Shown piece after piece: positions 1 through 64,000 of a DNA stretch of 64,000 bases. Both the position numbers and the translations under genes were made by a program. Position 1 is the stretch's first letter; each line of letters starts with the position of its first letter. The stretch is taken from the NCBI RefSeq assembly GCF_001697225.1, contig NZ_CP014671.1, positions 1,054,001 through 1,118,000 on the forward strand. The letters run 5' to 3'. This DNA comes from Immundisolibacter cernigliae. GTDB lineage: Bacteria; Pseudomonadota; Gammaproteobacteria; Immundisolibacterales; Immundisolibacteraceae. The notes beneath the pieces were generated by a model. It ran no database searches and was not told the DNA's origin. It worked only from the letters and a program-made list of their open reading frames with translations.

Positions 1-518
1 GGCAGGGTGGCGGCCAGGGCCGCCAGTTCGCCATATCCGAGCGCCTGCCCGGTCGGCCCCAGCACCTTGCCAGCCGCCGTGCGGCAGGCGGTCGGTTCGA
101 CCTGCCAGGTACGGGCGGCGGCCGCCACCAGCATGGCGCGAGCGCTGGCCGCGGCGTCCGCCAGGGCATCCCAGGACATGCGGATGCTGGTGCTGCCGCC
201 GGTGCCCATCATGCCCATGGCCAGGTAATAGGCCGGGTCTTCGTCGGCCATGGTCAGGCGCACCGAGGCCAGATCCACGTCCAGCTCGTCGGCCAGGATG
301 GCGGCAAGGCCGCTGTGTACGCCCTGTCCCATCTCGGACTTGTGCAGCGTCAGCGTGACCGCGCCGTCGCTGGCGATGTGCACGAACGCATTGGGCGCAA
401 GCGCAGATTCGGATGTCGACCCGGCTGCCCCCGCCAAGGGCAGGCGCAAGGCCAGGCACAGCCCGCCGGCCAGGCTGGCGCCGCTGGCCAGAAACGCGCG
501 GCGACTCAGGGCGACCAT
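1..518 (-). CDS. Molybdopterin-binding subunit of an isoquinoline 1-oxidoreductase-like dehydrogenase (5' part only)
   Basis: Large catalytic subunit of a molybdenum hydroxylase of the IorB type, which oxidises N-heteroaromatic or aldehyde substrates in the periplasm or at the membrane. Only the first ~172 codons lie in the window; the gene runs off the left edge. The N-terminus has a twin-arginine signal (SRRAFLA) followed by a hydrophobic stretch ending around AGA. The mature part begins with the family's characteristic segment containing KSEMGQGVHSG and the ADEDP motif. The ATG lies one base after the stop of the 2Fe-2S subunit, so the two form an operon. The substrate cannot be inferred from the sequence. 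Confidence 0.87.
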   Translation of the reverse strand, partial: MVALSRRAFLASGASLAGGLCLALRLPLAGAAGSTSESALAPNAFVHIASDGAVTLTLHKSEMGQGVHSGLAAILADELDVDLASVRLTMADEDPAYYLAMGMMGTGGSTSIRMSWDALADAAASARAMLVAAAARTWQVEPTACRTAAGKVLGPTGQALGYGELAALAATL

Positions 519-519
519 G

Positions 520-984
520 TCAGGCCGGCTCCCGCGCCAGTACGGCGGCGCGCTTCACGGCCTGCCGAATGCGCTGGTAGGTGCCGCAGCGGCACAGGTT
601 GCCGCGCAGCGCAGCATCGATGGCCGCATCGTCCGGATCAGGCGTGCGCGCCAGCAGCGCCGTCGCAGCCATGATCTGCCCCGACTGGCAATAGCCGCAC
701 TGCACCACGTTCAGCTCCATCCAGGCGCGCTGCACGGGGTGACTGCCTTCGGCCGGCAGGCCCTCGATCGTCGTCACCTGCCGCGCGCCGACGGCAGCCA
801 GTGGCGTCATGCAGGCCGGCGCGGGCTGACCATCCAGGTGCACCGTACAGGCCAGGCACTGCCCCACCCCGCAGCCGAACTTGGCGCCGGTGAGCCCCAG
901 ATCCTCACGCAGCACCCACAACAGGGGCTTGTCCGGCTCGGCATCGACCTCGAAGGTCTTGCCGTTCACATGCACGCGGGTCAT
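520..984 (-). CDS. [2Fe-2S] subunit of an isoquinoline 1-oxidoreductase-like dehydrogenase
   Basis: Small iron-sulfur subunit that passes electrons from the molybdenum centre. It is 154 residues long, the usual length for IorA. The N-terminal plant-ferredoxin-type domain carries Cys38, Cys43, Cys46 and Cys58. The C-terminal alpha-helical [2Fe-2S] domain carries CGYC (Cys96/99) and CRC (Cys131/133), so all eight ligands are present. I chose the ATG at 984 because an AGGTGGAG ribosome binding site sits about six bases upstream; the upstream in-frame GTG at 996 lies inside that site. It is followed directly by the molybdopterin subunit. No FAD subunit is visible here, as is normal for this two-subunit subfamily. 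Confidence 0.92.
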
Positions 985-1107
985 GGCACGCTCCACCTGA
1001 TCGACAGTCCGGCCAGCCTAACAAGCATGCCGCCGATCGTCGATAGCCGCGGCGGCACCGCAATCTGCTCAAATAGCGCGGCAGAAAAACACCAGGAGGA
1101 GCGCGCC

Positions 1108-2295
1108 ATGAGCGACAGCCGGAGTCAACTCGCCGGATTGATCGAAGCCGCCCATCGCATCGGCGAGCGTGCGGCCACGGAAGCCGATTCCGCCGACCGC
1201 AACCGGCGCCTGTCGGACGAGCTGGTCACCGACCTGGCGCACGCCGGGCTGATCGGCATGCTGCAGCCGCGCCGCTGGGGCGGGCTCGAGGTGTCGTTCC
1301 CGGACTTCGTGCGCGTGTCGCAGGTGCTGGCCCGCTACGACGTCGCGACGTCCTGGGTGCAGGTGCTGCTGGGCTGTCATCACTGGTGGGGCGCGCTGGT
1401 CGGCGAGGAACTGCAACGCGAGCTGTGGGGCGACAACCCGCACCGACTGTTCGCGGACGTGTTCGCGCCCATGGGCGACCTGCGCCACGCCAGCGACGGT
1501 CTGCATCTGTCCGGACGCTGGATGTTCGCCTCCGGCGTGCACTGGTCGGACTTCGTGGCGTTGGGCGCCAACGGCCCCCTGACGCCGGGCGGCGAGCCCG
1601 AATACCTGATGCTGTTCGTGCCCAAGGCAGATTTTCGCGTCGTCGAAGACTGGGACACGGTCGGCCTGCGCGGCACCGGCTCGTGCTCGGTGGAGGTGAC
1701 GGACGCGGTCATCCCGCCGCAGCGGGTGGTGCGCATGGGGCAGATGATGGCCACCGGCACGGCGCCCGGTCAGGCCCTGAACCCCGGGCCAATTTATCAG
1801 GTGCCGTTCGCCGCCGGCCTGTCGATTGCGCTGGCTCCCACCAACGTCGGTGGTGCGCAGGGCATGCTGGCGGCCTTTGGCGAGCGCATGCGCGCACGCA
1901 CGCCGCTGTTCAGCGCCCAGCGGCAGGACGCGCTGGTCACCTCGCAGGTACTGCTGGCGGAAAGCGCCGTGCGCGTGGACGCCATGGAGCAGCTGATGTA
2001 CCGCTATGCCGACGCGTTGCAGGCCTACGGCAACGGCGGGCGGGAGATGGACACGCTCGAGCTTCGGCTGCGCAGTTTCGCCTGGCGCGCCTGGCTGGGC
2101 CGCGAGGCGCGCGACATCGTCACCCAGCTGTTCACCCACACCGGCGCAACCGCCATCTACGGCGGCAACGCCCTGCAGCGGCGCTGGCGCGACCTGCACG
2201 CCATGGCCCAGCACGTGGTGCTCAATCACGAGACGGCCAGCCGCAACTTCGGCCGCTACCTGGCCGGCCAGGACCCCGAACCGGCTCTGTACTGA
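1108..2295 (+). CDS. Acyl-CoA-dehydrogenase-fold flavin-dependent monooxygenase (HsaA/DszC-like)
   Basis: A 395-residue member of the acyl-CoA dehydrogenase superfamily, in the branch of two-component flavin monooxygenases (HsaA, DszC, HpaB-C2 type) that use reduced flavin from a separate reductase to hydroxylate aromatic or sulfur heterocyclic compounds. Features seen: N-terminal helical domain, the GLIGMLQPRRWGG segment near residue 50, a central beta domain with VGLRGTGSCSVEV, and a C-terminal four-helix domain with FTHTGATAIYGG and a basic RRWRDLHAMAQH tail. That tail is typical of the monooxygenases rather than of true dehydrogenases. A strong AGGAGGA lies seven bases before the ATG. It is divergent from the molybdenum hydroxylase genes. 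A flavin reductase that could serve it is at 41.2-41.7 kb. The substrate is unknown. Confidence 0.85.
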   Translation: MSDSRSQLAGLIEAAHRIGERAATEADSADRNRRLSDELVTDLAHAGLIGMLQPRRWGGLEVSFPDFVRVSQVLARYDVATSWVQVLLGCHHWWGALVGEELQRELWGDNPHRLFADVFAPMGDLRHASDGLHLSGRWMFASGVHWSDFVALGANGPLTPGGEPEYLMLFVPKADFRVVEDWDTVGLRGTGSCSVEVTDAVIPPQRVVRMGQMMATGTAPGQALNPGPIYQVPFAAGLSIALAPTNVGGAQGMLAAFGERMRARTPLFSAQRQDALVTSQVLLAESAVRVDAMEQLMYRYADALQAYGNGGREMDTLELRLRSFAWRAWLGREARDIVTQLFTHTGATAIYGGNALQRRWRDLHAMAQHVVLNHETASRNFGRYLAGQDPEPALY

Positions 2296-2692
2296 TCGCG
2301 AGCCCCGCCACAAGACCGGGCGCGACACTGCGGCCGGGACCAGCGCCGGTAGCCGCCGTAAGCGCGGCAGCGTACCGACGCCGGCGGCAGGCGGGGCTAT
2401 GGTGCGCGGCACTTGACCGGCCTGTTGATTACGCGAGTCTGAAACTCCTTGGTCAATCACCACCAACAGACGCGCCGGCGCAGGCATTGCCGATGCGCTA
2501 TCCGGCATCGCAGAGATTTCGAACGCGTATCGACCCGCCGTGAACTTTGCGGAGGTTCTCAAGTCGAACCCGAAACAAAGCGAAATTGCTGCGTCCTGTG
2601 ATCCGGTTCTCGAAGTGGAACCCAATCCGGATCCGACTGCACGCAGCTGGAGCGCTGACGACGACGGGCAAGCCAACAACAGGAGATACATC
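2296..2692. other. Intergenic region without a recognisable gene
   Basis: About 400 bases between the monooxygenase and the CsbD gene. An open frame continues upstream of the CsbD ATG (from a GTG near 2540), but its translation shows no family features. The good ribosome binding site belongs to the internal ATG at 2693. No tRNA, terminator or clear promoter is visible; the CsbD promoter presumably lies here. Confidence 0.5.
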
Positions 2693-2905
2693 ATGAACCT
2701 ACCCAGCAGCGACGAAATGAAGGGCCGATGGAAACAGCAGATCGGTGCCGCCAAGATTGCCTGGGGCAATCTGACCGAGGACGAACTGCTGAAAGTCGAA
2801 GGCCATGAACAGAAACTGGCCGGTTTGATTCAGGAGCGTTATGCCATAACGCGCGACGAAGCAATGGCGCAGGTCAAGGCATTCTTCGAGAAAAACAAAC
2901 CCTGA
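2693..2905 (+). CDS. CsbD-family stress protein
   Basis: Small (70 residues), highly charged helical protein of the CsbD family, which is induced by general stress in many bacteria; the molecular role is unknown. The family core is visible: an MKGRWKQQIGAAKIAWG start, then LTEDELLKVEGHEQKLAGLIQERY. A perfect AGGAG lies seven bases before the ATG, which decides against the longer upstream reading. It begins a run of cell-envelope and stress genes (SYLF, BON, FecR). A second CsbD protein of the shorter type is at 35.6 kb. Confidence 0.9.
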   Translation: MNLPSSDEMKGRWKQQIGAAKIAWGNLTEDELLKVEGHEQKLAGLIQERYAITRDEAMAQVKAFFEKNKP

Positions 2906-3037
2906 AACAGGCCAAAACCACCGTGCGACTGACGCGGTGTGATGTGAACCAACCCCCCTTGATCTGCACAGGATCATTCCGCGCCCACCCAATGCTGGCC
3001 GGACGATCCGCAACTCTTTATCCAACCGGAGAATTTC

Positions 3038-3607
3038 ATGAACACACTACGACATGGCGCTCTGGCGCTGTTTCTTGCAACCACCGCCGCCCTGTGCGCA
3101 GGCCTGTTCAGCGGGCCCGCGGCGGCGGCGGCGTCTACCGCAGCCGAGCTTGACCGGGATGCCAGGCAGGCACTGCAAACCCTGTACAAGAACAATCCGC
3201 TAGCGCTGGATATTTCGAAGAAAGCCAAGGCAGTCCTGGTGTTCCCGAACATCGTCAAGGCCGGGTTCGTGTTCGGCGGCGCATATGGCGAAGGCGCCCT
3301 GCTCAAGGGCAACACCGTCGCCGGCTACTACAACTCCGTGTCGGCATCCTGGGGCCTGCAGATCGGTGCCCAGTCCTTTGGCTATGCGGTTTTCCTGATG
3401 AATGACAAGGCCTTGGAATATCTGGACAAGTCGGAAGGCTGGGAGCTTGGCGTCGGCCCCACGGTGGTGGCGGTCAACGAGGGCGTGGCGAAGAATCTTT
3501 CGACCTCGACGCTGAAAGACGATGCCTATGCCTTCATTTTCGACCAGCAGGGCCTGATGGCGAGCCTGAGCATCGAAGGCACGAAAGTCACGCGCATCAA
3601 GCGATAA
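3038..3607 (+). CDS. Exported SYLF/YSC84-domain lipid-binding protein
   Basis: A 189-residue protein with a signal peptide (basic N-terminus, hydrophobic core, cleavage near AAAAA-S, residues ~25-32) followed by a single SYLF domain, a fold that binds phosphoinositides in eukaryotes. Typical family segments are present: AKAVLVFPNIVKAGFVFGG, a glycine-rich YGEGALL, YYNSVSASWGLQIGAQ, and the C-terminal DAYAFIFDQQGLMASLSIEG with a basic end. The bacterial function is not established. It lies between CsbD and BON genes, which often accompany it in proteobacterial stress loci, so a role in the periplasmic or envelope stress response is likely (inference). Confidence 0.9.
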   Translation: MNTLRHGALALFLATTAALCAGLFSGPAAAAASTAAELDRDARQALQTLYKNNPLALDISKKAKAVLVFPNIVKAGFVFGGAYGEGALLKGNTVAGYYNSVSASWGLQIGAQSFGYAVFLMNDKALEYLDKSEGWELGVGPTVVAVNEGVAKNLSTSTLKDDAYAFIFDQQGLMASLSIEGTKVTRIKR

Positions 3608-3689
3608 GCAGCCACCGCATTTGAAGCCATCGAAATACAAACCGACGGCACCACGAAAGTTTCTTTTTCATTGATAAGGATGAATCCTC

Positions 3690-4529
3690 ATGTACATACC
3701 ATTTCGAAAATCAGTACTCGCCTCGGCGGTCGCGTTGGCGATTGGCGGAATCAGCAGCGCAGCCAGTGCCGACACGGTGTCGCAGGATGTCACCGAGGCA
3801 CGGCAGGAAACCCAGATCTGGACGACGTACGCCCTGAACCCCTATCTGCGCGCCAATGACCTCAAGGTGTCGGTGGACAACGGCAAGGCCACCCTGACCG
3901 GCAAGGTCGACGAGAGCGTCAACAAGGATCTGGCAAAGCAGATCGCGCTGGGCGTCAGCGGCATCAAGGAAGTGGACAACCAGATCGTGGTGCAACCCGA
4001 CTACGTGGCCCCGGCAGCGTCCTCGACGCGCAGTTATGGCGAGGCGATCGACGATGCGACGATCACCGCGACCGTCAAGTCGAAGCTGCTGTGGAGCAAA
4101 TCCACCGATGGTCTGGCCGCCGACGTGGACACGAACCGCGGCCGTGTCACCCTCAAGGGCACTGCCGACAGCAAGGACGCCAAGGCGCTCGCCGGTCGGC
4201 TGGCCCTGAACAGCCGCGGCGTGGAGTCGGTCGACAACCAGCTGGTCGTGACCCCGAAGAAGCCAACCGCAGCCGACAGCGCCAAGAGCGCCGCAAAAGA
4301 GGCTGAGCAGGACATCGCCGACAGCTGGATCACGACCAAGGTGAAATCCACCTTGATGTATTCGAGCAATGTCGACGGTTCGGATGTCGATGTGAGCACG
4401 AGTGCTGGCGTCGTCACGCTGAAGGGCAAGCTGGACAGCGGCGCCGAGCGTGCCCTGGCCATCGAGCTGGCCGACAACGTGCGTGGCGTCAAAAGCGTTC
4501 GGTCCGAGGGGCTCACGGTCCTGAACTAG
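3690..4529 (+). CDS. Periplasmic BON-domain protein (OsmY-like) with three BON domains
   Basis: A 279-residue exported protein. The signal peptide is residues 1-27 (cleavage after ASA). Three BON domains follow at about 38-105, 120-190 and 208-278, each with the alternating pattern of a helix, a strand containing G-x-V-T/A-L-K/T-G, and a closing V-x-S/N-V-x-N motif. A short Ala/Lys-rich linker separates domains two and three. OsmY, the two-domain relative in E. coli, is an osmotically induced periplasmic chaperone. A rho-independent terminator follows 20 bases after the stop, so this gene probably ends the CsbD-SYLF-BON transcription unit or its own. Confidence 0.9.
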   Translation: MYIPFRKSVLASAVALAIGGISSAASADTVSQDVTEARQETQIWTTYALNPYLRANDLKVSVDNGKATLTGKVDESVNKDLAKQIALGVSGIKEVDNQIVVQPDYVAPAASSTRSYGEAIDDATITATVKSKLLWSKSTDGLAADVDTNRGRVTLKGTADSKDAKALAGRLALNSRGVESVDNQLVVTPKKPTAADSAKSAAKEAEQDIADSWITTKVKSTLMYSSNVDGSDVDVSTSAGVVTLKGKLDSGAERALAIELADNVRGVKSVRSEGLTVLN

Positions 4530-4547
4530 AGCAAAAACAACCGGAAG

Positions 4548-4586
4548 ACCGCCGCGCAATCCTATTGGGGTTGCGCGGCGGTTTTT
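4548..4586 (+). terminator. Rho-independent terminator after the BON gene
   Basis: A 12-bp GC-rich inverted repeat (ACCGCCGCGCAA and its complement) flanks an 11-base loop and runs into TTTTT. It lies directly behind the BON-domain gene. Confidence 0.88.
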
Positions 4587-4706
4587 GGCGTTCCGGCGCT
4601 CGGCTGTCCCAGGGACGGGCAATCGGCACGCCTTGACGCCCATCCATCGGATACCTTGCGGTCGAATGGCAATCCTTCACCGGCGCGGCCATGGAGTGAC
4701 AGGAGC

Positions 4707-5621
4707 ATGAAATTTGGCGCACGCGTGGCTGGCGGATGCCGATGGCAGCGTGTGGTCCTGCTGTGGGCGCTGGCCGGCATGGCACCCGCCCACGCGATCG
4801 ACGCGGCGTCCCTGACGACGCGCCACGCCGCTTTGCGCGAACAGTTGGCCAGCAACCAGTTCAACCGCCCCCTCTACCTCGAATCGCTCGAAACTGCCGG
4901 TCGGCTGCAGGGCGACATCTACACGCAGATCGAACAGCCTTTCGGCGAGGTGGCTCCGGCCCTGCAAGGCATGGATCGCTGGTGCGACATCCTGATCCTG
5001 CACCTGAATGTGAAAGGCTGCCGCGCTTCCTCCCCGCAGGCCGGCGACACGCTGAGCGTGAGCATCGGACGCAAGTTCGATCAACCGTTGGGCGATGCCT
5101 ACGGGTTCGAGTTTCTGTACCGGGTAGTGACGGCGAGTGCCGATTATCTGCGGGTCGTTTTAAGTGCCGACGAAGGCCCGCTGGGTACCAGTGCCTACCG
5201 CGTCGTGCTCGAAGTGGTGCCGCTCGATGCCCGGCGCAGCTTCCTGCACCTGTCGTATGCATACGCCTACGGCATGACCGCCCGCCTCGCCATGCAGGGC
5301 TACCTGGGCACCATCGGGCGCAACAAGGTGGGTTTCAGCGTCACCGGGCACACTGCCGACGGCGGTCCCGTTTACATCGCCGGCACGCGCGGCGTGATCG
5401 AGCGCAACACGATGCGTTACTACCTGGCGATCGAGGCCTACCTTGGCGCCCTGTCGGCACCAGCCGCGCAGCAGGCCGAAAGGCGCCTGAATGCCTGGTT
5501 CGATGGCGTGGAACGTTATCCGGCTCAGTTGCACGAAATGGAACGCGGCGAGTACCTCGACATGAAACGCAGGGAAATTGCGCGCCAGCAAGCGCCAGGC
5601 CCCACCGCGACAGCAAAGTAA
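4707..5621 (+). CDS. Exported protein of unknown function, 304 residues
   Basis: I do not recognise the family with certainty. The start at 4707 is fixed by an AGGAG at 4701-4705. The N-terminus has a signal peptide (basic residues, then VVLLWALAGMAPAHA) with likely cleavage after AHA near residue 30. The mature protein contains two cysteines near residues 93 and 101 that could form a disulfide (WCDILILHLNVKGC), then a beta-rich middle with tyrosine-rich LSYAYAYG. The C-terminus is charged and helical. No transmembrane segment follows the signal, so it is probably periplasmic. It sits after a terminator and before the FecR-domain gene. Proteins of this type occur as conserved hypotheticals in proteobacteria. 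Confidence 0.75.
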   Translation: MKFGARVAGGCRWQRVVLLWALAGMAPAHAIDAASLTTRHAALREQLASNQFNRPLYLESLETAGRLQGDIYTQIEQPFGEVAPALQGMDRWCDILILHLNVKGCRASSPQAGDTLSVSIGRKFDQPLGDAYGFEFLYRVVTASADYLRVVLSADEGPLGTSAYRVVLEVVPLDARRSFLHLSYAYAYGMTARLAMQGYLGTIGRNKVGFSVTGHTADGGPVYIAGTRGVIERNTMRYYLAIEAYLGALSAPAAQQAERRLNAWFDGVERYPAQLHEMERGEYLDMKRREIARQQAPGPTATAK

Positions 5622-5831
5622 CGTTGTTTCAGTTATATATCCGCGCTGGCCGGCCGGTGGCCTCTCAGGCGATCCGTACGCCAACGCACAAAACACCTCA
5701 CCACCGCGAGTTGACAATGTCGGCGTCCGCTTTCGCTTTCTGATTCGGGAAGCCCGCCGCTGCCCGCGCAAGACCCTGCCGGCATGGCTACCGGCTTGGG
5801 CGCGCCGACATACATTGAAGAGGAGCTCGCC

Positions 5832-7985
5832 ATGTCGAAGCCATCGCGCGCGGGCGCCCTTGTCGGCGCACTGCTGGTGTTCCTGTACTGGGCGCCAATC
5901 GCCAACGCGCAGCACGCCGATCCGTCGGGGCGTGTTGCGCGTTTCAGCGACATGGACGGCGACATCAGCTACTCGCCCGCTGGCGAGGACGACTGGATAA
6001 GCGTGGTGCGCAATCGACCGCTGATCACGGGCGACCGCCTGTGGACCGACAGCGACGCGCGCGGCGAGATGCAGGTGGGCAGCGCCGCCGTGCGGCTGGG
6101 GCCGGACACCAGCGTTGAAATCCTGGAGCTGGACGACAGCGTCGCGCAGTTCCGGCTCACGCAAGGCACGCTGAACCTGCGCGTGCGGCGCATGGATTCC
6201 GGGCAGGTCTACGAAGTGGCCACGCCGACCCTGGCGTTTACCGTCGACCGCCCGGGCCGCTACCGCATTGACGTCGACGCGCGCGACCAGCACACCACCA
6301 TCGTGGTCTGGGAAGGCGCCGGCACTGCTTACGGGCAGAGGGCCGATTTCCCGCTGCGGGCTGGCGATACCGTTCGCTTCTACGACGCCGATTTGCGCGA
6401 TTACAAGCTGTTCGGCCTGCCGCGCGAGGACGACTTCGACCGTTACTGTTTCGCGCGCGATGAGCGCCTGGACCGCTCGGCGTCCCTGCGTTACGTGGAT
6501 GACGACCTGGTGGGCTATGCGGACCTGGACGAGTACGGCAGCTGGCGCCCGGTGCGCAGCTACGGCGATGTGTGGTTCCCCAGCCGGGTCGATGACGGCT
6601 GGGCGCCCTACCGCGACGGTCACTGGATGTGGCAGGAACCGTGGGGGTGGACCTGGGTCGATCACGCACCCTGGGGCTTTGCGCCGTCGCACTATGGGCG
6701 CTGGGTCTTCGTCTCCAGCCGCTGGGGCTGGATTCCGGGGCCGCGCCACGCGCGCCCGGTTTACGCGCCGGCCCTGGTCGCGTTCGTCGGTGGCAGTGGC
6801 TGGAGCCTGTCGCTGTCCCTGGGCGGTGGCTCGCCGATCGGCTGGTTTCCGCTGGGTCCGCGCGAGGTCTATGTACCCTCCTACCGGGCCAGCCGCGACT
6901 ATTTCACCCGCGTCAATGTCCACAACACGGTCATCAACAACACCACCATCAACAACGTCTACAACAACTACCAGCGTGGCGACACCAACGTCACGCAGGT
7001 GAACCACGTCAACCGCGAGGTTGCCGGCGCCATCACGGCAGTGCCCGCCGAGGCGTTCAGGAATTCGCGCTCGGTCCGCAAGGCGGCCGTGCGTCTGGAC
7101 CGAAATGCCGCCACCACCGGTCAGATCACCAACGTCGCGCCGATCGCGCCAAGTGCGCAAAGCGTCATCGGCGCGGGCAACGCCGCCCGGTCGCGTCCAC
7201 CGCGCGAAGCGGTCGACCGGCCAGTGGTCGCACGCCATGCCCCGCCGCCGCGCGAGCGCCCGTTCGCGGCGCGTGAGGAGCAGCTCAAGCGCAGTGACGG
7301 GCGGGTGCCGGAGCCCGTTGCCACAGAGCCGGCGCCGCGTGCCAGCAGCCAAGCCACGCCCGGCGTGCGCGTGATCCCCGAGCAGCGAACCCCGGTTGAC
7401 GCCCGGGCGCAGGGACCCCGCCGCCGCGACGCCGAGCCGACTACGCAGACCCCGGGAATCCGCCCGCCGCCCTCCCGGGACCGGCCCACGGACTCCCTGC
7501 GGCAACCCGCGCGCGAAACGGGAAGCCGCACCGAAGCCAACGCGCCCAAGCCGCAAGGCGATGCGCAAACACCCACCGAACGCGAGATTCGGCCGCAGGA
7601 CAGACCGCCCCGCCCGCGTGATCAATCGCCACCCGGCGACCCAGCACGGGCGCGCGAACCGCGTGTCCTGGAATCGGCGCCCGGCCCCGATGTCGATGGC
7701 ACACCGCGCCCGACCGTCGACCAACAGCGGTCCCCGATGAACAACCACCGCCCGCGCACCGAGGCGCAGCCGGCCCCCGATGCCCCGCAAGCCCGGCCGC
7801 TACCGCCCCTGGACCGGGCCGCCGAATCCGCGAACGGGCCACGGCGCCGGGCGGAAGATCGCAACCGCGACCAGGCACCCGATGGTCCCGACGACCCGCA
7901 GACACGGCGCAACCCAGGCAGGGCCGAGTCAGAGGCGCAGCGACTTCGCCGCGAAGACCCGAATGACGGCACAAATGCCCAATGA
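5832..7985 (+). CDS. Exported FecR-domain / DUF6600-type protein with a long disordered Pro-Arg-rich tail
   Basis: A 717-residue secreted protein. I chose the ATG at 5832, preceded by GAGGAG, over an in-frame ATG at 5784 because it opens directly into a signal peptide ending in IANA-Q. Residues ~35-165 form a FecR-type beta domain (DGDISYSPAGEDDW, GDRLWTDSDARGEM, LTQGTLNLRVR). Residues ~210-345 are rich in W, Y and G (WAPYRDGHWMWQEPWGWTWV, YGRWV), the DUF6600 hallmark. After an Asn-rich stretch, the last ~300 residues are low-complexity Pro/Arg/Glu and probably disordered. No sigma factor gene is adjacent, so classical FecR signalling is unlikely. It overlaps the next gene by 11 bases. Confidence 0.82.
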   Translation: MSKPSRAGALVGALLVFLYWAPIANAQHADPSGRVARFSDMDGDISYSPAGEDDWISVVRNRPLITGDRLWTDSDARGEMQVGSAAVRLGPDTSVEILELDDSVAQFRLTQGTLNLRVRRMDSGQVYEVATPTLAFTVDRPGRYRIDVDARDQHTTIVVWEGAGTAYGQRADFPLRAGDTVRFYDADLRDYKLFGLPREDDFDRYCFARDERLDRSASLRYVDDDLVGYADLDEYGSWRPVRSYGDVWFPSRVDDGWAPYRDGHWMWQEPWGWTWVDHAPWGFAPSHYGRWVFVSSRWGWIPGPRHARPVYAPALVAFVGGSGWSLSLSLGGGSPIGWFPLGPREVYVPSYRASRDYFTRVNVHNTVINNTTINNVYNNYQRGDTNVTQVNHVNREVAGAITAVPAEAFRNSRSVRKAAVRLDRNAATTGQITNVAPIAPSAQSVIGAGNAARSRPPREAVDRPVVARHAPPPRERPFAAREEQLKRSDGRVPEPVATEPAPRASSQATPGVRVIPEQRTPVDARAQGPRRRDAEPTTQTPGIRPPPSRDRPTDSLRQPARETGSRTEANAPKPQGDAQTPTEREIRPQDRPPRPRDQSPPGDPARAREPRVLESAPGPDVDGTPRPTVDQQRSPMNNHRPRTEAQPAPDAPQARPLPPLDRAAESANGPRRRAEDRNRDQAPDGPDDPQTRRNPGRAESEAQRLRREDPNDGTNAQ

Positions 7986-9486
7986 GCCGTATCGCGTGAT
8001 TGCCGTTCAGGACTGTGACGACCGGTGCAGCGTGGCTGCAGATGGGCTCGACGCCGCGGTAAAAGCCAGGCCCAGGCTGCATCCGGGTGCGGCGTCGGGA
8101 CACGTCGCGGCCATCGTGCTGTGCCTGTGCGCGGTGGCCGGCTGTGCGAGCCTGCCCAACGCCAAAACCGAAATGGCCGCACCGCACCCGCAGGAGGTCG
8201 AATTCGAGGGCGCGCGGGGTCCGGTTTCAGCCGCACGCAGCGACGCGATCATTGCCCGACTGGAGGGCAAGGGCGGCGATTCCGACCTGCTGGAAAAACA
8301 CCTGGCCTACGAGCAGGCCGTCAACTCCGACACCCCGCTGGTGCTGGGCAACAAACTGAGCCTGCTGCAGAACGGGCCAGCCACCTACCAGGCGATGTTC
8401 ACCGCCATGCGCGCCGCCAGGGACCACATCAACCTCCAGACCTATATTTTTTCTGACGACGAAGTCGGCAAGCAGTTTTCGGATCTGCTGCTGGAACGGC
8501 AAGCCGCCGGAGTCCAGGTAAACATCATCTACGACAGTGTCGGCAGTCTTTCGACGCCCAAAGCGTTTTTCGACCGTCTGCGCGAAGCCGGTGTCCGGGT
8601 GCTCGAATTCAATCCCGTGAATCCCCTGGCCGGCAACACGACGGCCTGGAAGCTCAACAACCGCGACCATCGCAAGCTGCTGTTGATCGACGGGCGTGTC
8701 GCATTCGTCGGCGGGATCAACATCAGCGATACCTACACCAGCGCGCCGCGACGCCACCGTGACCGAACGCGGGACGATCCGCCCCAGGACGTCACCTCCG
8801 GCTGGCGCGACACTCACATCCAGATCGCAGGGCCGGTGGTCGCCGATTTCCAGCGGCTGTTCATGGACACCTGGGCGCGGCAAGAAGGCGAGCCGCTGCC
8901 GGCCAGGAACTACTTTCCAGAACTTGCTGCCCAGGGCGACGAAATCGTGCGCGCCATCGGCAGCACCCCCGACGACGCCAAAAGCCTGATCTATCTGACC
9001 CTGATGTCGGCAATCACCCATGCGGAACTGCAGGTGCATCTGACGATTGCCTATTTCGCACCCGACCCTCAATTGCGAAAGGCCCTGCGCGACGCCGCGC
9101 GGCGCGGTGTCGACGTCAAACTGGTGCTTCCAAGCTACGCCGATTCGGCTCCAGTCTTCTACCTGGGCCGTTCCTACTACACCGAGCTGCTGCGCGCGGG
9201 CGTGCACATCTACGAGCGGCGCGGTTCGGTGATGCATTCGAAGACCGCCAGCATCGACGGCGTCTGGTCCACCATCGGCTCGACCAATCTGGACTGGCGC
9301 AGCTTCCTGCACAACGACGAAATCAATGCCGTGGTTCTGGGGCGCGGCTTTGCCCGAGAAATGGAAGCCATGTTTGCCGCCGACCTGGCCGAATCGGACG
9401 CCATCACCCTCGCACAATGGGAAAAGCGGCCGCTGCTGCAACGGCTCAAGGAACAGATGGCGCGGCTGGCTGCCTACTGGTTATAA
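7975..9486 (+). CDS. Phospholipase-D-superfamily lipoprotein, cardiolipin synthase-like (ClsC type)
   Basis: Two HKD motifs define the active site: H232-x-K234-x4-D239 followed by VAFVGG, and H421-x-K423-x4-D428 followed by STIGSTN. This two-motif arrangement is that of bacterial cardiolipin synthases and PLD-type transferases that exchange phosphatidyl groups between membrane lipids. Ahead of the domain is a hydrophobic segment with a lipobox (VAGC, Cys57), so the protein is probably lipid-anchored. The exact start is uncertain: the ATG at 7975 overlaps the FecR gene by 11 bases and gives a long pre-signal region, and in-frame GTG codons further on would give a more normal lipoprotein leader. 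Confidence 0.85.
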   Translation: MPNEPYRVIAVQDCDDRCSVAADGLDAAVKARPRLHPGAASGHVAAIVLCLCAVAGCASLPNAKTEMAAPHPQEVEFEGARGPVSAARSDAIIARLEGKGGDSDLLEKHLAYEQAVNSDTPLVLGNKLSLLQNGPATYQAMFTAMRAARDHINLQTYIFSDDEVGKQFSDLLLERQAAGVQVNIIYDSVGSLSTPKAFFDRLREAGVRVLEFNPVNPLAGNTTAWKLNNRDHRKLLLIDGRVAFVGGINISDTYTSAPRRHRDRTRDDPPQDVTSGWRDTHIQIAGPVVADFQRLFMDTWARQEGEPLPARNYFPELAAQGDEIVRAIGSTPDDAKSLIYLTLMSAITHAELQVHLTIAYFAPDPQLRKALRDAARRGVDVKLVLPSYADSAPVFYLGRSYYTELLRAGVHIYERRGSVMHSKTASIDGVWSTIGSTNLDWRSFLHNDEINAVVLGRGFAREMEAMFAADLAESDAITLAQWEKRPLLQRLKEQMARLAAYWL

Positions 9487-9781
9487 GGAAGCGGAACGAC
9501 GGTTCCACCGCGCCGTGCATGTCGCACAGTTGCCGCTGGAGCCGACCGCCAATACGGCGCAGGCAGCGTTCGGATGAATCGCGGCCGGTGCTTTGTGCGC
9601 CAATGAGTTGAGCGCCTGCCTGCGCAGTTGCGCCGCAACGCAAGCCTTTCGAGCGCGCCCGCGCCGACCCTGAAGCGGCGCGCTATGTGTGCGATACCGC
9701 ACGGTCTTCCTTTCCCGAAAGCGCAATCCTTCCAGCACTTTGCTCCAATCGGCACCCCCCGTTCAGGCTCTGCTCCCACGC

Positions 9782-10516
9782 ATGTTCAGCGCTCCTGGTC
9801 TCGACCAAAATCACCTGCTCGCGGCCCTCCCGCCGGCCGAGCTGGAACGCCTGTTACCGGCGCTGGAGTGGGTGGCGCTGCCACTGGGCCAAGCGGTCTG
9901 CGAATCCGGCGCCCAGTTGCACCACGCCTATTTCCCGACCACTGCCATCCTGTCCCTGAACCATGTCCTGGAGAACGGCGCATCGGCCGAAGTGGCCGGG
10001 GTCGGCAACGAGGGCATGCTGGGCATTTCGCTGTTCATGGGCGGCCAGACCACGCCCATTCGGGCGACCGTGCAAACGGCGGGGCACGCCTACCGGCTGC
10101 GAACCAAGGTGCTGCTCGAAGAATTCAACCGCGCCGGGGTGATGCACGGCCTGTTGCTGCGCTACACGCAGGCACTGATCACGCAGATGGCGCAGACCGG
10201 GGTGTGCAATCGCCATCATTCGGTCTCGCAGCAACTGTGCCGCTGGTTGCTGCTGACCCTGGACCGGATGCCCAGCAACGACCTGGTCATGACCCAGGAA
10301 CTGATCTCCTGCATGCTCGGAGTGCGCCGCGAAGGCGTCACCGAAGCGGCCGGCAAACTGAAAGACATGGGCGCCATCAGTTATCGGCGCGGCCACATCA
10401 CGGTGCTGCAGCGCGCGCTGCTCAACCGCGAGGTTTGCGAGTGCTACCAGGTGGTAAAGACCGAATTCGCGCGCCTGCTCAGCGGCGTCAAGTACCGGCA
10501 ACCGACGGCGACATAG
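9782..10516 (+). CDS. Crp/Fnr-family transcription regulator
   Basis: A 244-residue regulator with an N-terminal cyclic-nucleotide-binding-like beta barrel (about 25-135; FPTTAILSLNHVLENGASAEVAGVGNEGMLGISLFMGG) and a C-terminal winged helix (about 165-235) containing TQELISCMLGVRREGVTEAAGKL. The barrel lacks the classic CAP phosphate-binding R-S/T-A signature and has no Fnr cysteine cluster at the N-terminus, so the ligand is unknown. It is strongly similar along its length to the protein at 36.2-36.9 kb and more distantly to the one at 34.5-35.2 kb. It sits 70 bases upstream of a hybrid histidine kinase, suggesting a shared signalling unit. Confidence 0.9.
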   Translation: MFSAPGLDQNHLLAALPPAELERLLPALEWVALPLGQAVCESGAQLHHAYFPTTAILSLNHVLENGASAEVAGVGNEGMLGISLFMGGQTTPIRATVQTAGHAYRLRTKVLLEEFNRAGVMHGLLLRYTQALITQMAQTGVCNRHHSVSQQLCRWLLLTLDRMPSNDLVMTQELISCMLGVRREGVTEAAGKLKDMGAISYRRGHITVLQRALLNREVCECYQVVKTEFARLLSGVKYRQPTAT

Positions 10517-10586
10517 CGGTCGGGAATCAGTCGCCCCTTCACTTCCCGCGCCCGGGTGCCGGGAAGTCCGGCAGCAGTTCAGGAAT

Positions 10587-12311
10587 ATGGCCCGAAAAAA
10601 GTCCCCCATGGGCGTTCGCAGCCCCGCCGCGGCCGTGCCGCACGCGACCACCGAGTTGCAGCGCCAGCAGGCGCTGCTGAAAACCGGCGCGCTGCAAAAC
10701 GCAATCCTGAACAGCGCCAGTTTCTCGATCATCGCCACCGACGAGAAGGGCATCATCCAGCTGTTCAATGTCGGCGCCGAGCGCATGCTCGGTTATCAGG
10801 CCGCCGAAGTCGTCAACAAAATCAACCCCAGCGACATTCATGATCCGCAGGAAGTCCTGGCGCGCGCCCAGTCGCTGAGCCGGGAGCTGGGCACGCCGAT
10901 CACGCCGGGCTTCGAGGCGCTGGCCTTCAAGGCCTCGCGCGGCATCGAGGACAGCTATGACCTGACCTTGATCTGCAAGGACGGCAGCCGCTTCCCGGCC
11001 ATCGTGTCGATCACGGCGCTGCGCGATGACTACAACGACATCATCGGCTACCTGCTGATCGGCACCGACAATTCCGTGCGCAAACAGGTGGAAGTCGAAC
11101 TGAAAAAGGCCATGGCCGCGGCGGAAAAGGCCAACCTGGCGAAATCCGACTTCCTGTCCAGCATGAGCCATGAGCTGCGCACGCCGCTGAACGCGATCCT
11201 GGGCTTCGCGCAGTTGATGGAGTCTGATCCCACGCCGCAGACTGCCGCGCAGAAAGACAGCACCGGCCAGATTCTGCAGGCCGGCTGGTACCTGCTGGAC
11301 CTGATCAACGAGATTCTGGATCTGGCCCTGATCGAGTCCGGTCGGCTGCTGCTGTCGCAGGAGCCGATGGCGCTGGACGAGGTGCTGCGCGACTGCCAGG
11401 CGATGATCGAGCCGCTGGCCAACAAATATCGCGTCACCTTGAGCTTTTGCCACCTCGACGCGCCCTGCTACGTGCACGCCGACCGCACGCGCGTCAAGCA
11501 GGTTCTGATCAACCTGCTCTCGAATGCCATCAAGTACAACCATGCCGGCGGCGCGGTGGTGGTCGAGTGCAGCGTGCAATCGGACCAGCGCGTGCGCATC
11601 AGCGTCAAGGACACCGGCCAGGGCCTGGAGCCGGACCAGCTGGCGCGCCTGTTCGAACCGTTCAACCGGCTTGGCCAGGAGAACGGCAGCGAGGAAGGTA
11701 CCGGCATCGGGCTGGTGATGACCAAACGCCTGGTCGAGCTGATGGGCGGCGCTATCGGTGTGGCAAGCACGGTCGGCACGGGCAGTGTGTTCTGGGTCGA
11801 ACTGTCGCGCGCGGCCGAACCAACACTTGCGGCCAACCCTGACGAAACGTTGGCGCATCTGCCAACGCTGATTCCACATGACCCGGCGCTGCGCTGCGTG
11901 CTGTGTGTCGAGGACAACCCGGCCAACCTCAGGCTGATCGAGCAACTCGTCGCCCGTCGCCCGCACACGCGCCTGCTCAGCGCCGGCGACGCCACGGTCG
12001 GCATCGAGCTGGCGCGTGCCCACCAGCCGGAGGTAATCCTGATGGACATCAACCTGCCCGGTATCAGCGGCATACGCGCACTGGCCATCCTGCGCCAGGA
12101 CCCGCTCACACGGCACATCCCGGTGATCGCCGTCAGCGCCAACGCCATGCCGCGCGACATTCGCAAGGGCCTGGATGCCGGCTTCTTCGGTTACCTGACC
12201 AAACCGATCAAGGTCAACGAATTCATGGAGGCGCTGGACCTGGCCCTGGCACACGCGCTGAATCCGGAAAATGCCGCCTCCGACATCGCCGTCGCCGCAG
12301 GAGCCAACTGA
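10587..12311 (+). CDS. PAS-domain hybrid sensor histidine kinase
   Basis: A 574-residue kinase. Domains in order: a PAS domain (~37-165; NAILNSASFSIIATDEKG), a coiled-coil linker, HisKA with the phospho-acceptor His195 (SMSHELRTPLNAILG), a HATPase domain (~300-420) with N box NLLSNAIKYN, G1 DTGQGL, F box LFEPFNR and G2 GTGIGLV, then a C-terminal receiver domain with phospho-acceptor Asp487 (VILMDINLPGISG) and conserved Lys (TKPI). There is no transmembrane segment, so the kinase is cytoplasmic. The next gene, a response regulator, starts three bases after the stop, making a two-gene phosphorelay. Confidence 0.94.
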   Translation: MARKKSPMGVRSPAAAVPHATTELQRQQALLKTGALQNAILNSASFSIIATDEKGIIQLFNVGAERMLGYQAAEVVNKINPSDIHDPQEVLARAQSLSRELGTPITPGFEALAFKASRGIEDSYDLTLICKDGSRFPAIVSITALRDDYNDIIGYLLIGTDNSVRKQVEVELKKAMAAAEKANLAKSDFLSSMSHELRTPLNAILGFAQLMESDPTPQTAAQKDSTGQILQAGWYLLDLINEILDLALIESGRLLLSQEPMALDEVLRDCQAMIEPLANKYRVTLSFCHLDAPCYVHADRTRVKQVLINLLSNAIKYNHAGGAVVVECSVQSDQRVRISVKDTGQGLEPDQLARLFEPFNRLGQENGSEEGTGIGLVMTKRLVELMGGAIGVASTVGTGSVFWVELSRAAEPTLAANPDETLAHLPTLIPHDPALRCVLCVEDNPANLRLIEQLVARRPHTRLLSAGDATVGIELARAHQPEVILMDINLPGISGIRALAILRQDPLTRHIPVIAVSANAMPRDIRKGLDAGFFGYLTKPIKVNEFMEALDLALAHALNPENAASDIAVAAGAN

Positions 12312-12313
12312 CC

Positions 12314-13156
12314 ATGAACGCCACCGACATCCTGAAGGCCAAAATCCTGATCGTGGACGATCAGGCCGCCAATGTGCATCTGCTGGAGAAAATGCTCGGC
12401 GGTGCCGGATATACCTGCCTGACTGCGACGATGGACCCGCGCAGCGTTTGCGAGCTGCATCGCACGAACCGCTACGACCTGATCCTGCTCGACCTGCTGA
12501 TGCCCGGCATGGACGGGTTCGAAGTGCTCGAGGGCCTCAAGGCCATCGAAACGGACGGCTACGTACCGGTGCTCGTGATCACCGCCCAGCCGGGCCACAA
12601 GCTGCGCGCGCTGCAGGCCGGCGCCAAGGATTTCGTCAGCAAGCCGTTCGATCTGGTCGAGGTCAAGACGCGCATCCACAACCTGCTGGAAGTGCGCCTG
12701 CTGTACCGGGAAATCGCCAATCACAACGCGCTGCTGGAGCAGACAGTGCTGGAGCGGACCGCCCAGCTGCGGGCCAGCGAAGAGCGCTTTCACCGCCTGA
12801 CGGAGCTGTCGTCCGACTGGTACTGGGAACAGGACGCCGACGGGCGCTTCACGCAGGTTTCCGGGCCCGCGCTGGAGATGCTCGGCATTGGCGGCAGCGG
12901 CATGCCGCAGCCGGCGGGCGAGCACTGGAACGAAGCGGAACGCGCCACGCTGGAAGCCAACATCGCGCAACGACGGCCGTTCCTGGACCTGGTCTACAGC
13001 CGCGTCGTCGGCGATGGCTCACGGCAGTTTTTTCAGGTCAGCGGCGAGCCCATCTTCGATCCGGCGGGCCGCTACAGCGGCTATCGCGGGATCGGCATGG
13101 ACGTGACCGTGCGCATGCACTCCGGTTCGAATCAGGATATGGAAACGGTAGCCTGA
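12314..13156 (+). CDS. Response regulator with a C-terminal PAS domain
   Basis: A 280-residue protein. The receiver domain (1-125) has the acidic pair DD15-16, phospho-acceptor Asp60 (LILLDLLMPGMDGFEVL), Thr (VLVITAQ) and Lys (FVSKPFD). A coiled-coil linker (about 130-160; LEQTVLERTAQLRASEERF) leads into a PAS domain (160-270) with the DWYWEQDADGRFTQVS segment. It has no DNA-binding, GGDEF or phosphatase output, so it probably acts as a relay or sensory partner for the kinase three bases upstream, perhaps through protein-protein contacts. Confidence 0.9.
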   Translation: MNATDILKAKILIVDDQAANVHLLEKMLGGAGYTCLTATMDPRSVCELHRTNRYDLILLDLLMPGMDGFEVLEGLKAIETDGYVPVLVITAQPGHKLRALQAGAKDFVSKPFDLVEVKTRIHNLLEVRLLYREIANHNALLEQTVLERTAQLRASEERFHRLTELSSDWYWEQDADGRFTQVSGPALEMLGIGGSGMPQPAGEHWNEAERATLEANIAQRRPFLDLVYSRVVGDGSRQFFQVSGEPIFDPAGRYSGYRGIGMDVTVRMHSGSNQDMETVA

Positions 13157-13173
13157 TCCTCGCGCCGGCCCGG

Positions 13174-13623
13174 TCAGGGCCGGATCACCGACACCCGCCC
13201 GCGGGCCAGCCAGCGGGCGCCGGCAGCGACTTCGAACTCGTACAGCCAGCCGGTCGGGCCGACAATCTTCTTGTGCGCGACCACCGTCAGGGGCCCCTCG
13301 ATGTCGTCGATGCGCTCGACGGCGAATTCCACTTCGCGCAGTGCGGCCAGCATGCCGGGCGCAGCTGTGCCGCCGTGTTCGAGTCGCGCCAGCAGGCCGC
13401 CGTGCACGGCCATCGCCTGCGCGCCGTATTCGCAAAGATGCAGGGCCGACAGCCGCTCGTCACTGCGCAGCGGATTGCGTGGATCGCGATGGCTGTCCGT
13501 GGTGCAGCGGATGGTCTGCTCGTCCCAGGCCAGCACCGCCTCCAGCAGGCACATGCGTCCGGCGTGGGGAATCAGCTCGCGCAGATCGCCGATTGGGATC
13601 AGGTCGAAGCCGGCGTCGCTCAC
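13174..13623 (-). CDS. Hotdog-fold 3-hydroxyacyl-ACP dehydratase of the aryl polyene locus (ApeP-like)
   Basis: A 149-residue hotdog-fold protein, the last gene of the minus-strand arm of the aryl polyene locus. It contains the ApeP/ApeI-type motif IPHAGRMCLLEAVLAW near the start and a long HotDog helix with LHLCEYGAQAMAVHGG. In characterised aryl polyene systems such dehydratases remove water after each ketoreduction, leaving the conjugated double bonds. The start is a GTG whose GTGA overlaps the stop of the preceding ketosynthase-like gene by four bases, so it is translationally coupled. It converges on the response regulator gene. Confidence 0.85.
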   Translation of the reverse strand: MSDAGFDLIPIGDLRELIPHAGRMCLLEAVLAWDEQTIRCTTDSHRDPRNPLRSDERLSALHLCEYGAQAMAVHGGLLARLEHGGTAAPGMLAALREVEFAVERIDDIEGPLTVVAHKKIVGPTGWLYEFEVAAGARWLARGRVSVIRP

Positions 13624-14414
13624 AGCGATTCCAGGTCCAGCCGCAGGCTGTGTTCGCCGACGCCATCGAGCAGCACGGTGCCCGGCTCGCGGCGCGCCAG
13701 CAATGCCAGCAGCGGCAGCGCGCGCGCGGCGGCGTTGCTCAGGCGCAGCGTTTCCAGGCCGGCGTCCGGCATGCTGGTTTCCGCCACCGGTGTGACCGCT
13801 TCGACCCGCAAGGCGGCCAACGAGACGGCGCTGCGCCGCGGCGACAGGATCAGCGCGAAGGCGGCCGATTCGGTAACCGGCCACAGCGGCAGCAACAGGT
13901 CCGGCGCTCGCACGTCGAACGCCACCAGCAGGCAATCCAGGTCCTCGACCTCGGCCAGGCCGGCGGCTTCCAGCAGGCCGGCGGCGAAACTCGCGTGGCA
14001 GGCCGACAGGCTCACCGACGGCAGCCTGGCCTGGGTCGCGATGCTCCAGTAGCCGGCGGCGGCGTTGTGCACCGAGTTGTGAAAATCGGTGGGCGACACC
14101 ACGCGCTGCGGCTGCGCCAGCGCCTGACTGATGCGGTGCGAGATATGCGTGTCACCATCCGACGAGGCAAATACCGACGCCAGGCGCTGCGGCGAGCGCG
14201 GGTCCAGACGCAGCGCATCCTCGGCCACGTGAAATGCCAGACGCACGGACAGCGGCGCGCGGCGGCGCTCATTGGCGGGCAGCAGTTGCGATTGATGTGG
14301 CGGCAGGTCCTGGCGCCGGTACGGACGCTCGCCGCGCAGCACCGCCTGCGCCTGCTGCCAGCCGTCGAGGCCCGGCGCGCAGCAGCCGACGGCGTCGATG
14401 TACAGCGGCTTCAC
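13620..14414 (-). CDS. Beta-ketoacyl synthase chain-length-factor-like protein (ApeC-like)
   Basis: A 264-residue truncated ketosynthase-fold protein of the Ketoacyl-synt_2 type. It is much shorter than a true ketosynthase and lacks the C-terminal half with the two catalytic histidines. The nucleophile-elbow region reads SLSACHASFAAGLLEA with Cys139; other conserved parts are FASSDGDTH and SPTDFHNSVHNAAAGYW. In aryl polyene systems ApeC pairs with the ketosynthase ApeO as a heterodimer controlling chain extension. Here it lies directly behind the ketosynthase gene with a GTGA overlap, consistent with a heterodimer made in equal amounts. Confidence 0.85.
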   Translation of the reverse strand: MKPLYIDAVGCCAPGLDGWQQAQAVLRGERPYRRQDLPPHQSQLLPANERRRAPLSVRLAFHVAEDALRLDPRSPQRLASVFASSDGDTHISHRISQALAQPQRVVSPTDFHNSVHNAAAGYWSIATQARLPSVSLSACHASFAAGLLEAAGLAEVEDLDCLLVAFDVRAPDLLLPLWPVTESAAFALILSPRRSAVSLAALRVEAVTPVAETSMPDAGLETLRLSNAAARALPLLALLARREPGTVLLDGVGEHSLRLDLESL

Positions 14415-15592
14415 GCCTGCATCCCGAACAACAGGCTGCAGTTGCTGCCGCCAAAACCGAACGAGTTCGACAGGACCTGCGCCACCGGCTGCTCGCGGTT
14501 TTCCATCAGGATCGCCGCGCCCAGTTGCGGGTCGCGCTGGCGGGTGTTCAGGCTGCGCGGCAACAGGCCGTGTTCGAGCACCAGCAGGCTGATCGCCGCT
14601 TCGAGGATTCCGGCGGCGCCCAGCGTGTGGCCGGTCCAGCCCTTGGTCGAGCTGCACGGCGTTGCGCTGCCCAGCAAGGCGCAGACCGCCTTGTCCTCGG
14701 CCAGATCGTTGGCCGGCGTGCCGGTGCCGTGCAGGTTGACGTAGCCGACGTCGCGCGGCGTGAGACCCGCACGCTGCAAGGCCGCTGTCATCGCCGCCAG
14801 CGCGCCGTGTCCTTCGGGATGCGGCGAGGACATGTGGTGGGCGTCGCTGCTCTCGCCATAGCCCAGCAGCGCCGGGCCGGGCTGGTCCGAGAACTCGACG
14901 ATGGCAAAGCCGGCGGCCTCGCCGATCGAGATGCCGTTGCGCTGTGCATCCGCCGGCCGGCAGACATCGGTCGACAGCACCTGCAGGGAGTTGAAGCCGT
15001 ACAGCGTGGTCAGGCACAGGCTGTCCACGCCGCCGACCACGGCCGCATCGCACAGGCCGCTGTGCATGGCCCGGTAGGCCGAGGCAAAGGCCTTGGCGCT
15101 GGACGAACAGGCGGTCGAGATCACATGCGCGACGCCCTCCAGACGCAGCCGGCGGCGCACGTAATCGGCGCAGGAAAAGATGTTCTGGGTCCTGCCGACG
15201 TCGAACCAGCCCGGCAGGGCACCGTCACCTGCGGCGGCGCGGGCGCGGTAGGCAAGCTCGGCCTGCTGGATGCCCGACGTGCTGGTGCCCAGGAACACGC
15301 CCACGCGCTGTGGACCGTGGCGCTGGCGCAGCCGCTCGACCGACTCCAGGAACCCGTCCTGACACAGGCCCAGCTCGGCCAGGCGGTTGTTGCGGCAGTC
15401 CCAGCCGGCCAGTTCGCCGCTCAGCGGCGTGTCCAGACCTTCGACGTACCCGGTCCAGGTCGCCAACTCGCAGGTTTCAAACGGCGCCTGGCGCAGGCCG
15501 CTGCGCTGTGCCCGCAACGCCGCCAGATGCGCCGCCTTGCCCGCGCCCAGCGCCGAGGTGGCGGTGTAGTCGCTAATCCGCAGCGGTTTCAT
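14411..15592 (-). CDS. Beta-ketoacyl-ACP synthase of the aryl polyene locus (KAS II fold, ApeO-like)
   Basis: A 393-residue FabF-type condensing enzyme with the full catalytic set: Cys162 in STACSSSAKA, His288 in HGTGTPAND, His322 in GHTLGAAG, and a GFGGSN motif at the C-terminus. It condenses malonyl-ACP onto the growing aryl polyene chain. The ATG lies inside the end of the preceding acyltransferase gene (20-base overlap), and the stop overlaps the next gene's GTG by four bases. It is the only full ketosynthase in this locus; E. coli-type loci carry two. Confidence 0.92.
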   Translation of the reverse strand: MKPLRISDYTATSALGAGKAAHLAALRAQRSGLRQAPFETCELATWTGYVEGLDTPLSGELAGWDCRNNRLAELGLCQDGFLESVERLRQRHGPQRVGVFLGTSTSGIQQAELAYRARAAAGDGALPGWFDVGRTQNIFSCADYVRRRLRLEGVAHVISTACSSSAKAFASAYRAMHSGLCDAAVVGGVDSLCLTTLYGFNSLQVLSTDVCRPADAQRNGISIGEAAGFAIVEFSDQPGPALLGYGESSDAHHMSSPHPEGHGALAAMTAALQRAGLTPRDVGYVNLHGTGTPANDLAEDKAVCALLGSATPCSSTKGWTGHTLGAAGILEAAISLLVLEHGLLPRSLNTRQRDPQLGAAILMENREQPVAQVLSNSFGFGGSNCSLLFGMQA

Positions 15593-16499
15593 CGGTCCAG
15601 AAGTCGAAGAAGTTGAACCAGTTGTACGGCGCCGCCCGCACCTGGGTTTCGAGCCACTCGGCATAGGCTTGGGCGTAGCCCTGCACGGCCGCGGCGCGCG
15701 TGGCGCGCGGCAGCACCACGCGCTCGGCCAGCCGCTCGAAGCGGATGCGGTAGCGGTTGCCACCGTCGTAGATTCCAAAGGCTAGGAACACCGGCACCTG
15801 CAGCACGCTGGCCAGGATCCAGGGGTTTTCCGGCAGTTGCGCGGTGCGGTTCATGAAACGCACCGGCACCGTGCGCTCATTGGCGTAGGCGCGATCGCCC
15901 ATCATGCCCAGCACGTGGCCCTGATCGAGCGCGTCCTTGAGCACCAGCGCCAGTTGCGGGCCGCGCTGCGAGGCATCGATCACGCCGGCGGCCAGAGTCG
16001 GGTTGAGCGCTTCCAGAAGCTGCGTGAGCATGGCCCCGTGCGCGCGATCCATGACGATGCGCAGTCGCAGATCCGGCTCACGCTGACTGATCGCCCGCAT
16101 CACCTCGAAGCTGCCGAAATGCGACACCAGCAGCACGGCGCCGCGCCCCTGCCGCGCGGCTTCGAGGATCAGGTCTTCGTGTTCTACCTGCACCGCGAAG
16201 TAGTGCGTGCGGTCACCGAGCAGGAATACCCGGTCCAGCACCACGGCGGCAAAGGTGTACCAGTGACGGGCGCGGTCGATCCACGTCGGCTCGCGGCCCA
16301 GCGCCTGGCGCAGGAAGTTGCGCGAGGCGCGCGCCGGCTCGCCGCCGGTCAGCAGGAAATAGGCCACGATCGGGTACAGCAGCAGGCGGGTGAACCTGCG
16401 GCCCAGATGCAGCGCCAGCCAGATCACCAGCCGCAGCGTGCGCGGCGTGCTGCGCTCGCGTTGTGCCTCCCAGACCTCGTGAACCGGCATGCTGGGCAC
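15573..16499 (-). CDS. LpxL/HtrB-type acyltransferase of the aryl polyene locus
   Basis: A 308-residue protein of the lysophospholipid/lipid-A acyltransferase superfamily. It has a hydrophobic N-terminal segment (about 20-52) that would anchor it to the inner membrane. The catalytic HX4E motif is His127-x4-Glu132 (SHFGSFE), and later GMMGDRAY and PVRFMNR match the LpxL family blocks. Genes of this class recur in aryl polyene loci and probably help to attach the polyene to its lipid anchor. The GTG start at 16499 follows the stop of the FabZ-like gene directly; an ATG three codons in (16490) is also possible. Confidence 0.88.
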   Translation of the reverse strand: MPSMPVHEVWEAQRERSTPRTLRLVIWLALHLGRRFTRLLLYPIVAYFLLTGGEPARASRNFLRQALGREPTWIDRARHWYTFAAVVLDRVFLLGDRTHYFAVQVEHEDLILEAARQGRGAVLLVSHFGSFEVMRAISQREPDLRLRIVMDRAHGAMLTQLLEALNPTLAAGVIDASQRGPQLALVLKDALDQGHVLGMMGDRAYANERTVPVRFMNRTAQLPENPWILASVLQVPVFLAFGIYDGGNRYRIRFERLAERVVLPRATRAAAVQGYAQAYAEWLETQVRAAPYNWFNFFDFWTDETAAD

Positions 16500-16823
16500 C
16501 TACTGCGCCACTTCCCAGCTGCCGTGGGCCAACAGGCGGCCGTCGCTCTGGCAGCGAAAATCAAGGCGCGTGCCGTCCATGGTCAGCTCGATGTCGAAAC
16601 GCTCGTCCGGCCGCAATGCCGACACGAACTTCGCCGCCACTATTCGATGCAGCCGCCACTGCGGCCCGCGCCAGGCGTGCAGGGCGTCCAGCACCCGCTC
16701 CAGCAGCACCACGGCCGGCACCACCGGGTTGCCCGGAAAGTGACCGGCCAGGCACGGATGTCCGGCAGGCACCTGCGCGCCGGCGCAGTGCCGGGCGCGG
16801 GGCGGTGAATGTGTCGCCGGCAT
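16500..16823 (-). CDS. FabZ-like 3-hydroxyacyl-ACP dehydratase (ApeI-like)
   Basis: A 107-residue single hotdog domain with the canonical FabA/FabZ active-site region HPCLAGHFPGNPVVPAVVLLERV (catalytic His in GHFPG), here near residues 21-43. Dehydratases of this kind act with the reductase to build the conjugated polyene. The ATG at 16823 lies eight bases downstream of the AMP-ligase stop, and the stop is immediately before the acyltransferase start. Together with the hotdog protein at 13.2 kb this gives the locus two dehydratases, as in studied aryl polyene pathways. Confidence 0.88.
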   Translation of the reverse strand: MPATHSPPRARHCAGAQVPAGHPCLAGHFPGNPVVPAVVLLERVLDALHAWRGPQWRLHRIVAAKFVSALRPDERFDIELTMDGTRLDFRCQSDGRLLAHGSWEVAQ

Positions 16824-16830
16824 GCCCCGC

Positions 16831-18180
16831 TCAGGCACGGCCCCGCTCCAGCTCGGCCTGCAGCGCCGCCTGCGGCAGCTTGCCGACCGTGTTGCGCGGC
16901 AGGCGCGCCACGCGGACCAGCGGCCGCGGCAGGAACACCGGATCGACCATCGTCCCGAGCGCCGCCAGGATGTGCGCCTCACCCAGATCCGGCGCCACCA
17001 CCAGCGCCGCCGGCCGCGCCTCGCCGCCCCGCGCTGCTTCGGGCACGAACACCACGGCATCGACGACGCCCGGAATCCGCAGCAGATGCGCCGTCAGCTC
17101 GCTCAGGGACGCACGCTTGCCGGCCACCTTGAGCAGGTCGGTACTGCGTCCGCGCAAATGGAACCGGCCATCCCCCAGGTCGTCCACCCGATCCGGCAGC
17201 GTTACCGGCGCCGGCAGATGCTCGCCGTGCACGAGGTCCGTGCCGTCGTGCCGGCTCAGGTGCATGCCGGGGAACAACTGCCAGACCGGCGTGGCGACGG
17301 TATGGCGCGTGGCCATGCTGCCGGCCTCGGTACACCCATAGATTTCGTGGACCGGCGCCCCGAGCGCGGCTTCCGCAGCCGCCGCCAGCTCCGCTGCAAG
17401 GGGGGCGGTGGCCGACACGATCAGCTGCAACGCCGGGAACGGCCCACCGGCGGCGAGGAACGCGCGCAGGTGAACGGGCGTCGTGACCAGCACCCGCGGT
17501 GCCGGCACCTGCGCCAGGGCGTCGCGCAACTCGGCCGGAAAGAAGGTGCGCCCGGCGTGCACGGCGCAGCCACTGGCCAAGGCCATCATCACCGTGGTTT
17601 CGAGGCCGTACATGTGCTGCGGTGGCACAGTGGCCACGATGTTGGCTGCGGCAACCCCCTCTCCCAGGAAGCGCTGCGCGATCAGCTGCGCCGTGCGCGC
17701 CAGCGTGCCCCAGGTCTTGGCATGCACCTGCGGCGTGCCGGTGCTGCCGGAGGTGAAAACCAGCGCGGCGATGTGGTCCTGGAGCAGCGTCGGAACCGCG
17801 TGCGGCGCGGTATCGGCGCCCGTTTCGTCGCTCACCCCGATCCATGTCAGCGGCAGGTCGGGCGGTACCGTGTCGGCCAGCCCGTAGCAACCGGGATACG
17901 CACCGACGATTTGCGCCATGACACCGGGCGCATGGCTGGGCGGCAGCAGATTGGTCTGGCCGCGCAGGCACACCGCGGCGAAGGCGGTCATGAAGCGGTA
18001 GCGGTCCTCGCACAGGTTGAGCGCGTGCGTCGCATCCGGAAGTCGGCTCGCCAGGGCGAGCACGTCGCTCAGGAATCGCCGCCGGCTCACGCCACCCGAA
18101 CCGCGCCACGCCACCGGACCCGGCGGGTGATTGAGATCGATGAGCGGCAGCCGCGCGACGGCGCTAATACTTCCCTCCAC
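16831..18180 (-). CDS. AMP-dependent acyl/aryl ligase of the aryl polyene locus (ApeH-like)
   Basis: A 449-residue ANL-superfamily ligase that would activate the aryl starter acid as an adenylate and load it onto the carrier protein. The P-loop motif is at residues 143-155 (TSGSTGTPQVHAK). The EIYGCTEAG motif follows, and the C-terminal domain has the hinge GRSTDLLKVAGKRAS and the catalytic lysine in NTVGKLPQ. It is shorter than typical acyl-CoA synthetases, as in other aryl polyene loci. The start is uncertain: no ATG fits, and I chose the GTG at 18180. With the neighbouring chorismatase, the natural substrate is likely 3-hydroxybenzoate (inference). Confidence 0.9.
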   Translation of the reverse strand: MEGSISAVARLPLIDLNHPPGPVAWRGSGGVSRRRFLSDVLALASRLPDATHALNLCEDRYRFMTAFAAVCLRGQTNLLPPSHAPGVMAQIVGAYPGCYGLADTVPPDLPLTWIGVSDETGADTAPHAVPTLLQDHIAALVFTSGSTGTPQVHAKTWGTLARTAQLIAQRFLGEGVAAANIVATVPPQHMYGLETTVMMALASGCAVHAGRTFFPAELRDALAQVPAPRVLVTTPVHLRAFLAAGGPFPALQLIVSATAPLAAELAAAAEAALGAPVHEIYGCTEAGSMATRHTVATPVWQLFPGMHLSRHDGTDLVHGEHLPAPVTLPDRVDDLGDGRFHLRGRSTDLLKVAGKRASLSELTAHLLRIPGVVDAVVFVPEAARGGEARPAALVVAPDLGEAHILAALGTMVDPVFLPRPLVRVARLPRNTVGKLPQAALQAELERGRA

Positions 18181-18251
18181 ATACGCGCAGGGCTTGCGCG
18201 CGCGGCGCCCCGGGACCGTGGGCGTAATGCCTGAACGGGTGCGAGACCATG

Positions 18252-18845
18252 TCAGACGGCCTTGTAGTCGGTGCGCGCGACCAGGCGAAGGTGGGCCAGA
18301 AATCCGCCGTGAACATGGGCCGGGAAGCGCAGCCGCCGATACAGGTACTCCAGCACGAACACCAGGCCGACCAGCAGGTAATTCACGAAGTTGCTGAACA
18401 GCGACCACACCGGCAGCGGCGCGAACAGGGCCAGGGCCGCGTTGCCGACCGCGATGCCCGCCAGGATCAGCGCCCACAGCGCCGTGACGCGCCGCGTGTA
18501 GACCAGCACTTCCGGCTCCAGCGTGTCGCGGCTCAGCTGCGCCAGGCGCGTCGCCACCGGTACCTGACCGGCGCGCAGCGAGCCGGCAAACACCGCCAGC
18601 ACGGCGGCCGGCGTGACCACCGGCGGCACGAACAGGGCGTACATGCCGCCGCCCATGCGCGTCAGTACGTGCAGCAACCCGGCCAGGGCCAGCAGGCTCA
18701 GCCAGTGGCCGGGCCGCAGCGCTCGCAGGCCCTGATACAACGGGATGGCGCACATCACTACCAGCGCCAGCCATTCAAGGCGCGGCGCGCCCCACAGCAC
18801 GGCCAGGTGCACCAGCACCGGGTAGGCGAGCAGCAGAACCGGCAT
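18252..18845 (-). CDS. Aryl polyene locus integral membrane protein (COG4648 type)
   Basis: A 197-residue membrane protein with about six hydrophobic segments and a basic C-terminus (RLRFPAHVHGGFLAHLRL). Proteins of this class (COG4648) are a regular part of aryl polyene loci, lying between the carrier protein and AMP-ligase genes exactly as here; their biochemical role is not established. The ATG overlaps the ACP stop by one base (TGATG), so the two are translationally coupled. Confidence 0.83.
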   Translation of the reverse strand: MPVLLLAYPVLVHLAVLWGAPRLEWLALVVMCAIPLYQGLRALRPGHWLSLLALAGLLHVLTRMGGGMYALFVPPVVTPAAVLAVFAGSLRAGQVPVATRLAQLSRDTLEPEVLVYTRRVTALWALILAGIAVGNAALALFAPLPVWSLFSNFVNYLLVGLVFVLEYLYRRLRFPAHVHGGFLAHLRLVARTDYKAV

Positions 18846-19123
18846 CAGGCAGGGCGGCGGCTTTGCACGTAGGCGCTCAGCGCCCGCAGCGAGCCGAAGA
18901 TCTGCTTGTTGTTCTCGTCGTCGGCCCGCAGCTCGACGCCGTATTTCTGCTGCACGCCCAGAGCGATCTCCAGGGCATCGATCGAATCCAGACCCAGGCC
19001 GGCGGCCTCATGGCTGAACAGCGGCGCCTCGGGTGGGATGTCATCCGGCGCCACGCTTTCCAGGTTGAGCACGGTGACCAGAAATTGCGCCATCTCGCGC
19101 TCTGCATCGGACAGTGGGGACAT
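18845..19123 (-). CDS. Acyl carrier protein of the aryl polyene locus
   Basis: A 92-residue acyl carrier protein. The phosphopantetheine attachment serine is Ser47 in GLGLDSIDALEI, with a typical acidic helix around it. It carries the aryl starter and the growing polyene. I chose the ATG at 19123, preceded by AAGGGGA at a good distance; an in-frame ATG at 19162 would add 13 residues but has no visible ribosome binding site. It is the first gene of the minus-strand arm. Characterised E. coli and Xenorhabdus loci have two carrier proteins; only one is seen here. Confidence 0.92.
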   Translation of the reverse strand: MSPLSDAEREMAQFLVTVLNLESVAPDDIPPEAPLFSHEAAGLGLDSIDALEIALGVQQKYGVELRADDENNKQIFGSLRALSAYVQSRRPA

Positions 19124-19437
19124 GCCTGATTCCCCTTCAGTGGCTGGTTCAATGGCTGACATAGTGGTTGAACTATAATCCGGTTCGGCAGCGCCACGTA
19201 CGTTGCGCACCGCACATGCGCTGCCTGTTGCCGGCATTTGCCGGTCCGTCAATGCGTATGCGGGGGACGGTGCGTCGGCCCGCGGCCCGGCGGCGGCAGG
19301 GCTGACAGGATCGCAAGTTTTGTGTGTGGTAGCGGACAGACCCCGCCGCCCGCAATGCCTACATTCTTCCATGGGAAGAACCCCCCTGATCTACTGGCAA
19401 TAGCCCCAGGTATCGGTGGCGATCACCGAGTCAAAGG
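19124..19437. promoter_or_regulatory. Divergent promoter region of the aryl polyene locus
   Basis: About 310 bases between the two divergent arms hold no convincing gene. A consensus TATAAT lies at 19174-19179 on the plus strand. The complementary strand reads TATAGT/TTATAG in the same place, so either or both arms could start here. No good -35 box is recognisable, and I see no clear operator palindrome. The assignment rests mainly on the divergent arrangement. Confidence 0.4.
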
Positions 19438-20457
19438 ATGTCAATTAATTCATACGTCGACGGCTGCTCCTATTGGCTGTCTCACGAGCCGGACTCGCCC
19501 GGGACGCTCGATCACGACGTACTGGCGCGGATCCATTACGGCACCGACCTGACCGCGACACAGGATCCCCGCCAGATCAACGTGGCGCTCCCGCAGATGG
19601 GCGGCGCGCCGGTGGCCGAGGTCTGGCGCAGTCGCCGGTCGGTCGAGCACGGCTGGGCCGATGGCCTGGGTTACGCCCACAATGGCGAGGTGCTGTTCGG
19701 CCATGTACGCCTGGACGAGCCCGAACTGGTCGACCTGGTTCGCGCCACCACGCGCGCCTACCTGCGCATCGACCTGCTGTTGCGGCAGCTGGGTTATCCG
19801 TACTGGCTGCGGATGTGGAATTTCCTGGGCCACATCAACCACGGCGAAGGCGATGCCGAGCGCTATCGCCAGTTCAGCCAGGGGCGCCACAATGCCCTCG
19901 CCCTGAAGCCGGGCTTTGAATCCCGGCTGCCGGCTGCCACCGCCATCGGCACCCAGGAGGGCGGCATGACGGTGTACTTCCTGGCCGCGCGCGACCCGGG
20001 CGCGCAGGTCGAGAACCCGCGCCAGGTGAGCGCCTTTCGCTACCCGCCCACGTACGGCCCCAAGAGCCCCAGCTTCTCGCGCGCCTGCCTGAAGCAGTGG
20101 ACCGATGCCCGTCATCTGTTCGTGTCGGGCACCGCCAGCGTGGTCGGCCACCGGACGCTGCACCCCGGCGATCTGCTGGCGCAGCTGGACGAGACGCACC
20201 ACAACCTTGAAGCCCTGCTCGGGCAGGCCGGCGCGCTCGAGCCGGCGGCCGGGCCATTCCGCGCTGCCGGGCTCAAGATTTACGTTCGCCCCGGCCATGA
20301 TCATCCCGAGCTGCTGCCGCGCGTGCGCCGCCTGTTCGGCGACCAGGTACCGCTGCTGTGCCTGGCTGGCGATATCTGCCGCCGCGACCTGCTGCTGGAG
20401 ATCGAGGGGCTGTTCACTGCCACCGCGCACAGCGCATCGGCGCAGGCAGCCGCATGA
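19438..20457 (+). CDS. xanB2: XanB2-type chorismatase (3-/4-hydroxybenzoate-forming)
   Basis: A 339-residue enzyme of the chorismatase family (XanB2, FkbO, Hyg5). XanB2 of Xanthomonas cleaves chorismate to pyruvate and 3- and 4-hydroxybenzoate; 3-hydroxybenzoate primes xanthomonadin. Family motifs seen: RMWNFLGHIN (126-135), FRYPPTYGPKSPSFSRA (200-216), GTASVVGHRTLHPGD (231-245) and the C-terminal LLLEIEG holding the expected catalytic glutamate. No alternative start exists, since an in-frame stop lies 48 bases upstream of the ATG. As the first gene of the plus-strand arm, it indicates a chorismate-derived starter rather than one made by a tyrosine ammonia-lyase. Confidence 0.9.
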   Translation: MSINSYVDGCSYWLSHEPDSPGTLDHDVLARIHYGTDLTATQDPRQINVALPQMGGAPVAEVWRSRRSVEHGWADGLGYAHNGEVLFGHVRLDEPELVDLVRATTRAYLRIDLLLRQLGYPYWLRMWNFLGHINHGEGDAERYRQFSQGRHNALALKPGFESRLPAATAIGTQEGGMTVYFLAARDPGAQVENPRQVSAFRYPPTYGPKSPSFSRACLKQWTDARHLFVSGTASVVGHRTLHPGDLLAQLDETHHNLEALLGQAGALEPAAGPFRAAGLKIYVRPGHDHPELLPRVRRLFGDQVPLLCLAGDICRRDLLLEIEGLFTATAHSASAQAAA

Positions 20458-21308
20458 GTGGCTGGCGCCAGAGGCTGGATTACGCCTCGCGGGTCGCGAG
20501 CACCGGCCTGTGTTTTGCCACCTTCGGTGTGGCCTGTGTCGTGGTGAGCGTGGTGTGGTTCCCGCTGCTGCGCCTGAGCTCGCCGGACCAAGCCACTACC
20601 CGTCGGCGCGTGCGCCATTGCACGCATGTGTTCTACCGCTTCATCCTGGGCATGGCGCGCCGGCTGGGCATGCTCAGCTTCGAAGTGCACGGCGTCGAGC
20701 GGCTGGCGGCACCTGGCCAGCTGGTGGTGGCCAATCACCCGAGCCTGATCGACGTGCTGTTCATCGGCGCCCAGATGCCGCAGGTCGGCTGCATCGTCAA
20801 GGAATCCCTGCAGCGCAATCCGTTCCTGGGTGCGCCGATCCGCTGGGCCGGCTACATCCCCAACAGCACGCCCGAACACCTGATCGAGAACTGCCTGGCG
20901 GCGCTGCGCGGTGGCGACTCGCTGCTGGTATTCCCGGAGGGCACGCGCAGCGTGCCGGGCCAGCCGCTGAACATGAAACGGGGGCCGGCCCACATCGCGC
21001 TCGCCGCCGGCTGCGACCTGCTGCCAGTCACGATCGTGTGCCATCCCAGTGCCCTGACCAAGTCCGACGTGTGGTACCGGGTGCCGGCGCGCCGGCCGCA
21101 CTGGCGGATAAGCGTGGGCGAGCCGATCCGGCTGGCGGATCTGGTGCTGCCGGGCGAGCCAAAGTCGCGTGCCGCGCGCCGCGTGACGGCCCATCTGGCG
21201 GCGTATTTCAGTGCCCGTTTAGGCTTGCCCGCGCACTCCCCCGTCGCGGCCGCGGCCACCCCGGCCTCTGACAAGGCATCGACACCCGTGGATTCGGCGG
21301 CAGCCTAG
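20454..21308 (+). CDS. PlsC-type 1-acyl-glycerol-3-phosphate acyltransferase family protein
   Basis: A 284-residue acyltransferase with an N-terminal membrane segment (about 14-38). The HX4D catalytic motif is NHPSLID and the glycerolphosphate-binding block is FPEGTRS; a third block is LLPVTI. It is homologous to lysophosphatidic acid acyltransferases, but within this locus it likely acylates the polyene anchor (xanthomonadin-type pigments are linked to lipid). The ATG overlaps the chorismatase stop (ATGA). The C-terminus is an Ala/Pro-rich, probably flexible tail. Confidence 0.9.
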   Translation: MSGWRQRLDYASRVASTGLCFATFGVACVVVSVVWFPLLRLSSPDQATTRRRVRHCTHVFYRFILGMARRLGMLSFEVHGVERLAAPGQLVVANHPSLIDVLFIGAQMPQVGCIVKESLQRNPFLGAPIRWAGYIPNSTPEHLIENCLAALRGGDSLLVFPEGTRSVPGQPLNMKRGPAHIALAAGCDLLPVTIVCHPSALTKSDVWYRVPARRPHWRISVGEPIRLADLVLPGEPKSRAARRVTAHLAAYFSARLGLPAHSPVAAAATPASDKASTPVDSAAA

Positions 21309-22087
21309 TGGTCGAGGGCGAGCATTCCGCGCAGGACCGCGGCCCGGCGCCTTACCGACCCTGCATCGTCATCCCCTTTTACCGTCACGAAGGCGCGATT
21401 GCCGGCACCGTCGAGCGGCTCAAGCCCTTTGGCCTGAACTGCTGGATCGTCGATGACGGCAGCGGCGAGCCCAGCCGCGAAGTGCTGCACCAGATCGCCA
21501 CCCGCGAGGCGCATTGGGTTCGCCTGAGCAGCCATGCGCGAAACCGTGGCAAGGGGGAAGCGGTGATGACCGGCCTCAGGGAGGCTCACGCCGCCGGCTT
21601 TACCCACGCCGTGCAGATCGACGCCGACGGCCAGCACGACGCCAGCGACCTGCCGCGCCTGCTGTCGGTGTCCCGCGCGCAGCCACAGGCGCTGGTCACC
21701 GGCATCCCGGTTTATGACGAGTCGGTGCCCAGGGCGCGGCTGTATGGCCGCTACCTGACGCATGTTCTGGTCTGGGTGCAGACGCTGTCGCTGCAGATTC
21801 GCGACTCGATGTGCGGCTTTCGGGTCTACCCGGTGGACACCGCGCTGGCGGTGTGGGACCAGGGCCACGTCGGGCGGCGCATGGAGTTCGACACCGAAAT
21901 CATGGTGCGCATGTTCTGGCGCGGCGTGCCGGTGCAAAGCGTGCCCACGCGCGTGACCTACCCCGCCGACGGCGTGTCGCACTTCCACATGGTGCGCGAG
22001 AACCTGCGCCTGGCCTGGATGCACCTGCGGCTGCTGGTCGGCATGTGCCTGCGCCTGCCGCGGCTGCTGTGGCGGCGCAGCGCATGA
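21308..22087 (+). CDS. Family 2 glycosyltransferase of the aryl polyene locus
   Basis: A 259-residue GT-A-fold glycosyltransferase. It shows the nucleotide-binding VIPFYRHE start, WIVDDGSG, the DxD-type DADGQHD and a downstream acceptor region with MEFDTEIMVRMFWRG, as in dolichyl-phosphate-mannose-synthase-like enzymes. It has no long C-terminal membrane anchor. Glycosyltransferases of this class are standard in aryl polyene clusters and may sugar-modify the polyene or its lipid carrier. The start is a GTG sharing its first base with the TAG of the acyltransferase gene. Confidence 0.9.
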   Translation: MVEGEHSAQDRGPAPYRPCIVIPFYRHEGAIAGTVERLKPFGLNCWIVDDGSGEPSREVLHQIATREAHWVRLSSHARNRGKGEAVMTGLREAHAAGFTHAVQIDADGQHDASDLPRLLSVSRAQPQALVTGIPVYDESVPRARLYGRYLTHVLVWVQTLSLQIRDSMCGFRVYPVDTALAVWDQGHVGRRMEFDTEIMVRMFWRGVPVQSVPTRVTYPADGVSHFHMVRENLRLAWMHLRLLVGMCLRLPRLLWRRSA

Positions 22088-22506
22088 GTGCGCCACCGAC
22101 ACGCAGCGCGCAGGTACAGGTGCAGGTGCCGTTCCATGACCTGGACCCGGCCGGCATCGTCTGGCATGGCCACTACGCCAAGTACTTCGAGCTCGCCCGC
22201 TGCGCGCTGCTGGAGAGCTTCGATTACAACTACCCGCAAATGGCAGCGTCCGGCTACAGCTGGCCGGTCATCGACCTGCGCGTGCGCTACATCCGGCCGG
22301 CCCTGTTTGCGCAATGCCTGAACGTCAGTGCCACCCTGGTGGAATGGCAATTCCGGCTGCGCATCCGCTACCGGATCAGCGACGCCGCCACCGGCGAGCG
22401 CCTGACCCAGGGCGAGACGGTGCAGGTTGCGGTGGATCTGGAAACACGCCAGATGTGCCTGCCCTCGCCCACGGTGCTGCTCGAAAAACTCGGACTGGCG
22501 ACATGA
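22084..22506 (+). CDS. 4-hydroxybenzoyl-CoA thioesterase-family acyl thioesterase
   Basis: A 140-residue single hotdog-fold thioesterase. The signature FHDLDPAGIVWHGHYAKYFE contains the catalytic Asp of the YbgC/4HBT family. In aryl polyene clusters the matching protein (ApeK class) may release or edit polyene thioesters. The ATG overlaps the glycosyltransferase stop (ATGA), and its own TGA overlaps the following LolA-like gene in the same way. Confidence 0.9.
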   Translation: MSAPPTRSAQVQVQVPFHDLDPAGIVWHGHYAKYFELARCALLESFDYNYPQMAASGYSWPVIDLRVRYIRPALFAQCLNVSATLVEWQFRLRIRYRISDAATGERLTQGETVQVAVDLETRQMCLPSPTVLLEKLGLAT

Positions 22507-23150
22507 AGCATGCATTGCGCTGGCTGATCGCCATGCTGTTTGCCATGCCGGGGCTGGCCGACGACCTGTTCGACCACCCGCAAACGCCGGCCCGGGCGCA
22601 GGCCGTCCTGCGGGCCGCCATGCCCGATCTGGGCCAGATTCAGGTGCTGCGTGGCCGCTTCGAGCAGCGCAAGTATCTGAGCGAGATTCCCCAGCCGCTG
22701 AGCTCTGCCGGTGAGTTCCTGCTGGTGCGCGATCTGGGCGTGTGGTGGCATGCTCAAACGCCGATCGACTCCGCGGTGACGTTGACGCACGGCGGTCTGG
22801 TGCAGCTGGACGCCGGCCCATCGACGCAGGGCCGCACAAGCCTTCACCAACCAGGGTCCGAGCTCGTCGCCAGCGTCTTTTTCGCCCTGTTCACGCTCGA
22901 CATCGATACCCTGGCGCGCAGCTTCGACCTGTTCATGACCGACTCCGGCGGGCGCTGGCAGCTGGGCCTGCGACCGCGCGATGCGAGCCTCGCCGCCTGG
23001 TTCCATCAAGCCACCATCAGCGGTGGCGCGCGCGTGGAACAGGTGCGCCTGTACGAGGCCGCGGGCGACCGTACCGAGATCGACCTGGATGCGACAGCGC
23101 AGCCCCGGTCCAGCCTCACACCCGCCGAGCGCCAACGCTTTGAGCCCTGA
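22503..23150 (+). CDS. LolA-like periplasmic outer-membrane carrier protein
   Basis: A 215-residue exported protein with a signal peptide (residues 1-19, ending GLA-D) and a LolA-type half-barrel. Recognisable blocks are LRGRFEQRKYLSEIPQPLSSAGEFLL and the later LTHGGLVQLD. LolA proteins shuttle lipoproteins across the periplasm; the cluster-borne paralogue is thought to move the lipid-linked polyene to the outer membrane. It is followed by the MMPL exporter with an overlap of about 11 bases. Confidence 0.88.
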   Translation: MKHALRWLIAMLFAMPGLADDLFDHPQTPARAQAVLRAAMPDLGQIQVLRGRFEQRKYLSEIPQPLSSAGEFLLVRDLGVWWHAQTPIDSAVTLTHGGLVQLDAGPSTQGRTSLHQPGSELVASVFFALFTLDIDTLARSFDLFMTDSGGRWQLGLRPRDASLAAWFHQATISGGARVEQVRLYEAAGDRTEIDLDATAQPRSSLTPAERQRFEP

Positions 23151-25491
23151 GCCCGGCGGGATTTACCTGCGCTTCTGGCTGTGGACCGCGGCCGTGGCGG
23201 CGCTGGTCCTGTTCTATGCGCTGCGCGTGGCCCCGGTGCTGCGCATCGACACCGACATCATGGCCCTGCTGCCGGGCGCCACCGATCAGACCGCGGCCGC
23301 GCAGCAACGCCACTCCGACGCGCTCGGCCGAAAATTGCTGTTCCTGGTTGGCGACGCCGATCCGCAGCGCGCGCGTGAGGCGGCCCGGCAGCTGGGCGAT
23401 CGCTTGCGCGATGCGCACGTGTTCACGGCCGTGAGCCTGGAAGCCGATGCCGGGATGGCGGATCTGGCGCTGTACCGCGAGCATCGCTTCGGCCTGCTGT
23501 CGGACGCGCAGCGCCGGCTGCTGGGCCAGGCTGGCGGCGCCCGGCGCCTGCACGCGCAAACACTCGCCGGACTGTATGGACCGGGCGTGATGCCGCGGGC
23601 ACTGCCGGTGGCGCAGGACCCCTTCAACCTGCTCGGGGATTTCCTGTCGCAACAGGTGGCGGGACTGGGCGCCGTGCGCCCGGACCACGGCATGCTGATG
23701 CTCACCCAGGCCGGCGTCAGTTACGTGCTGGTCGGGGCCGAAATCGGCGGCGACCCGTTTTCGGTGGAAACCCAGACCCGGATCATGCCGGCGATCGATG
23801 TCGCGGTGGCACGGGCGCGCGGCGCGGGCGCGCAGGTGCTCTCGTCCGGCGTCATCCTGCACGCGACGCAGGCGGCAACGCGCGCGCGGGCCGAGATCAA
23901 CCTGGTCGGCACGCTGTCGCTGCTCGGCGTGGCGCTGATGATCCTGCTGACCTTCCGTTCGCTGCGCCCGCTGCTGCTGAACGTCGTCGTGCTGGGCAGC
24001 GGCGCGCTGGCCGCCCTGACCCTGTGCCAGCTGGTATTCGGCCGCGTGACGCTGATCGCGCTGATATTCGGCGCCGGTCTGATCGGCGTGGCGGCGGATT
24101 ATTCCACGCACTTCCTGGCCGACCAGTTCCGCAACCCGGCCGGCTGGACGCCGCGCCAGGCGCTGCGTCATGTCGGCCCCAGCATCGTCATGGGCATGGG
24201 CTGCGCCGTGCTGGGTTACCTCAGCCTGGGCCTGACGCCACTGCCGGGGCTGAGGCAAATGGCCGTGTTCTCCGCCGCCGGACTGGTCGTGGCCTGCATC
24301 GGCGTGCTGTGCTGGTACCCGGTGCTGGCGCCGCCGGCGCGGCGCGGTCAGCCGGCACCGCTGCGCTGGGCAGTCAGCCTCGATCGGCACCTGGGCCGCC
24401 TCGGTGGACGGCAGACACGGCGCGCGGCATGGGCACTCGCGGCGCTCGCGCTGCTGGCCGCCGCGCGCGTCGACTTTGCCGACGACGTACGGCTGCTGCA
24501 TGCCGTGCCGGCGCCGCTGCACGCAGCGGACAGTCGCGTGCGCGAGTTGCTGCAGAGTGTTCCGGACAGTCAGTTCTTCCTGGTGCAGGGGCCGTCTCCG
24601 GAAGCGGTGCTGCAGGCCGAGGAGCGCCTGCGCGAGGCCCTCGATGCCGCAATCGCAGACGGCGCCCTCGGCAGCTACCGCGCAGTCAGCCGCGGCCTGC
24701 CGTCGGTGCAGCGACAACAGGAAAACCATGCGCTGCTGGCAGCGCAGGTCTACCGCCCCGGCGGCATCGGCCCGCAGCTGATGGATGAGCTGGGCTTTCC
24801 GCCAGCGCTGGCGGCGCAGCGCCTGGCCGAGTTCGCGAACGCCCCGCCACCGCTGGGTGTGGAACAGTGGCTCGCCGATGCCGTGTCCATGCCCTATCGC
24901 GATCTTTGGCTTGGCGCTGACGCACACGGCCATGCCTCGATCGTGAGCCTGAGCGGTATCCGCGACTTCGCCGCCCTGCGGGCACTACCCGCCCGGTTGC
25001 CGGGCGTGCAGTTCGTGGATCGGGTGGCAGCGGTGTCCGAACTGCTCGGCCACTACCGGCGACTGGCGCTGCTGCTGCTGGCGGCCGCGTATGTTCTGAT
25101 CGGTGGCGCGATGGCACTGCGCTACGGCATCACGGACGCCGCCCGGCTATTGACTGCGCCGCTGGGCGCCGCGCTGCTCACTGCCGGCGTGCTGGGCGCC
25201 TGCGGCGCACTCAACCTGTTCCACGTGCTGGGCCTGTTCCTGGTACTGGGTCTGGGCGTGGACTACGCGGTATTCCTGCGCGAAGGCGCGGCCTCGCGCG
25301 CCGCCACGGTGCTGGCCATTACGCTGTCGACGGTGGGGGCGGCGCTGTCCTATGGCCTGCTGGCCTTCAGCGCCACGCCGTTCATTCGCGCCATCGGACT
25401 GACACTGCTGATCGGCGTCGGTTTCACCTATCTGCTGGCACTGCTGCTGCAGCGCCCGCCGGCTGGGACGATCCACACGGAGGCTTCGTGA
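23140..25491 (+). CDS. RND/MMPL-family exporter of the aryl polyene locus
   Basis: A roughly 783-residue inner-membrane transporter with two repeats, each made of one membrane helix, a large periplasmic domain and a group of five to six helices: about 12 transmembrane segments in all (first helix near residues 10-30, groups near 255-400 and 630-775). The intramembrane acidic motifs GVAADYSTHFL and GLGVDYAVFL are the proton-relay regions of the MMPL family. It probably moves the polyene lipid to the periplasm. No ATG fits; the best start is a TTG at 23140 overlapping the lolA-like gene. Confidence 0.9.
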   Translation: MSPEPGGIYLRFWLWTAAVAALVLFYALRVAPVLRIDTDIMALLPGATDQTAAAQQRHSDALGRKLLFLVGDADPQRAREAARQLGDRLRDAHVFTAVSLEADAGMADLALYREHRFGLLSDAQRRLLGQAGGARRLHAQTLAGLYGPGVMPRALPVAQDPFNLLGDFLSQQVAGLGAVRPDHGMLMLTQAGVSYVLVGAEIGGDPFSVETQTRIMPAIDVAVARARGAGAQVLSSGVILHATQAATRARAEINLVGTLSLLGVALMILLTFRSLRPLLLNVVVLGSGALAALTLCQLVFGRVTLIALIFGAGLIGVAADYSTHFLADQFRNPAGWTPRQALRHVGPSIVMGMGCAVLGYLSLGLTPLPGLRQMAVFSAAGLVVACIGVLCWYPVLAPPARRGQPAPLRWAVSLDRHLGRLGGRQTRRAAWALAALALLAAARVDFADDVRLLHAVPAPLHAADSRVRELLQSVPDSQFFLVQGPSPEAVLQAEERLREALDAAIADGALGSYRAVSRGLPSVQRQQENHALLAAQVYRPGGIGPQLMDELGFPPALAAQRLAEFANAPPPLGVEQWLADAVSMPYRDLWLGADAHGHASIVSLSGIRDFAALRALPARLPGVQFVDRVAAVSELLGHYRRLALLLLAAAYVLIGGAMALRYGITDAARLLTAPLGAALLTAGVLGACGALNLFHVLGLFLVLGLGVDYAVFLREGAASRAATVLAITLSTVGAALSYGLLAFSATPFIRAIGLTLLIGVGFTYLLALLLQRPPAGTIHTEAS

Positions 25492-26075
25492 ATTCCTTCG
25501 AGTCTGCTGCACGCCAGGCGGGAGCGCTCCGTCTGTCCGCGCTGGCCCTGACGCTGGCACTGACCGGCTGTGCTGTCTCGCCACCGCGCACGGTGACCAG
25601 TGCATTCCCGGTGCTGAACCCAGCCACGCTGGACGCGGCCCACACTGCCCGGCAACTGGTGCACGCCGCATTTGGCGAGCACGACCTGGTCTTCCAGTGC
25701 GTGGTCGACGCCCGCCCGGACGCGTTCACCGTGGTCGGCCTGGATGCACTCGGCCAGCGCTGGTTCAGCCTGCACCATGATGGCCGCGCGCTGGAAACCC
25801 GGCTCGGCCCACAGGCGCCGCAGCAGCTGGACCCCGGTCGCGTGCTGGCGGACCTGCAACTGGCGCTGTGGCCACTGAGCGCGCTGCAGCTGGCGCTGGC
25901 GGGCAGTGCCTGGCAGGTCAGCGAGCCGGCCCCGGCCACCCGCCGCCTGCGCCGTGACGGCCGGCTGGTGGCGGAAGTCCACTACGCGGGCGCGGACCCC
26001 TGGCAGGGCCAGTTGTGGCTGAGCAATTTCGAAACCGGCTACACGCTGTCCGTCGAATCGAGGCCGGTGCAATGA
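25488..26075 (+). CDS. DUF3261 outer-membrane lipoprotein of the aryl polyene locus
   Basis: A 195-residue lipoprotein: basic N-terminus, hydrophobic LALTLALTGC with lipobox LTGC (Cys28), then a beta-rich DUF3261 domain (LVFQCVVDARPDAFTVVGLDALGQRWFSL). DUF3261 proteins occur almost only in aryl polyene loci beside LolA-like and MMPL genes and may act at the outer membrane in placing the pigment. The GTG start overlaps the exporter stop (GTGA) and has a GGAGG six bases before it; the stop overlaps the reductase ATG. Confidence 0.88.
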   Translation: MNSFESAARQAGALRLSALALTLALTGCAVSPPRTVTSAFPVLNPATLDAAHTARQLVHAAFGEHDLVFQCVVDARPDAFTVVGLDALGQRWFSLHHDGRALETRLGPQAPQQLDPGRVLADLQLALWPLSALQLALAGSAWQVSEPAPATRRLRRDGRLVAEVHYAGADPWQGQLWLSNFETGYTLSVESRPVQ

Positions 26076-26809
26076 GGACCGCGCGGCAGTGGATTCTGAT
26101 CACCGGCGCCAGCCGCGGCATCGGGCGCGCCATAGCCCTGCGTCTGGCTGGCGACGGCTTCGGTCTGGTGCTGCACGGCCGCAGCCCGTCGCCGGACCTG
26201 CAGCAGACGGCCGAGCAGGCACAGGCGCACGGCGTGCCGACCCGCATCGTGCATTTCGACATCGCGGATCGCGCCGCCGCCGCCGCGGCGCTGGAGGCGG
26301 ATGTGGCCGCCCACGGCGCACCCTATGGCGTGGTGTGCAACGCCGGCATGCGGCGCGACGGCATCTTTCCGGCGCTGACCGCGGACGACTGGGATAACGT
26401 GCTGGGCACCAACCTGGACGGCTTCTACAACGTCCTGCGGCCACTGGTGCTGCCCATGATCCGGCGCCGCAAACCGGGGCGCATCGTCACCCTGTCGTCG
26501 ATGGCGGGCCTTGCCGGCAACCGAGGCCAGGTCAACTACAGCGCGGCCAAGGGCGGCATCATCGGCGCCAGCAAGGCGCTGGCGCTGGAGCTGGCGACCC
26601 GCGGCATCACCGTCAACTGCGTCGCACCGGGGCTGATCGGAACCGACATGATCCAGGGCGTGCCGCTCGATGAACTGCTGCGGGACATCCCGATGCGCCG
26701 CGTAGGCGAGCCCGGGGAAGTCGCAAGCCTGGTCGGCTATCTGATGTCGGAAGGCGCGGCCTACATCACGCGCCAGGTGATCTCGGTCAACGGCGGGATG
26801 AGCACGTGA
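26072..26809 (+). CDS. FabG-type 3-oxoacyl-ACP reductase of the aryl polyene locus (ApeQ-like)
   Basis: A 245-residue short-chain dehydrogenase. The NADPH-binding TGASRGIG is at residues 11-18, CNAGMRRDG near 90, and the catalytic Ser (VTLSSMAG), Tyr and Lys (YSAAKGG) follow in order; the C-terminus is the usual NGGMST. It reduces the beta-keto group formed by the ketosynthase. The end of the gene lies in a 98-bp tandem duplication, so its last ~20 codons appear a second time downstream in a separate short frame. Confidence 0.92.
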   Translation: MRTARQWILITGASRGIGRAIALRLAGDGFGLVLHGRSPSPDLQQTAEQAQAHGVPTRIVHFDIADRAAAAAALEADVAAHGAPYGVVCNAGMRRDGIFPALTADDWDNVLGTNLDGFYNVLRPLVLPMIRRRKPGRIVTLSSMAGLAGNRGQVNYSAAKGGIIGASKALALELATRGITVNCVAPGLIGTDMIQGVPLDELLRDIPMRRVGEPGEVASLVGYLMSEGAAYITRQVISVNGGMST

Positions 26810-26942
26810 GACTGCCGGCGCGATCAGGGCTGTCATCGCGCGCCTCGGAAGGCGCGGCCTACATCACGCGCCAGGTGATCTCGGTCAACGGCGGGATGAG
26901 CACGTGAGACTGCCGGCGCGATCAGGGCTGTCATCGCGCGCC
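26747..26942 (+). repeat. Perfect 98-bp tandem duplication at the reductase/deacetylase junction
   Basis: Bases 26747-26844 are repeated exactly at 26845-26942. The unit covers the last 63 bases of the fabG-like gene and the first 13 codons of the deacetylase gene, including the GTGA overlap that couples them. The first copy's GTG (26806) opens a 33-codon frame that reads the deacetylase N-terminus and then, because 98 is not a multiple of three, enters the reductase C-terminus in frame and stops at 26907. The second copy's GTG (26904) starts the full deacetylase. The copies are identical, so the duplication is recent or an assembly artefact. Confidence 0.95.
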
Positions 26943-28508
26943 GATGTGCTGGCACTGGCGTATGCCGCCGCCACCGCCGGGTCGGTGGGCGTGTTCGGCT
27001 TCTCGCTGCCAAGCGTCGGCATCCCGGCGGCAATCCTGCTGGCGCTGTTCGCCGACGGCATCGCGCGGCCCGGATCGAGCCTGTTCTACCCGACCGTCAC
27101 CCACGGCCCGCGCACCGGCCGGCGCGTGGCCCTGAGCTTCGATGACGGGCCGGACCCGCAGGTGACCCCAGCGGTGCTCGATGCACTGGCGCAATACGAC
27201 GCGCGGGCGACCTTCTTCACCATCGGCCGTTCGCTGGAAGCGCATCCGCACTTGGCGCAGCGCCTGATGGCGGAGCAGCACGAGCTGGGCAATCATTCCT
27301 GGCAGCACTCCCGCTGGCAGAACTTTTTCGGCGTCCGCCGCCAGCTGCGGGAAATCGCGCGTGGCGGGCAGGCGGTTGCCACGCTCACCGGCGCTACGCA
27401 CCCGCCGCTGTATCGGCCGCCGATCGGGCTGAAGAGTCCACCGCTGGCACAGGCCGCGCGGCGCCTGCAACTGACCCTGGTCGCCTGGTCGCTGCACAGC
27501 CGCGACAGCCGGAGCGATGACCCGCAACGGATCGCACGGCGCGTGCTGCGCAAGATCCGCCCTGGCGACATCGTGCTGATGCACGACGGACACGACCGGC
27601 CCGGTCACCATCGCCCGGCCTGTGCGCCGGCGCTGCAACTGATCCTGCAGGGCCTGCACGAGCGGCACCTGCGGTGCGTCACCGTGTCCGAGCTGCTGGG
27701 CCGCGACCAGCCCAACGCGGGCATCCCCGTGCAGCCGGCCACGGCGCGGGCCCGCGGCGACCCGGAACTGCTGGGCGCCAACCGCGGGTTTTACGATCCG
27801 CTGTGGCGCGACGCACGCCTGGTCGCACCCGAGCGATTCAATACCTGGCCGCTGGTGCAGTCGCTACTGGATCGGTCGCCGCGCCGGCTGGAAGTCGCCC
27901 CCGGCCTGCGGCCACGCCTGCCGATCGCCGGCACGCAGTTCGTCGATATCAGCGCACCGGCACTGGCGCGGCTGCGCGAGCGTGGCGGGCGGGCGACGCA
28001 GGGCAACATCACCGCCCTGCCCTTTCCGGATGGCGCCTTCGATCTGGTCTGTGCGCTGGACATCGTCGAACATGTCGACGATGACGACGGCGCCCTGTCC
28101 GAGCTGTCCCGCGTGGCGGCGCCGGGCGCCGCGCTGCTGCTGTCGGTGCCGCTGCACCCGGCGCAGTGGACGGCCTTCGACGATTTCGTCGGCCACCGCC
28201 GCCGCTATGAGCCGCAGCGGCTACGCTCGAAACTCGCCGAGCATGGATTCGCGGTGGACCAGAGCGCGGTTTACGGCATGCAGCCGAAATCGTCGCGCCT
28301 GCTGGACCTTGGAATGTGGCACCTGGTGCACCGACGCCAACGCGCGATGTGGTGGTACAACCATGTCTTCATGCCGCTGGGCGTGCGCTTTCAGAAGAAA
28401 CTCGTGCTGGTGCCGGGCCTGATCGATGACCCGAACGTGGCCGAGATCATTCTGGTGTGCCGCAAAACCGGCACTGCGGCGACACCACAACCGGCATCCC
28501 GGCCCTGA
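26904..28508 (+). CDS. Polysaccharide deacetylase fused to a SAM-dependent methyltransferase
   Basis: A 534-residue two-domain protein. After a hydrophobic N-terminal segment (about 14-50), residues 73-265 form a NodB-type deacetylase with the metal Asp in SFDDGPDP (80-84) and the H-x3-H ligand pair in NHSWQHS. Residues ~290-520 form a class I methyltransferase with LPFPDGAFDLVCALDIVEHV, though the glycine-rich SAM loop is weak. Aryl polyene clusters commonly contain a separate methyltransferase; fusion to a deacetylase is unusual to my knowledge. The start is the GTG in the second copy of the 98-bp duplication. Anchor deacetylation plus ring methylation is a guess. Confidence 0.85.
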   Translation: MRLPARSGLSSRADVLALAYAAATAGSVGVFGFSLPSVGIPAAILLALFADGIARPGSSLFYPTVTHGPRTGRRVALSFDDGPDPQVTPAVLDALAQYDARATFFTIGRSLEAHPHLAQRLMAEQHELGNHSWQHSRWQNFFGVRRQLREIARGGQAVATLTGATHPPLYRPPIGLKSPPLAQAARRLQLTLVAWSLHSRDSRSDDPQRIARRVLRKIRPGDIVLMHDGHDRPGHHRPACAPALQLILQGLHERHLRCVTVSELLGRDQPNAGIPVQPATARARGDPELLGANRGFYDPLWRDARLVAPERFNTWPLVQSLLDRSPRRLEVAPGLRPRLPIAGTQFVDISAPALARLRERGGRATQGNITALPFPDGAFDLVCALDIVEHVDDDDGALSELSRVAAPGAALLLSVPLHPAQWTAFDDFVGHRRRYEPQRLRSKLAEHGFAVDQSAVYGMQPKSSRLLDLGMWHLVHRRQRAMWWYNHVFMPLGVRFQKKLVLVPGLIDDPNVAEIILVCRKTGTAATPQPASRP

Positions 28509-28509
28509 C

Positions 28510-29193
28510 GTGGCTGCCCAAACGGACTGGGCGGGTGAGCTGTGGCGCGGGTTCAAGGCGCATTTCTGGCTCAAGATGCTGTGCGCCTGGCTGCTCGCCC
28601 TGGGCTTCTTCCCCTGTTACTTCCTGCTGCTCAAGGCTCCCCTGTGGCCGGTCACGTGGATGCCCGTCACGGCGCCTGATCGCTGGATCGGCTTCTGGCC
28701 GGACTCCCTGTGGCTGTACGTTTCGCTGTGGGTGTATGTGCCGCTGGCGCCGGGCCTGCTCACGGACCGACGCGAACTTACGGACTATTACCGGGCGATG
28801 GTTGCGCTCAGCCTGAGCGGCCTGGCGGTGTTCCTGCTGTGGCCGACGGCCAGTCCGCGCCCGCCGATCGACTGGATGCAGCATCCGCCGTTCGGGCCGA
28901 TCATCGCGGCCGACGACGTGGGCAACGCCCTGCCGTCGCTGCACGCGGCCTTTGCCGTGTTCTCGGCAATCTGGCTGGACCGCCTGCTGCGCCGCATCGG
29001 CGCGCCGCTGTGGCTGCGAATTGCGAACGTCTGCTGGGGGCTGGGAATTCTGTATTCGACCATCGCCACCCGCCAGCACGTGGCGGTGGACATCGCCGCC
29101 GGCTCGGCGCTGGGCTGGCTGGCAGCGATGCTGCACGCCCGCTGGCTGCGCTCGCGCCGGCCTGCGTTCGGGAAACCTGCAAATTCCGAATGA
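28510..29193 (+). CDS. PAP2-superfamily membrane phosphatase
   Basis: A 227-residue membrane protein with five to six hydrophobic segments. The PAP2 active site is recognisable as PSLHAAFAVF (phosphatase motif 2) and STIATRQHVAVDIAAG (motif 3, with R-x4-H-x3-D). The first motif is degenerate (WPTASPRPP). The layout resembles inositolphosphorylceramide-synthase-like phosphatases that act on lipid phosphates. It begins with a GTG one base after the deacetylase stop and so ends the plus-strand arm. It may recycle a lipid-phosphate carrier used for the polyene. Confidence 0.82.
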   Translation: MAAQTDWAGELWRGFKAHFWLKMLCAWLLALGFFPCYFLLLKAPLWPVTWMPVTAPDRWIGFWPDSLWLYVSLWVYVPLAPGLLTDRRELTDYYRAMVALSLSGLAVFLLWPTASPRPPIDWMQHPPFGPIIAADDVGNALPSLHAAFAVFSAIWLDRLLRRIGAPLWLRIANVCWGLGILYSTIATRQHVAVDIAAGSALGWLAAMLHARWLRSRRPAFGKPANSE

Positions 29194-29285
29194 CGGGAAA
29201 CGGGCTGGCGCGACCGAGCAGCGCGGCCCGACGATCGGGAGTGTCGCTGCCCGCTCACCGGCCCGCCCGACACTGCGCAACGTGG

Positions 29286-29307
29286 TCTTAGCGTCTTAGC
29301 GTCTTAG
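29286..29307. repeat. Interrupted 8-bp tandem repeat (TCTTAGCG) used as insertion target
   Basis: Two full copies of TCTTAGCG (29286-29293, 29294-29301) are followed by TCTTAG, after which the first IS5-family element begins. The missing CG is found directly after the TTAG that follows the second element (31751-31754). The original site was therefore three exact copies, and the element entered the TTAG of the third. Confidence 0.85.
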
Positions 29308-30526
29308 GGAAACGCTGATCAATCCCCGAAACCAGCGCTATGGACATGACGGCGCTGACGCGTGACCGCCCCTGGGGAAAAACGGCCCGTTTTCGGGTGT
29401 GGATCGGGCCAATGTGCGTGTTCTGGCCGGATATTCCGGTTTTGGGCTCCCTCAGGACGCACGGAGGGTGTGCCGCGCCCGAAGGCGCCAGCCGGCAATC
29501 ACCACGTTGGCCAGGCCGAACAGCGTGAACAGCTGCGCCTGGTTCTTGGCCAGCCCCCGGTAACGCGCCTTGCGGTGCTTGAACAGGTTCTTGATGATGT
29601 GAAACGGATGCTCGACCTTGGCCCGCAGGCTCGCCTTGACCTGTTCGATCCGTTCCTGCAGGCGGCCCAGCGCGTCATCGGGCAGGGCCCGGCGCACGCC
29701 CGGGCGCAGCGCCACGTGCCAGGTGACCGGCGTGTCCCGATTCTCCGGGCGCTTGGCTACGCCCTGGTAGCCGGCATCGCCCAGCGCGTCCGTTTCCTGC
29801 CCGTGCAGCAGGGCGTGCGCCTGGGTCACGTCGTTGACGTTGGCCGGCGTGGTCAGCACCGTGTGCACCAGCCCCGAGTCCAGGTCGACCCCGATGTGCG
29901 CCTTCATGCCAAAGTGCCACTGGTTCCCCTTCTTGGCCTGATGCATGTCCGGATCGCGCGCCCGGTCGCGGTTCTTGGTCGACGGCGGGGCGGCGATCAG
30001 CGTCGCATCCACGAGGGTGCCCTCACGCAGCAGCAGGCCCTGGCGGGCCAGGTGATCGCGAATCGTCTCGAAGATCACCCGGCTCAGACCCTGATCTTCC
30101 AGCAGGCGGCGGAACTTCAGCAGCGTGGTCGCATCCGGCGCCGCCTCGCGGGCCAGGTCGATGCCGATGAAGCAGCGGATGGCGTGGCTGTCGTACACGG
30201 CGTCCTCGATGCCCTCGTCCGACAGCCCAAAGCACTGCTGCGCCACGTACATGCGCAGCATGCGCGACAGCCCCAGCGGCGGGCGGCCCGGGCCCTTGCC
30301 GGCCGGGTAGAACGGCGCCAGCGCCGCCTCCAGCTGCGCCCACGGCGTCACCGCCTGCAGCTGCGCCAGGAAGCGCTCGCGGCGCGTCTGCTTCTTCTTG
30401 CCGGCGTACTCGAGGTCGGAAAAGCTCGTTTGCATGACGTCTGCTCACCACCGCTGCGGACCAGGTCACATTGTCTCAGGACCAAGGTCTCATGCCTCCA
30501 ACGGGAGGGAATAAATCAGCGTTTCC
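29308..30526 (-). mobile_element. IS5-family insertion sequence, first of two tandem copies
   Basis: About 1219 bp, bounded by terminal inverted repeats that begin GGAAACGCTGAT at both ends and flanked by TTAG on each side (29304-29307 and 30527-30530), the 4-bp target duplication expected for this family. It carries a single transposase gene on the minus strand. It differs from the second copy by one C in a C-run near the left end (four against five). Confidence 0.92.
29452..30435 (-). CDS. IS5-family transposase (copy 1)
   Basis: A 327-residue DDE transposase identical in sequence to the copy at 30.7-31.7 kb. An N-terminal IS5-type domain (GLSRMLRMYVAQQCFGLSDEGIEDA) precedes the catalytic core: Asp143 (TLVDATLI), Asp220 (LGDAGYQG) and Glu275 in the family motif KVEHPFHIIK, with the expected basic residues after it. 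It is full length with no frameshift, so probably active. Transcription would start from the right-hand end, next to the junction with copy 2. Confidence 0.95.
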   Translation of the reverse strand: MQTSFSDLEYAGKKKQTRRERFLAQLQAVTPWAQLEAALAPFYPAGKGPGRPPLGLSRMLRMYVAQQCFGLSDEGIEDAVYDSHAIRCFIGIDLAREAAPDATTLLKFRRLLEDQGLSRVIFETIRDHLARQGLLLREGTLVDATLIAAPPSTKNRDRARDPDMHQAKKGNQWHFGMKAHIGVDLDSGLVHTVLTTPANVNDVTQAHALLHGQETDALGDAGYQGVAKRPENRDTPVTWHVALRPGVRRALPDDALGRLQERIEQVKASLRAKVEHPFHIIKNLFKHRKARYRGLAKNQAQLFTLFGLANVVIAGWRLRARHTLRAS

Positions 30527-30530
30527 TTAG

Positions 30531-31750
30531 GGAAACGCTGATCAATCCCCCGAAACCAGCGCTATGGACATGACGGCGCTGACGCGTGACCGCCCCTGGG
30601 GAAAAACGGCCCGTTTTCGGGTGTGGATCGGGCCAATGTGCGTGTTCTGGCCGGATATTCCGGTTTTGGGCTCCCTCAGGACGCACGGAGGGTGTGCCGC
30701 GCCCGAAGGCGCCAGCCGGCAATCACCACGTTGGCCAGGCCGAACAGCGTGAACAGCTGCGCCTGGTTCTTGGCCAGCCCCCGGTAACGCGCCTTGCGGT
30801 GCTTGAACAGGTTCTTGATGATGTGAAACGGATGCTCGACCTTGGCCCGCAGGCTCGCCTTGACCTGTTCGATCCGTTCCTGCAGGCGGCCCAGCGCGTC
30901 ATCGGGCAGGGCCCGGCGCACGCCCGGGCGCAGCGCCACGTGCCAGGTGACCGGCGTGTCCCGATTCTCCGGGCGCTTGGCTACGCCCTGGTAGCCGGCA
31001 TCGCCCAGCGCGTCCGTTTCCTGCCCGTGCAGCAGGGCGTGCGCCTGGGTCACGTCGTTGACGTTGGCCGGCGTGGTCAGCACCGTGTGCACCAGCCCCG
31101 AGTCCAGGTCGACCCCGATGTGCGCCTTCATGCCAAAGTGCCACTGGTTCCCCTTCTTGGCCTGATGCATGTCCGGATCGCGCGCCCGGTCGCGGTTCTT
31201 GGTCGACGGCGGGGCGGCGATCAGCGTCGCATCCACGAGGGTGCCCTCACGCAGCAGCAGGCCCTGGCGGGCCAGGTGATCGCGAATCGTCTCGAAGATC
31301 ACCCGGCTCAGACCCTGATCTTCCAGCAGGCGGCGGAACTTCAGCAGCGTGGTCGCATCCGGCGCCGCCTCGCGGGCCAGGTCGATGCCGATGAAGCAGC
31401 GGATGGCGTGGCTGTCGTACACGGCGTCCTCGATGCCCTCGTCCGACAGCCCAAAGCACTGCTGCGCCACGTACATGCGCAGCATGCGCGACAGCCCCAG
31501 CGGCGGGCGGCCCGGGCCCTTGCCGGCCGGGTAGAACGGCGCCAGCGCCGCCTCCAGCTGCGCCCACGGCGTCACCGCCTGCAGCTGCGCCAGGAAGCGC
31601 TCGCGGCGCGTCTGCTTCTTCTTGCCGGCGTACTCGAGGTCGGAAAAGCTCGTTTGCATGACGTCTGCTCACCACCGCTGCGGACCAGGTCACATTGTCT
31701 CAGGACCAAGGTCTCATGCCTCCAACGGGAGGGAATAAATCAGCGTTTCC
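30531..31750 (-). mobile_element. IS5-family insertion sequence, second tandem copy
   Basis: About 1220 bp, in the same orientation as copy 1 and separated from it by only TTAG. It is followed by another TTAG (31751-31754). The junction of the two copies (30517-30540) is a perfect palindrome of two facing 10-bp ends around TTAG. No cargo lies between the copies. Confidence 0.92.
30676..31659 (-). CDS. IS5-family transposase (copy 2)
   Basis: Identical 327-residue transposase to copy 1, lying exactly 1224 bases further on, with the same DDE residues (Asp143, Asp220, Glu275). Either copy could mobilise both elements, and possibly the short repeats in this region that share the IS ends. Confidence 0.95.
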   Translation of the reverse strand: MQTSFSDLEYAGKKKQTRRERFLAQLQAVTPWAQLEAALAPFYPAGKGPGRPPLGLSRMLRMYVAQQCFGLSDEGIEDAVYDSHAIRCFIGIDLAREAAPDATTLLKFRRLLEDQGLSRVIFETIRDHLARQGLLLREGTLVDATLIAAPPSTKNRDRARDPDMHQAKKGNQWHFGMKAHIGVDLDSGLVHTVLTTPANVNDVTQAHALLHGQETDALGDAGYQGVAKRPENRDTPVTWHVALRPGVRRALPDDALGRLQERIEQVKASLRAKVEHPFHIIKNLFKHRKARYRGLAKNQAQLFTLFGLANVVIAGWRLRARHTLRAS

Positions 31751-32266
31751 TTAGCGGTTGCCGCGCAGGCCGTCTTCGTGATGGTCACGCTCACCCTGCC
31801 GGTTGTCGTGGCCACCTGACTGACGACCATCGCGTCCGTCCCCGTGGTCCTGTTGTCCGCTGTCACGACGACCATCGAGTCCATCGTGCCGGTTCTGGTA
31901 GCCGCCGTCGCGGCGACCGCCACGCTCCCGATAGTGCGGAACGTAAACGTTGCGGTACCAGTCGTGGTTCACGAAATGGACCCGCTCGCCGCAGGCTCCA
32001 TACTCGCGGCAGTATTTTTTCCAGTTCCGGGAGTGACCTGGCCGGACGAGCAGGTAGACCGGTTCCCGGTAGCGGGCGCCGCGCTCGATGTACATCGGCT
32101 CGGAGTAATAAACCCGTGGCCGTGGGTAGTCCCCAATGTCGATACGACCGTAAAAACCCGGCTCACCGACACTGATCGAAACGCCCACATCGGCGGCGAA
32201 TACCGGTGCGCCATAGGCCGCCAGTCCCATCAGGGCTCCGGCCACGAGTGCAATTGTCCTGTTCAT
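31751..32266 (-). CDS. Exported hypothetical protein with a His/Asp/Gly/Arg-rich tail
   Basis: A 171-residue protein with a signal peptide (residues 1-24, ending VFA-A). The mature part starts with a beta-type ADVGVSISVGEPGFYGRIDIG and YSEPMYIERGARYREPVYL, a pattern common in small exported proteobacterial proteins of unknown function. A short basic region with two cysteines (KKYCREYGACGER) follows, and the last ~60 residues are low complexity (H, D, G, R, Q). The stop codon TAA lies inside the TTAG target of the neighbouring IS, so the insertion just spares the reading frame. Metal binding by the tail is possible but unproven. Confidence 0.72.
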   Translation of the reverse strand: MNRTIALVAGALMGLAAYGAPVFAADVGVSISVGEPGFYGRIDIGDYPRPRVYYSEPMYIERGARYREPVYLLVRPGHSRNWKKYCREYGACGERVHFVNHDWYRNVYVPHYRERGGRRDGGYQNRHDGLDGRRDSGQQDHGDGRDGRQSGGHDNRQGERDHHEDGLRGNR

Positions 32267-32555
32267 CGAATACTCATTCCTGGTCAGTTCGGCGCGCATG
32301 CGTGCGCGCCGCTGTACGGTGCCGACTATGCGAAGTTGCCTGCAAGCAAACCGTACGTTATCGAACATAGCCCGTGCTGATTCGGATTCGCACGGACATC
32401 TGTACAGCCACCGGGTCAACCACGAACCGGTGATCGTGCGTTGGCGTACGGAAGCGGTAGGCCGGTTCGCGTAGTTTTGGCGCTGTTATCCCATTCGCCC
32501 CGTCTTTGCACATACGCAAAATCCGGGAGCGAGTGTCTTCTCAGGAGAAAGCTGC

Positions 32556-32633
32556 ATGAAATATTCAATGGTTTTTGTTGCGCTGATGACCGTGATTGGA
32601 ATTGGCGCATGTGACCGGCAGCCGGCGACTACC
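32556..32633 (+). pseudogene. 5' part of a collagen-like lipoprotein gene split by an IS481 element
   Basis: An ATG preceded by AGGAG begins a lipoprotein leader: a short hydrophobic region with lipobox IGAC (Cys19), then DRQPATT. The IS481 element follows at codon 26. The remainder of the gene is found in the same frame at 33720, and joining across one copy of the 6-bp target duplication gives an uninterrupted frame of 111 residues. Confidence 0.82.
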
Positions 32634-33600
32634 TGTCACGTCCCGGCCGATTATTTGGCCTTCGATGAAACAGCTCCGGTTTTGAAGCGTACCAGTGCTG
32701 AAGCGCTTGAGCCGGAGTCTGGGCGTTCAGTGCCTTCTGCGGCAAGTGGTGGTTGTAGAGCGTGACATAGCGGTGCAGGGTCTGCTCCAGGTCCTCGCTG
32801 GACCTGAAGTGGTGCGTGCGCAGCAGGTCCGCGATGCGCCCGTTGAAGCGCTCGACCATGCCATTGGTCTGCGGGTGGCGCGGGGGCGTCAGACGGTGCT
32901 CGATGCCCAGTTCCTGGCACAGGCGATCGAACTCATGCGTCCCGGTCGGGGCCCGCGCCCGGCTCCCGAACAGCCGGTCCGTGAACTCGGTGCCGTTGTC
33001 GGTGAGCAGGCGCGTGATGCGCACCGGGCAGGCCGTGGCCAGGGCACTGAGGAAGGCGCGCGCCGAGCGCGCGCTCTTGTCGGCTTTCAGGGCCACGTAA
33101 ACCCAGCGGGTGGCCCGATCGATGGCCACGAACAGGAACCGGCGCCGGTCCTCGTCGGCCATCTGCGGCAGGTACTTCACGTCGACGTGCACAAAGCCGG
33201 GCACGTAGGTCTTGAAGGTCTTGCTGACCGCTTTGTCCGGCGCCGGGCGCAGGGCGCGCAGGTTGCCCACGCCGTGGCGGCGCAGGCAGCGGTCCAGCCC
33301 GGAGCGGGACACGTCCGGACACAGGAACTCGCGCGTCACCGCCAGCAGGTCGTCCAGCGGCAGCAGCAGGGCCCGGCGCAGGTAGACCACGATCGCCTCC
33401 TGGCCGGGGGTCAACGTCGTTTGCAGGCGGTGCGCGGTGTGCGGCCGGTCGTAGACATCCGGGCGCCGCTTCCATTTGTAGATCGTCGGCTCGGTGACGC
33501 CAAAGCGGCGGGCCAGCACCGCCACCGGCTCATCACTGGCCGCGATCTGCGCCCGCACGTGGGGCGTGGTGCGGGCTTGTTTGTGCAGTGCAATCAGCAT
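32629..33600 (-). CDS. IS481-family transposase
   Basis: A 323-residue transposase. An N-terminal helix-turn-helix (about 24-46; [16 protein letters not shown]) precedes an integrase core with Asp140 (HVDVKYLP), Asp201 (LLTDNGTEF) and Glu250 (NGMVERFNG). It is full length for the family and probably functional. The frame runs through the left inverted repeat: the last sense codon takes two bases and the TAG stop all three from the flanking duplicated target (32629-32633), so the exact C-terminus depends on the insertion site. Confidence 0.94.
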
Positions 33601-33713
33601 GCGGACACCTCCCGATCAACCGCTTTCCCGTCCCCTGCCAGCTCCCGGAACACCTCGCGCGCCAGCAGCAGCGGGGACCGAGACGGAACTATATGATGAT
33701 CCGGGATGGAACA
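32634..33713 (-). mobile_element. IS481-family insertion sequence
   Basis: A 1080-bp element bounded by imperfect inverted repeats starting TGT (left TGTCACGTCCCGG, right, on the other strand, TGTTCCATCCCGG) and flanked by a direct 6-bp duplication ACTACC (32628-32633 and 33714-33719). It carries one transposase on the minus strand. It interrupts a collagen-like lipoprotein gene. Confidence 0.92.
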
Positions 33714-33977
33714 ACTACCGTCGTCGCGGTCCCTGGTCCCGCCGGGCCGCCGGGCGCGACTGGCCCTGCCGCCCAGAAGGGTGCTACCGGCGCTACCGGA
33801 GCAACCGGCTATACGGGTGCCACCGGCGAGACCGGGGCGACGGGCAACACCGGCTCAACTGGCTATACCGGGGCAACCGGCGACACCGGCGCCACGGGCT
33901 CATCCGGCGCGGAAGGGGCGCAAGGCGAGCCCGGCAAAGCCGGTGGCGAAACGACCGTGATCGTGACGCCCAAGTAG
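33714..33977 (+). pseudogene. 3' part of the split collagen-like lipoprotein gene
   Basis: Continues the interrupted lipoprotein with [16 protein letters not shown] and then about 20 Gly-x-Thr/Ala/Glu triplets ([13 protein letters not shown] type), ending in [11 protein letters not shown] and a TAG. Bacterial collagen-like proteins form surface triple helices. The short repeats at DNA level (runs of GGCxxxACC-type units) could also expand or contract. A start at the ATG at 33693 inside the IS end would give a 94-residue protein without a lipoprotein leader, which is unlikely to be exported. Confidence 0.8.
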
Positions 33978-34152
33978 GCTTCCCGGCAGGGCCCCAGCAC
34001 TCCGGACCCGCATTCGCGCGCGGTGCTCGGGCTTGCCTGAAACAGGCGTGATGAATTGTCAAATGCCGAGCACCGCGCTGCTCGCGTGCCGAGCGCCCGG
34101 GAAGCGCTCCCCCAGGAAAATTCGGGATGGTTTTAATCTGGATTTCCCGAAA

Positions 34153-34360
34153 GGAAACGCTGAAGTATTCAGCGTTTCCCGCAGCGCAGGGACGCGCTGC
34201 CAAGATCAGCGACTGTAAGCTGCTGATCTTGTGAGCCATCGGAAAACTGTGGGAGCCCGGCTGCGCCGGGCGATCATCGCGCAACACAGTTGCGCTCCTA
34301 CAAGTTTTTCCCCCGATGGTGGGCGCTGAGAAATCCAGGATGGATTTATTCAGCGTTTCC
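34153..34360 (-). repeat. MITE-like dispersed repeat, copy A (reverse orientation)
   Basis: About 208 bp with ends matching the IS5-type terminus: the right end reads, on the minus strand, GGAAACGCTGAATAAATCC. The left side is a 27-bp palindrome (34153-34179) of two facing GGAAACGCTGAA ends. Inside are several hairpins, notably around GCCCGGC/GCCGGGC and GCGCAA/TTGCGC. The interior matches copies B, C, D and E in this window. There is no open reading frame, so it looks like a non-autonomous element. Confidence 0.8.
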
Positions 34361-34371
34361 GAACTGGGCAG

Positions 34372-34482
34372 TCACTCATTCAGCGCCTTGACCTGGAACT
34401 CTCCCAACAAGACGGGCACCGGCTTTTCCAAGAAAACCGCTTCGCGCGCTGTATGCCGCAGCGCATTCCTGACCAGCGCCAC
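34372..34482 (-). pseudogene. Possible remnant of a protein-coding gene (36 codons)
   Basis: The minus-strand frame ending at 34372 translates to a protein-like sequence (VALVRNALRHTAREAVFLE, then KPVPVLLGEFQVKALNE), with an in-frame stop three codons upstream of the first GTG. I cannot name the family. It lies between MITE copy A and a Crp/Fnr gene and has no ribosome binding site, so a truncated gene end is the most likely reading. Low confidence. Confidence 0.25.
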
Positions 34483-34506
34483 CGCGGGTCATGCCCGCAC
34501 TGACAC

Positions 34507-35232
34507 TTACTGTACGGGCGCGCCATTGCCGAATATGTTCGAGTAGTCGTCGACGACTGCCCGGTAGCATTCGCAGGACGCAGCCTCCAGTCCCTTGCGG
34601 TCCAGAATGACAATCCTGCCGCGACTGTAGCTGATCAGTTTCCGGCGCTGCAGCGCGCCGGCGGCGATGGTGACGGCACTCCTTCTCACGCCGAGCATGT
34701 CGGCCAGGAAGTCGTGCGTGAGACCGAAATGATCCCCATGCGCCCGGTCGTGCGTCATCAATAGCCAGCGCGCCAGACGCGCTTCGATGGCATGAAAGCG
34801 CGTGCAGGCGGCGGTCTGCGACAGTTGCGCCATCAACACGTACAGGTAGCGATCGAGCGTGCGTCGCAAGGCCGCGCTGTCGCGAAGCTCCGCCCGCAGG
34901 TGCGCGACAGTCATCCGCAAGGCGGTACCCGAACCCTGGACCACGCCGCGCTGGGGTGAGTTCCTGACCCCGAGCGCAAGCGTGGCGCCCAGCATGCCCT
35001 CGTTACCGATCAAGCCCATCTCGAGCGGCTTGTGACCGCTCACTGTTGCCACCAGTGAAATGAAGCCCGTCAGCGGGAAATACACGTACCGGAACGGTTG
35101 GCCAGGCTCACACAGAATCGTGCCGAAGACGAGGTCGACCGACTCGCAGTGCTCCAAAGCACGCGCGTGGTCCCTGGCGGGCAGGCCGCCGATCAAGCGG
35201 TTAGTGACGGGGGGAGTGATTGCGACGAACAT
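34507..35232 (-). CDS. Crp/Fnr-family transcription regulator
   Basis: A 241-residue regulator with a cyclic-nucleotide-binding-like barrel (about 15-125; FPLTGFISLVATVSGHKPLEMGLIGNEGMLGATLALG) and a C-terminal winged helix (LTHDFLADMLGVRRSAVTIAAGALQRRKLISYSRG). It belongs to the same broad group as the other two regulators in the window but is clearly more divergent. It lacks N-terminal Fnr cysteines; several cysteines occur near the C-terminus (SCECYRAV). It lies among stress-gene remnants (PRC-barrel, CsbD). Confidence 0.9.
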   Translation of the reverse strand: MFVAITPPVTNRLIGGLPARDHARALEHCESVDLVFGTILCEPGQPFRYVYFPLTGFISLVATVSGHKPLEMGLIGNEGMLGATLALGVRNSPQRGVVQGSGTALRMTVAHLRAELRDSAALRRTLDRYLYVLMAQLSQTAACTRFHAIEARLARWLLMTHDRAHGDHFGLTHDFLADMLGVRRSAVTIAAGALQRRKLISYSRGRIVILDRKGLEAASCECYRAVVDDYSNIFGNGAPVQ

Positions 35233-35386
35233 TGGGCCTTTCCGTCAGCACCGGGGTCGCCCAGGAAAGGTACGGGAGAGGCGCTGGAGCTACCCCGCTG
35301 GCGCAGTCTACGTGAGGCAAGGGACGGCGTCCGTGGTGTTCCGAACACAGAGGCCAACGCACGGTGCCGGCCAGAGCGTGGCATCC

Positions 35387-35578
35387 TCAATCGCTCTTCG
35401 TCTGATAGTAACTGTGAATCTCGTTCTCCCAGGTCTGATCCGCCATGTTGGGCCAATGGCTTCTGTCGAAACGGGGCGCATCCTTGAGACGCTCCTTGTC
35501 CACATTCAGCGTAAAGCGCTTGTGTTCGGTATCGCGCGTCAACGCGCCCCACGGTACCGCAAACAGTTTGAGGCAGGC
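35387..35578 (-). pseudogene. Remnant of a PRC-barrel-domain gene (C-terminal part)
   Basis: The minus-strand frame reads LKLFAVPWGALTRDTEHKRF, then TLNVDKERLKDAPRFDRSHWP, then NMADQTWENEIHSYY, and ends with TGA. This is the typical C-terminal half of small proteobacterial PRC-barrel proteins. There is no start codon or N-terminal half: the sequence begins at the stop of the CsbD gene. It is therefore a 5'-truncated gene of about 63 codons, probably left after a deletion. Confidence 0.7.
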
Positions 35579-35754
35579 TAGCGCCCCTTCTTCATCTTGT
35601 CCTTGGCATTGCCATAGCCGGTCTGTATTTTTCCGGCGGTTTTTTGAATCACGCCTTTGGTTTCCATGGCCTTGTCACCAACAAGCTTGCCGGCCAATTC
35701 CTTGACTTCGCCTTTCGCCTGCTTGGCCTGGCCCTTGATTTGATCCTTGTTCAT
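35578..35754 (-). CDS. CsbD-family stress protein (short type)
   Basis: A 58-residue CsbD protein: MNKDQIKGQAKQAKGEVKEL, then GKLVGDKAMETKGVIQKTAGKIQ with alternating Lys/Gly and a basic end. This is the YjbJ-like short class found in many proteobacteria, different from the 70-residue protein at 2.7 kb. The stop is directly followed by the PRC-barrel remnant. Confidence 0.9.
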   Translation of the reverse strand: MNKDQIKGQAKQAKGEVKELAGKLVGDKAMETKGVIQKTAGKIQTGYGNAKDKMKKGR

Positions 35755-35870
35755 GCGGTCTCCGAATCGAACGTGTGCGAGTGGGCGCAAGGCCGCACCC
35801 GGTTTCAGTGCTTGCTGATGGCAACGATAAGCAGCACCGTGCTTCGGGTCTGTACGGCAACACCCATAGG

Positions 35871-36079
35871 CAAGCGCTGAAATCCATCCTGGGTTTCTCA
35901 GCGCCTGCCATCGGGTAAAACCCGGTCGGAGCGCAGCTTCACTGCGCGATGATCGCCCGGCGAAGCCGGGCTCCCACAATTCTGCGATCGCTCACAAGAT
36001 CAGCAGCTTGCAGCCACTGATTTTGGCAGTACGTCCCCGCGCTGCGAAAAGCGCTGCATGGCTCGGCGTTTCCTGAAAC
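35871..36079 (+). repeat. MITE-like dispersed repeat, copy B
   Basis: Matches the family in forward orientation: AGCGCTGAAATCCATCCTGG near 35873, the paired hairpins around GCGCGATGATCGCCCGGC near 35950, GATTTTGGCAGTACGTCC near 36020, and a degenerate end near 36063-36079 (GGCGTTTCCTGAAAC). Most of the 406-base gap between the CsbD and Crp/Fnr genes is this element; the rest holds no recognisable gene. Confidence 0.75.
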
Positions 36080-36161
36080 GGTTCCTGTGCCTGCCCGGCC
36101 GTCGGGTCAGGCGCCGTGCGACGCGCAAACGCACCCGCTCAGGCGAACGGCTGGCGGTTGC

Positions 36162-36902
36162 TTACGTGACGATCGGCTGCATCGTGAGCACGTTCTCCGG
36201 CGGGGAGACGCGATACGGCAACAGGCGATCGGTCTCCCGCTTGACCACGGCGTAGCACTCGCAGCTCAGCTGCTCCAGTTTGGCCCGGTCCAGCACCGTG
36301 ATCTGGCCGCGGCTGTAATGGATTACGCCCGCCCGCTGCAACTTGCCGGCCGCCTCGGTCACACCCTCCCGGCGCACACCCAGCATGTTGGCAATCAGCT
36401 CCTGGGTCATGGTCAGGCGGTTGTCCGGCAGGCGGTCCAGCGACAGCAGCAACCAGCGGCACAACTGCTGGTCGATGGTGTGGTGGCGGTTGCAGACCGC
36501 GGTCTGGGACATCTGCGTGATGAGTGCCTGCGTGTAGCGCAGGAGCAGGTTTTGGAACTCGCCGTGGCGGTTGAATTCGTCCTTCAGCTGCTGGCCACGC
36601 AGCCGATAGGCGCTGCCGGCGCTCTGCACGATCGCCCGACTGGGGGTGCTTTCGCCGCCCATGAACAGGGAAATCCCGACCACGCCCTCGTTGCCAACCA
36701 CGGAGATTTCCGCCGAGGCGCCGCTTTCCATCACGTACAGCAACGACACGATGGAGTCGGTCGGGAAATAGGCGTAGCGCAAGGTGTCGCCGGACTCGTA
36801 CAGCACCTTGCCCAGCGGCAGAGTCACCGGTTCCAGGATCGGGAACAGGCGGATCTGGACGTCCTCTGGCAAGGCCGCCAGAAGATGGTTTTGCTGTGGC
36901 AC
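36162..36902 (-). CDS. Crp/Fnr-family transcription regulator
   Basis: A 246-residue close paralogue of the regulator at 9.8 kb: both share NHLLAALP at the start, FPT-SI/AI-S-L, GVGNEG/VVGNEG, RYTQALITQM, CNRHH, QQLCRWLLL and TQELI-MLGVRREGVTEAAGKL. I chose the GTG at 36902 because GGAGG lies five bases upstream; longer upstream frames lack a start signal. No neighbouring target is obvious. The gene faces away from a 260-base region that precedes two tiny membrane-protein genes. Confidence 0.9.
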   Translation of the reverse strand: MPQQNHLLAALPEDVQIRLFPILEPVTLPLGKVLYESGDTLRYAYFPTDSIVSLLYVMESGASAEISVVGNEGVVGISLFMGGESTPSRAIVQSAGSAYRLRGQQLKDEFNRHGEFQNLLLRYTQALITQMSQTAVCNRHHTIDQQLCRWLLLSLDRLPDNRLTMTQELIANMLGVRREGVTEAAGKLQRAGVIHYSRGQITVLDRAKLEQLSCECYAVVKRETDRLLPYRVSPPENVLTMQPIVT

Positions 36903-37160
36903 GGGGCCTCCTGAATCGGGCTTGTGTATGTTGTGACGCCCTTGGGTGGCCTCAACATCCGCCCAACAGGTTACTAATGCCTGCTCCACGATCAGTGCGG
37001 TATCGTACATAACATGCCCGCAGGGGGCTGTGCGTCGTGCCGCGCGCCACATGGCACGGAACGCAGCCAGAGCACCTTGTGTGTGTGTTGCCGTACAGAC
37101 CGCTCGGATCCGCAGCGACCATTCTGCGTACCTTGTCGATTCAGGATTGAGGATTCGGAC

Positions 37161-37307
37161 GTGCTTGAAACAATTGCGATTGTTCTGCTGATCCTGTGGG
37201 CCCTGGGACTGGTTTCGTCCTACTCCATGGGTGGATTGATCCACATCCTGCTGGTGGTGGCGATCGTCATGATCCTGGTGCGGGTGATTCAGGGACGACG
37301 GATCTGA
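37161..37307 (+). CDS. Small lmo0937-type membrane protein (48 residues)
   Basis: A 48-residue protein made almost entirely of two hydrophobic helices (LETIAIVLLILWALGLVSS and GGLIHILLVVAIVMILVRVI) with a basic end QGRRI. This matches the lmo0937 family of tiny stress-associated membrane proteins. The start is a GTG after GAGGATTCGGAC. It sits among CsbD and Crp/Fnr genes, a usual companion set. Confidence 0.75.
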   Translation: MLETIAIVLLILWALGLVSSYSMGGLIHILLVVAIVMILVRVIQGRRI

Positions 37308-37366
37308 GCGTGCCATCGCGCGCGCCTGGGGCGTAAAGATCACGGCTGCTTGAGGGAAATCACAGG

Positions 37367-37585
37367 ATGGATGCACAAAGACTTGCCGCGATCGTGCTGA
37401 TCGTTGCCGGCGCCCTGGGGCTCGCCTATGGCGGGTTCAGCTACACCAGGGAAACCCACGAGGCCGACCTGGGACCGTTGCACATGTCGGTAGCCGAAAA
37501 GAAGCGGGTCAATGTCCCGGTCTGGGCGGGTGTTGGCGCCATCGTGGCGGGCGGGCTTCTGCTGGTAGTCGGCCGCAAAAGCTGA
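37367..37585 (+). CDS. Small two-helix membrane protein of unknown function (72 residues)
   Basis: Two transmembrane segments (residues 6-26 and 51-68) are separated by a periplasmic or cytoplasmic loop SYTRETHEADLGPLHMSVAEKKR. Proteins with the YGGFSYT-ETH-A-LGP pattern are widespread small hypotheticals in proteobacteria, often beside stress genes. A GAGGGAAATCACAGG stretch precedes the ATG. The function is unknown. Confidence 0.75.
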   Translation: MDAQRLAAIVLIVAGALGLAYGGFSYTRETHEADLGPLHMSVAEKKRVNVPVWAGVGAIVAGGLLLVVGRKS

Positions 37586-37884
37586 GCCTGGCCAAGGCTG
37601 AGCGATTCGGCGCCGCCCTGGGTCCATAACGACCGAACGCCCCAACCGGTACCTGACCCGCAGGGTCCGGGCGCCGGCCGTGCGGCGCAACTGTGGCAGG
37701 CCAGGCTGCCGGCCCGATCGTCACCGCGGCCGGTGTGGTGCCCGGCCAGACGTACCGCGTGGTGGTCGTCGGCAACACGTGGGCTAGCGCACGGAACGGG
37801 CCCGATGCCCCGCGCCAGAATGACGGCGACAAACTGAAAGCCGGCGCTCGTGTGGCAGACGGACACCCCTCGAAATCCGACGTC

Positions 37885-39309
37885 ATGGACAACGACCTTC
37901 GCACCGTACTGCTTGTCTCGGACTGCGCCGCTGATGCGATGCTCATTCGCAAGGCCTTGGCCACGTCGGTTGATGAAGAATGGACGCTGCAACAGGTCAA
38001 CCGGATTTCAGACGGCATTGACCGTTTGTACAGACCCGGAATCGTCGCGGTGTTGCTTGACCTGTTCCTGCCCGACAGTCAGGGCATAAAGACCTTCGAG
38101 ATGGTGTTCAGGGCCGCGCGGCGGGTTCCGATACTGATTCTGAGCAGCGCCGAAGATCCTGTGGTAGCCCGGCAAGCCATTCAGCTTGGCGCGCAGGATC
38201 AGCTCCTGAAGAATCACCTTGACGCGTACTGGTTGCCGCGCATTCTGCGCAGCGTGATCGAGCGTCACACCAACGAGCAGGCCGCGTCGGTCCTGACCGA
38301 TCGCGCCCAGGCCACGCTGAACTCGATCGGCGATGCCGTGCTGAGCACCGATCTTGCGGGCAATGTGACGTATCTGAGTCCGATAGCCGAAGACATGACC
38401 GGCTGGACTGATGCGGAGGCAACCGGTCACTCGGTTGTCGAGGTATTCAGAATCGTTGATGGCATTACGCGCGAAGCGGCGCCCAATCCATTGCAGCAGG
38501 CAATCCAGGAAGACAAACCCGTGGGCCTGACCGCCAACTGCGTGCTGGTTCGGCGCGATGGAACGGAATATGCCATCGAAGATTCGGCCGCCCCCATCCA
38601 TGATGCTGCTGGCAAGACCAGCGGTGCGGTAATCGTGTTTCGCGATGTGACTGCGGCACGCGCCAAGGCGCAACACATGGCTTACCTGGCCCATCACGAC
38701 GCCCTGACCAATTTGCCGAACCGCGTATTGCTGGGCGACCGGATCGAAAATGCAATATCCCTGGCACGCCGTCATGGCAACCAGGGCGCCGTGCTGTTTC
38801 TGGACCTGGATGGATTCAAACAGATCAATGACTTTTTGGGCCACCTGGTGGGCGACAAACTGCTCCAGTCGGTGGCACAACGCCTGCTGACCTGCGTGCG
38901 CGGATCGGACACCGTAAGCCGGCAGGGCGGAGACGAATTTGTAGTCCTGCTGTCGGAAATCCAGCACGCCGGGGATGCCGGCCTGAGCGCCCAGAAGATG
39001 CTGATCGCCCTGGCAGCACCGCATACCATCGCCGGCTCCGACATTCGGATCAGCGTCAGTATCGGCATCAGCCTGTTTCCCGAGGAGGGACACGCGGCGA
39101 CCGCTACGGCCTTGATCCGCTGCGCGGATGCCGCGATGTACCACGCCAAAAACGAAGGGCGAAACAACTACCAGTTTTTCAGGCAGGGCATGAAGGCAGG
39201 CGGACGTTCGCCGCGACTTCCCGAGCAGCAGGCGGCGCGCCGCCCCAAGGCGAAAAAGGCGCGAGCCGTCTTGCCAGTCACGCACCCGGCCCGACCCTGC
39301 GCCGACTAG
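37885..39309 (+). CDS. Diguanylate cyclase with receiver and PAS domains
   Basis: A 474-residue protein. The receiver domain (1-125) has phospho-acceptor Asp59 (VLLDLFLPDSQG) and Lys109. A PAS domain (140-260; LNSIGDAVLSTDLAGNVTYLSPIAEDMTGW) follows, then a GGDEF domain (265-430) with the catalytic GGDEF at 348-352 and an RxxD inhibitory site at 339-342, five residues upstream, so it should make cyclic di-GMP and be feedback inhibited. The C-terminus is a basic low-complexity tail. No EAL domain is present. I chose the ATG opening the receiver domain; the frame is open further upstream but without family features. Confidence 0.92.
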   Translation: MDNDLRTVLLVSDCAADAMLIRKALATSVDEEWTLQQVNRISDGIDRLYRPGIVAVLLDLFLPDSQGIKTFEMVFRAARRVPILILSSAEDPVVARQAIQLGAQDQLLKNHLDAYWLPRILRSVIERHTNEQAASVLTDRAQATLNSIGDAVLSTDLAGNVTYLSPIAEDMTGWTDAEATGHSVVEVFRIVDGITREAAPNPLQQAIQEDKPVGLTANCVLVRRDGTEYAIEDSAAPIHDAAGKTSGAVIVFRDVTAARAKAQHMAYLAHHDALTNLPNRVLLGDRIENAISLARRHGNQGAVLFLDLDGFKQINDFLGHLVGDKLLQSVAQRLLTCVRGSDTVSRQGGDEFVVLLSEIQHAGDAGLSAQKMLIALAAPHTIAGSDIRISVSIGISLFPEEGHAATATALIRCADAAMYHAKNEGRNNYQFFRQGMKAGGRSPRLPEQQAARRPKAKKARAVLPVTHPARPCAD

Positions 39310-39568
39310 CTCCATCCCGGACTTCCCGGCTGTCGCTGCCCGAACGAGCGCTTCGCGCTCAGCTCGAAACGCCCGCCTCGCCGCCTTGCCAGCATCGAAA
39401 GCCCACGCGTCGCGCAACAGTTTCGCGCGCTGCCCCGTTGCCCGGTCGTTCCCGGTTTGTGTTTCGGATACGATGACCCGGCCATCAAGAAGCTGCCCAG
39501 CACATCGCTGGTAGCAGCCCAGCCGGCGAAGAACACCACGCTGGCCGCCAATCACAGGGGGAGCGTGT

Positions 39569-40444
39569 ATGACCGCCGGACTGGAACTTGCTTATCTGGG
39601 TTTCGAGGTATCCGACCTGCCCGGCTGGGAGGCTTTGCTGACCAGTGTCATCGGCATGACCGGCAACGGCGTCAACGCTGACGGCTCGCGCGGCTACCGC
39701 ATGGACGAGTGCGAACAGCGGCTGTTCCTGCGTCCCGGCAGCCAGGACGACGTGGCGGCGGTGGGCCTGGCGGCCCTCAACCGCGGCGAATTCGATGCCG
39801 CGCTGGGCCGCCTGAAGGCCGCCGGGGTGGCCGTGCACAAGGGTGACGACAGCGCCTGCCGCGCCCGTCACGTGACCGAACTGGTCAGCTTCAGCGACCC
39901 GTCCGGCAATCCGCTGGAACTGTGTCTGGGCCAGCGCGTGGCGGCGACGGCGTTTGCCTCATCGGTCATGCCAGGCGGCTTTGTGACCGGCGACATGGGC
40001 ATGGGCCACATCGTTCTGGTGACGCAGGATCTGGAGCCGACGCTGCGTTTCTATACCGACGTGATCGGCATGGCCGTGTCGGACCGCGGCGCCGAAGAAT
40101 GGGCGGGGCTGACCATCGAGGCAGTGTTCCTGCACTGCAACCGCCGCCATCATTCGATTGCACTGGGCGCCGGCATTCCGCCGGTCAAGCGCACCGCGCA
40201 TTTCGAGATGCACGTGCCGGACATCGACGCCGTGGGTTTGGCCTGGGATCGCGCGCGCGCCGCCGGGGTGGAAATCACCCACCTGCCCGGCCGCCATACG
40301 GACGACGTGTTCTCCTTCTACGGCCGCACGCCGTCGGGTTTCGAGTGGGAGATCGGCACCGGCGGCTACGATGTTGGCCCCAACTGGCGTCAGCGGCATC
40401 TGACGCGCTTCACCGCCTGGGGACATCAGCCGCCGGCGAGCTGA
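39569..40444 (+). CDS. BphC-type extradiol ring-cleavage dioxygenase
   Basis: A 291-residue two-domain vicinal-oxygen-chelate dioxygenase of the 2,3-dihydroxybiphenyl 1,2-dioxygenase class, which cleaves catechol rings beside the hydroxyl pair. Iron ligands are His147 (GMGHIVLV), His211 (TAHFEMH) and Glu261 (FEWEIGTGG), matching the spacing of BphC (146/210/260). Active-site His195 (RRHHSIAL) and Tyr251 (FSFYGRTPSG) are also present. It is single, without an adjacent hydrolase or ferredoxin. Upstream GGGGGAG serves as ribosome binding site. The substrate is likely a bicyclic or polycyclic catechol (inference). Confidence 0.92.
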   Translation: MTAGLELAYLGFEVSDLPGWEALLTSVIGMTGNGVNADGSRGYRMDECEQRLFLRPGSQDDVAAVGLAALNRGEFDAALGRLKAAGVAVHKGDDSACRARHVTELVSFSDPSGNPLELCLGQRVAATAFASSVMPGGFVTGDMGMGHIVLVTQDLEPTLRFYTDVIGMAVSDRGAEEWAGLTIEAVFLHCNRRHHSIALGAGIPPVKRTAHFEMHVPDIDAVGLAWDRARAAGVEITHLPGRHTDDVFSFYGRTPSGFEWEIGTGGYDVGPNWRQRHLTRFTAWGHQPPAS

Positions 40445-40445
40445 A

Positions 40446-40606
40446 GGCAGCGCTGCATGAATCCATCGGGGATTTCGCAACGCCCGCTGCCGAAAAACCT
40501 TGTAGCGCAGCTTTGCTGCGCGATGATCGCCCGGCATAGCCGGGCTCCTACATCCGCTGATCTTGACAGCGCGTCCCTGCGCTGCGGGAACGCTTCCGCG
40601 TTTCCC
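40446..40606 (+). repeat. MITE-like dispersed repeat, copy C
   Basis: Forward copy: GCTGCATGAATCCATC at the left, GCGCAGCTTTGCTGCGC hairpin and GATGATCGCCCGGC near 40505-40540, GCTGATCTTGACAGCGCGTC, GCTGCGGGAACGC and a right end CGCGTTTCCC next to the stop of the SRPBCC gene. It fills the gap between two convergent genes, and its hairpins could also act as transcription stops. Confidence 0.78.
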
Positions 40607-41028
40607 TAACCTTCGAGCACTGCCTTGGCGCCGGCCAGCCCGCCCTGATAGATGCTGGTGATGAAGGCCACCGCGTCCACCGGCGCGTCCTTCAGCGGCA
40701 GGAACTCGGCGGTCCAGGTGATCCGCGCCCCGCTGCCGGCCGGGCTCACCGCCAGCCGCGACCGATAGTCGGTGCACGGCAGCGCACCGGCGATGACCAC
40801 GTACTCGTAACAACGGGCGGCATCGTCGCGCGCCTCCTGGCGCTCGGTCAGCTGATTCCCGTCGGGCATGGTCAGGTGGCGCAGCGCGCCCACACCGCTG
40901 CCCTCGACGGTGCTTTCGGTCACCGCCGGAAACCAGCCGACCAGGCCGCCGAAATCGCCGACCAGCGCCCAGGCCTCGTCCGGGGATGCGTTCACGTCAA
41001 TGGTTTCGGTCACCGTCGCCTTGCTCAT
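40606..41028 (-). CDS. SRPBCC (START/Bet v1-fold) family protein
   Basis: A 140-residue single-domain helix-grip protein (ATVTETIDVNASPDEAWALVGDFGGLVGWFPAV at the start, ITWTAEFLPLKDAP later, C-terminal helix FITSIYQGGLAGAKAVLEG). The family binds hydrophobic ligands; members include polyketide cyclases and carrier-like proteins. Its location with a flavin reductase, a desulfinase-like gene and an extradiol dioxygenase suggests aromatic metabolism, but no catalytic residues identify a reaction. GGAGGAGCAC precedes the ATG. Confidence 0.85.
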   Translation of the reverse strand: MSKATVTETIDVNASPDEAWALVGDFGGLVGWFPAVTESTVEGSGVGALRHLTMPDGNQLTERQEARDDAARCYEYVVIAGALPCTDYRSRLAVSPAGSGARITWTAEFLPLKDAPVDAVAFITSIYQGGLAGAKAVLEG

Positions 41029-41118
41029 GTGCTCCTCCGGTTGGCTTGGCTTTGTGAAATTCTGTAAACGGCGCCAGCGGCATCCCTGTGTCCGACCGAC
41101 TTCTGAAGGCGAAGGCGC

Positions 41119-41177
41119 CGTGTAGGAGCCCGGCTCAGCCGGGCGATCATCGCGCAGCAAAGCTGCGCCTAAAACCC
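41119..41177 (-). repeat. MITE-like dispersed repeat fragment, copy D (reverse orientation)
   Basis: Only the central hairpin pair of the family is present (TAGGAGCCCGGCTCAGCC, GGGCGATCATCGCGCAGC, AAAGCTGCGC), in the opposite orientation to copy C. It lies between the SRPBCC and flavin reductase genes. Confidence 0.7.
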
Positions 41178-41195
41178 GTACCCCAAGATGACCGG

Positions 41196-41684
41196 TCAGT
41201 CCGCCACGGTCTTGTAGGCACTGCGAAAGTACAGCAGCGGCGGCAGCGGCTCGCCAACTGCGGCCTGTTCGATCTGGCCAACCAGGATCACGTGGTCGCC
41301 GCCGTCGTAACTGTTGCGCAGCGTGCAGTCCATGTGGCCGATCGAGCCCTCGACGATCGGTGCGCCGGTGACGCCCGGATGGGTGAGGACGCCGTCCATC
41401 TTCTCCGGTCCGCCCTTCTTGGCCAGGCGGTTCGAGATGTCCTGCTGGTTTTCGGCCAGGATGTTGATGCTGAAGGCGCCGGCGGCCTCGATGACCTTCA
41501 GGGTCTCGGACTCCCGGATCAGCGCGAACAGCGCCAGCGGCGGGTCCAGCGACAGCGAGCTGAAGGAGTTGACGGTGATGCCGTAGCGGCGGCCTTGCGT
41601 GTCGGTGGCGCACACCACCGTGACCCCGGTGCAAAACTGGCCGAACACCTGGCGCAGGGCCTTGGGGTCGAGCGGGCTATTCAT
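41196..41684 (-). CDS. Flavin reductase (HpaC/DszD-like) for a two-component monooxygenase
   Basis: A 162-residue flavin reductase-like domain: QFCTGVTVVCATD, the flavin-binding RRYGITVNSFSSLSLDPPLALFAL, SINILAENQQDISNRLA and the C-terminal GDHVILVGQIEQ block. Such enzymes reduce FMN or FAD with NAD(P)H and supply it to a monooxygenase, which here could be the acyl-CoA-dehydrogenase-fold protein at 1.1 kb or one outside the window. It is downstream of the DszB-like gene on the same strand with a 40-base gap, so probably co-transcribed. Confidence 0.9.
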   Translation of the reverse strand: MNSPLDPKALRQVFGQFCTGVTVVCATDTQGRRYGITVNSFSSLSLDPPLALFALIRESETLKVIEAAGAFSINILAENQQDISNRLAKKGGPEKMDGVLTHPGVTGAPIVEGSIGHMDCTLRNSYDGGDHVILVGQIEQAAVGEPLPPLLYFRSAYKTVAD

Positions 41685-41724
41685 GGTGGAAAGTTCCTGC
41701 TTGGGCTGTTGATTTCTGGAAGGC

Positions 41725-42777
41725 TCAGTCCGGCCAGGCGATGCCTTCGGCCGCATACGCCTCGCGCAGCAGGTCGGTGGCCAGCCAGTCGCGGGTCGGG
41801 AAATTGTTTTCGATGAAGCCGTGCGCGTGCAGGAAGCTTTTCATGATCTCCAGCGTCTCGATCAGGCGCATGCTCAGTTCGGGCTTCAGCTTCTGGTGCA
41901 AATCGGCGGTGTAGTAGGTGTCGATGTCTGCCGGAGTGACACCGGTTTCCAGCGCCAGGGCTGCTGTCGCCGCGACCTTGTTCTCGGGCTGCGCCGCCCA
42001 GGTGGCGGCCTTCAGCAGCGTGCGGGCGTAGCGGATCACCATGTCGGGCCGCTCGCGGACCAGCGAATTGCTGACCGTCAGCAGGCGTGGGGTGGCGTTG
42101 TTGACCTTGGCCCACAGCGGCTTGGCCTCGATCAGGTTGTACAGCATGCGGATGCCGCCGCCGGACTCGCGCTGCATGGCGGCAATCTCGCCGCCCTTGG
42201 CGAAGAATGCATCCACCTTGCCGTCCAGCAGCGCCTGCATCTGGCAGTTGTAGTAGGACGGAATCTGCCGAGCCTCGGCATCCGCAAAGCCCGGGTTCAG
42301 CAGCTGGTAGTGATCGCCGGTTTCCACCACGTCGGTGAACGCGGCATCCGCCTCGTGCAGACCGTGCAGTTCCAGTGCCGACACGAATGCCTTTTTGGCC
42401 GCGAAGCGGAAGAAATTCATGACCAGCCTGGGCCACACCGGCAGCGCCAGACGCTTGCCGGCCAGATCCCGCACCGAGTGGATGGGGTCATCCGCCCGCA
42501 CGAACAGGCCCAAGGTCTCCTCGACGAAGCTGATGCCCAGCAGCGACGTATCCGCCCCGCGCGAGCGCGCCCACACCGGCGGCGAGCCGCCGCCCTCGCG
42601 GAATGAATCTTCCAGCGTGTGGGCGAAATGCGTGTCCGAGTTGGCGCGGCCCAGCTCCTTGATGTTGCGCACTTCGCAGTCGGTGCCGACGAATTCGCTG
42701 TCGAACAGCTTGCGCTGATAGGCGATGCCGGACGCGGTCGGCACCGGGCAGCGGGTGTACCAGATGGTGCGGGCCAT
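41725..42777 (-). CDS. DszB-like (2'-hydroxybiphenyl-2-sulfinate desulfinase family) protein
   Basis: A 350-residue protein of the NMT1/THI5-like periplasmic-binding fold but without a signal peptide or ABC transporter partner. The N-terminus TIWYTRCPVP resembles the DszB segment around its catalytic cysteine, and THFAHTLEDSFREGGGSPP aligns with the DszB His60-Arg70 region with the same ten-residue spacing; by this comparison (from memory) Cys10, His50 and Arg60 match DszB Cys27, His60 and Arg70. DszB removes sulfite from an aryl sulfinate in dibenzothiophene desulfurisation. The flavin reductase downstream supports an enzymatic role. Whether the substrate is a sulfinate is not shown; a binding-protein role remains possible. 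Confidence 0.75.
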   Translation of the reverse strand: MARTIWYTRCPVPTASGIAYQRKLFDSEFVGTDCEVRNIKELGRANSDTHFAHTLEDSFREGGGSPPVWARSRGADTSLLGISFVEETLGLFVRADDPIHSVRDLAGKRLALPVWPRLVMNFFRFAAKKAFVSALELHGLHEADAAFTDVVETGDHYQLLNPGFADAEARQIPSYYNCQMQALLDGKVDAFFAKGGEIAAMQRESGGGIRMLYNLIEAKPLWAKVNNATPRLLTVSNSLVRERPDMVIRYARTLLKAATWAAQPENKVAATAALALETGVTPADIDTYYTADLHQKLKPELSMRLIETLEIMKSFLHAHGFIENNFPTRDWLATDLLREAYAAEGIAWPD

Positions 42778-42820
42778 GCGGATGCCTTCTTGTTGCTTTA
42801 TTGGGGTATGCGGCGAGCGG

Positions 42821-43960
42821 TCAGACGCCGATTTCGAGTTCGTGATGGAAGGCGAAATCCGGATCGCCGAAGGCGCGTACCTTGTCGCGCAGGTCCGGGC
42901 GGTCCAGGAACACCAGCCGGCCGGCGTCCCACAGCTTCTCGCCATCGAACTCGATGGTCGGATCGACCACCGGAATCGACATCTCGCCCGGCTGCACCGG
43001 GCCGATGGTGTGGAAATGCACGATGCGCGGGTTGGCGTGAACCATGTACATCCACTGGTCCAGACCCTGTTCGGGCCCGGCCGTGACGGCGCAGCGCGGG
43101 TTGATGCCGGCGTGCCAGGAATTGACGATGTAGGGCTCCTTGCCCATCTCGCTGCCGCATTTTTCCATGTAGGCGCGCAGCTGGGCCACCGCTTGCGACT
43201 CGCCGTCGAAGCCGGTGATGCGGCCCTTGTCGATCTGGATCATGACCGGACTTGGCAGGGCAATGCCGTTGGGCTCGAACACGTGCACACCGGACGGCGT
43301 CAGCCAGCGCACGGCAAGGCGACCGCTGGCCTGCATGCTGTCGAAGACCTGGCACACGCCCAGCGGAAAGGTGCGCAGCGTGAAGCCGTCGCCGGTGGCC
43401 TTGGCGTCGGTCCTGGCCGGCTTCGGCGACTGGCCCGGCTGCGGGATCGGGCCGGACAGGTCGCTGCCCAGCGGGCAGGTGATGCGCCAGCCTTTGGCCG
43501 ATCCCAGGCGCGGGCCGAGGTTCTTGAGCACTTCCAGCCATACGTTGTACGGCACCTGCCCGAACGGCGAGCCCAGCTGGTCCCAGGTCTGCAGAAAGTT
43601 CAGCATCTTCATGCCGCGACCGTTGAACGGCACCATGCGCAGCACGCCGGCGATCATGTGGTTGAAGATGGTCACGTCCGGCGACTCGAAGGCCTTGACC
43701 ACGGACGGCGGCATGTCCTCGGGGCCCTTGACGGTGTCGGTCCACATCACGTGCACGCGCCCGCCCAGCTTGCGCGCCTCGTCCTCGATGACGTCCGAGG
43801 CGGCCGGTTCGGTGATGCCGTTCTCGTTCAGGATCAGTACTTCATCGCCGGCCTTCATCTGGCAGCCGTCGATCAGCATGTTGCGCGCCGCGCGGCGCAC
43901 GTCCTGTTCCGAATACTTGCGGTGACTGGCGTCGAAATTGAAGCGTTCCAGGGTGCCCAT
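42821..43960 (-). CDS. NicX/M29-aminopeptidase-like metalloprotein
   Basis: A 379-residue protein whose N-terminal half (NMLIDGCQMKAGDEVLILNE, VIEDEARKLGGRVHVM, SPDVTIFNHMIAG) resembles the M29 aminopeptidase / 2,5-dihydroxypyridine 5,6-dioxygenase (NicX) fold. In the C-terminal half, SWHAGINPRC and IVHFHTIGPVQPGEMSIPV lie where NicX has its metal ligands. NicX cleaves a dihydroxypyridine ring; M29 peptidases cut peptides. Its position at the head of a minus-strand operon with a DszB-like gene and flavin reductase favours ring catabolism, but the reaction is undetermined. GAGGAGGAA lies eight bases before the ATG. Confidence 0.7.
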   Translation of the reverse strand: MGTLERFNFDASHRKYSEQDVRRAARNMLIDGCQMKAGDEVLILNENGITEPAASDVIEDEARKLGGRVHVMWTDTVKGPEDMPPSVVKAFESPDVTIFNHMIAGVLRMVPFNGRGMKMLNFLQTWDQLGSPFGQVPYNVWLEVLKNLGPRLGSAKGWRITCPLGSDLSGPIPQPGQSPKPARTDAKATGDGFTLRTFPLGVCQVFDSMQASGRLAVRWLTPSGVHVFEPNGIALPSPVMIQIDKGRITGFDGESQAVAQLRAYMEKCGSEMGKEPYIVNSWHAGINPRCAVTAGPEQGLDQWMYMVHANPRIVHFHTIGPVQPGEMSIPVVDPTIEFDGEKLWDAGRLVFLDRPDLRDKVRAFGDPDFAFHHELEIGV

Positions 43961-44148
43961 CGGCGGTTCCTCCTCGGTATTTCGGCGCGGCAGAGCGGTC
44001 GAATGGTAGGCCGCGGCCAGCGGCCTTGGCAACGCTCGCACCTCCGCCCGGTTTGTGAACAGGCGGTGAATCGCTCAGGAATACAAGGCGCGGCAGCGTT
44101 GCGTGGCCAGCACCCGCTGCGGCGCGGGCGAACAATCCGCTCCCGCAG

Positions 44149-44883
44149 CTAGCGGCGCCGACACACGAACTCCGCAATCGCGTGCCCCAGGCGTTGGCCG
44201 CGGCGCTCGTATTTGGTCTGCGGCCGACCGGCCTCATCCGGCGCCGACCCGGCTGGGGTGAACGCGGCGCAGGCCGGCAGAAGCTCGCCGATGGCCGCGG
44301 CGTAATCTGCCCAGTCGGTGGCGATCTGCAACTGCCCACCAGAGCGCAGGACACGCGCGGCGAGGTCCAGAAACGGCGCGTTCACCAGCCGGCGCTTGTG
44401 GTGGCGCTTCTTGGGCCACGGATCCGGGAACAGCACCAGCAGGCGGTCCAGGCTCGCCGCCGGCAGGTGCCGCGCCAGCACCTCGACGGCATCGGCGCAG
44501 ATCACGCGCACGTTGCTCAGACCCGCCTGCTCGACGCGCAGCAAAAAGCTGCCGATGCCCGGCGGGTAGACCTCCACGCCGATGAAGTCCCGTTCGGGAT
44601 GCGCGGCCGCCAGCGCCAGCAGGGCATCGCCCATGCCAAAGCCGATTTCGAGCGTACGCGGCGCCTGCCGGCCGAAGGCCTGGTCAAGATCGATTGCGCC
44701 ATCCGGCAGGTCCAGGCCATAGCGCGGCCACAGGCGTTCCAGCGCCTGGCGCTGGCCCGGCGTCATGCGCCCGGCGCGCACTACGAAGCTGCGGATGGCG
44801 CGTCGGTGGCTTGCCTCGGGCGGCGGGGTGTTCGGGGCTTCAGCCAAAAAAGAGGCCGTCCAGCGGCGACGAAGCCGATGCAT
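44149..44883 (-). CDS. trmB: tRNA (guanine-N7-)-methyltransferase TrmB
   Basis: Class I methyltransferase that methylates G46 of tRNA. Conserved family blocks are [15 protein letters not shown], the SAM-binding [30 protein letters not shown], the signature [17 protein letters not shown] and the C-terminal [12 protein letters not shown]. The ATG at 44883 overlaps the end of thiG by 44 bases; a TTG at 44847 is an alternative start and would overlap only the last eight thiG bases. The order thiS-thiG-trmB is typical of gammaproteobacteria such as Pseudomonas. Confidence 0.95.
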
Positions 44884-45634
44884 ACAGCTTGCGCGGGATG
44901 CGCCCGGCGAGGAATGCCTCGCGGCCGGCCTCGATGGCCTTGCGCATGGCGCTGGCCATCAGCACCGGATCCGTGGCGCCGGCGATGGCCGTGTTCATGA
45001 GCACGCCGTCGCAGCCCAGTTCCATGGCGATGGCCGCGTCGCTGGCCGTGCCCACGCCGGCGTCGACCAGGATCGGCACCGTCGCCTGCTCCAGGATCAG
45101 GTGCAGGTTGTAGGGGTTGCGAATGCCAAGGCCGGAGCCGATCGGCGCCGCCAGTGGCATCACCGCCACGCAGCCCATGGCCTCGAAGCGCTGGGCCAGG
45201 ATCGGGTCGTCGGAGGTGTAGACCATGACCTCGAAGCCGTCGGCGATCAGGGTTTTGGCGGCCACCAGCGTCTCGGTCACGTCCGGGTACAGCGTCTTGT
45301 GATCGGCCAGCACTTCCAGCTTCACCAGGTTATGGCCGTCCAGCAGCTCGCGCGCCAGGCGGCAGGTGCGCACGGCCTCCTCGGCCGTGTGGCAGCCGGC
45401 GGTGTTGGGCAGGATGGTGTAGCGGTCCGCTGGCAGCACATCGAGCAGGTTCGGCTGACTCGGGTCCTGGCCGATGTTCACCCGCCGCACGGCGACGGTG
45501 ACGATCTGCGCGCCGCTCATGTCGATGGCGCGGGCGGTCTGATCCAGGTCCTTGTACTTGCCGGTACCGACCAGCAGGCGCGAGGTGAAGGTACGGGCGC
45601 CGATGCGCAGCGGTTCGTCGTTGAGTGCGGTCAT
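44840..45634 (-). CDS. thiG: Thiazole synthase ThiG
   Basis: A 264-residue TIM-barrel enzyme that builds the thiazole ring of thiamine from deoxyxylulose phosphate, dehydroglycine and ThiS thiocarboxylate. Family blocks: [21 protein letters not shown], the PNTAGC motif, [15 protein letters not shown] with the Schiff-base lysine, [12 protein letters not shown] and the phosphate-binding [11 protein letters not shown]. It lies 43 bases downstream of thiS. No TPP riboswitch is visible, since the operon appears to start at apaG or thiS. Confidence 0.97.
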
Positions 45635-45677
45635 GGTTGTGCGTCCTGGCGGCCTGGCCGCCGTTTGCCCGGTGGCC

Positions 45678-45878
45678 TCAGCCACCGCCAATGGCGTGGA
45701 TGATCTCGATGCGGTCGCCGTCGTGCAGCGCGCGCGCCGCGTGCTCGCCGCGCGGCACGATATCGCGGTTGACTTCGACCGCCAGGCGCTTGCCGGCCAG
45801 ACCCAGCTCCGCCACCAGACCCGCCACCGTCAGCTCGTCGCGAACCGTGCGCGGCTGCCCGTTCACCAGAATTTCCAC
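45678..45878 (-). CDS. thiS: Sulfur carrier protein ThiS
   Basis: A 66-residue ubiquitin-like carrier ending in the diagnostic AIGGG, whose terminal glycine becomes a thiocarboxylate and donates sulfur to ThiG. The start is a GTG sharing its first base with the TAG of apaG, so translation is coupled. Confidence 0.95.
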
Positions 45879-46279
45879 TAGTGCAGGCTGTTGGGCGCCG
45901 CCAGGTGAAACGGCGGAATCGGCGCGTCGAACTCAACGCCGTCGTCGCCCACCATCTGGTAGCTGCCGTGCATCAGGCCGGTCGGCGTGTCGAGCATGGT
46001 GCCGCTGGTGTAGGTGAACGACTCGCCCGGCGCCAGGTGCGGATGCTGGCCGATCACGCCCAGGCCGCGCACTTCCTGCGTGTTGTCCCCGGCGTCGGTG
46101 ATGATCCAGTGGCGCGCCACCAGCCGCGCCGGCAGCGTGCCGCGATTGGTGATGGTCACCGTGTAGGCAAAGGCGTAGCGACCCTGCAGCGGGATCGACT
46201 GCTCGGCCAGATAGTGCGTTCGCACCTGCACCGCGATGTTGTGCGGCCGGGGCTCGTTGGGGTCATGCGGAGCGTTCAT
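45878..46279 (-). CDS. apaG: ApaG (Co2+/Mg2+ efflux-associated) protein
   Basis: A 133-residue fibronectin-III-like ApaG domain: [74 protein letters not shown]. In enterobacteria apaG affects cobalt resistance, with unknown mechanism; it usually lies with ksgA/apaH, so its position ahead of thiS is a local arrangement. It is divergent from thyA with a 45-base gap. Confidence 0.95.
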
Positions 46280-46324
46280 GGCGGTATTCTAGCGCCCGGC
46301 ATCTTCCCTCGCGCCCCGCCCCTC

Positions 46325-47119
46325 ATGCAGCAATACCTCGATCTGATGCGCACCGTGCTGGAACGGGGTACGCGCAAATCCGACCGCACCGGCACCGGCA
46401 CCCTGAGCCTGTTCGGCCACCAGTCGCGCTACGACCTGTCGGCCGGCTTTCCGCTGCTGACCACCAAGAAGCTGCACGTCAAATCCATCATCCACGAGCT
46501 GCTGTGGTTCCTGCGCGGCGACACCAACATCGCCTACCTGAAACAGTACGGCGTGAGCATCTGGGACGAATGGGCGGACGCTGACGGCAACCTTGGCCCG
46601 GTCTACGGCTACCAGTGGCGCTCGTGGCCGGATTACGGCGGCGGCCACATCGACCAGATCAGCGCCGTCATCGATCGCATCCGGCGCGACCCGGACTCGC
46701 GCCGCCTGCTGGTCAGCGCCTGGAACCCGGCGCAGGTGGACGCCATGCGTCTGCCGCCGTGCCATGTCCTGTTCCAGTTCTATGTGGCCGACGGCCGGCT
46801 GTCGTGCCAGCTGTACCAGCGCAGCGCGGACATTTTTCTGGGCGTGCCGTTCAACATCGCCTCCTACGCGCTGCTGACGCAAATGGTGGCGCACGTCACG
46901 GGCCTCGCGCCCGGCGAGTTCATCCACACCCTGGGCGATGCGCACCTTTACCTGAATCACCTTGATCAGGCGCGCGAACAACTCGCCCGCACCCCGCGGG
47001 CGTTGCCGCAAATGCGCATTCGCCGGCCGGTGGAGTCGATCTTCGACCTGAGCTACGAAGACTTCGATCTGCTGGATTACGACCCGCTGCCGCGCATCGC
47101 CGCCCCGGTCGCCGTGTGA
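46325..47119 (+). CDS. thyA: Thymidylate synthase ThyA
   Basis: A 264-residue enzyme converting dUMP to dTMP with methylene-tetrahydrofolate. Seen: the [11 protein letters not shown] start, the catalytic cysteine in [37 protein letters not shown] and the folate-binding [12 protein letters not shown]. The length is that of E. coli ThyA. The stop overlaps the start of folA, coupling the two enzymes of the same cycle. Confidence 0.98.
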
Positions 47120-47613
47120 CGGTGCCGGTCGAGGTGGTGCTGGTGGTGGCGGTGGCGCAAGGCGGCGTCATCGGCCGCGATGGCACGCTGCCCTGGCATC
47201 TGCCGGCGGACCTGAAGCACTTTCGCGAGCTGACGCTGGGCCGGCCCGTCATCATGGGCCGGGCAACCTACGAGTCAATCGGCAAGCCGCTGCCGCAGCG
47301 TTTGAACATCGTGCTCAGCCGGCAGGCCGGTTTTGCGCCGCCGGGCGTGCAGGTGGTCGGCACCCTGGACGAAGCCTACCGCCTGGCGGCGGCGCATGGC
47401 GGACCGGCGATGGTGATCGGCGGCGCAAACGTGTATGCCCAGGCGCTGGCCGACGCCGGCACGGTCGAACTCACCCAGATTCACGCCGCCTTCCCCGGCG
47501 ATACCCACCTGCCGCCGCTGGGCGCCGACTGGCACGAAGTTGCGCGCCTGGATCACCCAGCCGACGCGCGCAACGCGCACCCATACAGCTTCGTCACCTA
47601 CCGCCGCGGCTGA
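47116..47613 (+). CDS. folA: Dihydrofolate reductase FolA
   Basis: A 165-residue reductase that regenerates tetrahydrofolate after the ThyA reaction. Active-site Asp lies in the [10 protein letters not shown] helix after LPWHLP; NADPH-binding is seen in [23 protein letters not shown] and [12 protein letters not shown]. The start is a GTG overlapping the thyA stop (GTGA). Confidence 0.96.
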
Positions 47614-47620
47614 ACCCCGG

Positions 47621-48415
47621 TCAGAACCTCAGCACGTCGAGCATGCGCAGGCCCGCCGTCCCCAGAAACACGGCAAAGAGGCGCTTGAGTGTCACCACCG
47701 GCAGGCTGTGTGCCAGGCGCGCACCCAGCGGCGCGGTCAGCACCGATGCCCCCGCGATACCGATGAACGCCGGCAGATACAGATAACCGATGGCGCCGGC
47801 CGGCAGCCCCGCATGATCGCGCCCCGCCCACAGGAACACCGCCGCCCCGATCACTCCCAGCACCAGACCGCAGGCCGACGAGGTGGCTACCGCCCGGCGC
47901 ATGTCCACCCGGCAGTAGTTCAGAAACGGCACCGTCAGGCTGCCGCCGCCGATGCCGAGCAACGTCGACAGGGTGCCGATCACGGTGCCTGTGGCCAGCA
48001 GACCGGCGGTGCCCGGCAGCGGCCGACGACCGGGCGCGGTGGCGTTGAAGAAAATCTGCGTCGCCACGCAAATCACGAATACCCCGAACACGCGGCTGAG
48101 CAGCGCGCTGGGTAATTTGTCCGCCAGCCAACCACCCAGCACCGCGCCCACCGCCAGACCCGGCAGCAGCCGGCGCACCAGCGGCAGATCCACGGCGCCG
48201 CGCCGGTAGTGCGCATAGGTGGACGACATCGAGGTCGGCACGATCACCGCCAGCGAGGTGCCGATCGCCAGGTGCATCAGCACCTCGGACGGAATGCCCA
48301 GCAGCGGAAACACCAGCGCCAGCGCCGGCACGATCACCACACCGCCGCCCAGACCCAGCATGCCGGCGATCAGCCCTGCCAGCACGCCGACCGCAAGGTA
48401 AGCAAGCAGGATCAC
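47621..48415 (-). CDS. TSUP-family (TauE/SafE) membrane permease
   Basis: A 264-residue membrane protein with about eight transmembrane helices in two repeats, each carrying the family glycine motif (GMLGLGGGVVIVPAL and LLGIGGGSLTVPFLN). TSUP proteins move sulfite, sulfoacetate or other small sulfur or organic anions. No substrate marker is visible in the neighbours. Export of sulfite released by the DszB-like enzyme 5 kb away is a speculation. It converges with folA. Confidence 0.9.
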   Translation of the reverse strand: MILLAYLAVGVLAGLIAGMLGLGGGVVIVPALALVFPLLGIPSEVLMHLAIGTSLAVIVPTSMSSTYAHYRRGAVDLPLVRRLLPGLAVGAVLGGWLADKLPSALLSRVFGVFVICVATQIFFNATAPGRRPLPGTAGLLATGTVIGTLSTLLGIGGGSLTVPFLNYCRVDMRRAVATSSACGLVLGVIGAAVFLWAGRDHAGLPAGAIGYLYLPAFIGIAGASVLTAPLGARLAHSLPVVTLKRLFAVFLGTAGLRMLDVLRF

Positions 48416-48454
48416 GCCGTCAGGTCACACCTGCGCACGCTGACGGCGGCCCGG

Positions 48455-49024
48455 TCAGAAGCTGGCCGGTTCGACCCGTTTGGACAAGGCGGCCAGCATC
48501 TCGCTCGCGCGCACACTACCGGCGCTGGAGGCTTTTTTCAGCAGCCTCTCGCCTTCGGCCACATCCTTGGGCACGCCGGCCCCTTCCACGTACAGCCCGC
48601 CCAACTCCGCCCAGGCTTCGGGATAGCCCAGATCGCCGGCCTTGCGCAGCCACTCGGCGGCGGCCTTGTCGTCACGATCGACGCCCAGACCCGAGGTCAG
48701 CATGCCCGCCACCTCCACCATCGCCGCCGGATCGCCGGCGCGCGCCTGCGTTTCCCAATGCCCAAAGGCGCGCTTGAACCACACCGTGGCCTGCGGCGGG
48801 TCCATGGCCACCCCGTGGCCGTACATATAGAAAGTGCCCATGAAATATTCCGCCTCGATATTGCCCTGCTCGGCCAGCGGCTCGATCAGGCGCACGGCGG
48901 TGTTGAAATCGTGCTTCTCGAAAGCGGCGATGCCGTCTTCGAGCTCACCGGCGCTCGCGGCCAGCGACCAGGCGGCAACGGCGGCCATGACGGTGGCCAG
49001 CAACATCTGACGACTATTACCCAC
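48455..49024 (-). CDS. Exported Sel1-like repeat protein
   Basis: A 189-residue protein with a signal peptide (MLLATVMAAVAAWSLAASA-G) and four to five Sel1/TPR-like helical repeats (AEYFMGTFYMYGHGVAMD, AMVEVAGMLTSGLGVDRD, AWAELGGLYVEGAGVPKD). Sel1 proteins act as scaffolds, often in the periplasm. I chose the GTG at 49024 because AGGAGGA lies seven bases before it; the upstream extension has no signal peptide. Confidence 0.88.
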   Translation of the reverse strand: MGNSRQMLLATVMAAVAAWSLAASAGELEDGIAAFEKHDFNTAVRLIEPLAEQGNIEAEYFMGTFYMYGHGVAMDPPQATVWFKRAFGHWETQARAGDPAAMVEVAGMLTSGLGVDRDDKAAAEWLRKAGDLGYPEAWAELGGLYVEGAGVPKDVAEGERLLKKASSAGSVRASEMLAALSKRVEPASF

Positions 49025-49166
49025 GGTGGCATCCTCCTGATGGCGCAGCGCCGGCGTGTTGGCCGGCACGGGCCGCATGGTACACTGCGCGCCCCAAAAA
49101 ACAGGCGCCCTGGCCGGCCACACCGGCACGCCGGCGGCATCCTGGAATCGACGAGTCACATCACGT

Positions 49167-49242
<76 letters not shown>

Positions 49243-49252
49243 TTTCGATCTC

Positions 49253-49291
49253 CAAAAAAGGTCAGCCAGCGTGCTGGCCTTTTTGGTTTTT
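49253..49291 (+). terminator. Terminator behind the tRNA gene
   Basis: Inverted repeat GCCAGC-GT-GCTGGC, extended by an A-run before and TTTTTGGTTTTT after, eleven bases behind the tRNA. The region from here to 49426 shows no gene. Confidence 0.8.
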
Positions 49292-49426
49292 GCGTCGGAT
49301 GCAAAGCGTCGGCAATTGCTGGGTGTTTCTTCCGTTTGCGCCGCTGGCGGTCTCTCATTGCCACGCAGGGCGACCAGAACAGCAAGCGTCGGATCCCCTT
49401 GGGCCTCTCGGAGTGATCGCCGCCCC

Positions 49427-49732
49427 TCAGCGCGTCAACGCCTTGTGCAGCTTACCCACCACGCGCAGCGTGAGGTCTTCGTCGGCAAAGGTGCGGCAGG
49501 CCAGCGCGTAGCCGGCCTGTTCTTCCTCGGCCGTGACTTGGTCGCGGCTCATCTTGCGCGTGTGGTAGCGGCCGCTGAGCACCTGAATCTTGCACACGCC
49601 GCAGCCGCCGCCGTAGCAGCCCTGAGGAATGCCCTTGCGGCCCAGGCGGCTCATGCCGTGCAGGACGGACTGGTCTTCGGCACAGGGAAAGGTCTCGCCG
49701 CTGTCGGTGATCAGGATGGTGCGCTGCGGCAT
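49427..49732 (-). CDS. Plant-type [2Fe-2S] ferredoxin (XylT/phenol-hydroxylase type)
   Basis: A 101-residue ferredoxin with the cluster ligands in GCYGGGCGVCKI (Cys39, 44, 47) and a fourth cysteine in ALACRTF. The C-x4-C-x2-C spacing is that of chloroplast-type ferredoxins. It resembles ferredoxins that reactivate extradiol dioxygenases (XylT, DmpQ) or feed oxygenases. No reductase is adjacent. It could serve the Rieske dioxygenase at 56.3 kb or the BphC-type enzyme at 39.6 kb (inference). It is divergent from icd. Confidence 0.88.
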   Translation of the reverse strand: MPQRTILITDSGETFPCAEDQSVLHGMSRLGRKGIPQGCYGGGCGVCKIQVLSGRYHTRKMSRDQVTAEEEQAGYALACRTFADEDLTLRVVGKLHKALTR

Positions 49733-49793
49733 GGGCGGGAACGGGCCGGTTGTCGATTAAAATGCCGGCTTCATTCAGCAGGCAGGCGAGGCT

Positions 49794-51050
<1,257 letters not shown>

Positions 51051-51100
51051 AAGCCGACCGCGGGGCGTGCGGCGCACGCCCCGCGGCGGATTTCAGGCAC

Positions 51101-51138
51101 AAAAAAAGCGGGTGGACATCGCTGTCCACCCGCTTTTT
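51101..51138. terminator. Bidirectional terminator between icd and the porin gene
   Basis: AAAAAGCGGGTGGACA, a short loop and its exact complement ending in TTTTT form a strong symmetric hairpin. It can stop transcription from both convergent genes. Confidence 0.93.
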
Positions 51139-51164
51139 CATTTCTGTTGAGGCAGGTTTAAGCC

Positions 51165-51884
51165 TTACAGGGCCTTGCTGACGCTGAACACGGCACGGCC
51201 ACCGCACCAGTCGCCAAAGGCGCCGCCGCCGAAGCACTCGCTCTTGCTCAGCTCGGTGTCGGTGTAGGCCAACTTCAGGCCGATGCCCGCCACGGTGGTG
51301 GAGGCATACACCGACCAGTTGTTGTAGTCGGTGGTGCCGAATTTGGCATTACGCTCGATGTCCTGGTGGCCGAAGGTGCCGCCCAGGGTGAACGAACCCA
51401 CCGGCGCCGACAGGCCCAGTTCGGAGTACAGACCCTTGCCGGTTTCGTTGTAGAAGTTCGGGCTCCACAGGACCAGCAGGCTGGCGGTGGCCGACCCGAT
51501 CGGGTAGGTCAGGGTCGGGCCGAATTCCCAGTAGTCGTACTTCAGGCCGGAGCTGTCGGCGACGCCCGGGTAGTTGTAGTACACGCCGCCGAACTTCCAG
51601 CCCAGGTCGTCGATCTTGCCGGTCATGCCGGCATACAGGTCGATCTCGATCTGCGCCTGGTCGCCGTCGTTGAAATCGACATTGGAGGCCCACACACCGG
51701 CATAGGCGCCACTGCTGTGCGCGTAGTCCAGGCCGCCCTGAATGGCCGGCTTCTCGTCGGTCTGGCTGATGCCGCGGAACACATAGTCGGTGGTCAGGCC
51801 AACGTTGCCGGTGATGTCGGCTGCAGCCGCGGTTGCGGCCAGCAGGCCGGCCGCAGCCAGCGTGGTCAGGATTACTTGCTTCAT
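51165..51884 (-). CDS. TorF-family putative outer-membrane porin
   Basis: A 239-residue beta-barrel protein with a signal peptide (MKQVILTTLAAAGLLAATAAA-A) and the family opening ITGNVGLTTDYVFRGISQTDEKPAIQGGLDYAH, which is the Gcw_chp/TorF signature. Alternating aromatic strands follow, and the protein ends with a terminal hydrophobic strand (AVFSVSKAL). Two cysteines near the C-terminus (SECFGG, DWCGG) could form a disulfide. Family members are diffusion channels of unknown selectivity. GGGAGACGAG precedes the ATG. Confidence 0.88.
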   Translation of the reverse strand: MKQVILTTLAAAGLLAATAAAADITGNVGLTTDYVFRGISQTDEKPAIQGGLDYAHSSGAYAGVWASNVDFNDGDQAQIEIDLYAGMTGKIDDLGWKFGGVYYNYPGVADSSGLKYDYWEFGPTLTYPIGSATASLLVLWSPNFYNETGKGLYSELGLSAPVGSFTLGGTFGHQDIERNAKFGTTDYNNWSVYASTTVAGIGLKLAYTDTELSKSECFGGGAFGDWCGGRAVFSVSKAL

Positions 51885-52244
51885 GAGTTGCTCGTCTCCC
51901 ATTGCTGTAGGCAATTGCTTCACGATTCCTTTGCCAGACGGGCAAGCCACCCAGGGGGCAAAGGGCCGCGAATGGTACAAGCAAGTGTCGGGCCAATCAA
52001 ACCGGGCTTTGGTGTGGCATTTGTCCCTTCGATGCAATGAGGATGTCTCGCTTTGAAGCGCGGCGCCCGATTCACGATCCAAGGTGGTGCAACCGACGTC
52101 ACTCGGCAACACAGGGATCTCCAGCCATCCGGCACCGGCAATTGCTCGGCAGGCGAACGTGCGTTGGTATTTCCCGGACCCGGAACGCACAATTCCGGGC
52201 GCCCGGGCTCACCGGGCCGGTACTGCAATCCGGGAGAACACAAC
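51885..52244. other. Divergent intergenic region between the porin and mscL genes
   Basis: About 360 bases without a convincing gene, RNA or repeat. Short open frames present on both strands lack ribosome binding sites and family features. It should hold the divergent promoters, but I see no clear -35/-10 pairs. Confidence 0.45.
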
Positions 52245-52691
52245 ATGAGCGTGCTGAAAGAATTTCGGGAATTCGCCATGCGCGGCAGCGTGGTCGACAT
52301 GGCGGTCGGCATCATCATCGGCGCGGCCTTTGGCGCCATCGTCAAGTCGCTGGTCGACGACGTGCTGATGCCGCCGATCGGCCTGCTGCTTGGCCAGGTG
52401 GACTTCTCCAACCTGTTTGCGGTGCTGCGCGAGGGTGCAACGGCCGGTCCGTATGTGTCACTGGCGGCGGCCAAGGCGGCCGGCGCGGTCACCATCAACT
52501 ACGGACTGTTCATCAACTCGATCATCAGCTTCGTGATCGTCGCGTTTGCCGTGTTCATGCTGATCCGCAGCCTGAACCGGCTCAGGAAGGCCGAGCTTCC
52601 GCCGGCCCCGGCGACCCGGGACTGCCCCCACTGTTGCACGGCCATTCCGGTGGCGGCGACCCGTTGCCCGAACTGCACCTCGCAGCTGTGA
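52245..52691 (+). CDS. mscL: Large-conductance mechanosensitive channel MscL with a C-terminal zinc-ribbon-like tail
   Basis: A 148-residue inner-membrane channel that opens under membrane tension and protects against osmotic down-shock. The N-terminal amphipathic helix ([23 protein letters not shown]) and first pore helix ([30 protein letters not shown]) match the family, and TM2 is near residues 85-108. Instead of the usual charged C-terminal helix it ends in two CPxC pairs (DCPHC and RCPNC, about 14 residues apart), a rubredoxin/zinc-ribbon-like knuckle that probably binds a metal. Confidence 0.95.
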
Positions 52692-52766
52692 TCTGAAACG
52701 CGCCCGGCGCCGGCTGCGGATGGGCGGGCCGCTATACTGGCCACCCGTTCTTTTCGAATCCCCGCC

Positions 52767-53630
52767 ATGTCGTCCGATACGCTGCACCGGTTCACGTTCG
52801 CCCAGGCACCGGTGCGCGGCCTGCTGGTGCAGCTCGAAACAACCTGGCAGGACGTGCTGTCGCGTCACCATTACCCGCCCGCCGTTCGCGACCTGCTCGG
52901 CCAGCTGCTGGTCGGTGCGGCGCTGCTGGGCAGCAATCTGAAGGCCGCCGGACAGGTCATCGTCGAGCTGCGCGGTGCCGGCCCGCTGCGTCTGCTGGTG
53001 GCCGACAACCGGACCGGTTCCACAGTGCGGGCGCTGGCACGCTGGGAAGAACCGCTGCACGACACCGACTGGCACGCGCTGCTGGGTGACGGACGGCTGG
53101 TGATCACGCTGGATGCCCGCGGCGACGGGCGCCGCTACCAGGGCATCGTGGAGCTGGCCGCCGGCGGCCTCGCGGCCACTCTCGAGGGTTATTTCGCGAG
53201 CTCCGATCAGCTGCCCGGCTGCATCGTGCTGGCGGCGGACCAAACGCGCGCAGCCGGCTTGTTGCTGCAGCGCCTGCCGGGCAGCGCCGGGCCGGACGAT
53301 GCGGCGCAGTGGGATCACGTGGCGGCCCTGGCCGGGACCACACGCCCGCAGGAACTGCTGCACCTGGAGCCGACACGCTTGCTCGGCCGGCTGTTCGGTG
53401 ACCAGGACCTTCACCTGCTGGCGTCGCAGTCGATGCGGTTCGGCTGTTCGTGTTCCGTGCCGCGCGTGGAGGCGACGCTGCTGGCGCTGGGCCGGGCGGA
53501 AATCGAGTCCCTGCTGGCCGAACGCGGCGGCATCGACGTGGACTGCGAGTTCTGCAATCAGCATTACCACTACGACCGCGCCGCGGTGGAACGCCTGCTG
53601 GATGACATGGGGAGCGGGCCGCTGCACTGA
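52767..53630 (+). CDS. hslO: Redox-regulated chaperone Hsp33
   Basis: A 287-residue holdase chaperone switched on by oxidation. The C-terminal zinc switch has all four cysteines (CSCS and CEFC), and the family blocks SRHHYPPAVRDLLGQLLVGAALLGSNLK and FASSDQLPG are present. Its presence fits the stress genes elsewhere in the window, but it stands alone here. Confidence 0.96.
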   Translation: MSSDTLHRFTFAQAPVRGLLVQLETTWQDVLSRHHYPPAVRDLLGQLLVGAALLGSNLKAAGQVIVELRGAGPLRLLVADNRTGSTVRALARWEEPLHDTDWHALLGDGRLVITLDARGDGRRYQGIVELAAGGLAATLEGYFASSDQLPGCIVLAADQTRAAGLLLQRLPGSAGPDDAAQWDHVAALAGTTRPQELLHLEPTRLLGRLFGDQDLHLLASQSMRFGCSCSVPRVEATLLALGRAEIESLLAERGGIDVDCEFCNQHYHYDRAAVERLLDDMGSGPLH

Positions 53631-53659
53631 CCGCGGTGCGCCGTCTAGTCCGGGGGCGG

Positions 53660-54148
53660 TCAGAAGGTCTTGTCAGTCACCAACGGTGCCAGAACGGCGC
53701 GCAGAAAATCGCTCGCCAGCGCATGAATGCCGGGTGCGCCGGTCTCGCGCGGGCCAGCCAGATTCACGCTGGTCACCGCGCAGGCCTGCAGCCAGCGCTG
53801 CACTTCCAGCGGCTGCCAGGGCCGGCGCAGGTCGATGACCAGACAAGGCTTGTCCAGCGCGCAGGCCGCCTCCACCGTCAGCAGCGTGCCACCGCCCAGG
53901 CCCCCGTGGCACAGCACCAGCGTGGCGTCGGCCTCGGCCACGTTGCGCCGCGTACGCTCGGCGTAGTCGATGGTGTCGGTTTGCGCGAGCGGATACCGGG
54001 CATCGATCGGTCCGTCTTCGGCCCGCCGGCCGGCCGGACACCAGCCGCCGCAGGGCAGGCCAAGCTCCAGCGCCACGTCCAGCGCGGCGCGATCGACGCC
54101 GGTCTGGCCGCCGGAAATCACACGCAAGGGTTTACCTGGCAACGCCAC
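53660..54148 (-). CDS. Putative molybdenum carrier / SLOG-domain protein
   Basis: A 162-residue Rossmann-like protein with ISGGQTGVDRAALDVALELGLPCGGWCPAGRRAEDG at the start and the nucleotide-binding HGGLGGGTLLTVEAA. This is the YpsA-type putative molybdenum carrier family, whose true ligand is not settled. It overlaps the DUF423 gene by 17 bases. Confidence 0.88.
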   Translation of the reverse strand: MALPGKPLRVISGGQTGVDRAALDVALELGLPCGGWCPAGRRAEDGPIDARYPLAQTDTIDYAERTRRNVAEADATLVLCHGGLGGGTLLTVEAACALDKPCLVIDLRRPWQPLEVQRWLQACAVTSVNLAGPRETGAPGIHALASDFLRAVLAPLVTDKTF

Positions 54149-54515
54149 GCGCCGCCCAGGCCATCAGCAACCAGGCGGCAATCCAGGCCGTTCCACCGAG
54201 CGGGGTGATCGCCCCCAGCCAGCGCTGGCCGGTGATCGCCAACAGGTACAGGCTGCCGCTGAACAGCAGCACGCCCGCCAGCATCAGCCAGCCGCTCCAG
54301 CGCAGCGCGCCGTTGGTCGGCGCATGCAAGGCCAACAGGCCGACCAGCAGTAGGCCAAGCGCGTGGTAGACGTGGTACTGACTGGCGGTCTGATAGATGG
54401 CCAGCAGATCTGCCGGCAGTCGCCCGCGCAGCCCATGCGCGCCGAAGGCGCCCAGCATCACCGCCAGCGCCGCATTGAGCGCGCCGGCCATCAGGAAAAA
54501 ACGTGCCGCGGCCAT
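54132..54515 (-). CDS. DUF423 family membrane protein
   Basis: A 127-residue protein with four transmembrane helices and the family hallmark LGAFGAHGLRGRLPADLLAIYQTASQYHVYHALGLLLVG near the start. The function is unknown. The ATG overlaps the stop of the thioredoxin-like gene by one base. Confidence 0.93.
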   Translation of the reverse strand: MAAARFFLMAGALNAALAVMLGAFGAHGLRGRLPADLLAIYQTASQYHVYHALGLLLVGLLALHAPTNGALRWSGWLMLAGVLLFSGSLYLLAITGQRWLGAITPLGGTAWIAAWLLMAWAARGVAR

Positions 54516-55321
54516 CAGTGCAGCGCCCGCTGCAAACGCCGTCGCCAGTCGCGCAACTGCGGATGCTCGGTGCCCAGCAGCTCGAACAGGGCCACGCAGG
54601 CCTTGCGCGCGCCGTCGTCCAGATAAGCGCGCTCGCTGACGATGGCGTCCAGGAAATGGCCAAGCGCGACATCGATGTCGCCCTCACGCAGGGCGTGCAG
54701 GGCCAGCTGGTAATCACCCTGCGCCGGCCCGGGCGGCAGGCCGGCCGGATCGGTTGTCAGCAACCCGGCGATCACACGTGCCGCATCTGCGGCGGCAAAA
54801 CTGTCGGCATCCTCGCGAATCCCGGCCGCCAGGATCAGGGCCTGCTCCGGGTCGTCCAGCACCAGTGCCAGGGCCAGCAGGCCGCGGGCGTCGCGCAGCT
54901 CCGGTTCGGCGATCAGCGCCGCCTGCAGCAGCGCGCGGGCTTGCTCCCGCCGGCCGTGCGCAAGGTGGTCACGCGCCTCGGCCAGCTGGCGCCGTGCCGG
55001 GGTCGGAATGCGGCTATCGAGCCACTGGACCAGCGCACCCTGCGGCATGGCGCCGCTGAACTCATCGACCAGTCGGCCGTCGATGAACAGCTTGACCGCC
55101 GGAATGCCGCGCACCTGATACTGCTGCGCCAGCGCCGGCTGGGCGTCGACGTCCACCGTCGCGAGCTTCCAGCGGCCCTGCGCGGAAGCGGCGAGTTGTT
55201 CCAGAATGGGCCCCAGCATCTTGCACGGCGCGCACCAGGCGGCCCAAAAATCGACCACCACCGGCAGTTGTGCCGAGGCGTCGATCACGTCGTGCTGGAA
55301 ATCCCTGACCTCGTAGTCCAT
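54515..55321 (-). CDS. CnoX/YbbN-like thioredoxin-domain co-chaperone
   Basis: A 268-residue protein: an N-terminal thioredoxin fold (1-110) with active-site WCAPCK, a complete CxxC pair (E. coli CnoX has SxxC), and PAVKLF, followed by TPR-like helices (115-268; LAEARDHLAHGRREQARALLQAAL, ALHALREGDIDVALGHFLDAI). CnoX holds oxidised proteins and passes them to DnaK or GroEL. It heads a three-gene minus-strand operon. Confidence 0.92.
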   Translation of the reverse strand: MDYEVRDFQHDVIDASAQLPVVVDFWAAWCAPCKMLGPILEQLAASAQGRWKLATVDVDAQPALAQQYQVRGIPAVKLFIDGRLVDEFSGAMPQGALVQWLDSRIPTPARRQLAEARDHLAHGRREQARALLQAALIAEPELRDARGLLALALVLDDPEQALILAAGIREDADSFAAADAARVIAGLLTTDPAGLPPGPAQGDYQLALHALREGDIDVALGHFLDAIVSERAYLDDGARKACVALFELLGTEHPQLRDWRRRLQRALH

Positions 55322-55336
55322 GGCAGTGGCCTTGTT

Positions 55337-55942
55337 TTGAAGACGCCCGATTGTAGCCAAGCCTTCGCCGCCACCCTGCCCGATTACCTCGCGCCGGGCC
55401 TGCGCCTGCTGTCGGTGGGCATCAATCCGTCGCTGCGGGCGGTGCGCGAGGGCTTCTATTTCCCCAACCCGCAGAACCGCTTCTGGCCGGCGCTGAATGC
55501 CAGCGGCCTGCTGGCAGCGCCGGTCACGCCCGGTCCGGCGGCAATGAATCTGATCCTGGCCCGCGACCGTATCGGCTTTACGGACCTGTGCAAGACCGCG
55601 TCGTCCATGGCGCACCATCTGCGCGCTGAGGATTACCGTGCCGGCGCCAGGCGCCTGGCGGCGGTGGTAGCCGACTGCCGGCCGCCGCTGCTGTGGTTTC
55701 ACGGGGCCACGGCATACCGGGCATTCTGCCGACATGTGCTGACGCAGCAGGATGTGATCGCGCCCGGCCTGCAGCCCCAGACCTTTGCCGGGGCGCGCAT
55801 CTTCGTCAGTCCCAATCCGAGCCCCGCCAACGCCCGCTACAACCTGGCGCAATTGATCGACAGCTACCGCCAGCTGGCTGCCTGCATCGCCGGCAACGAT
55901 GACGGCACCGGGCGTAAGCTTTCAGGCATCGTGTCGGCCTGA
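55337..55942 (+). CDS. mug: Mug/TDG-type G:U(T) mismatch-specific DNA glycosylase
   Basis: A 201-residue uracil-DNA-glycosylase-fold enzyme excising uracil or thymine opposite guanine. Motif one is SVGINPSLRAVREGFYFPNPQNRFWP (Asn in GINPS corresponds to the catalytic Asn of Mug), and motif two is VSPNPSPANA, which inserts into the DNA. No ATG fits; the best start is a TTG at 55337, 15 bases from the divergent thioredoxin gene. The start is tentative. Confidence 0.88.
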   Translation: MKTPDCSQAFAATLPDYLAPGLRLLSVGINPSLRAVREGFYFPNPQNRFWPALNASGLLAAPVTPGPAAMNLILARDRIGFTDLCKTASSMAHHLRAEDYRAGARRLAAVVADCRPPLLWFHGATAYRAFCRHVLTQQDVIAPGLQPQTFAGARIFVSPNPSPANARYNLAQLIDSYRQLAACIAGNDDGTGRKLSGIVSA

Positions 55943-55957
55943 GTTCCGGAACCGCTG

Positions 55958-56167
55958 GTGGCAAGAATCCTGCGCTTTCGAAGCCGCGACCAGTTGTCGG
56001 GCGAGCGCGCCCACCGGCAGTGCCAGGACGGTTATCACAACTGGCAACTGGTGGACCTGGGGCCGCACGCGGCGCCCGGTCGCACGCCGTCCCACTGGCG
56101 CTGCGCCCGCTGTGGCGAGGAGCGCGATGGCGCCACGCCCGGCACGCCGCCGGCCGGCCGAACCTGA
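55958..56167 (+). CDS. Small hypothetical protein with a zinc-knuckle-like motif (69 residues)
   Basis: The 69-residue frame from a GTG at 55958 contains WRCARCGEE, half of a zinc ribbon, preceded by RQCQDGYHNWQLVD. Composition is basic and Pro-rich at the end. It has no clear family assignment and no strong ribosome binding site. It lies 15 bases behind the glycosylase, so it may be co-transcribed. Confidence 0.45.
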   Translation: MARILRFRSRDQLSGERAHRQCQDGYHNWQLVDLGPHAAPGRTPSHWRCARCGEERDGATPGTPPAGRT

Positions 56168-56306
56168 ACCGGCGCGCCTTCCGGCCGAAGGTTTTTTTGA
56201 CTGAACGATCGGTTTTTGGTCACGACCTGGCGCGGCCGCACTAGACTTGCCACCGAGGCGCCACTTCGAAACCGCCCCCGACATACCCTGCAAGAGGAGC
56301 CCCGTC

Positions 56307-57614
56307 ATGGACATGGCCACCCGCTCGTCACTGATCGACTACGCCGCCCTGGTGCGGCCGGACCGCGTGCACGGCAGTCTGTACACGGACCCCGCCATCT
56401 TCGAGGAAGAGCTCAGCCGCATCTGGTACCGCGAGTGGGTGTTCGTGGGCCACGAGAGCGAGGTACCGAACATCGGCGACTACCGCACCGGCCTGCTCGG
56501 CCAGCAGCCGATCCTGATCACCCGCGGCAAGGACATGCAGGTGCGGGTGATGCTCAATCGCTGCACGCACCGTGGCAACACCATCTGCCAGGCGCGCCGC
56601 GGCAACGCGCAGACCTTCACCTGCTCCTACCACGGCTGGACCTACAGCTGCGAAGGCGATCTGAAGGGCATCCTGTTTCGCGAGGACTACCCCGCCGACT
56701 TCAGGCGCGAGGAGCACGGCCTGTTTCGCGTGCCGCGGGTCGAGCTTTATCGGGGCTTCATCTTCGCCAGCATGGGCAAGACCGGCAAAAGCCTGCAGGA
56801 ACACCTGGGGCCGGCCGCCGCCAACATCGACCGCTTCTGTGATCTTTCGCCGACCGGCGAGATCACCATGAACCACGGCGTCTACCAGATGCGCATCGAG
56901 TGCAACTGGAAGATGTGGATGGAGAACTCGGTCGACTCGTACCACGTCTACCAGACTCACGGCTCGAACATGTACCTGGGCAACATGTTCGAGGCCAAGG
57001 AAGGCCAGAAACCGCCGCCGCCGGGCAAGGGCTATTTCGGCCTGATTCACGCCCGTGACCTGGGCAACGGCCACTCGGACCTGGACATGCGCCCGCAGCG
57101 GCGGGTGACCGGCATGACCTACACCGGCGAGTGGTCGAACGAGATTCCAGAATCCGCCCAGCGCGAGTATCTGGCCGGCCTGGAGCACCTGCACGGCAAG
57201 GACAAGGCCAATCAGATACTCACCGAAGGCCCGGCGCACACGGTGATCTTTCCGAACCTGTTCAACATGCTGCAGGAAATCCGCTGGTGCGTGCCGGTCA
57301 GCGTGAACGAGACCTACATCTACTACGCGCCGTGCCTGTTCAAGGGCGCGCCGGACGCCATCAACACCGCCCGCCTGCGCCGTGACGAGGGCGCCTACGG
57401 CCCGGCCGGCTTCCAGCTGGCCGACGACATCGAGGTCTGGGCGCGCAACTACCAGGGCCTGGCTGCACGTTCCCAGGAATGGATACTGATGAACCGCGGC
57501 CTGCACCTGCCGGTGACTCCGGACGAGGATGGCATCCCCTACCAGGGCGATCTGAGCGAGCTGACCATGCGCTCGCAGTGGCGCCATTACCTCGAACTGA
57601 TGAGCAACCCCTGA
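56307..57614 (+). CDS. Rieske non-heme iron aromatic ring-hydroxylating dioxygenase, large (alpha) subunit
   Basis: A 435-residue catalytic subunit that adds both atoms of oxygen to an aromatic ring. The Rieske [2Fe-2S] ligands are Cys86-x-His88 and Cys106-x2-His109 (RCTHRGN, CSYHGWTY). The catalytic iron ligands are His213 and His218 with bridging Asp210 (ENSVDSYHVYQTH), and an acidic pair at 373-374 probably holds the carboxylate ligand. The small-subunit gene follows 15 bases on, so it is an alpha-beta enzyme. The substrate is unknown; relatives act on PAHs, biphenyl-type or benzoate compounds. GAGGAGCCC precedes the ATG. Confidence 0.95.
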   Translation: MDMATRSSLIDYAALVRPDRVHGSLYTDPAIFEEELSRIWYREWVFVGHESEVPNIGDYRTGLLGQQPILITRGKDMQVRVMLNRCTHRGNTICQARRGNAQTFTCSYHGWTYSCEGDLKGILFREDYPADFRREEHGLFRVPRVELYRGFIFASMGKTGKSLQEHLGPAAANIDRFCDLSPTGEITMNHGVYQMRIECNWKMWMENSVDSYHVYQTHGSNMYLGNMFEAKEGQKPPPPGKGYFGLIHARDLGNGHSDLDMRPQRRVTGMTYTGEWSNEIPESAQREYLAGLEHLHGKDKANQILTEGPAHTVIFPNLFNMLQEIRWCVPVSVNETYIYYAPCLFKGAPDAINTARLRRDEGAYGPAGFQLADDIEVWARNYQGLAARSQEWILMNRGLHLPVTPDEDGIPYQGDLSELTMRSQWRHYLELMSNP

Positions 57615-57628
57615 GCAGGAGCGCGCAG

Positions 57629-58111
57629 ATGCCTTTCGATCGCTACGCCGTGGAGCAGTTCCTGTACCGCGAGGCGCGCCTGGCCGACGAGCAGCGCCTG
57701 GACGACTGGCTCACCCTGTGGGACGAGGACGCCCTGTACTGGGTGCCCTGCAACCAGGACGACGTCGACCCGGCCCGGCAACTGTCCATCATCTACGACG
57801 ACCATGCGCGTCTTCGCCTGCGCGTGGCGCGCATCACCAAGACCGGCATGGCGTGGACGCAGGAACCGCGCTCGCGCCTGCGCCGGCTGGTGTCCAACAT
57901 CGAGATCTACGACGGCCCGGACGGCTTGATCCAGACCTTCTCCAACTTTCACCTGACCGAGCTGCGCGTGAACCGGCGCGACCCGGTGGAGTGGATCGGC
58001 CGCACCGAGCACCGCCTGCGGCCGCACGGTGACGATTTCAGGCTGGCCTTCAAGAAGGTCATGCTGATCAACAACGACCACGAAATGACGCAGCTGTCGT
58101 GCATGGTGTAG
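57629..58111 (+). CDS. Aromatic ring-hydroxylating dioxygenase, small (beta) subunit
   Basis: A 160-residue cone-shaped SnoaL/NTF2-like subunit: EQFLYREARLADEQRLDDWLTLWDEDALYWVPCNQDD and RLVSNIEI, with the C-terminal LAFKKVMLINNDHEMTQLSCMV. It stabilises the alpha3-beta3 hexamer and has no catalytic residues. AGCAGGAG lies eight bases before the ATG; the operon continues with a rhodanese gene 31 bases later. Confidence 0.95.
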   Translation: MPFDRYAVEQFLYREARLADEQRLDDWLTLWDEDALYWVPCNQDDVDPARQLSIIYDDHARLRLRVARITKTGMAWTQEPRSRLRRLVSNIEIYDGPDGLIQTFSNFHLTELRVNRRDPVEWIGRTEHRLRPHGDDFRLAFKKVMLINNDHEMTQLSCMV

Positions 58112-58142
58112 CGTTGCCGGCCGCCCAGCCCGGAGTATTCGC

Positions 58143-58496
58143 ATGACGCGCTATCAGGCCCTGCTGCAGGACGCCAAGACCCGCATCCGTGAAATCGGCA
58201 TCGACGATCTGCACACCCAGGCCGCGGGTCTTGGCCTGCTGATCGACACCCGCGAGCCGGCCGAGTGGGCCGAGGGCCACATTCCCGGCGCAACGCCGAT
58301 ACCGCGCGGGATCCTGGAAGGCAAGATCGAGCAGCTGGCGCCGGATGTCGACCAGCCCATCGTGCTGTACTGCGCCTCCGGCGGACGCTCGGCGCTGGCC
58401 GCCGACAGCCTGCAGCGCATGGGTTATCGCAAGGTGCTGTCCCTGGCCGGTGGCTTCAACGCCTGGCGTGACGCCGGGCATCCGCTGCAGCGCTAG
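58143..58496 (+). CDS. Single-domain rhodanese (thiosulfate sulfurtransferase-like)
   Basis: A 117-residue rhodanese fold: LLIDTREPAEWAEGHIPGATPIPRG, the active-site loop CASGGRS with a nucleophilic Cys near residue 79, and the closing LAGGFNAWRDAGHP. It moves sulfane sulfur. It lies between the Rieske dioxygenase genes and a large Fe-S flavoprotein in the same direction, perhaps assisting cluster assembly (inference). Confidence 0.93.
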   Translation: MTRYQALLQDAKTRIREIGIDDLHTQAAGLGLLIDTREPAEWAEGHIPGATPIPRGILEGKIEQLAPDVDQPIVLYCASGGRSALAADSLQRMGYRKVLSLAGGFNAWRDAGHPLQR

Positions 58497-58602
58497 CGCG
58501 CGACCTGGACAGCGCCAGCACGGCGCGCGTTCCATACCGTTCATCAGGCGCGCCGGGGCGGTCACCTACAATACGCGACCCCTCGAACGAAGCCTGCCCG
58601 TC

Positions 58603-61600
58603 ATGTCACGCCCCGCGCCCGCCCCGCTGCACCTCGCCTTCGACCTGCCGGCCGAAATCCTCTACGACGATGCCGGCCTGGCCCGTATGGATCGGACCTT
58701 CGTCGCCTGGCTTGCCGGGTCTGACCCCGGCCTGACAGAGCGCCTGCTGGCCGGCCGCAGGCAGCCCGAAACGCTTGACGACAAGGCCCACAGCGAACTG
58801 CTGGTCACGCTCGCGCCCCACCTGGAAGATTTTCTGGGCCAGCTGTTCGGCATCGGCGCCGAGGTGCGCGCCCTGCAGGCCCGCCACCACGCGCTGGCGC
58901 CGCTGTATACCTGCAAGCGCCAGTTCGTGCAGCGCCAGGCGGCGCGCAAGCTCACCGCCGAGCAGGCGGCGGGCGAGGACGGGCCGGCGCTGGCCGCGCA
59001 GCTCGAGGCGCTGTTTGGCGAGCCGTTCTCGGATCTGGCCTTCGCCCGCCACGTGAATGATTGGTCCGATGCTGCGCAGCAGCACATCCACGGGCTCGAT
59101 CTGGCGCTGCGCTACGCCGGATGGGCGCTGCACGCGCCGGCCGGCCAGGCGCAGCATGGCCACGGCGTGCTGTTTCGCGAGCCGCACAAGCTCGACCCGC
59201 AGCGCCTGGTGCCGGTCAGCACCGTCACCGAACAGGTCATCACGCGCCACGGGCTGGACGCGCAGCATCTGCGCCGACGCGAGGGCTTTGCCCTGACCGA
59301 CCCCGGCGGCGATCTGCAATACGCCCAGGACCAGGCCAATTACTGCATCTGGTGCCACAACCAGGACAAGGATTCGTGCTCGCACGGCCTGCGCGAGAAG
59401 CAGGGCGGCTTCAGATACAGCGCGCTGGGCGTGCCGCTGCAGGGCTGCCCGCTGGACGAGCGCATTTCCGAGATGAACCTGCTCAAGTCCCAAGGCTACA
59501 GCGTCGGCGCGCTGGCGATGGTGACCGTCGACAACCCGATGGTGGCCGGCACCGGACACCGCATCTGCAACGACTGCTCCAAGGCCTGCATCTATCAGAA
59601 ACAGGAGCCGGTCGACATTCCGCAGGTGGAGACGCGCACGCTGCGCGACGTGCTGGACCTGCCGTGGGGCTTCGAGATCTACAGCCTGCTGACGCGCTGG
59701 AACCCGCTGGACCTGAAACGCCCACTGCCGCGCCCGGCCAGCGGGCGCAAGGTGCTGGTGGCCGGCATGGGTCCGGCCGGCTACACGCTGGCGCATCACT
59801 TGCTCAATGACGGCCACGCCGTGGTCGGCGTCGACGGCCTCAAGATCGAGCCGTTGCCGGCGGACCTCACAGGCGTCGAAGCGGACGGCACGCGCCGCCC
59901 GCCGCGTCCGATCCGCGACGTGGAGGAGCTGTTCGAGCCGCTGGACGCGCGGGTCATGGCCGGCTTCGGCGGCGTGGCCGAGTACGGCATCACCGTGCGC
60001 TGGAACAAGAATTATCTGAAGCTGATCCGCCTGCTGCTGGAGCGTCGGGCGGGTTTTCGCCTGCACGGCGGCGTGCGCCTGGGCGGCACGCTGACGCTGG
60101 AGGATGCGTTCGATCTGGGCTTCGACCACGTGGCGCTGGCCATGGGCGCCGGCCGGCCGCGCTACGTGGACGTGCCCAATGGTCTGGCCCGGGGTGTGCG
60201 CCAGGCGTCCGATTTCCTGATGGGCCTGCAACTGACCGGCGCGGCGCGGCGCGGCTCCATCGCCAACCTGCAACTGCGCCTGCCGGTGCTGGTGATCGGC
60301 GGTGGCCTGACCGCCATCGACACCGCCACCGAGGCGCTGGCCTATTACCCGCTGCAGGTGGAGAAATTCCTCGCCCGCTACGACACGCTGTGCGCCGAGC
60401 GCGGACAGGATGCCGTGCGCAGCGCCTGGGATGCCGAAGAGCAAACCATCGCCGACGAGTTCATCGCCCACGCGCGCGCCATCCGCGCCGAGCGCGAGGC
60501 GGCGGCCACGCAGGCCCGTGCCCCGCGCATTCTGGAATTGCTCAAGTCCTGGGGTGGCGCCACGCTGGTCTATCGGCGCCGGCTGGTCGATGCGCCCTGC
60601 TACACGCTCAATCACGAAGAAGTCCTGAAGGCGCTCGAGGAAGGCGTCGAGTTCGCCGAATGCCTGGCGCCAGGCGCGGTGCAGGTGGACGCCCACGGCC
60701 ACGTGAGCGGCCTGGAAGTCGAGCTTCAGGCGCCGGGCGAGGACGGCAAACTGACGGCCACCGGACAGCGACAGCTAATGCCCGCGCGCGCCGTGCTGGT
60801 GGCCGCCGGCACGGTGCCCAACACCGTGCTGCAACGCGAAGCGCCGACCGGACTGGCGCTCGATGGCGGCTATTTCCGCAGCCTGGACGAGAACGGCGAA
60901 CCGCAAGCGGCGCCGCGCCTGGCCAAGTCCGGCGAGGTGCCGATGCTGACCCAGCGGCGGCCCGACGGCCGGGCGGTCAGCTTTTTCGGCGATCTGCACC
61001 CGAGCTTCGCCGGCAACGTGGTCAAGGCCATGGCCAGCGCCAAGCGCGGCTATCCGGTGGTCAGCCGGCTGCTCGGCGCGCACGCGCCGGCCAGCCAGGA
61101 AACGGCAGACGCATTTCAGCGCCGCCTGCACGGCCTGCTGCGGGCACACGTCGAGCGCGTGCAGCGCCTGACGCCGACCATCGTCGAGGTGGTCGTGCAC
61201 GCGCCGCTGGCGGCGCAGCGCTTCGAACCGGGCCAGTTCTACCGCCTGCAGAACTTCGAGACCCTGGCCCGGCGCGACGACGACACCACGCTGGCCATGG
61301 AGGGCCTGGCCCTGACCGGCGCCTGGGTGGACCGTGAACGCGGGCTGGTGGCGCTGATCGTGCTGGAGATGGGCGGCTCGTCCGATTTGTGCGCGCATCT
61401 GACGCCGGGCGAACCGGTGGTGCTGATGGGTCCGACCGGCGCGCCGACCGAAATCCCGGCCGGCGAGACCGTGCTGCTGGCCGGCGGCGGCCTGGGCAAT
61501 GCGGTGCTGCTGTCGATCGGCAAGGCGCTGCGGCAGGCCGGCTCGCGCGTCGTCTACTTCGCCGGCTACAAGAATGCGCAGGACCGCTACCACGCGCCCG

Positions 61601-62109
61601 ACATCGAGGCCGCCGCCGACGTCGTGGTCTGGACCTGCGATCAGGCGCCCGGCTTCACGCCCGGCCGGGCGCAGGACCGGGCCTTCACCGGCAACATCGT
61701 GCAGGCCATGGGTGCCTATGCGGCCGGGGAACTGGGCGAGGTGGCGATTACCCTGTCGGACGTCGACCGCATCATCGCCATCGGCTCGGACCGCATGATG
61801 GCGGCCGTGACCGCCGCCCGCCACGGCGTGCTGGCGCCGCACCTGAAATCGCACGTCGCCATCGGCTCCATCAACTCGCCGATGCAGTGCATGATGAAAG
61901 AGGTCTGCGCCCAGTGCCTGCAGGGCCGCCGCGATCCGGCCAGCGGCCGGCCGCTGGCACCGGTGTTCACCTGCTTCAACCAGGACCAGCCGCTGGACGA
62001 GGTGGATTTCGCCTGCCTCGGTCAGCGCCTGCGCCAGAACGGCGTGCAGGAGAAACTCACCGGCCAGTGGATAGACCGCAGCCTGCGGCGGCTCGGGTTG
62101 CGCCAATGA
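58603..62109 (+). CDS. 1168-residue multidomain Fe-S flavoprotein (GltD-like plus PyrK/ferredoxin-reductase-like modules)
   Basis: Domains in order: an N-terminal helical region (1-240) of unknown type; a cysteine region with YCIWCHNQDKDSC (Cys248/251/257), GCPLDE and CNDCSKACIYQ (Cys322/325/329), like the Fe-S part of GltD; an FAD site VLVAGMGPAGYTLA (~384-397) and an NAD site VLVIGGGLTAIDTATEA (~563-580); then from ~850 a PyrK-like part with GQFYRLQN, LLAGGGLGNAVLL (~957) and a C-terminal cluster CMMKEVCAQC with a later FTCFN. It probably channels electrons from NAD(P)H or between carriers and could bifurcate electrons. A link to the dioxygenase is unproven. The gene ends in MITE copy E. 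Confidence 0.82.
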   Translation: MSRPAPAPLHLAFDLPAEILYDDAGLARMDRTFVAWLAGSDPGLTERLLAGRRQPETLDDKAHSELLVTLAPHLEDFLGQLFGIGAEVRALQARHHALAPLYTCKRQFVQRQAARKLTAEQAAGEDGPALAAQLEALFGEPFSDLAFARHVNDWSDAAQQHIHGLDLALRYAGWALHAPAGQAQHGHGVLFREPHKLDPQRLVPVSTVTEQVITRHGLDAQHLRRREGFALTDPGGDLQYAQDQANYCIWCHNQDKDSCSHGLREKQGGFRYSALGVPLQGCPLDERISEMNLLKSQGYSVGALAMVTVDNPMVAGTGHRICNDCSKACIYQKQEPVDIPQVETRTLRDVLDLPWGFEIYSLLTRWNPLDLKRPLPRPASGRKVLVAGMGPAGYTLAHHLLNDGHAVVGVDGLKIEPLPADLTGVEADGTRRPPRPIRDVEELFEPLDARVMAGFGGVAEYGITVRWNKNYLKLIRLLLERRAGFRLHGGVRLGGTLTLEDAFDLGFDHVALAMGAGRPRYVDVPNGLARGVRQASDFLMGLQLTGAARRGSIANLQLRLPVLVIGGGLTAIDTATEALAYYPLQVEKFLARYDTLCAERGQDAVRSAWDAEEQTIADEFIAHARAIRAEREAAATQARAPRILELLKSWGGATLVYRRRLVDAPCYTLNHEEVLKALEEGVEFAECLAPGAVQVDAHGHVSGLEVELQAPGEDGKLTATGQRQLMPARAVLVAAGTVPNTVLQREAPTGLALDGGYFRSLDENGEPQAAPRLAKSGEVPMLTQRRPDGRAVSFFGDLHPSFAGNVVKAMASAKRGYPVVSRLLGAHAPASQETADAFQRRLHGLLRAHVERVQRLTPTIVEVVVHAPLAAQRFEPGQFYRLQNFETLARRDDDTTLAMEGLALTGAWVDRERGLVALIVLEMGGSSDLCAHLTPGEPVVLMGPTGAPTEIPAGETVLLAGGGLGNAVLLSIGKALRQAGSRVVYFAGYKNAQDRYHAPDIEAAADVVVWTCDQAPGFTPGRAQDRAFTGNIVQAMGAYAAGELGEVAITLSDVDRIIAIGSDRMMAAVTAARHGVLAPHLKSHVAIGSINSPMQCMMKEVCAQCLQGRRDPASGRPLAPVFTCFNQDQPLDEVDFACLGQRLRQNGVQEKLTGQWIDRSLRRLGLRQ

Positions 62110-62254
62110 AGCGCTGAATAAATCCATCCTGGATTTCTCAGCGCCCGCCATCCAAAACCCTTGTGTGAGCGTAGCTTTGCTGCGCGATGATCGCCCGGCA
62201 CAGCCGGGCTCCTACAGCCGCTGACTTTGGCAGCGCGTCCCTGCGCTGCGGGAT
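62107..62254 (+). repeat. MITE-like dispersed repeat, copy E
   Basis: Starts at the stop codon of the flavoprotein gene: TGAAGCGCTGAATAAATCC matches the consensus end GGAAACGCTGAATAAATCC with two changes. It continues with ATCCTGGATTTCTCAGCGCC, GCTTTGCTGCGCGATGATCG, CCCGGCACAGCCGGGC, GACTTTGGCAGCGCGTCC and CTGCGCTGCGGGA. The best preserved forward copy. Confidence 0.82.
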
Positions 62255-62286
62255 GTCGAAAAAGGGCTTTCCTGCCCTTTTTCGAC
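62255..62286. terminator. Bidirectional terminator between convergent genes
   Basis: A perfect 13-bp inverted repeat (GTCGAAAAAGGGC and its complement) around a six-base loop with T-runs on both strands. It separates the flavoprotein gene from the convergent DUF2058 gene and lies directly behind MITE copy E. Confidence 0.9.
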
Positions 62287-62300
62287 TCGGCCCGGGCGGG

Positions 62301-62840
62301 CTACCACATCAGATCATCGGGGACCGGATAGTCGGCGTAGGGATCGGGCGCCGCCTCGGCCGGCGGCGGTGATTCCGCGTTCAGCACCACCACCAGCGTC
62401 GGGTCGCGCTCGGCAATTTTCTGGGCTGTGGCGGGCGGCACCAGCTCGAAGTTCCTGCCCAGCCGGACCACCGCCAGCGCGCCCTTGACCACCTGCACAC
62501 GCTGCGCTTCGTGCAGGTAGATCTTGCGGATCTTGCCGGACTCGACGAACTGATACGCCGCCTCCCCGCCCTTGCGATCCAGCCGCTGGCTCTCGATCAA
62601 CTGGCGCAGCTGCGCCGCCTGTGCCTTGCGCTCGCGCTGTTCCTGTTGCTGGCGGTTGTGCGCGCGGTCGCGCTCGGCCTTGTGCTGCTGAGCCTGGCGC
62701 AGCTGCTCGGCCGCCGGATCCGGCGCCGGTCCGCGCCGGGCGGTGTCGCGCTTGTGTTGTGCCGCCTTCTTGAGCTGATCGGTCTTGACCAGGCCAGCCT
62801 TGAGCAACTGGGCCTGCAGCTGATTCAACGGATTGGCCAT
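62301..62840 (-). CDS. DUF2058 family protein (YaiL type)
   Basis: A 179-residue protein: MANPLNQLQAQLLKAGLVKTDQLKK start, a highly charged coiled-coil middle (residues 35-85, rich in Q, R, K, E), then the compact domain YQFVESGKIRKIYLHEAQ, QVVKGALAVVRLGRNFELVP. It matches E. coli YaiL, described as a nucleoprotein or polynucleotide-associated protein; the function is uncertain. The ATG at 62840 is chosen for the conserved start. Confidence 0.92.
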   Translation of the reverse strand: MANPLNQLQAQLLKAGLVKTDQLKKAAQHKRDTARRGPAPDPAAEQLRQAQQHKAERDRAHNRQQQEQRERKAQAAQLRQLIESQRLDRKGGEAAYQFVESGKIRKIYLHEAQRVQVVKGALAVVRLGRNFELVPPATAQKIAERDPTLVVVLNAESPPPAEAAPDPYADYPVPDDLMW

Positions 62841-62874
62841 CTTTGCCCCGTGTGTGGTGGTGTCGGACCGGCCG

Positions 62875-63849
62875 TCAGGCTGCCACAAAGCCCCGACCGG
62901 CGGCGAACTGCGCGCACTGGTTGAGCGCCGACAGGATCATGGCGTGGCTGGCAATGCCCTTGCCGGCAATGTCGAAGGCGGTGCCGTGACCGACCGTCAT
63001 GAACAGGTACGGCATGCCGATGAAGCCGCCGCAGTTGCCCTCGAAACCCCAGGTCTTGAGCGCGATGTGGCCCTGGTCGTGGCACATGGCGACCACCACG
63101 TCGTAGCGGCCGTCGATGCAGTGCCGAAACACCGTGTCGGGCGAGATCGGGCCACTGACGTCGATGCCGCCGGCGCGCGCCTGCGCCACGCCGGGCGTGA
63201 TGGCGGCGTCCTCTTCCGGGCCGTGGGCGTGCGGGTTAAGACCCGCCACGCCGATGCGCGGATTGGCCACGCCCCAGCCGCGCAGGGTGTCGTGCGTCAG
63301 GCGGATCGAGCGGGCGACCAGATCGGCCGTCAGGCCGGCGCACACGTCGCGCAGGTACACATGATCGAAGATGTGGGTGATGCGCAGCGGCCCTGAGAAC
63401 AAGGTCAACAGGCGCTCGCCGGGCTTGGCGTTCAGCAGCGCGCCAAGCGCGCCGGCAGCGGCCATGGCCTCCGAGTTGATCGGGCCCATCACCAGCCCGG
63501 CCACCTCGCCGCTCTGGGCCAAGTCCTGCGCCTGGCCGATCCAGCGGCCGACGGCGGCGCCGCAGGCGGCGCGCTCCTGGCCGTAAACGATCTCGGCCGG
63601 GTCCAGCTGCCCGTCGTCCAGGATGGATATGACGCGCGCGTCATCCTGGGCCGCCGCGACCGATGCCACCGGCTTTACGACCAGATCGGCATCTGCCACC
63701 GCCACGCCCCGGCGCATGGCCTCGGCGCTGCCGATGAACAGCAGCCGCGCCAGACGCTGCGGCTGGCCGGTCGCCATGGCCTTGGCAAGAATCTCCGGGC
63801 CGACGCCGCACGGATCGCCAATGGGGACAGCAAGGGCGGGTTTGGTCAT
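62875..63849 (-). CDS. PdxA-family 4-phospho-hydroxythreonine/threonate dehydrogenase
   Basis: A 324-residue metal- and NAD-dependent dehydrogenase: ALAVPIGDPCGVGPEI, GPINSEAM, the substrate His pair in RITHIFDHVYLRDV, VAGLNPHAHGPEEDAAI, GPISPDTVF and the metal-binding CHDQGHIALK. Either vitamin B6 biosynthesis (PdxA) or sugar-acid catabolism (the PdxA2 branch) is possible. The TRGH-like motif and lack of ksgA/surA/apaH neighbours lean to the PdxA2 type, not certain. GAGGAGCCTC precedes the ATG. Confidence 0.88.
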   Translation of the reverse strand: MTKPALAVPIGDPCGVGPEILAKAMATGQPQRLARLLFIGSAEAMRRGVAVADADLVVKPVASVAAAQDDARVISILDDGQLDPAEIVYGQERAACGAAVGRWIGQAQDLAQSGEVAGLVMGPINSEAMAAAGALGALLNAKPGERLLTLFSGPLRITHIFDHVYLRDVCAGLTADLVARSIRLTHDTLRGWGVANPRIGVAGLNPHAHGPEEDAAITPGVAQARAGGIDVSGPISPDTVFRHCIDGRYDVVVAMCHDQGHIALKTWGFEGNCGGFIGMPYLFMTVGHGTAFDIAGKGIASHAMILSALNQCAQFAAGRGFVAA

Positions 63850-63936
63850 GATTTGAGGCTCCTCTTGATTCGGTTCCGGCACCGGCGGCCGGCGAGTCTG
63901 ACACCGGCGGACATATTGTCGCGCCGCACCGGCAAC

Positions 63937-63976
63937 AAAAAGCCCCGGGCGCCTTGTGGGCCCCCGGGGCTTTTTT
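63937..63976. terminator. Strong symmetric terminator upstream of the pdxA-like gene
   Basis: AAAAAGCCCCGGGcgcc, a short loop and GGgcCCCCGGGGCTTTTTT form a GC-rich hairpin with T-runs on both strands. It lies upstream of the minus-strand pdxA-like gene, so it presumably ends a gene on the right outside the window. Confidence 0.85.
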
Positions 63977-63979
63977 CGA

Positions 63980-64000
63980 ACAGAAACGCTGAAGTGGTCA
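63980..64000. repeat. Possible start of another MITE-like repeat, copy F
   Basis: CAGAAACGCTGAAGTGGTCA at the window end resembles the GGAAACGCTGAA terminus of the family. Too short to be sure. Confidence 0.4.

Follow-up and report, generated by a model that had tools for sequence, protein, structure and literature searches.

A predicted DszB-family enzyme encoded in a conserved operon with an M29/NicX-like protein and a flavin reductase in Immundisolibacteraceae

The literature searched presents DszB as a dsz-operon enzyme, prized in biodesulfurization yet limiting there because it is slow. The enzyme of Rhodococcus IGTS8, 2'-hydroxybiphenyl-2-sulfinate desulfinase (PDB 2de2/2de3), acts by electrophilic aromatic substitution with a cysteine proton, and an H60-S25 dyad stabilises the resulting thiolate; roles have likewise been described for Cys27, His60, Arg70 and the RxGG motif (PMC6100217). 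The genus Immundisolibacter was described from PAH-contaminated soil and has many ring-hydroxylating dioxygenases (PMC9535955). Searches of a literature library returned no report of DszB-like genes lying outside dsz operons. Here, we describe a DszB-like protein, DszBL, encoded in a 64,000-nucleotide stretch (the window) of the Immundisolibacter cernigliae genome, which is a single contig of 3,243,537 bases. DszBL shares with DszB full-length homology, the fold, the Cys/His/Arg residues and RxGG, and it is predicted to be cofactor-free and cytoplasmic like its counterpart. Its identity to the DszB of pMyong1, which sits in a real dszABC operon, is about 26%.

An earlier note on this DNA had proposed a 350-residue DszB-like enzyme operonic with a flavin reductase (FR) outside any dsz operon. 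Both reading frames were confirmed, 40 bp apart, and the proposed arrangement holds (Table 1). The note's account of the operon was incomplete, as it left out M29L, which lies upstream of DszBL on the same strand after a gap of 43 bp, and the SRPBCC gene, which starts 167 bp downstream of FR. The latter is probably a looser operon member; it is kept within the genus (G000, G001 and G002) and was not found in the second genus of the family, where about 1.0-1.5 kb downstream of FR was inspected. The convergent extradiol dioxygenase gene scored 242 bits against the NCBIfam model for biphenyl-2,3-diol 1,2-dioxygenase, under the cut-off of 366. Upstream of the operon, trmB, thiG, thyA and folA look like housekeeping genes from a reading of their translations. 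Promoter and terminator scans gave no signal above chance.

Table 1. Features of the DszBL locus and of the distant flavin monooxygenase gene, in window coordinates
Feature	Coordinates	Strand	Description
M29L	42821..43960	-	379 aa; M29 aminopeptidase/NicX superfamily (predicted); first operon gene; no Pfam or NCBIfam match
DszBL	41725..42777	-	350 aa; predicted DszB-family enzyme; Cys10, His50, Arg60, Gly62-Gly63
FR	41196..41684	-	162-aa flavin reductase, PF01613, HsaB/HpaC-like; Pfam E 1.2e-41
SRPBCC (Polyketide_cyc2) gene	40606..41028	-	Pfam E 1.7e-27
BphC/HsaC-like extradiol dioxygenase (VOC)	39569..40444	+	convergent neighbour, outside operon
HsaA-type flavin monooxygenase	1108..2295	+	39 kb from DszBL operon; NCBIfam HsaA 251 bits

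Several other elements were recorded in the window. A 20-base repeat core occurs as inverted exact copies on either side of the SRPBCC gene (40515-40534 and 41139-41158) and in five copies in the window, where 0.02 would be expected, as REP-like elements. Two transposase-like genes (29452-30435 and 30676-31659, minus strand), both of 327 aa with an identical N-terminus and spaced by 1224 bp, are followed by an IS481 transposase at 32629-33600, and the first kind recurs at about G000:C1 1043600. A TauE/SafE-like gene 5 kb upstream of the operon (47621-48415) was considered as a sulfite exporter and not adopted, given that the family is common and that thyA and folA intervene.

The homology of DszBL to DszB extends over almost the whole protein. 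A phmmer comparison gave an E-value of 3.6e-17 over residues 4-339, whereas the best sulfonate-binding protein reached 0.65; the resemblance is therefore not due to chance. A profile of 22 DszBL relatives matched DszB with an E-value of 3e-44, SsuA with 1.4e-4 and 4,5-dihydroxyphthalate decarboxylase (9jp7) with 0.23. The AlphaFold model of DszBL, built from 40 sequences, reached a pLDDT of 94.4; its top three PDB matches in Foldseek were DszB structures (E about 4e-22 to 2e-21, the best 4.2e-22; TM about 0.73), and SsuA came next at 5.5e-17. Grouping with transport binding proteins, the outcome that the earlier note had named as speaking against its proposal, was seen neither in the phmmer and profile searches nor in the tree or Foldseek.

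The catalytic residues, which that note had read by position from the motifs YTRCPVP (Cys10), THF (His50) and FREGG (Arg60, ten residues after His50), were borne out by a full-length alignment with DszB (PDB 2de2), in which Cys10, His50 and Arg60 fall on Cys27, His60 and Arg70, and Gly62-Gly63 on RxGG. These five DszBL residues are invariant in two alignments of 22 and 40 homologues. The Cys/His/Arg/Gly-Gly set occurs in all 50 DszB-like rows of a residue table and in none of the six others aligned, namely two SsuA proteins, a Pht5-like protein and a further three NMT1 proteins from the window's genome. Thr8 of DszBL sits at the position of DszB Ser25 and retains the hydroxyl group. With a dN/dS of about 0.17-0.19, DszBL evolves under purifying selection.

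Family labels point elsewhere at first sight. NCBIfam gives DszBL an SsuA-like label at 56.6 bits, under the cut-off of 163.5. Authentic DszB likewise receives the SsuA label below the cut-off, at 65 bits, and SsuA/NMT1 labels on DszB-like proteins are thus uninformative about transport. In the fold model, strand 1 begins at residue 3, so that a leader is absent, and no ABC transporter genes were found in the neighbourhood; the earlier note's observation of neither signal peptide nor transporter genes is upheld. From the sequence and profile matches, the fold, the tree and the conserved residues, we are highly confident that DszBL is a DszB-family enzyme, with predicted catalysis, and not a binding protein; a role as a transport protein was rejected on tree, residues and fold. 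Nevertheless, the fold is common to SsuA and TauA, and the SsuA-like label could be taken to favour a non-catalytic cytoplasmic binding or sensor protein. We consider this very improbable in view of the invariant catalytic residues, the missing leader, the identical sub-cut-off label on DszB itself and the absence of a transporter or regulator gene beside DszBL.

The M29L-DszBL-FR unit is conserved in all seven Immundisolibacteraceae genomes with a match, across two genera and at 50-94% identity. The M29L-DszBL pair is found as well in L048, a MAG whose title reads Deltaproteobacteria (DAHVFB010000043.1) and which the tree tool assigns to Myxococcota; its neighbours there include a close DszB and genes for an isochorismatase, a four-domain rhodanese protein and Rieske dioxygenases. 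The close DszB homologue there (L048:2277-3362; PDB 2de2 E 4e-89) has no dszA adjacent. In the second genus of Immundisolibacteraceae, DszBL paralogues flank genes for a DHDPS-type aldolase and for the alpha and beta subunits of a Rieske dioxygenase, and in G002 molybdenum-hydroxylase genes follow directly after the DszBL operon. Genes in the low-GC relatives were called as longest ORFs. The window's own genome carries a 45% DszBL paralogue (G000:C1:1174787-1175806). Elsewhere in the window, ring-hydroxylating dioxygenase alpha and beta genes are followed by a rhodanese-domain gene (56307-58496, plus strand), and a pair homologous to these dioxygenase genes adjoins DszB-like paralogues in L033/L056. 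A shortened DszB-like gene of 113 aa, comprising the N-terminal third, lies beside a UbiD-family gene at about G006:C13 9372-9620 (L044:7373-7714) and may be a copy in decay or an artefact of assembly.

Beyond this family, at least 529 confirmed candidates for DszB-like proteins were found in GTDB genomes (L045-L123), with Cys, His and Arg invariant wherever checked. Many of their genes lie in Ssu/LLM clusters, some as two or three adjacent copies, and the proteins, where annotated, are mostly called 'ABC transporter substrate-binding protein'. At 49 of the 65 loci outside the window's clade, monooxygenase genes of the LLM/SsuD/NtaA or acyl-CoA-dehydrogenase-like kinds lie within about 6 kb, a count that rises to 56 when Ssu-type transporter genes are included; organosulfur genes occur at 2 of the 14 loci of the window's clade and an Ssu-type transporter at none. 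The wider DszB-like family thus looks like one of organosulfur scavenging, and the DszBL clade like one of aromatic catabolism. Because the sister families lie mostly in organosulfur clusters but the DszBL clade does not, the leaving group of DszBL is not fixed by context.

The partner M29L is assigned to the M29/NicX superfamily by profile and model comparison. Aligned with NicX relatives by hhalign, it gave a probability of 98.0 and an E-value of 1.6e-13, and its N- and C-terminal halves could both be aligned; the NicX query used to gather these relatives was identified by a PDB search as 7cn3 (E 1.6e-243). The M29L model is too poor (pLDDT 48) to be relied on by itself, and its five best Foldseek PDB matches are all M29 aminopeptidases. 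Its first PDB matches by sequence, to phosphoglucomutase (E 0.017-0.3), were rejected as chance. The iron ligands of NicX are H265, S302, H318 and D320 (PMC7910607). These positions are not conserved as His/Ser/His/Asp in the aligned M29L, and a true NicX was rejected on this ground. M29L has its own conserved residues, His283, His315, His317, Glu326 and Asp333, and is read as a predicted metal enzyme. Its paralogues lie beside Rieske oxygenase genes in the window's genome and in marine Rhodobacterales. One such paralogue (G000:C1:2773930-2775012) stands by a Rieske-type oxygenase, a SnoaL-like beta subunit and a hydroxyacid-dehydrogenase-like gene.

The flavin reductase scored 154 bits against NCBIfam HsaB, under the equivalog cut-off of 230. 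It needs a monooxygenase partner, and none is encoded in the operon. The earlier note had named an HsaA/DszC-type monooxygenase at 1.1 kb; this is its window coordinate, and the gene, about 39 kb away, was rejected as part of the operon. Its scores favour HsaA (cut-off 450) over DszC (31.7 bits, cut-off 850), although neither cut-off is reached, and its best PDB match is the 3-HSA hydroxylase; it is one candidate partner for FR. Genes for the large and small subunits of a molybdenum hydroxylase of the isoquinoline/aldehyde oxidoreductase type (3-984, minus strand) are divergent from it. The genome yielded no DszC homologue exceeding 30% identity. Its sole DszA-like gene (45%; G000:C1:1948081-1949397), of the NtaA/DmoA family, is isolated in a housekeeping neighbourhood with carotenoid, purF and trp genes close by. 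A full 4S pathway in this genome was rejected on these grounds. Of the carbon-sulfur or related aromatic cleavage route suggested earlier, the DszB-family enzyme outside the dsz operon stands, and a 4S-like route is unsupported.

As we infer the chemistry, substrate, partner roles and order of steps, DszBL would be an enzyme of the cytoplasm that needs no cofactor, is built on a periplasmic-binding-protein fold and takes an aromatic or heteroaromatic sulfinate. Cys10, the counterpart of DszB Cys27, would give a proton to the ring carbon bearing the sulfinate, and His50, perhaps together with Thr8 at the Ser25 position, would stabilise the thiolate; Arg60 and the RxGG loop would hold the sulfinate, and SO2/sulfite would be expelled. 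M29L would probably open the ring or catalyse a hydrolysis with the help of a metal, and FR may feed an unlinked flavin monooxygenase, in a setting of thia- or other hetero-arene catabolism in a PAH degrader.

We lean towards SO2 from an aromatic sulfinate as the leaving group. The full-length homology to DszB, the model of pLDDT 94 with DszB as its best Foldseek match, and catalytic residues that are invariant in the family and absent from transport relatives all point this way, as do the published cysteine-proton mechanism (PMC6100217) and the hydroxyl kept at the Ser25 position. The organosulfur genes at 56 of 65 sister loci, the L048 pair near close DszB, rhodanese and Rieske genes, and the retention of the operon under purifying selection are consistent with it. 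Against it stand the scarcity of organosulfur genes in the window's own clade, the genome's lack of a dszC-like gene above 30% and of a linked dszA, and near-catalytic residues unlike those of authentic DszB. Moreover, the paralogues by DHDPS-type aldolase and Rieske genes are placed where a decarboxylase fits equally. Such a decarboxylase, using the same cysteine-proton chemistry to release CO2 from a hydroxylated or heteroaromatic carboxylic acid of PAH or N-heterocycle breakdown, is the main rival and in our judgement possible though rather unlikely. The clade's neighbours speak for it, being ring-hydroxylating dioxygenases, a DHDPS-type aldolase, isochorismatase- and cyclase-type hydrolases, a UbiD-like protein and molybdenum hydroxylases, not sulfur genes; SO2 and CO2 would be chemically similar leaving groups, and 4,5-dihydroxyphthalate decarboxylase, which has the same fold, is among the weak profile matches. 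However, that match (E 0.23) compares with 3e-44 for DszB, and the Cys/His/Arg residues are missing from the single Pht5-like protein in the alignment. We know of no member with the Cys-His-Arg set that is a decarboxylase.

A desulfinase or C-S lyase acting on an aliphatic or small organosulfur compound for sulfur scavenging, as the sister families probably are, appears improbable for DszBL. The SsuABC-type transporters and FMNH2-dependent monooxygenases of the sister families and the flavin reductase in the DszBL operon would suit such a role, but the DszBL clade has neither transporter nor linked monooxygenase, its neighbours are aromatic-catabolic, and protonation of a saturated carbon would be a different chemistry. 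With the aromatic desulfinase still preferred, we put forward only tentatively, and with considerable doubt, that M29L-DszBL-FR may form an undescribed C-S (or C-C) cleaving hetero-arene module of PAH-degrading Immundisolibacteraceae, independent of the 4S pathway, in which a DszB-type enzyme would remove ring SO2 or CO2 by protonation and a new M29-superfamily metalloenzyme would open the ring.

A large and widely distributed family carries the DszB catalytic residues. Because NCBIfam yielded no model for DszB, and DszB itself scores only as SsuA-like, DszB-like members are named transport proteins; bond-breaking enzymes of the DszB type are probably far commoner than gene names indicate. If members such as DszBL are active, they would offer new scaffolds for desulfination or cofactor-free decarboxylation and would imply that a PAH specialist degrades heteroaromatic pollutants through a step not yet characterised.

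Among described proteins, SsuA and TauA, which bind sulfonate and taurine, have the fold in common with DszBL and score weakly against its profile, but they are exported transport proteins without the Cys/His/Arg set and lie far outside DszBL in the tree. The match of 4,5-dihydroxyphthalate decarboxylase to the DszBL fold superfamily is weak and partial, covering a short stretch; an identification of DszBL with this enzyme failed the sequence similarity test, and a possible chemical parallel is what the two may share. NicX, 2,5-dihydroxypyridine 5,6-dioxygenase, resembles M29L in a motif of the same region (SHxGWG against NSWHAG). The DszB-like proteins of rhizobia, Burkholderia, Pseudomonas and Streptomyces, encoded in Ssu/LLM/acyl-CoA-dehydrogenase-like clusters, are 33-39% identical to DszBL and share its invariant residues, including YTRC and HFxH; their genes have sulfonate-type transporters and monooxygenases adjacent, whereas those of the DszBL clade do not. 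Authentic DszB has dszA and dszC as partners, whereas DszBL is accompanied by M29L and FR and does not lie between dszA and dszC. In the ML tree, IGTS8 DszB, pMyong1 DszB and the second L048 gene form one clade (100/99), and DszBL falls in a separate clade (97/93) whose other members come from Immundisolibacteraceae and from a small number of alpha-, beta-, gamma- and deltaproteobacterial MAGs, a placement by which DszBL is judged not to be an orthologue of authentic DszB. Near the catalytic residues, Arg9, His53 and Glu61 of DszBL replace Asn26, Tyr63 and Phe71 of DszB; its substrate is therefore probably different, and these residues suggest a more polar one. Judged by sequence, DszBL is a DszB homologue in a different conserved operon and a separate clade, a known kind of enzyme in a new setting.
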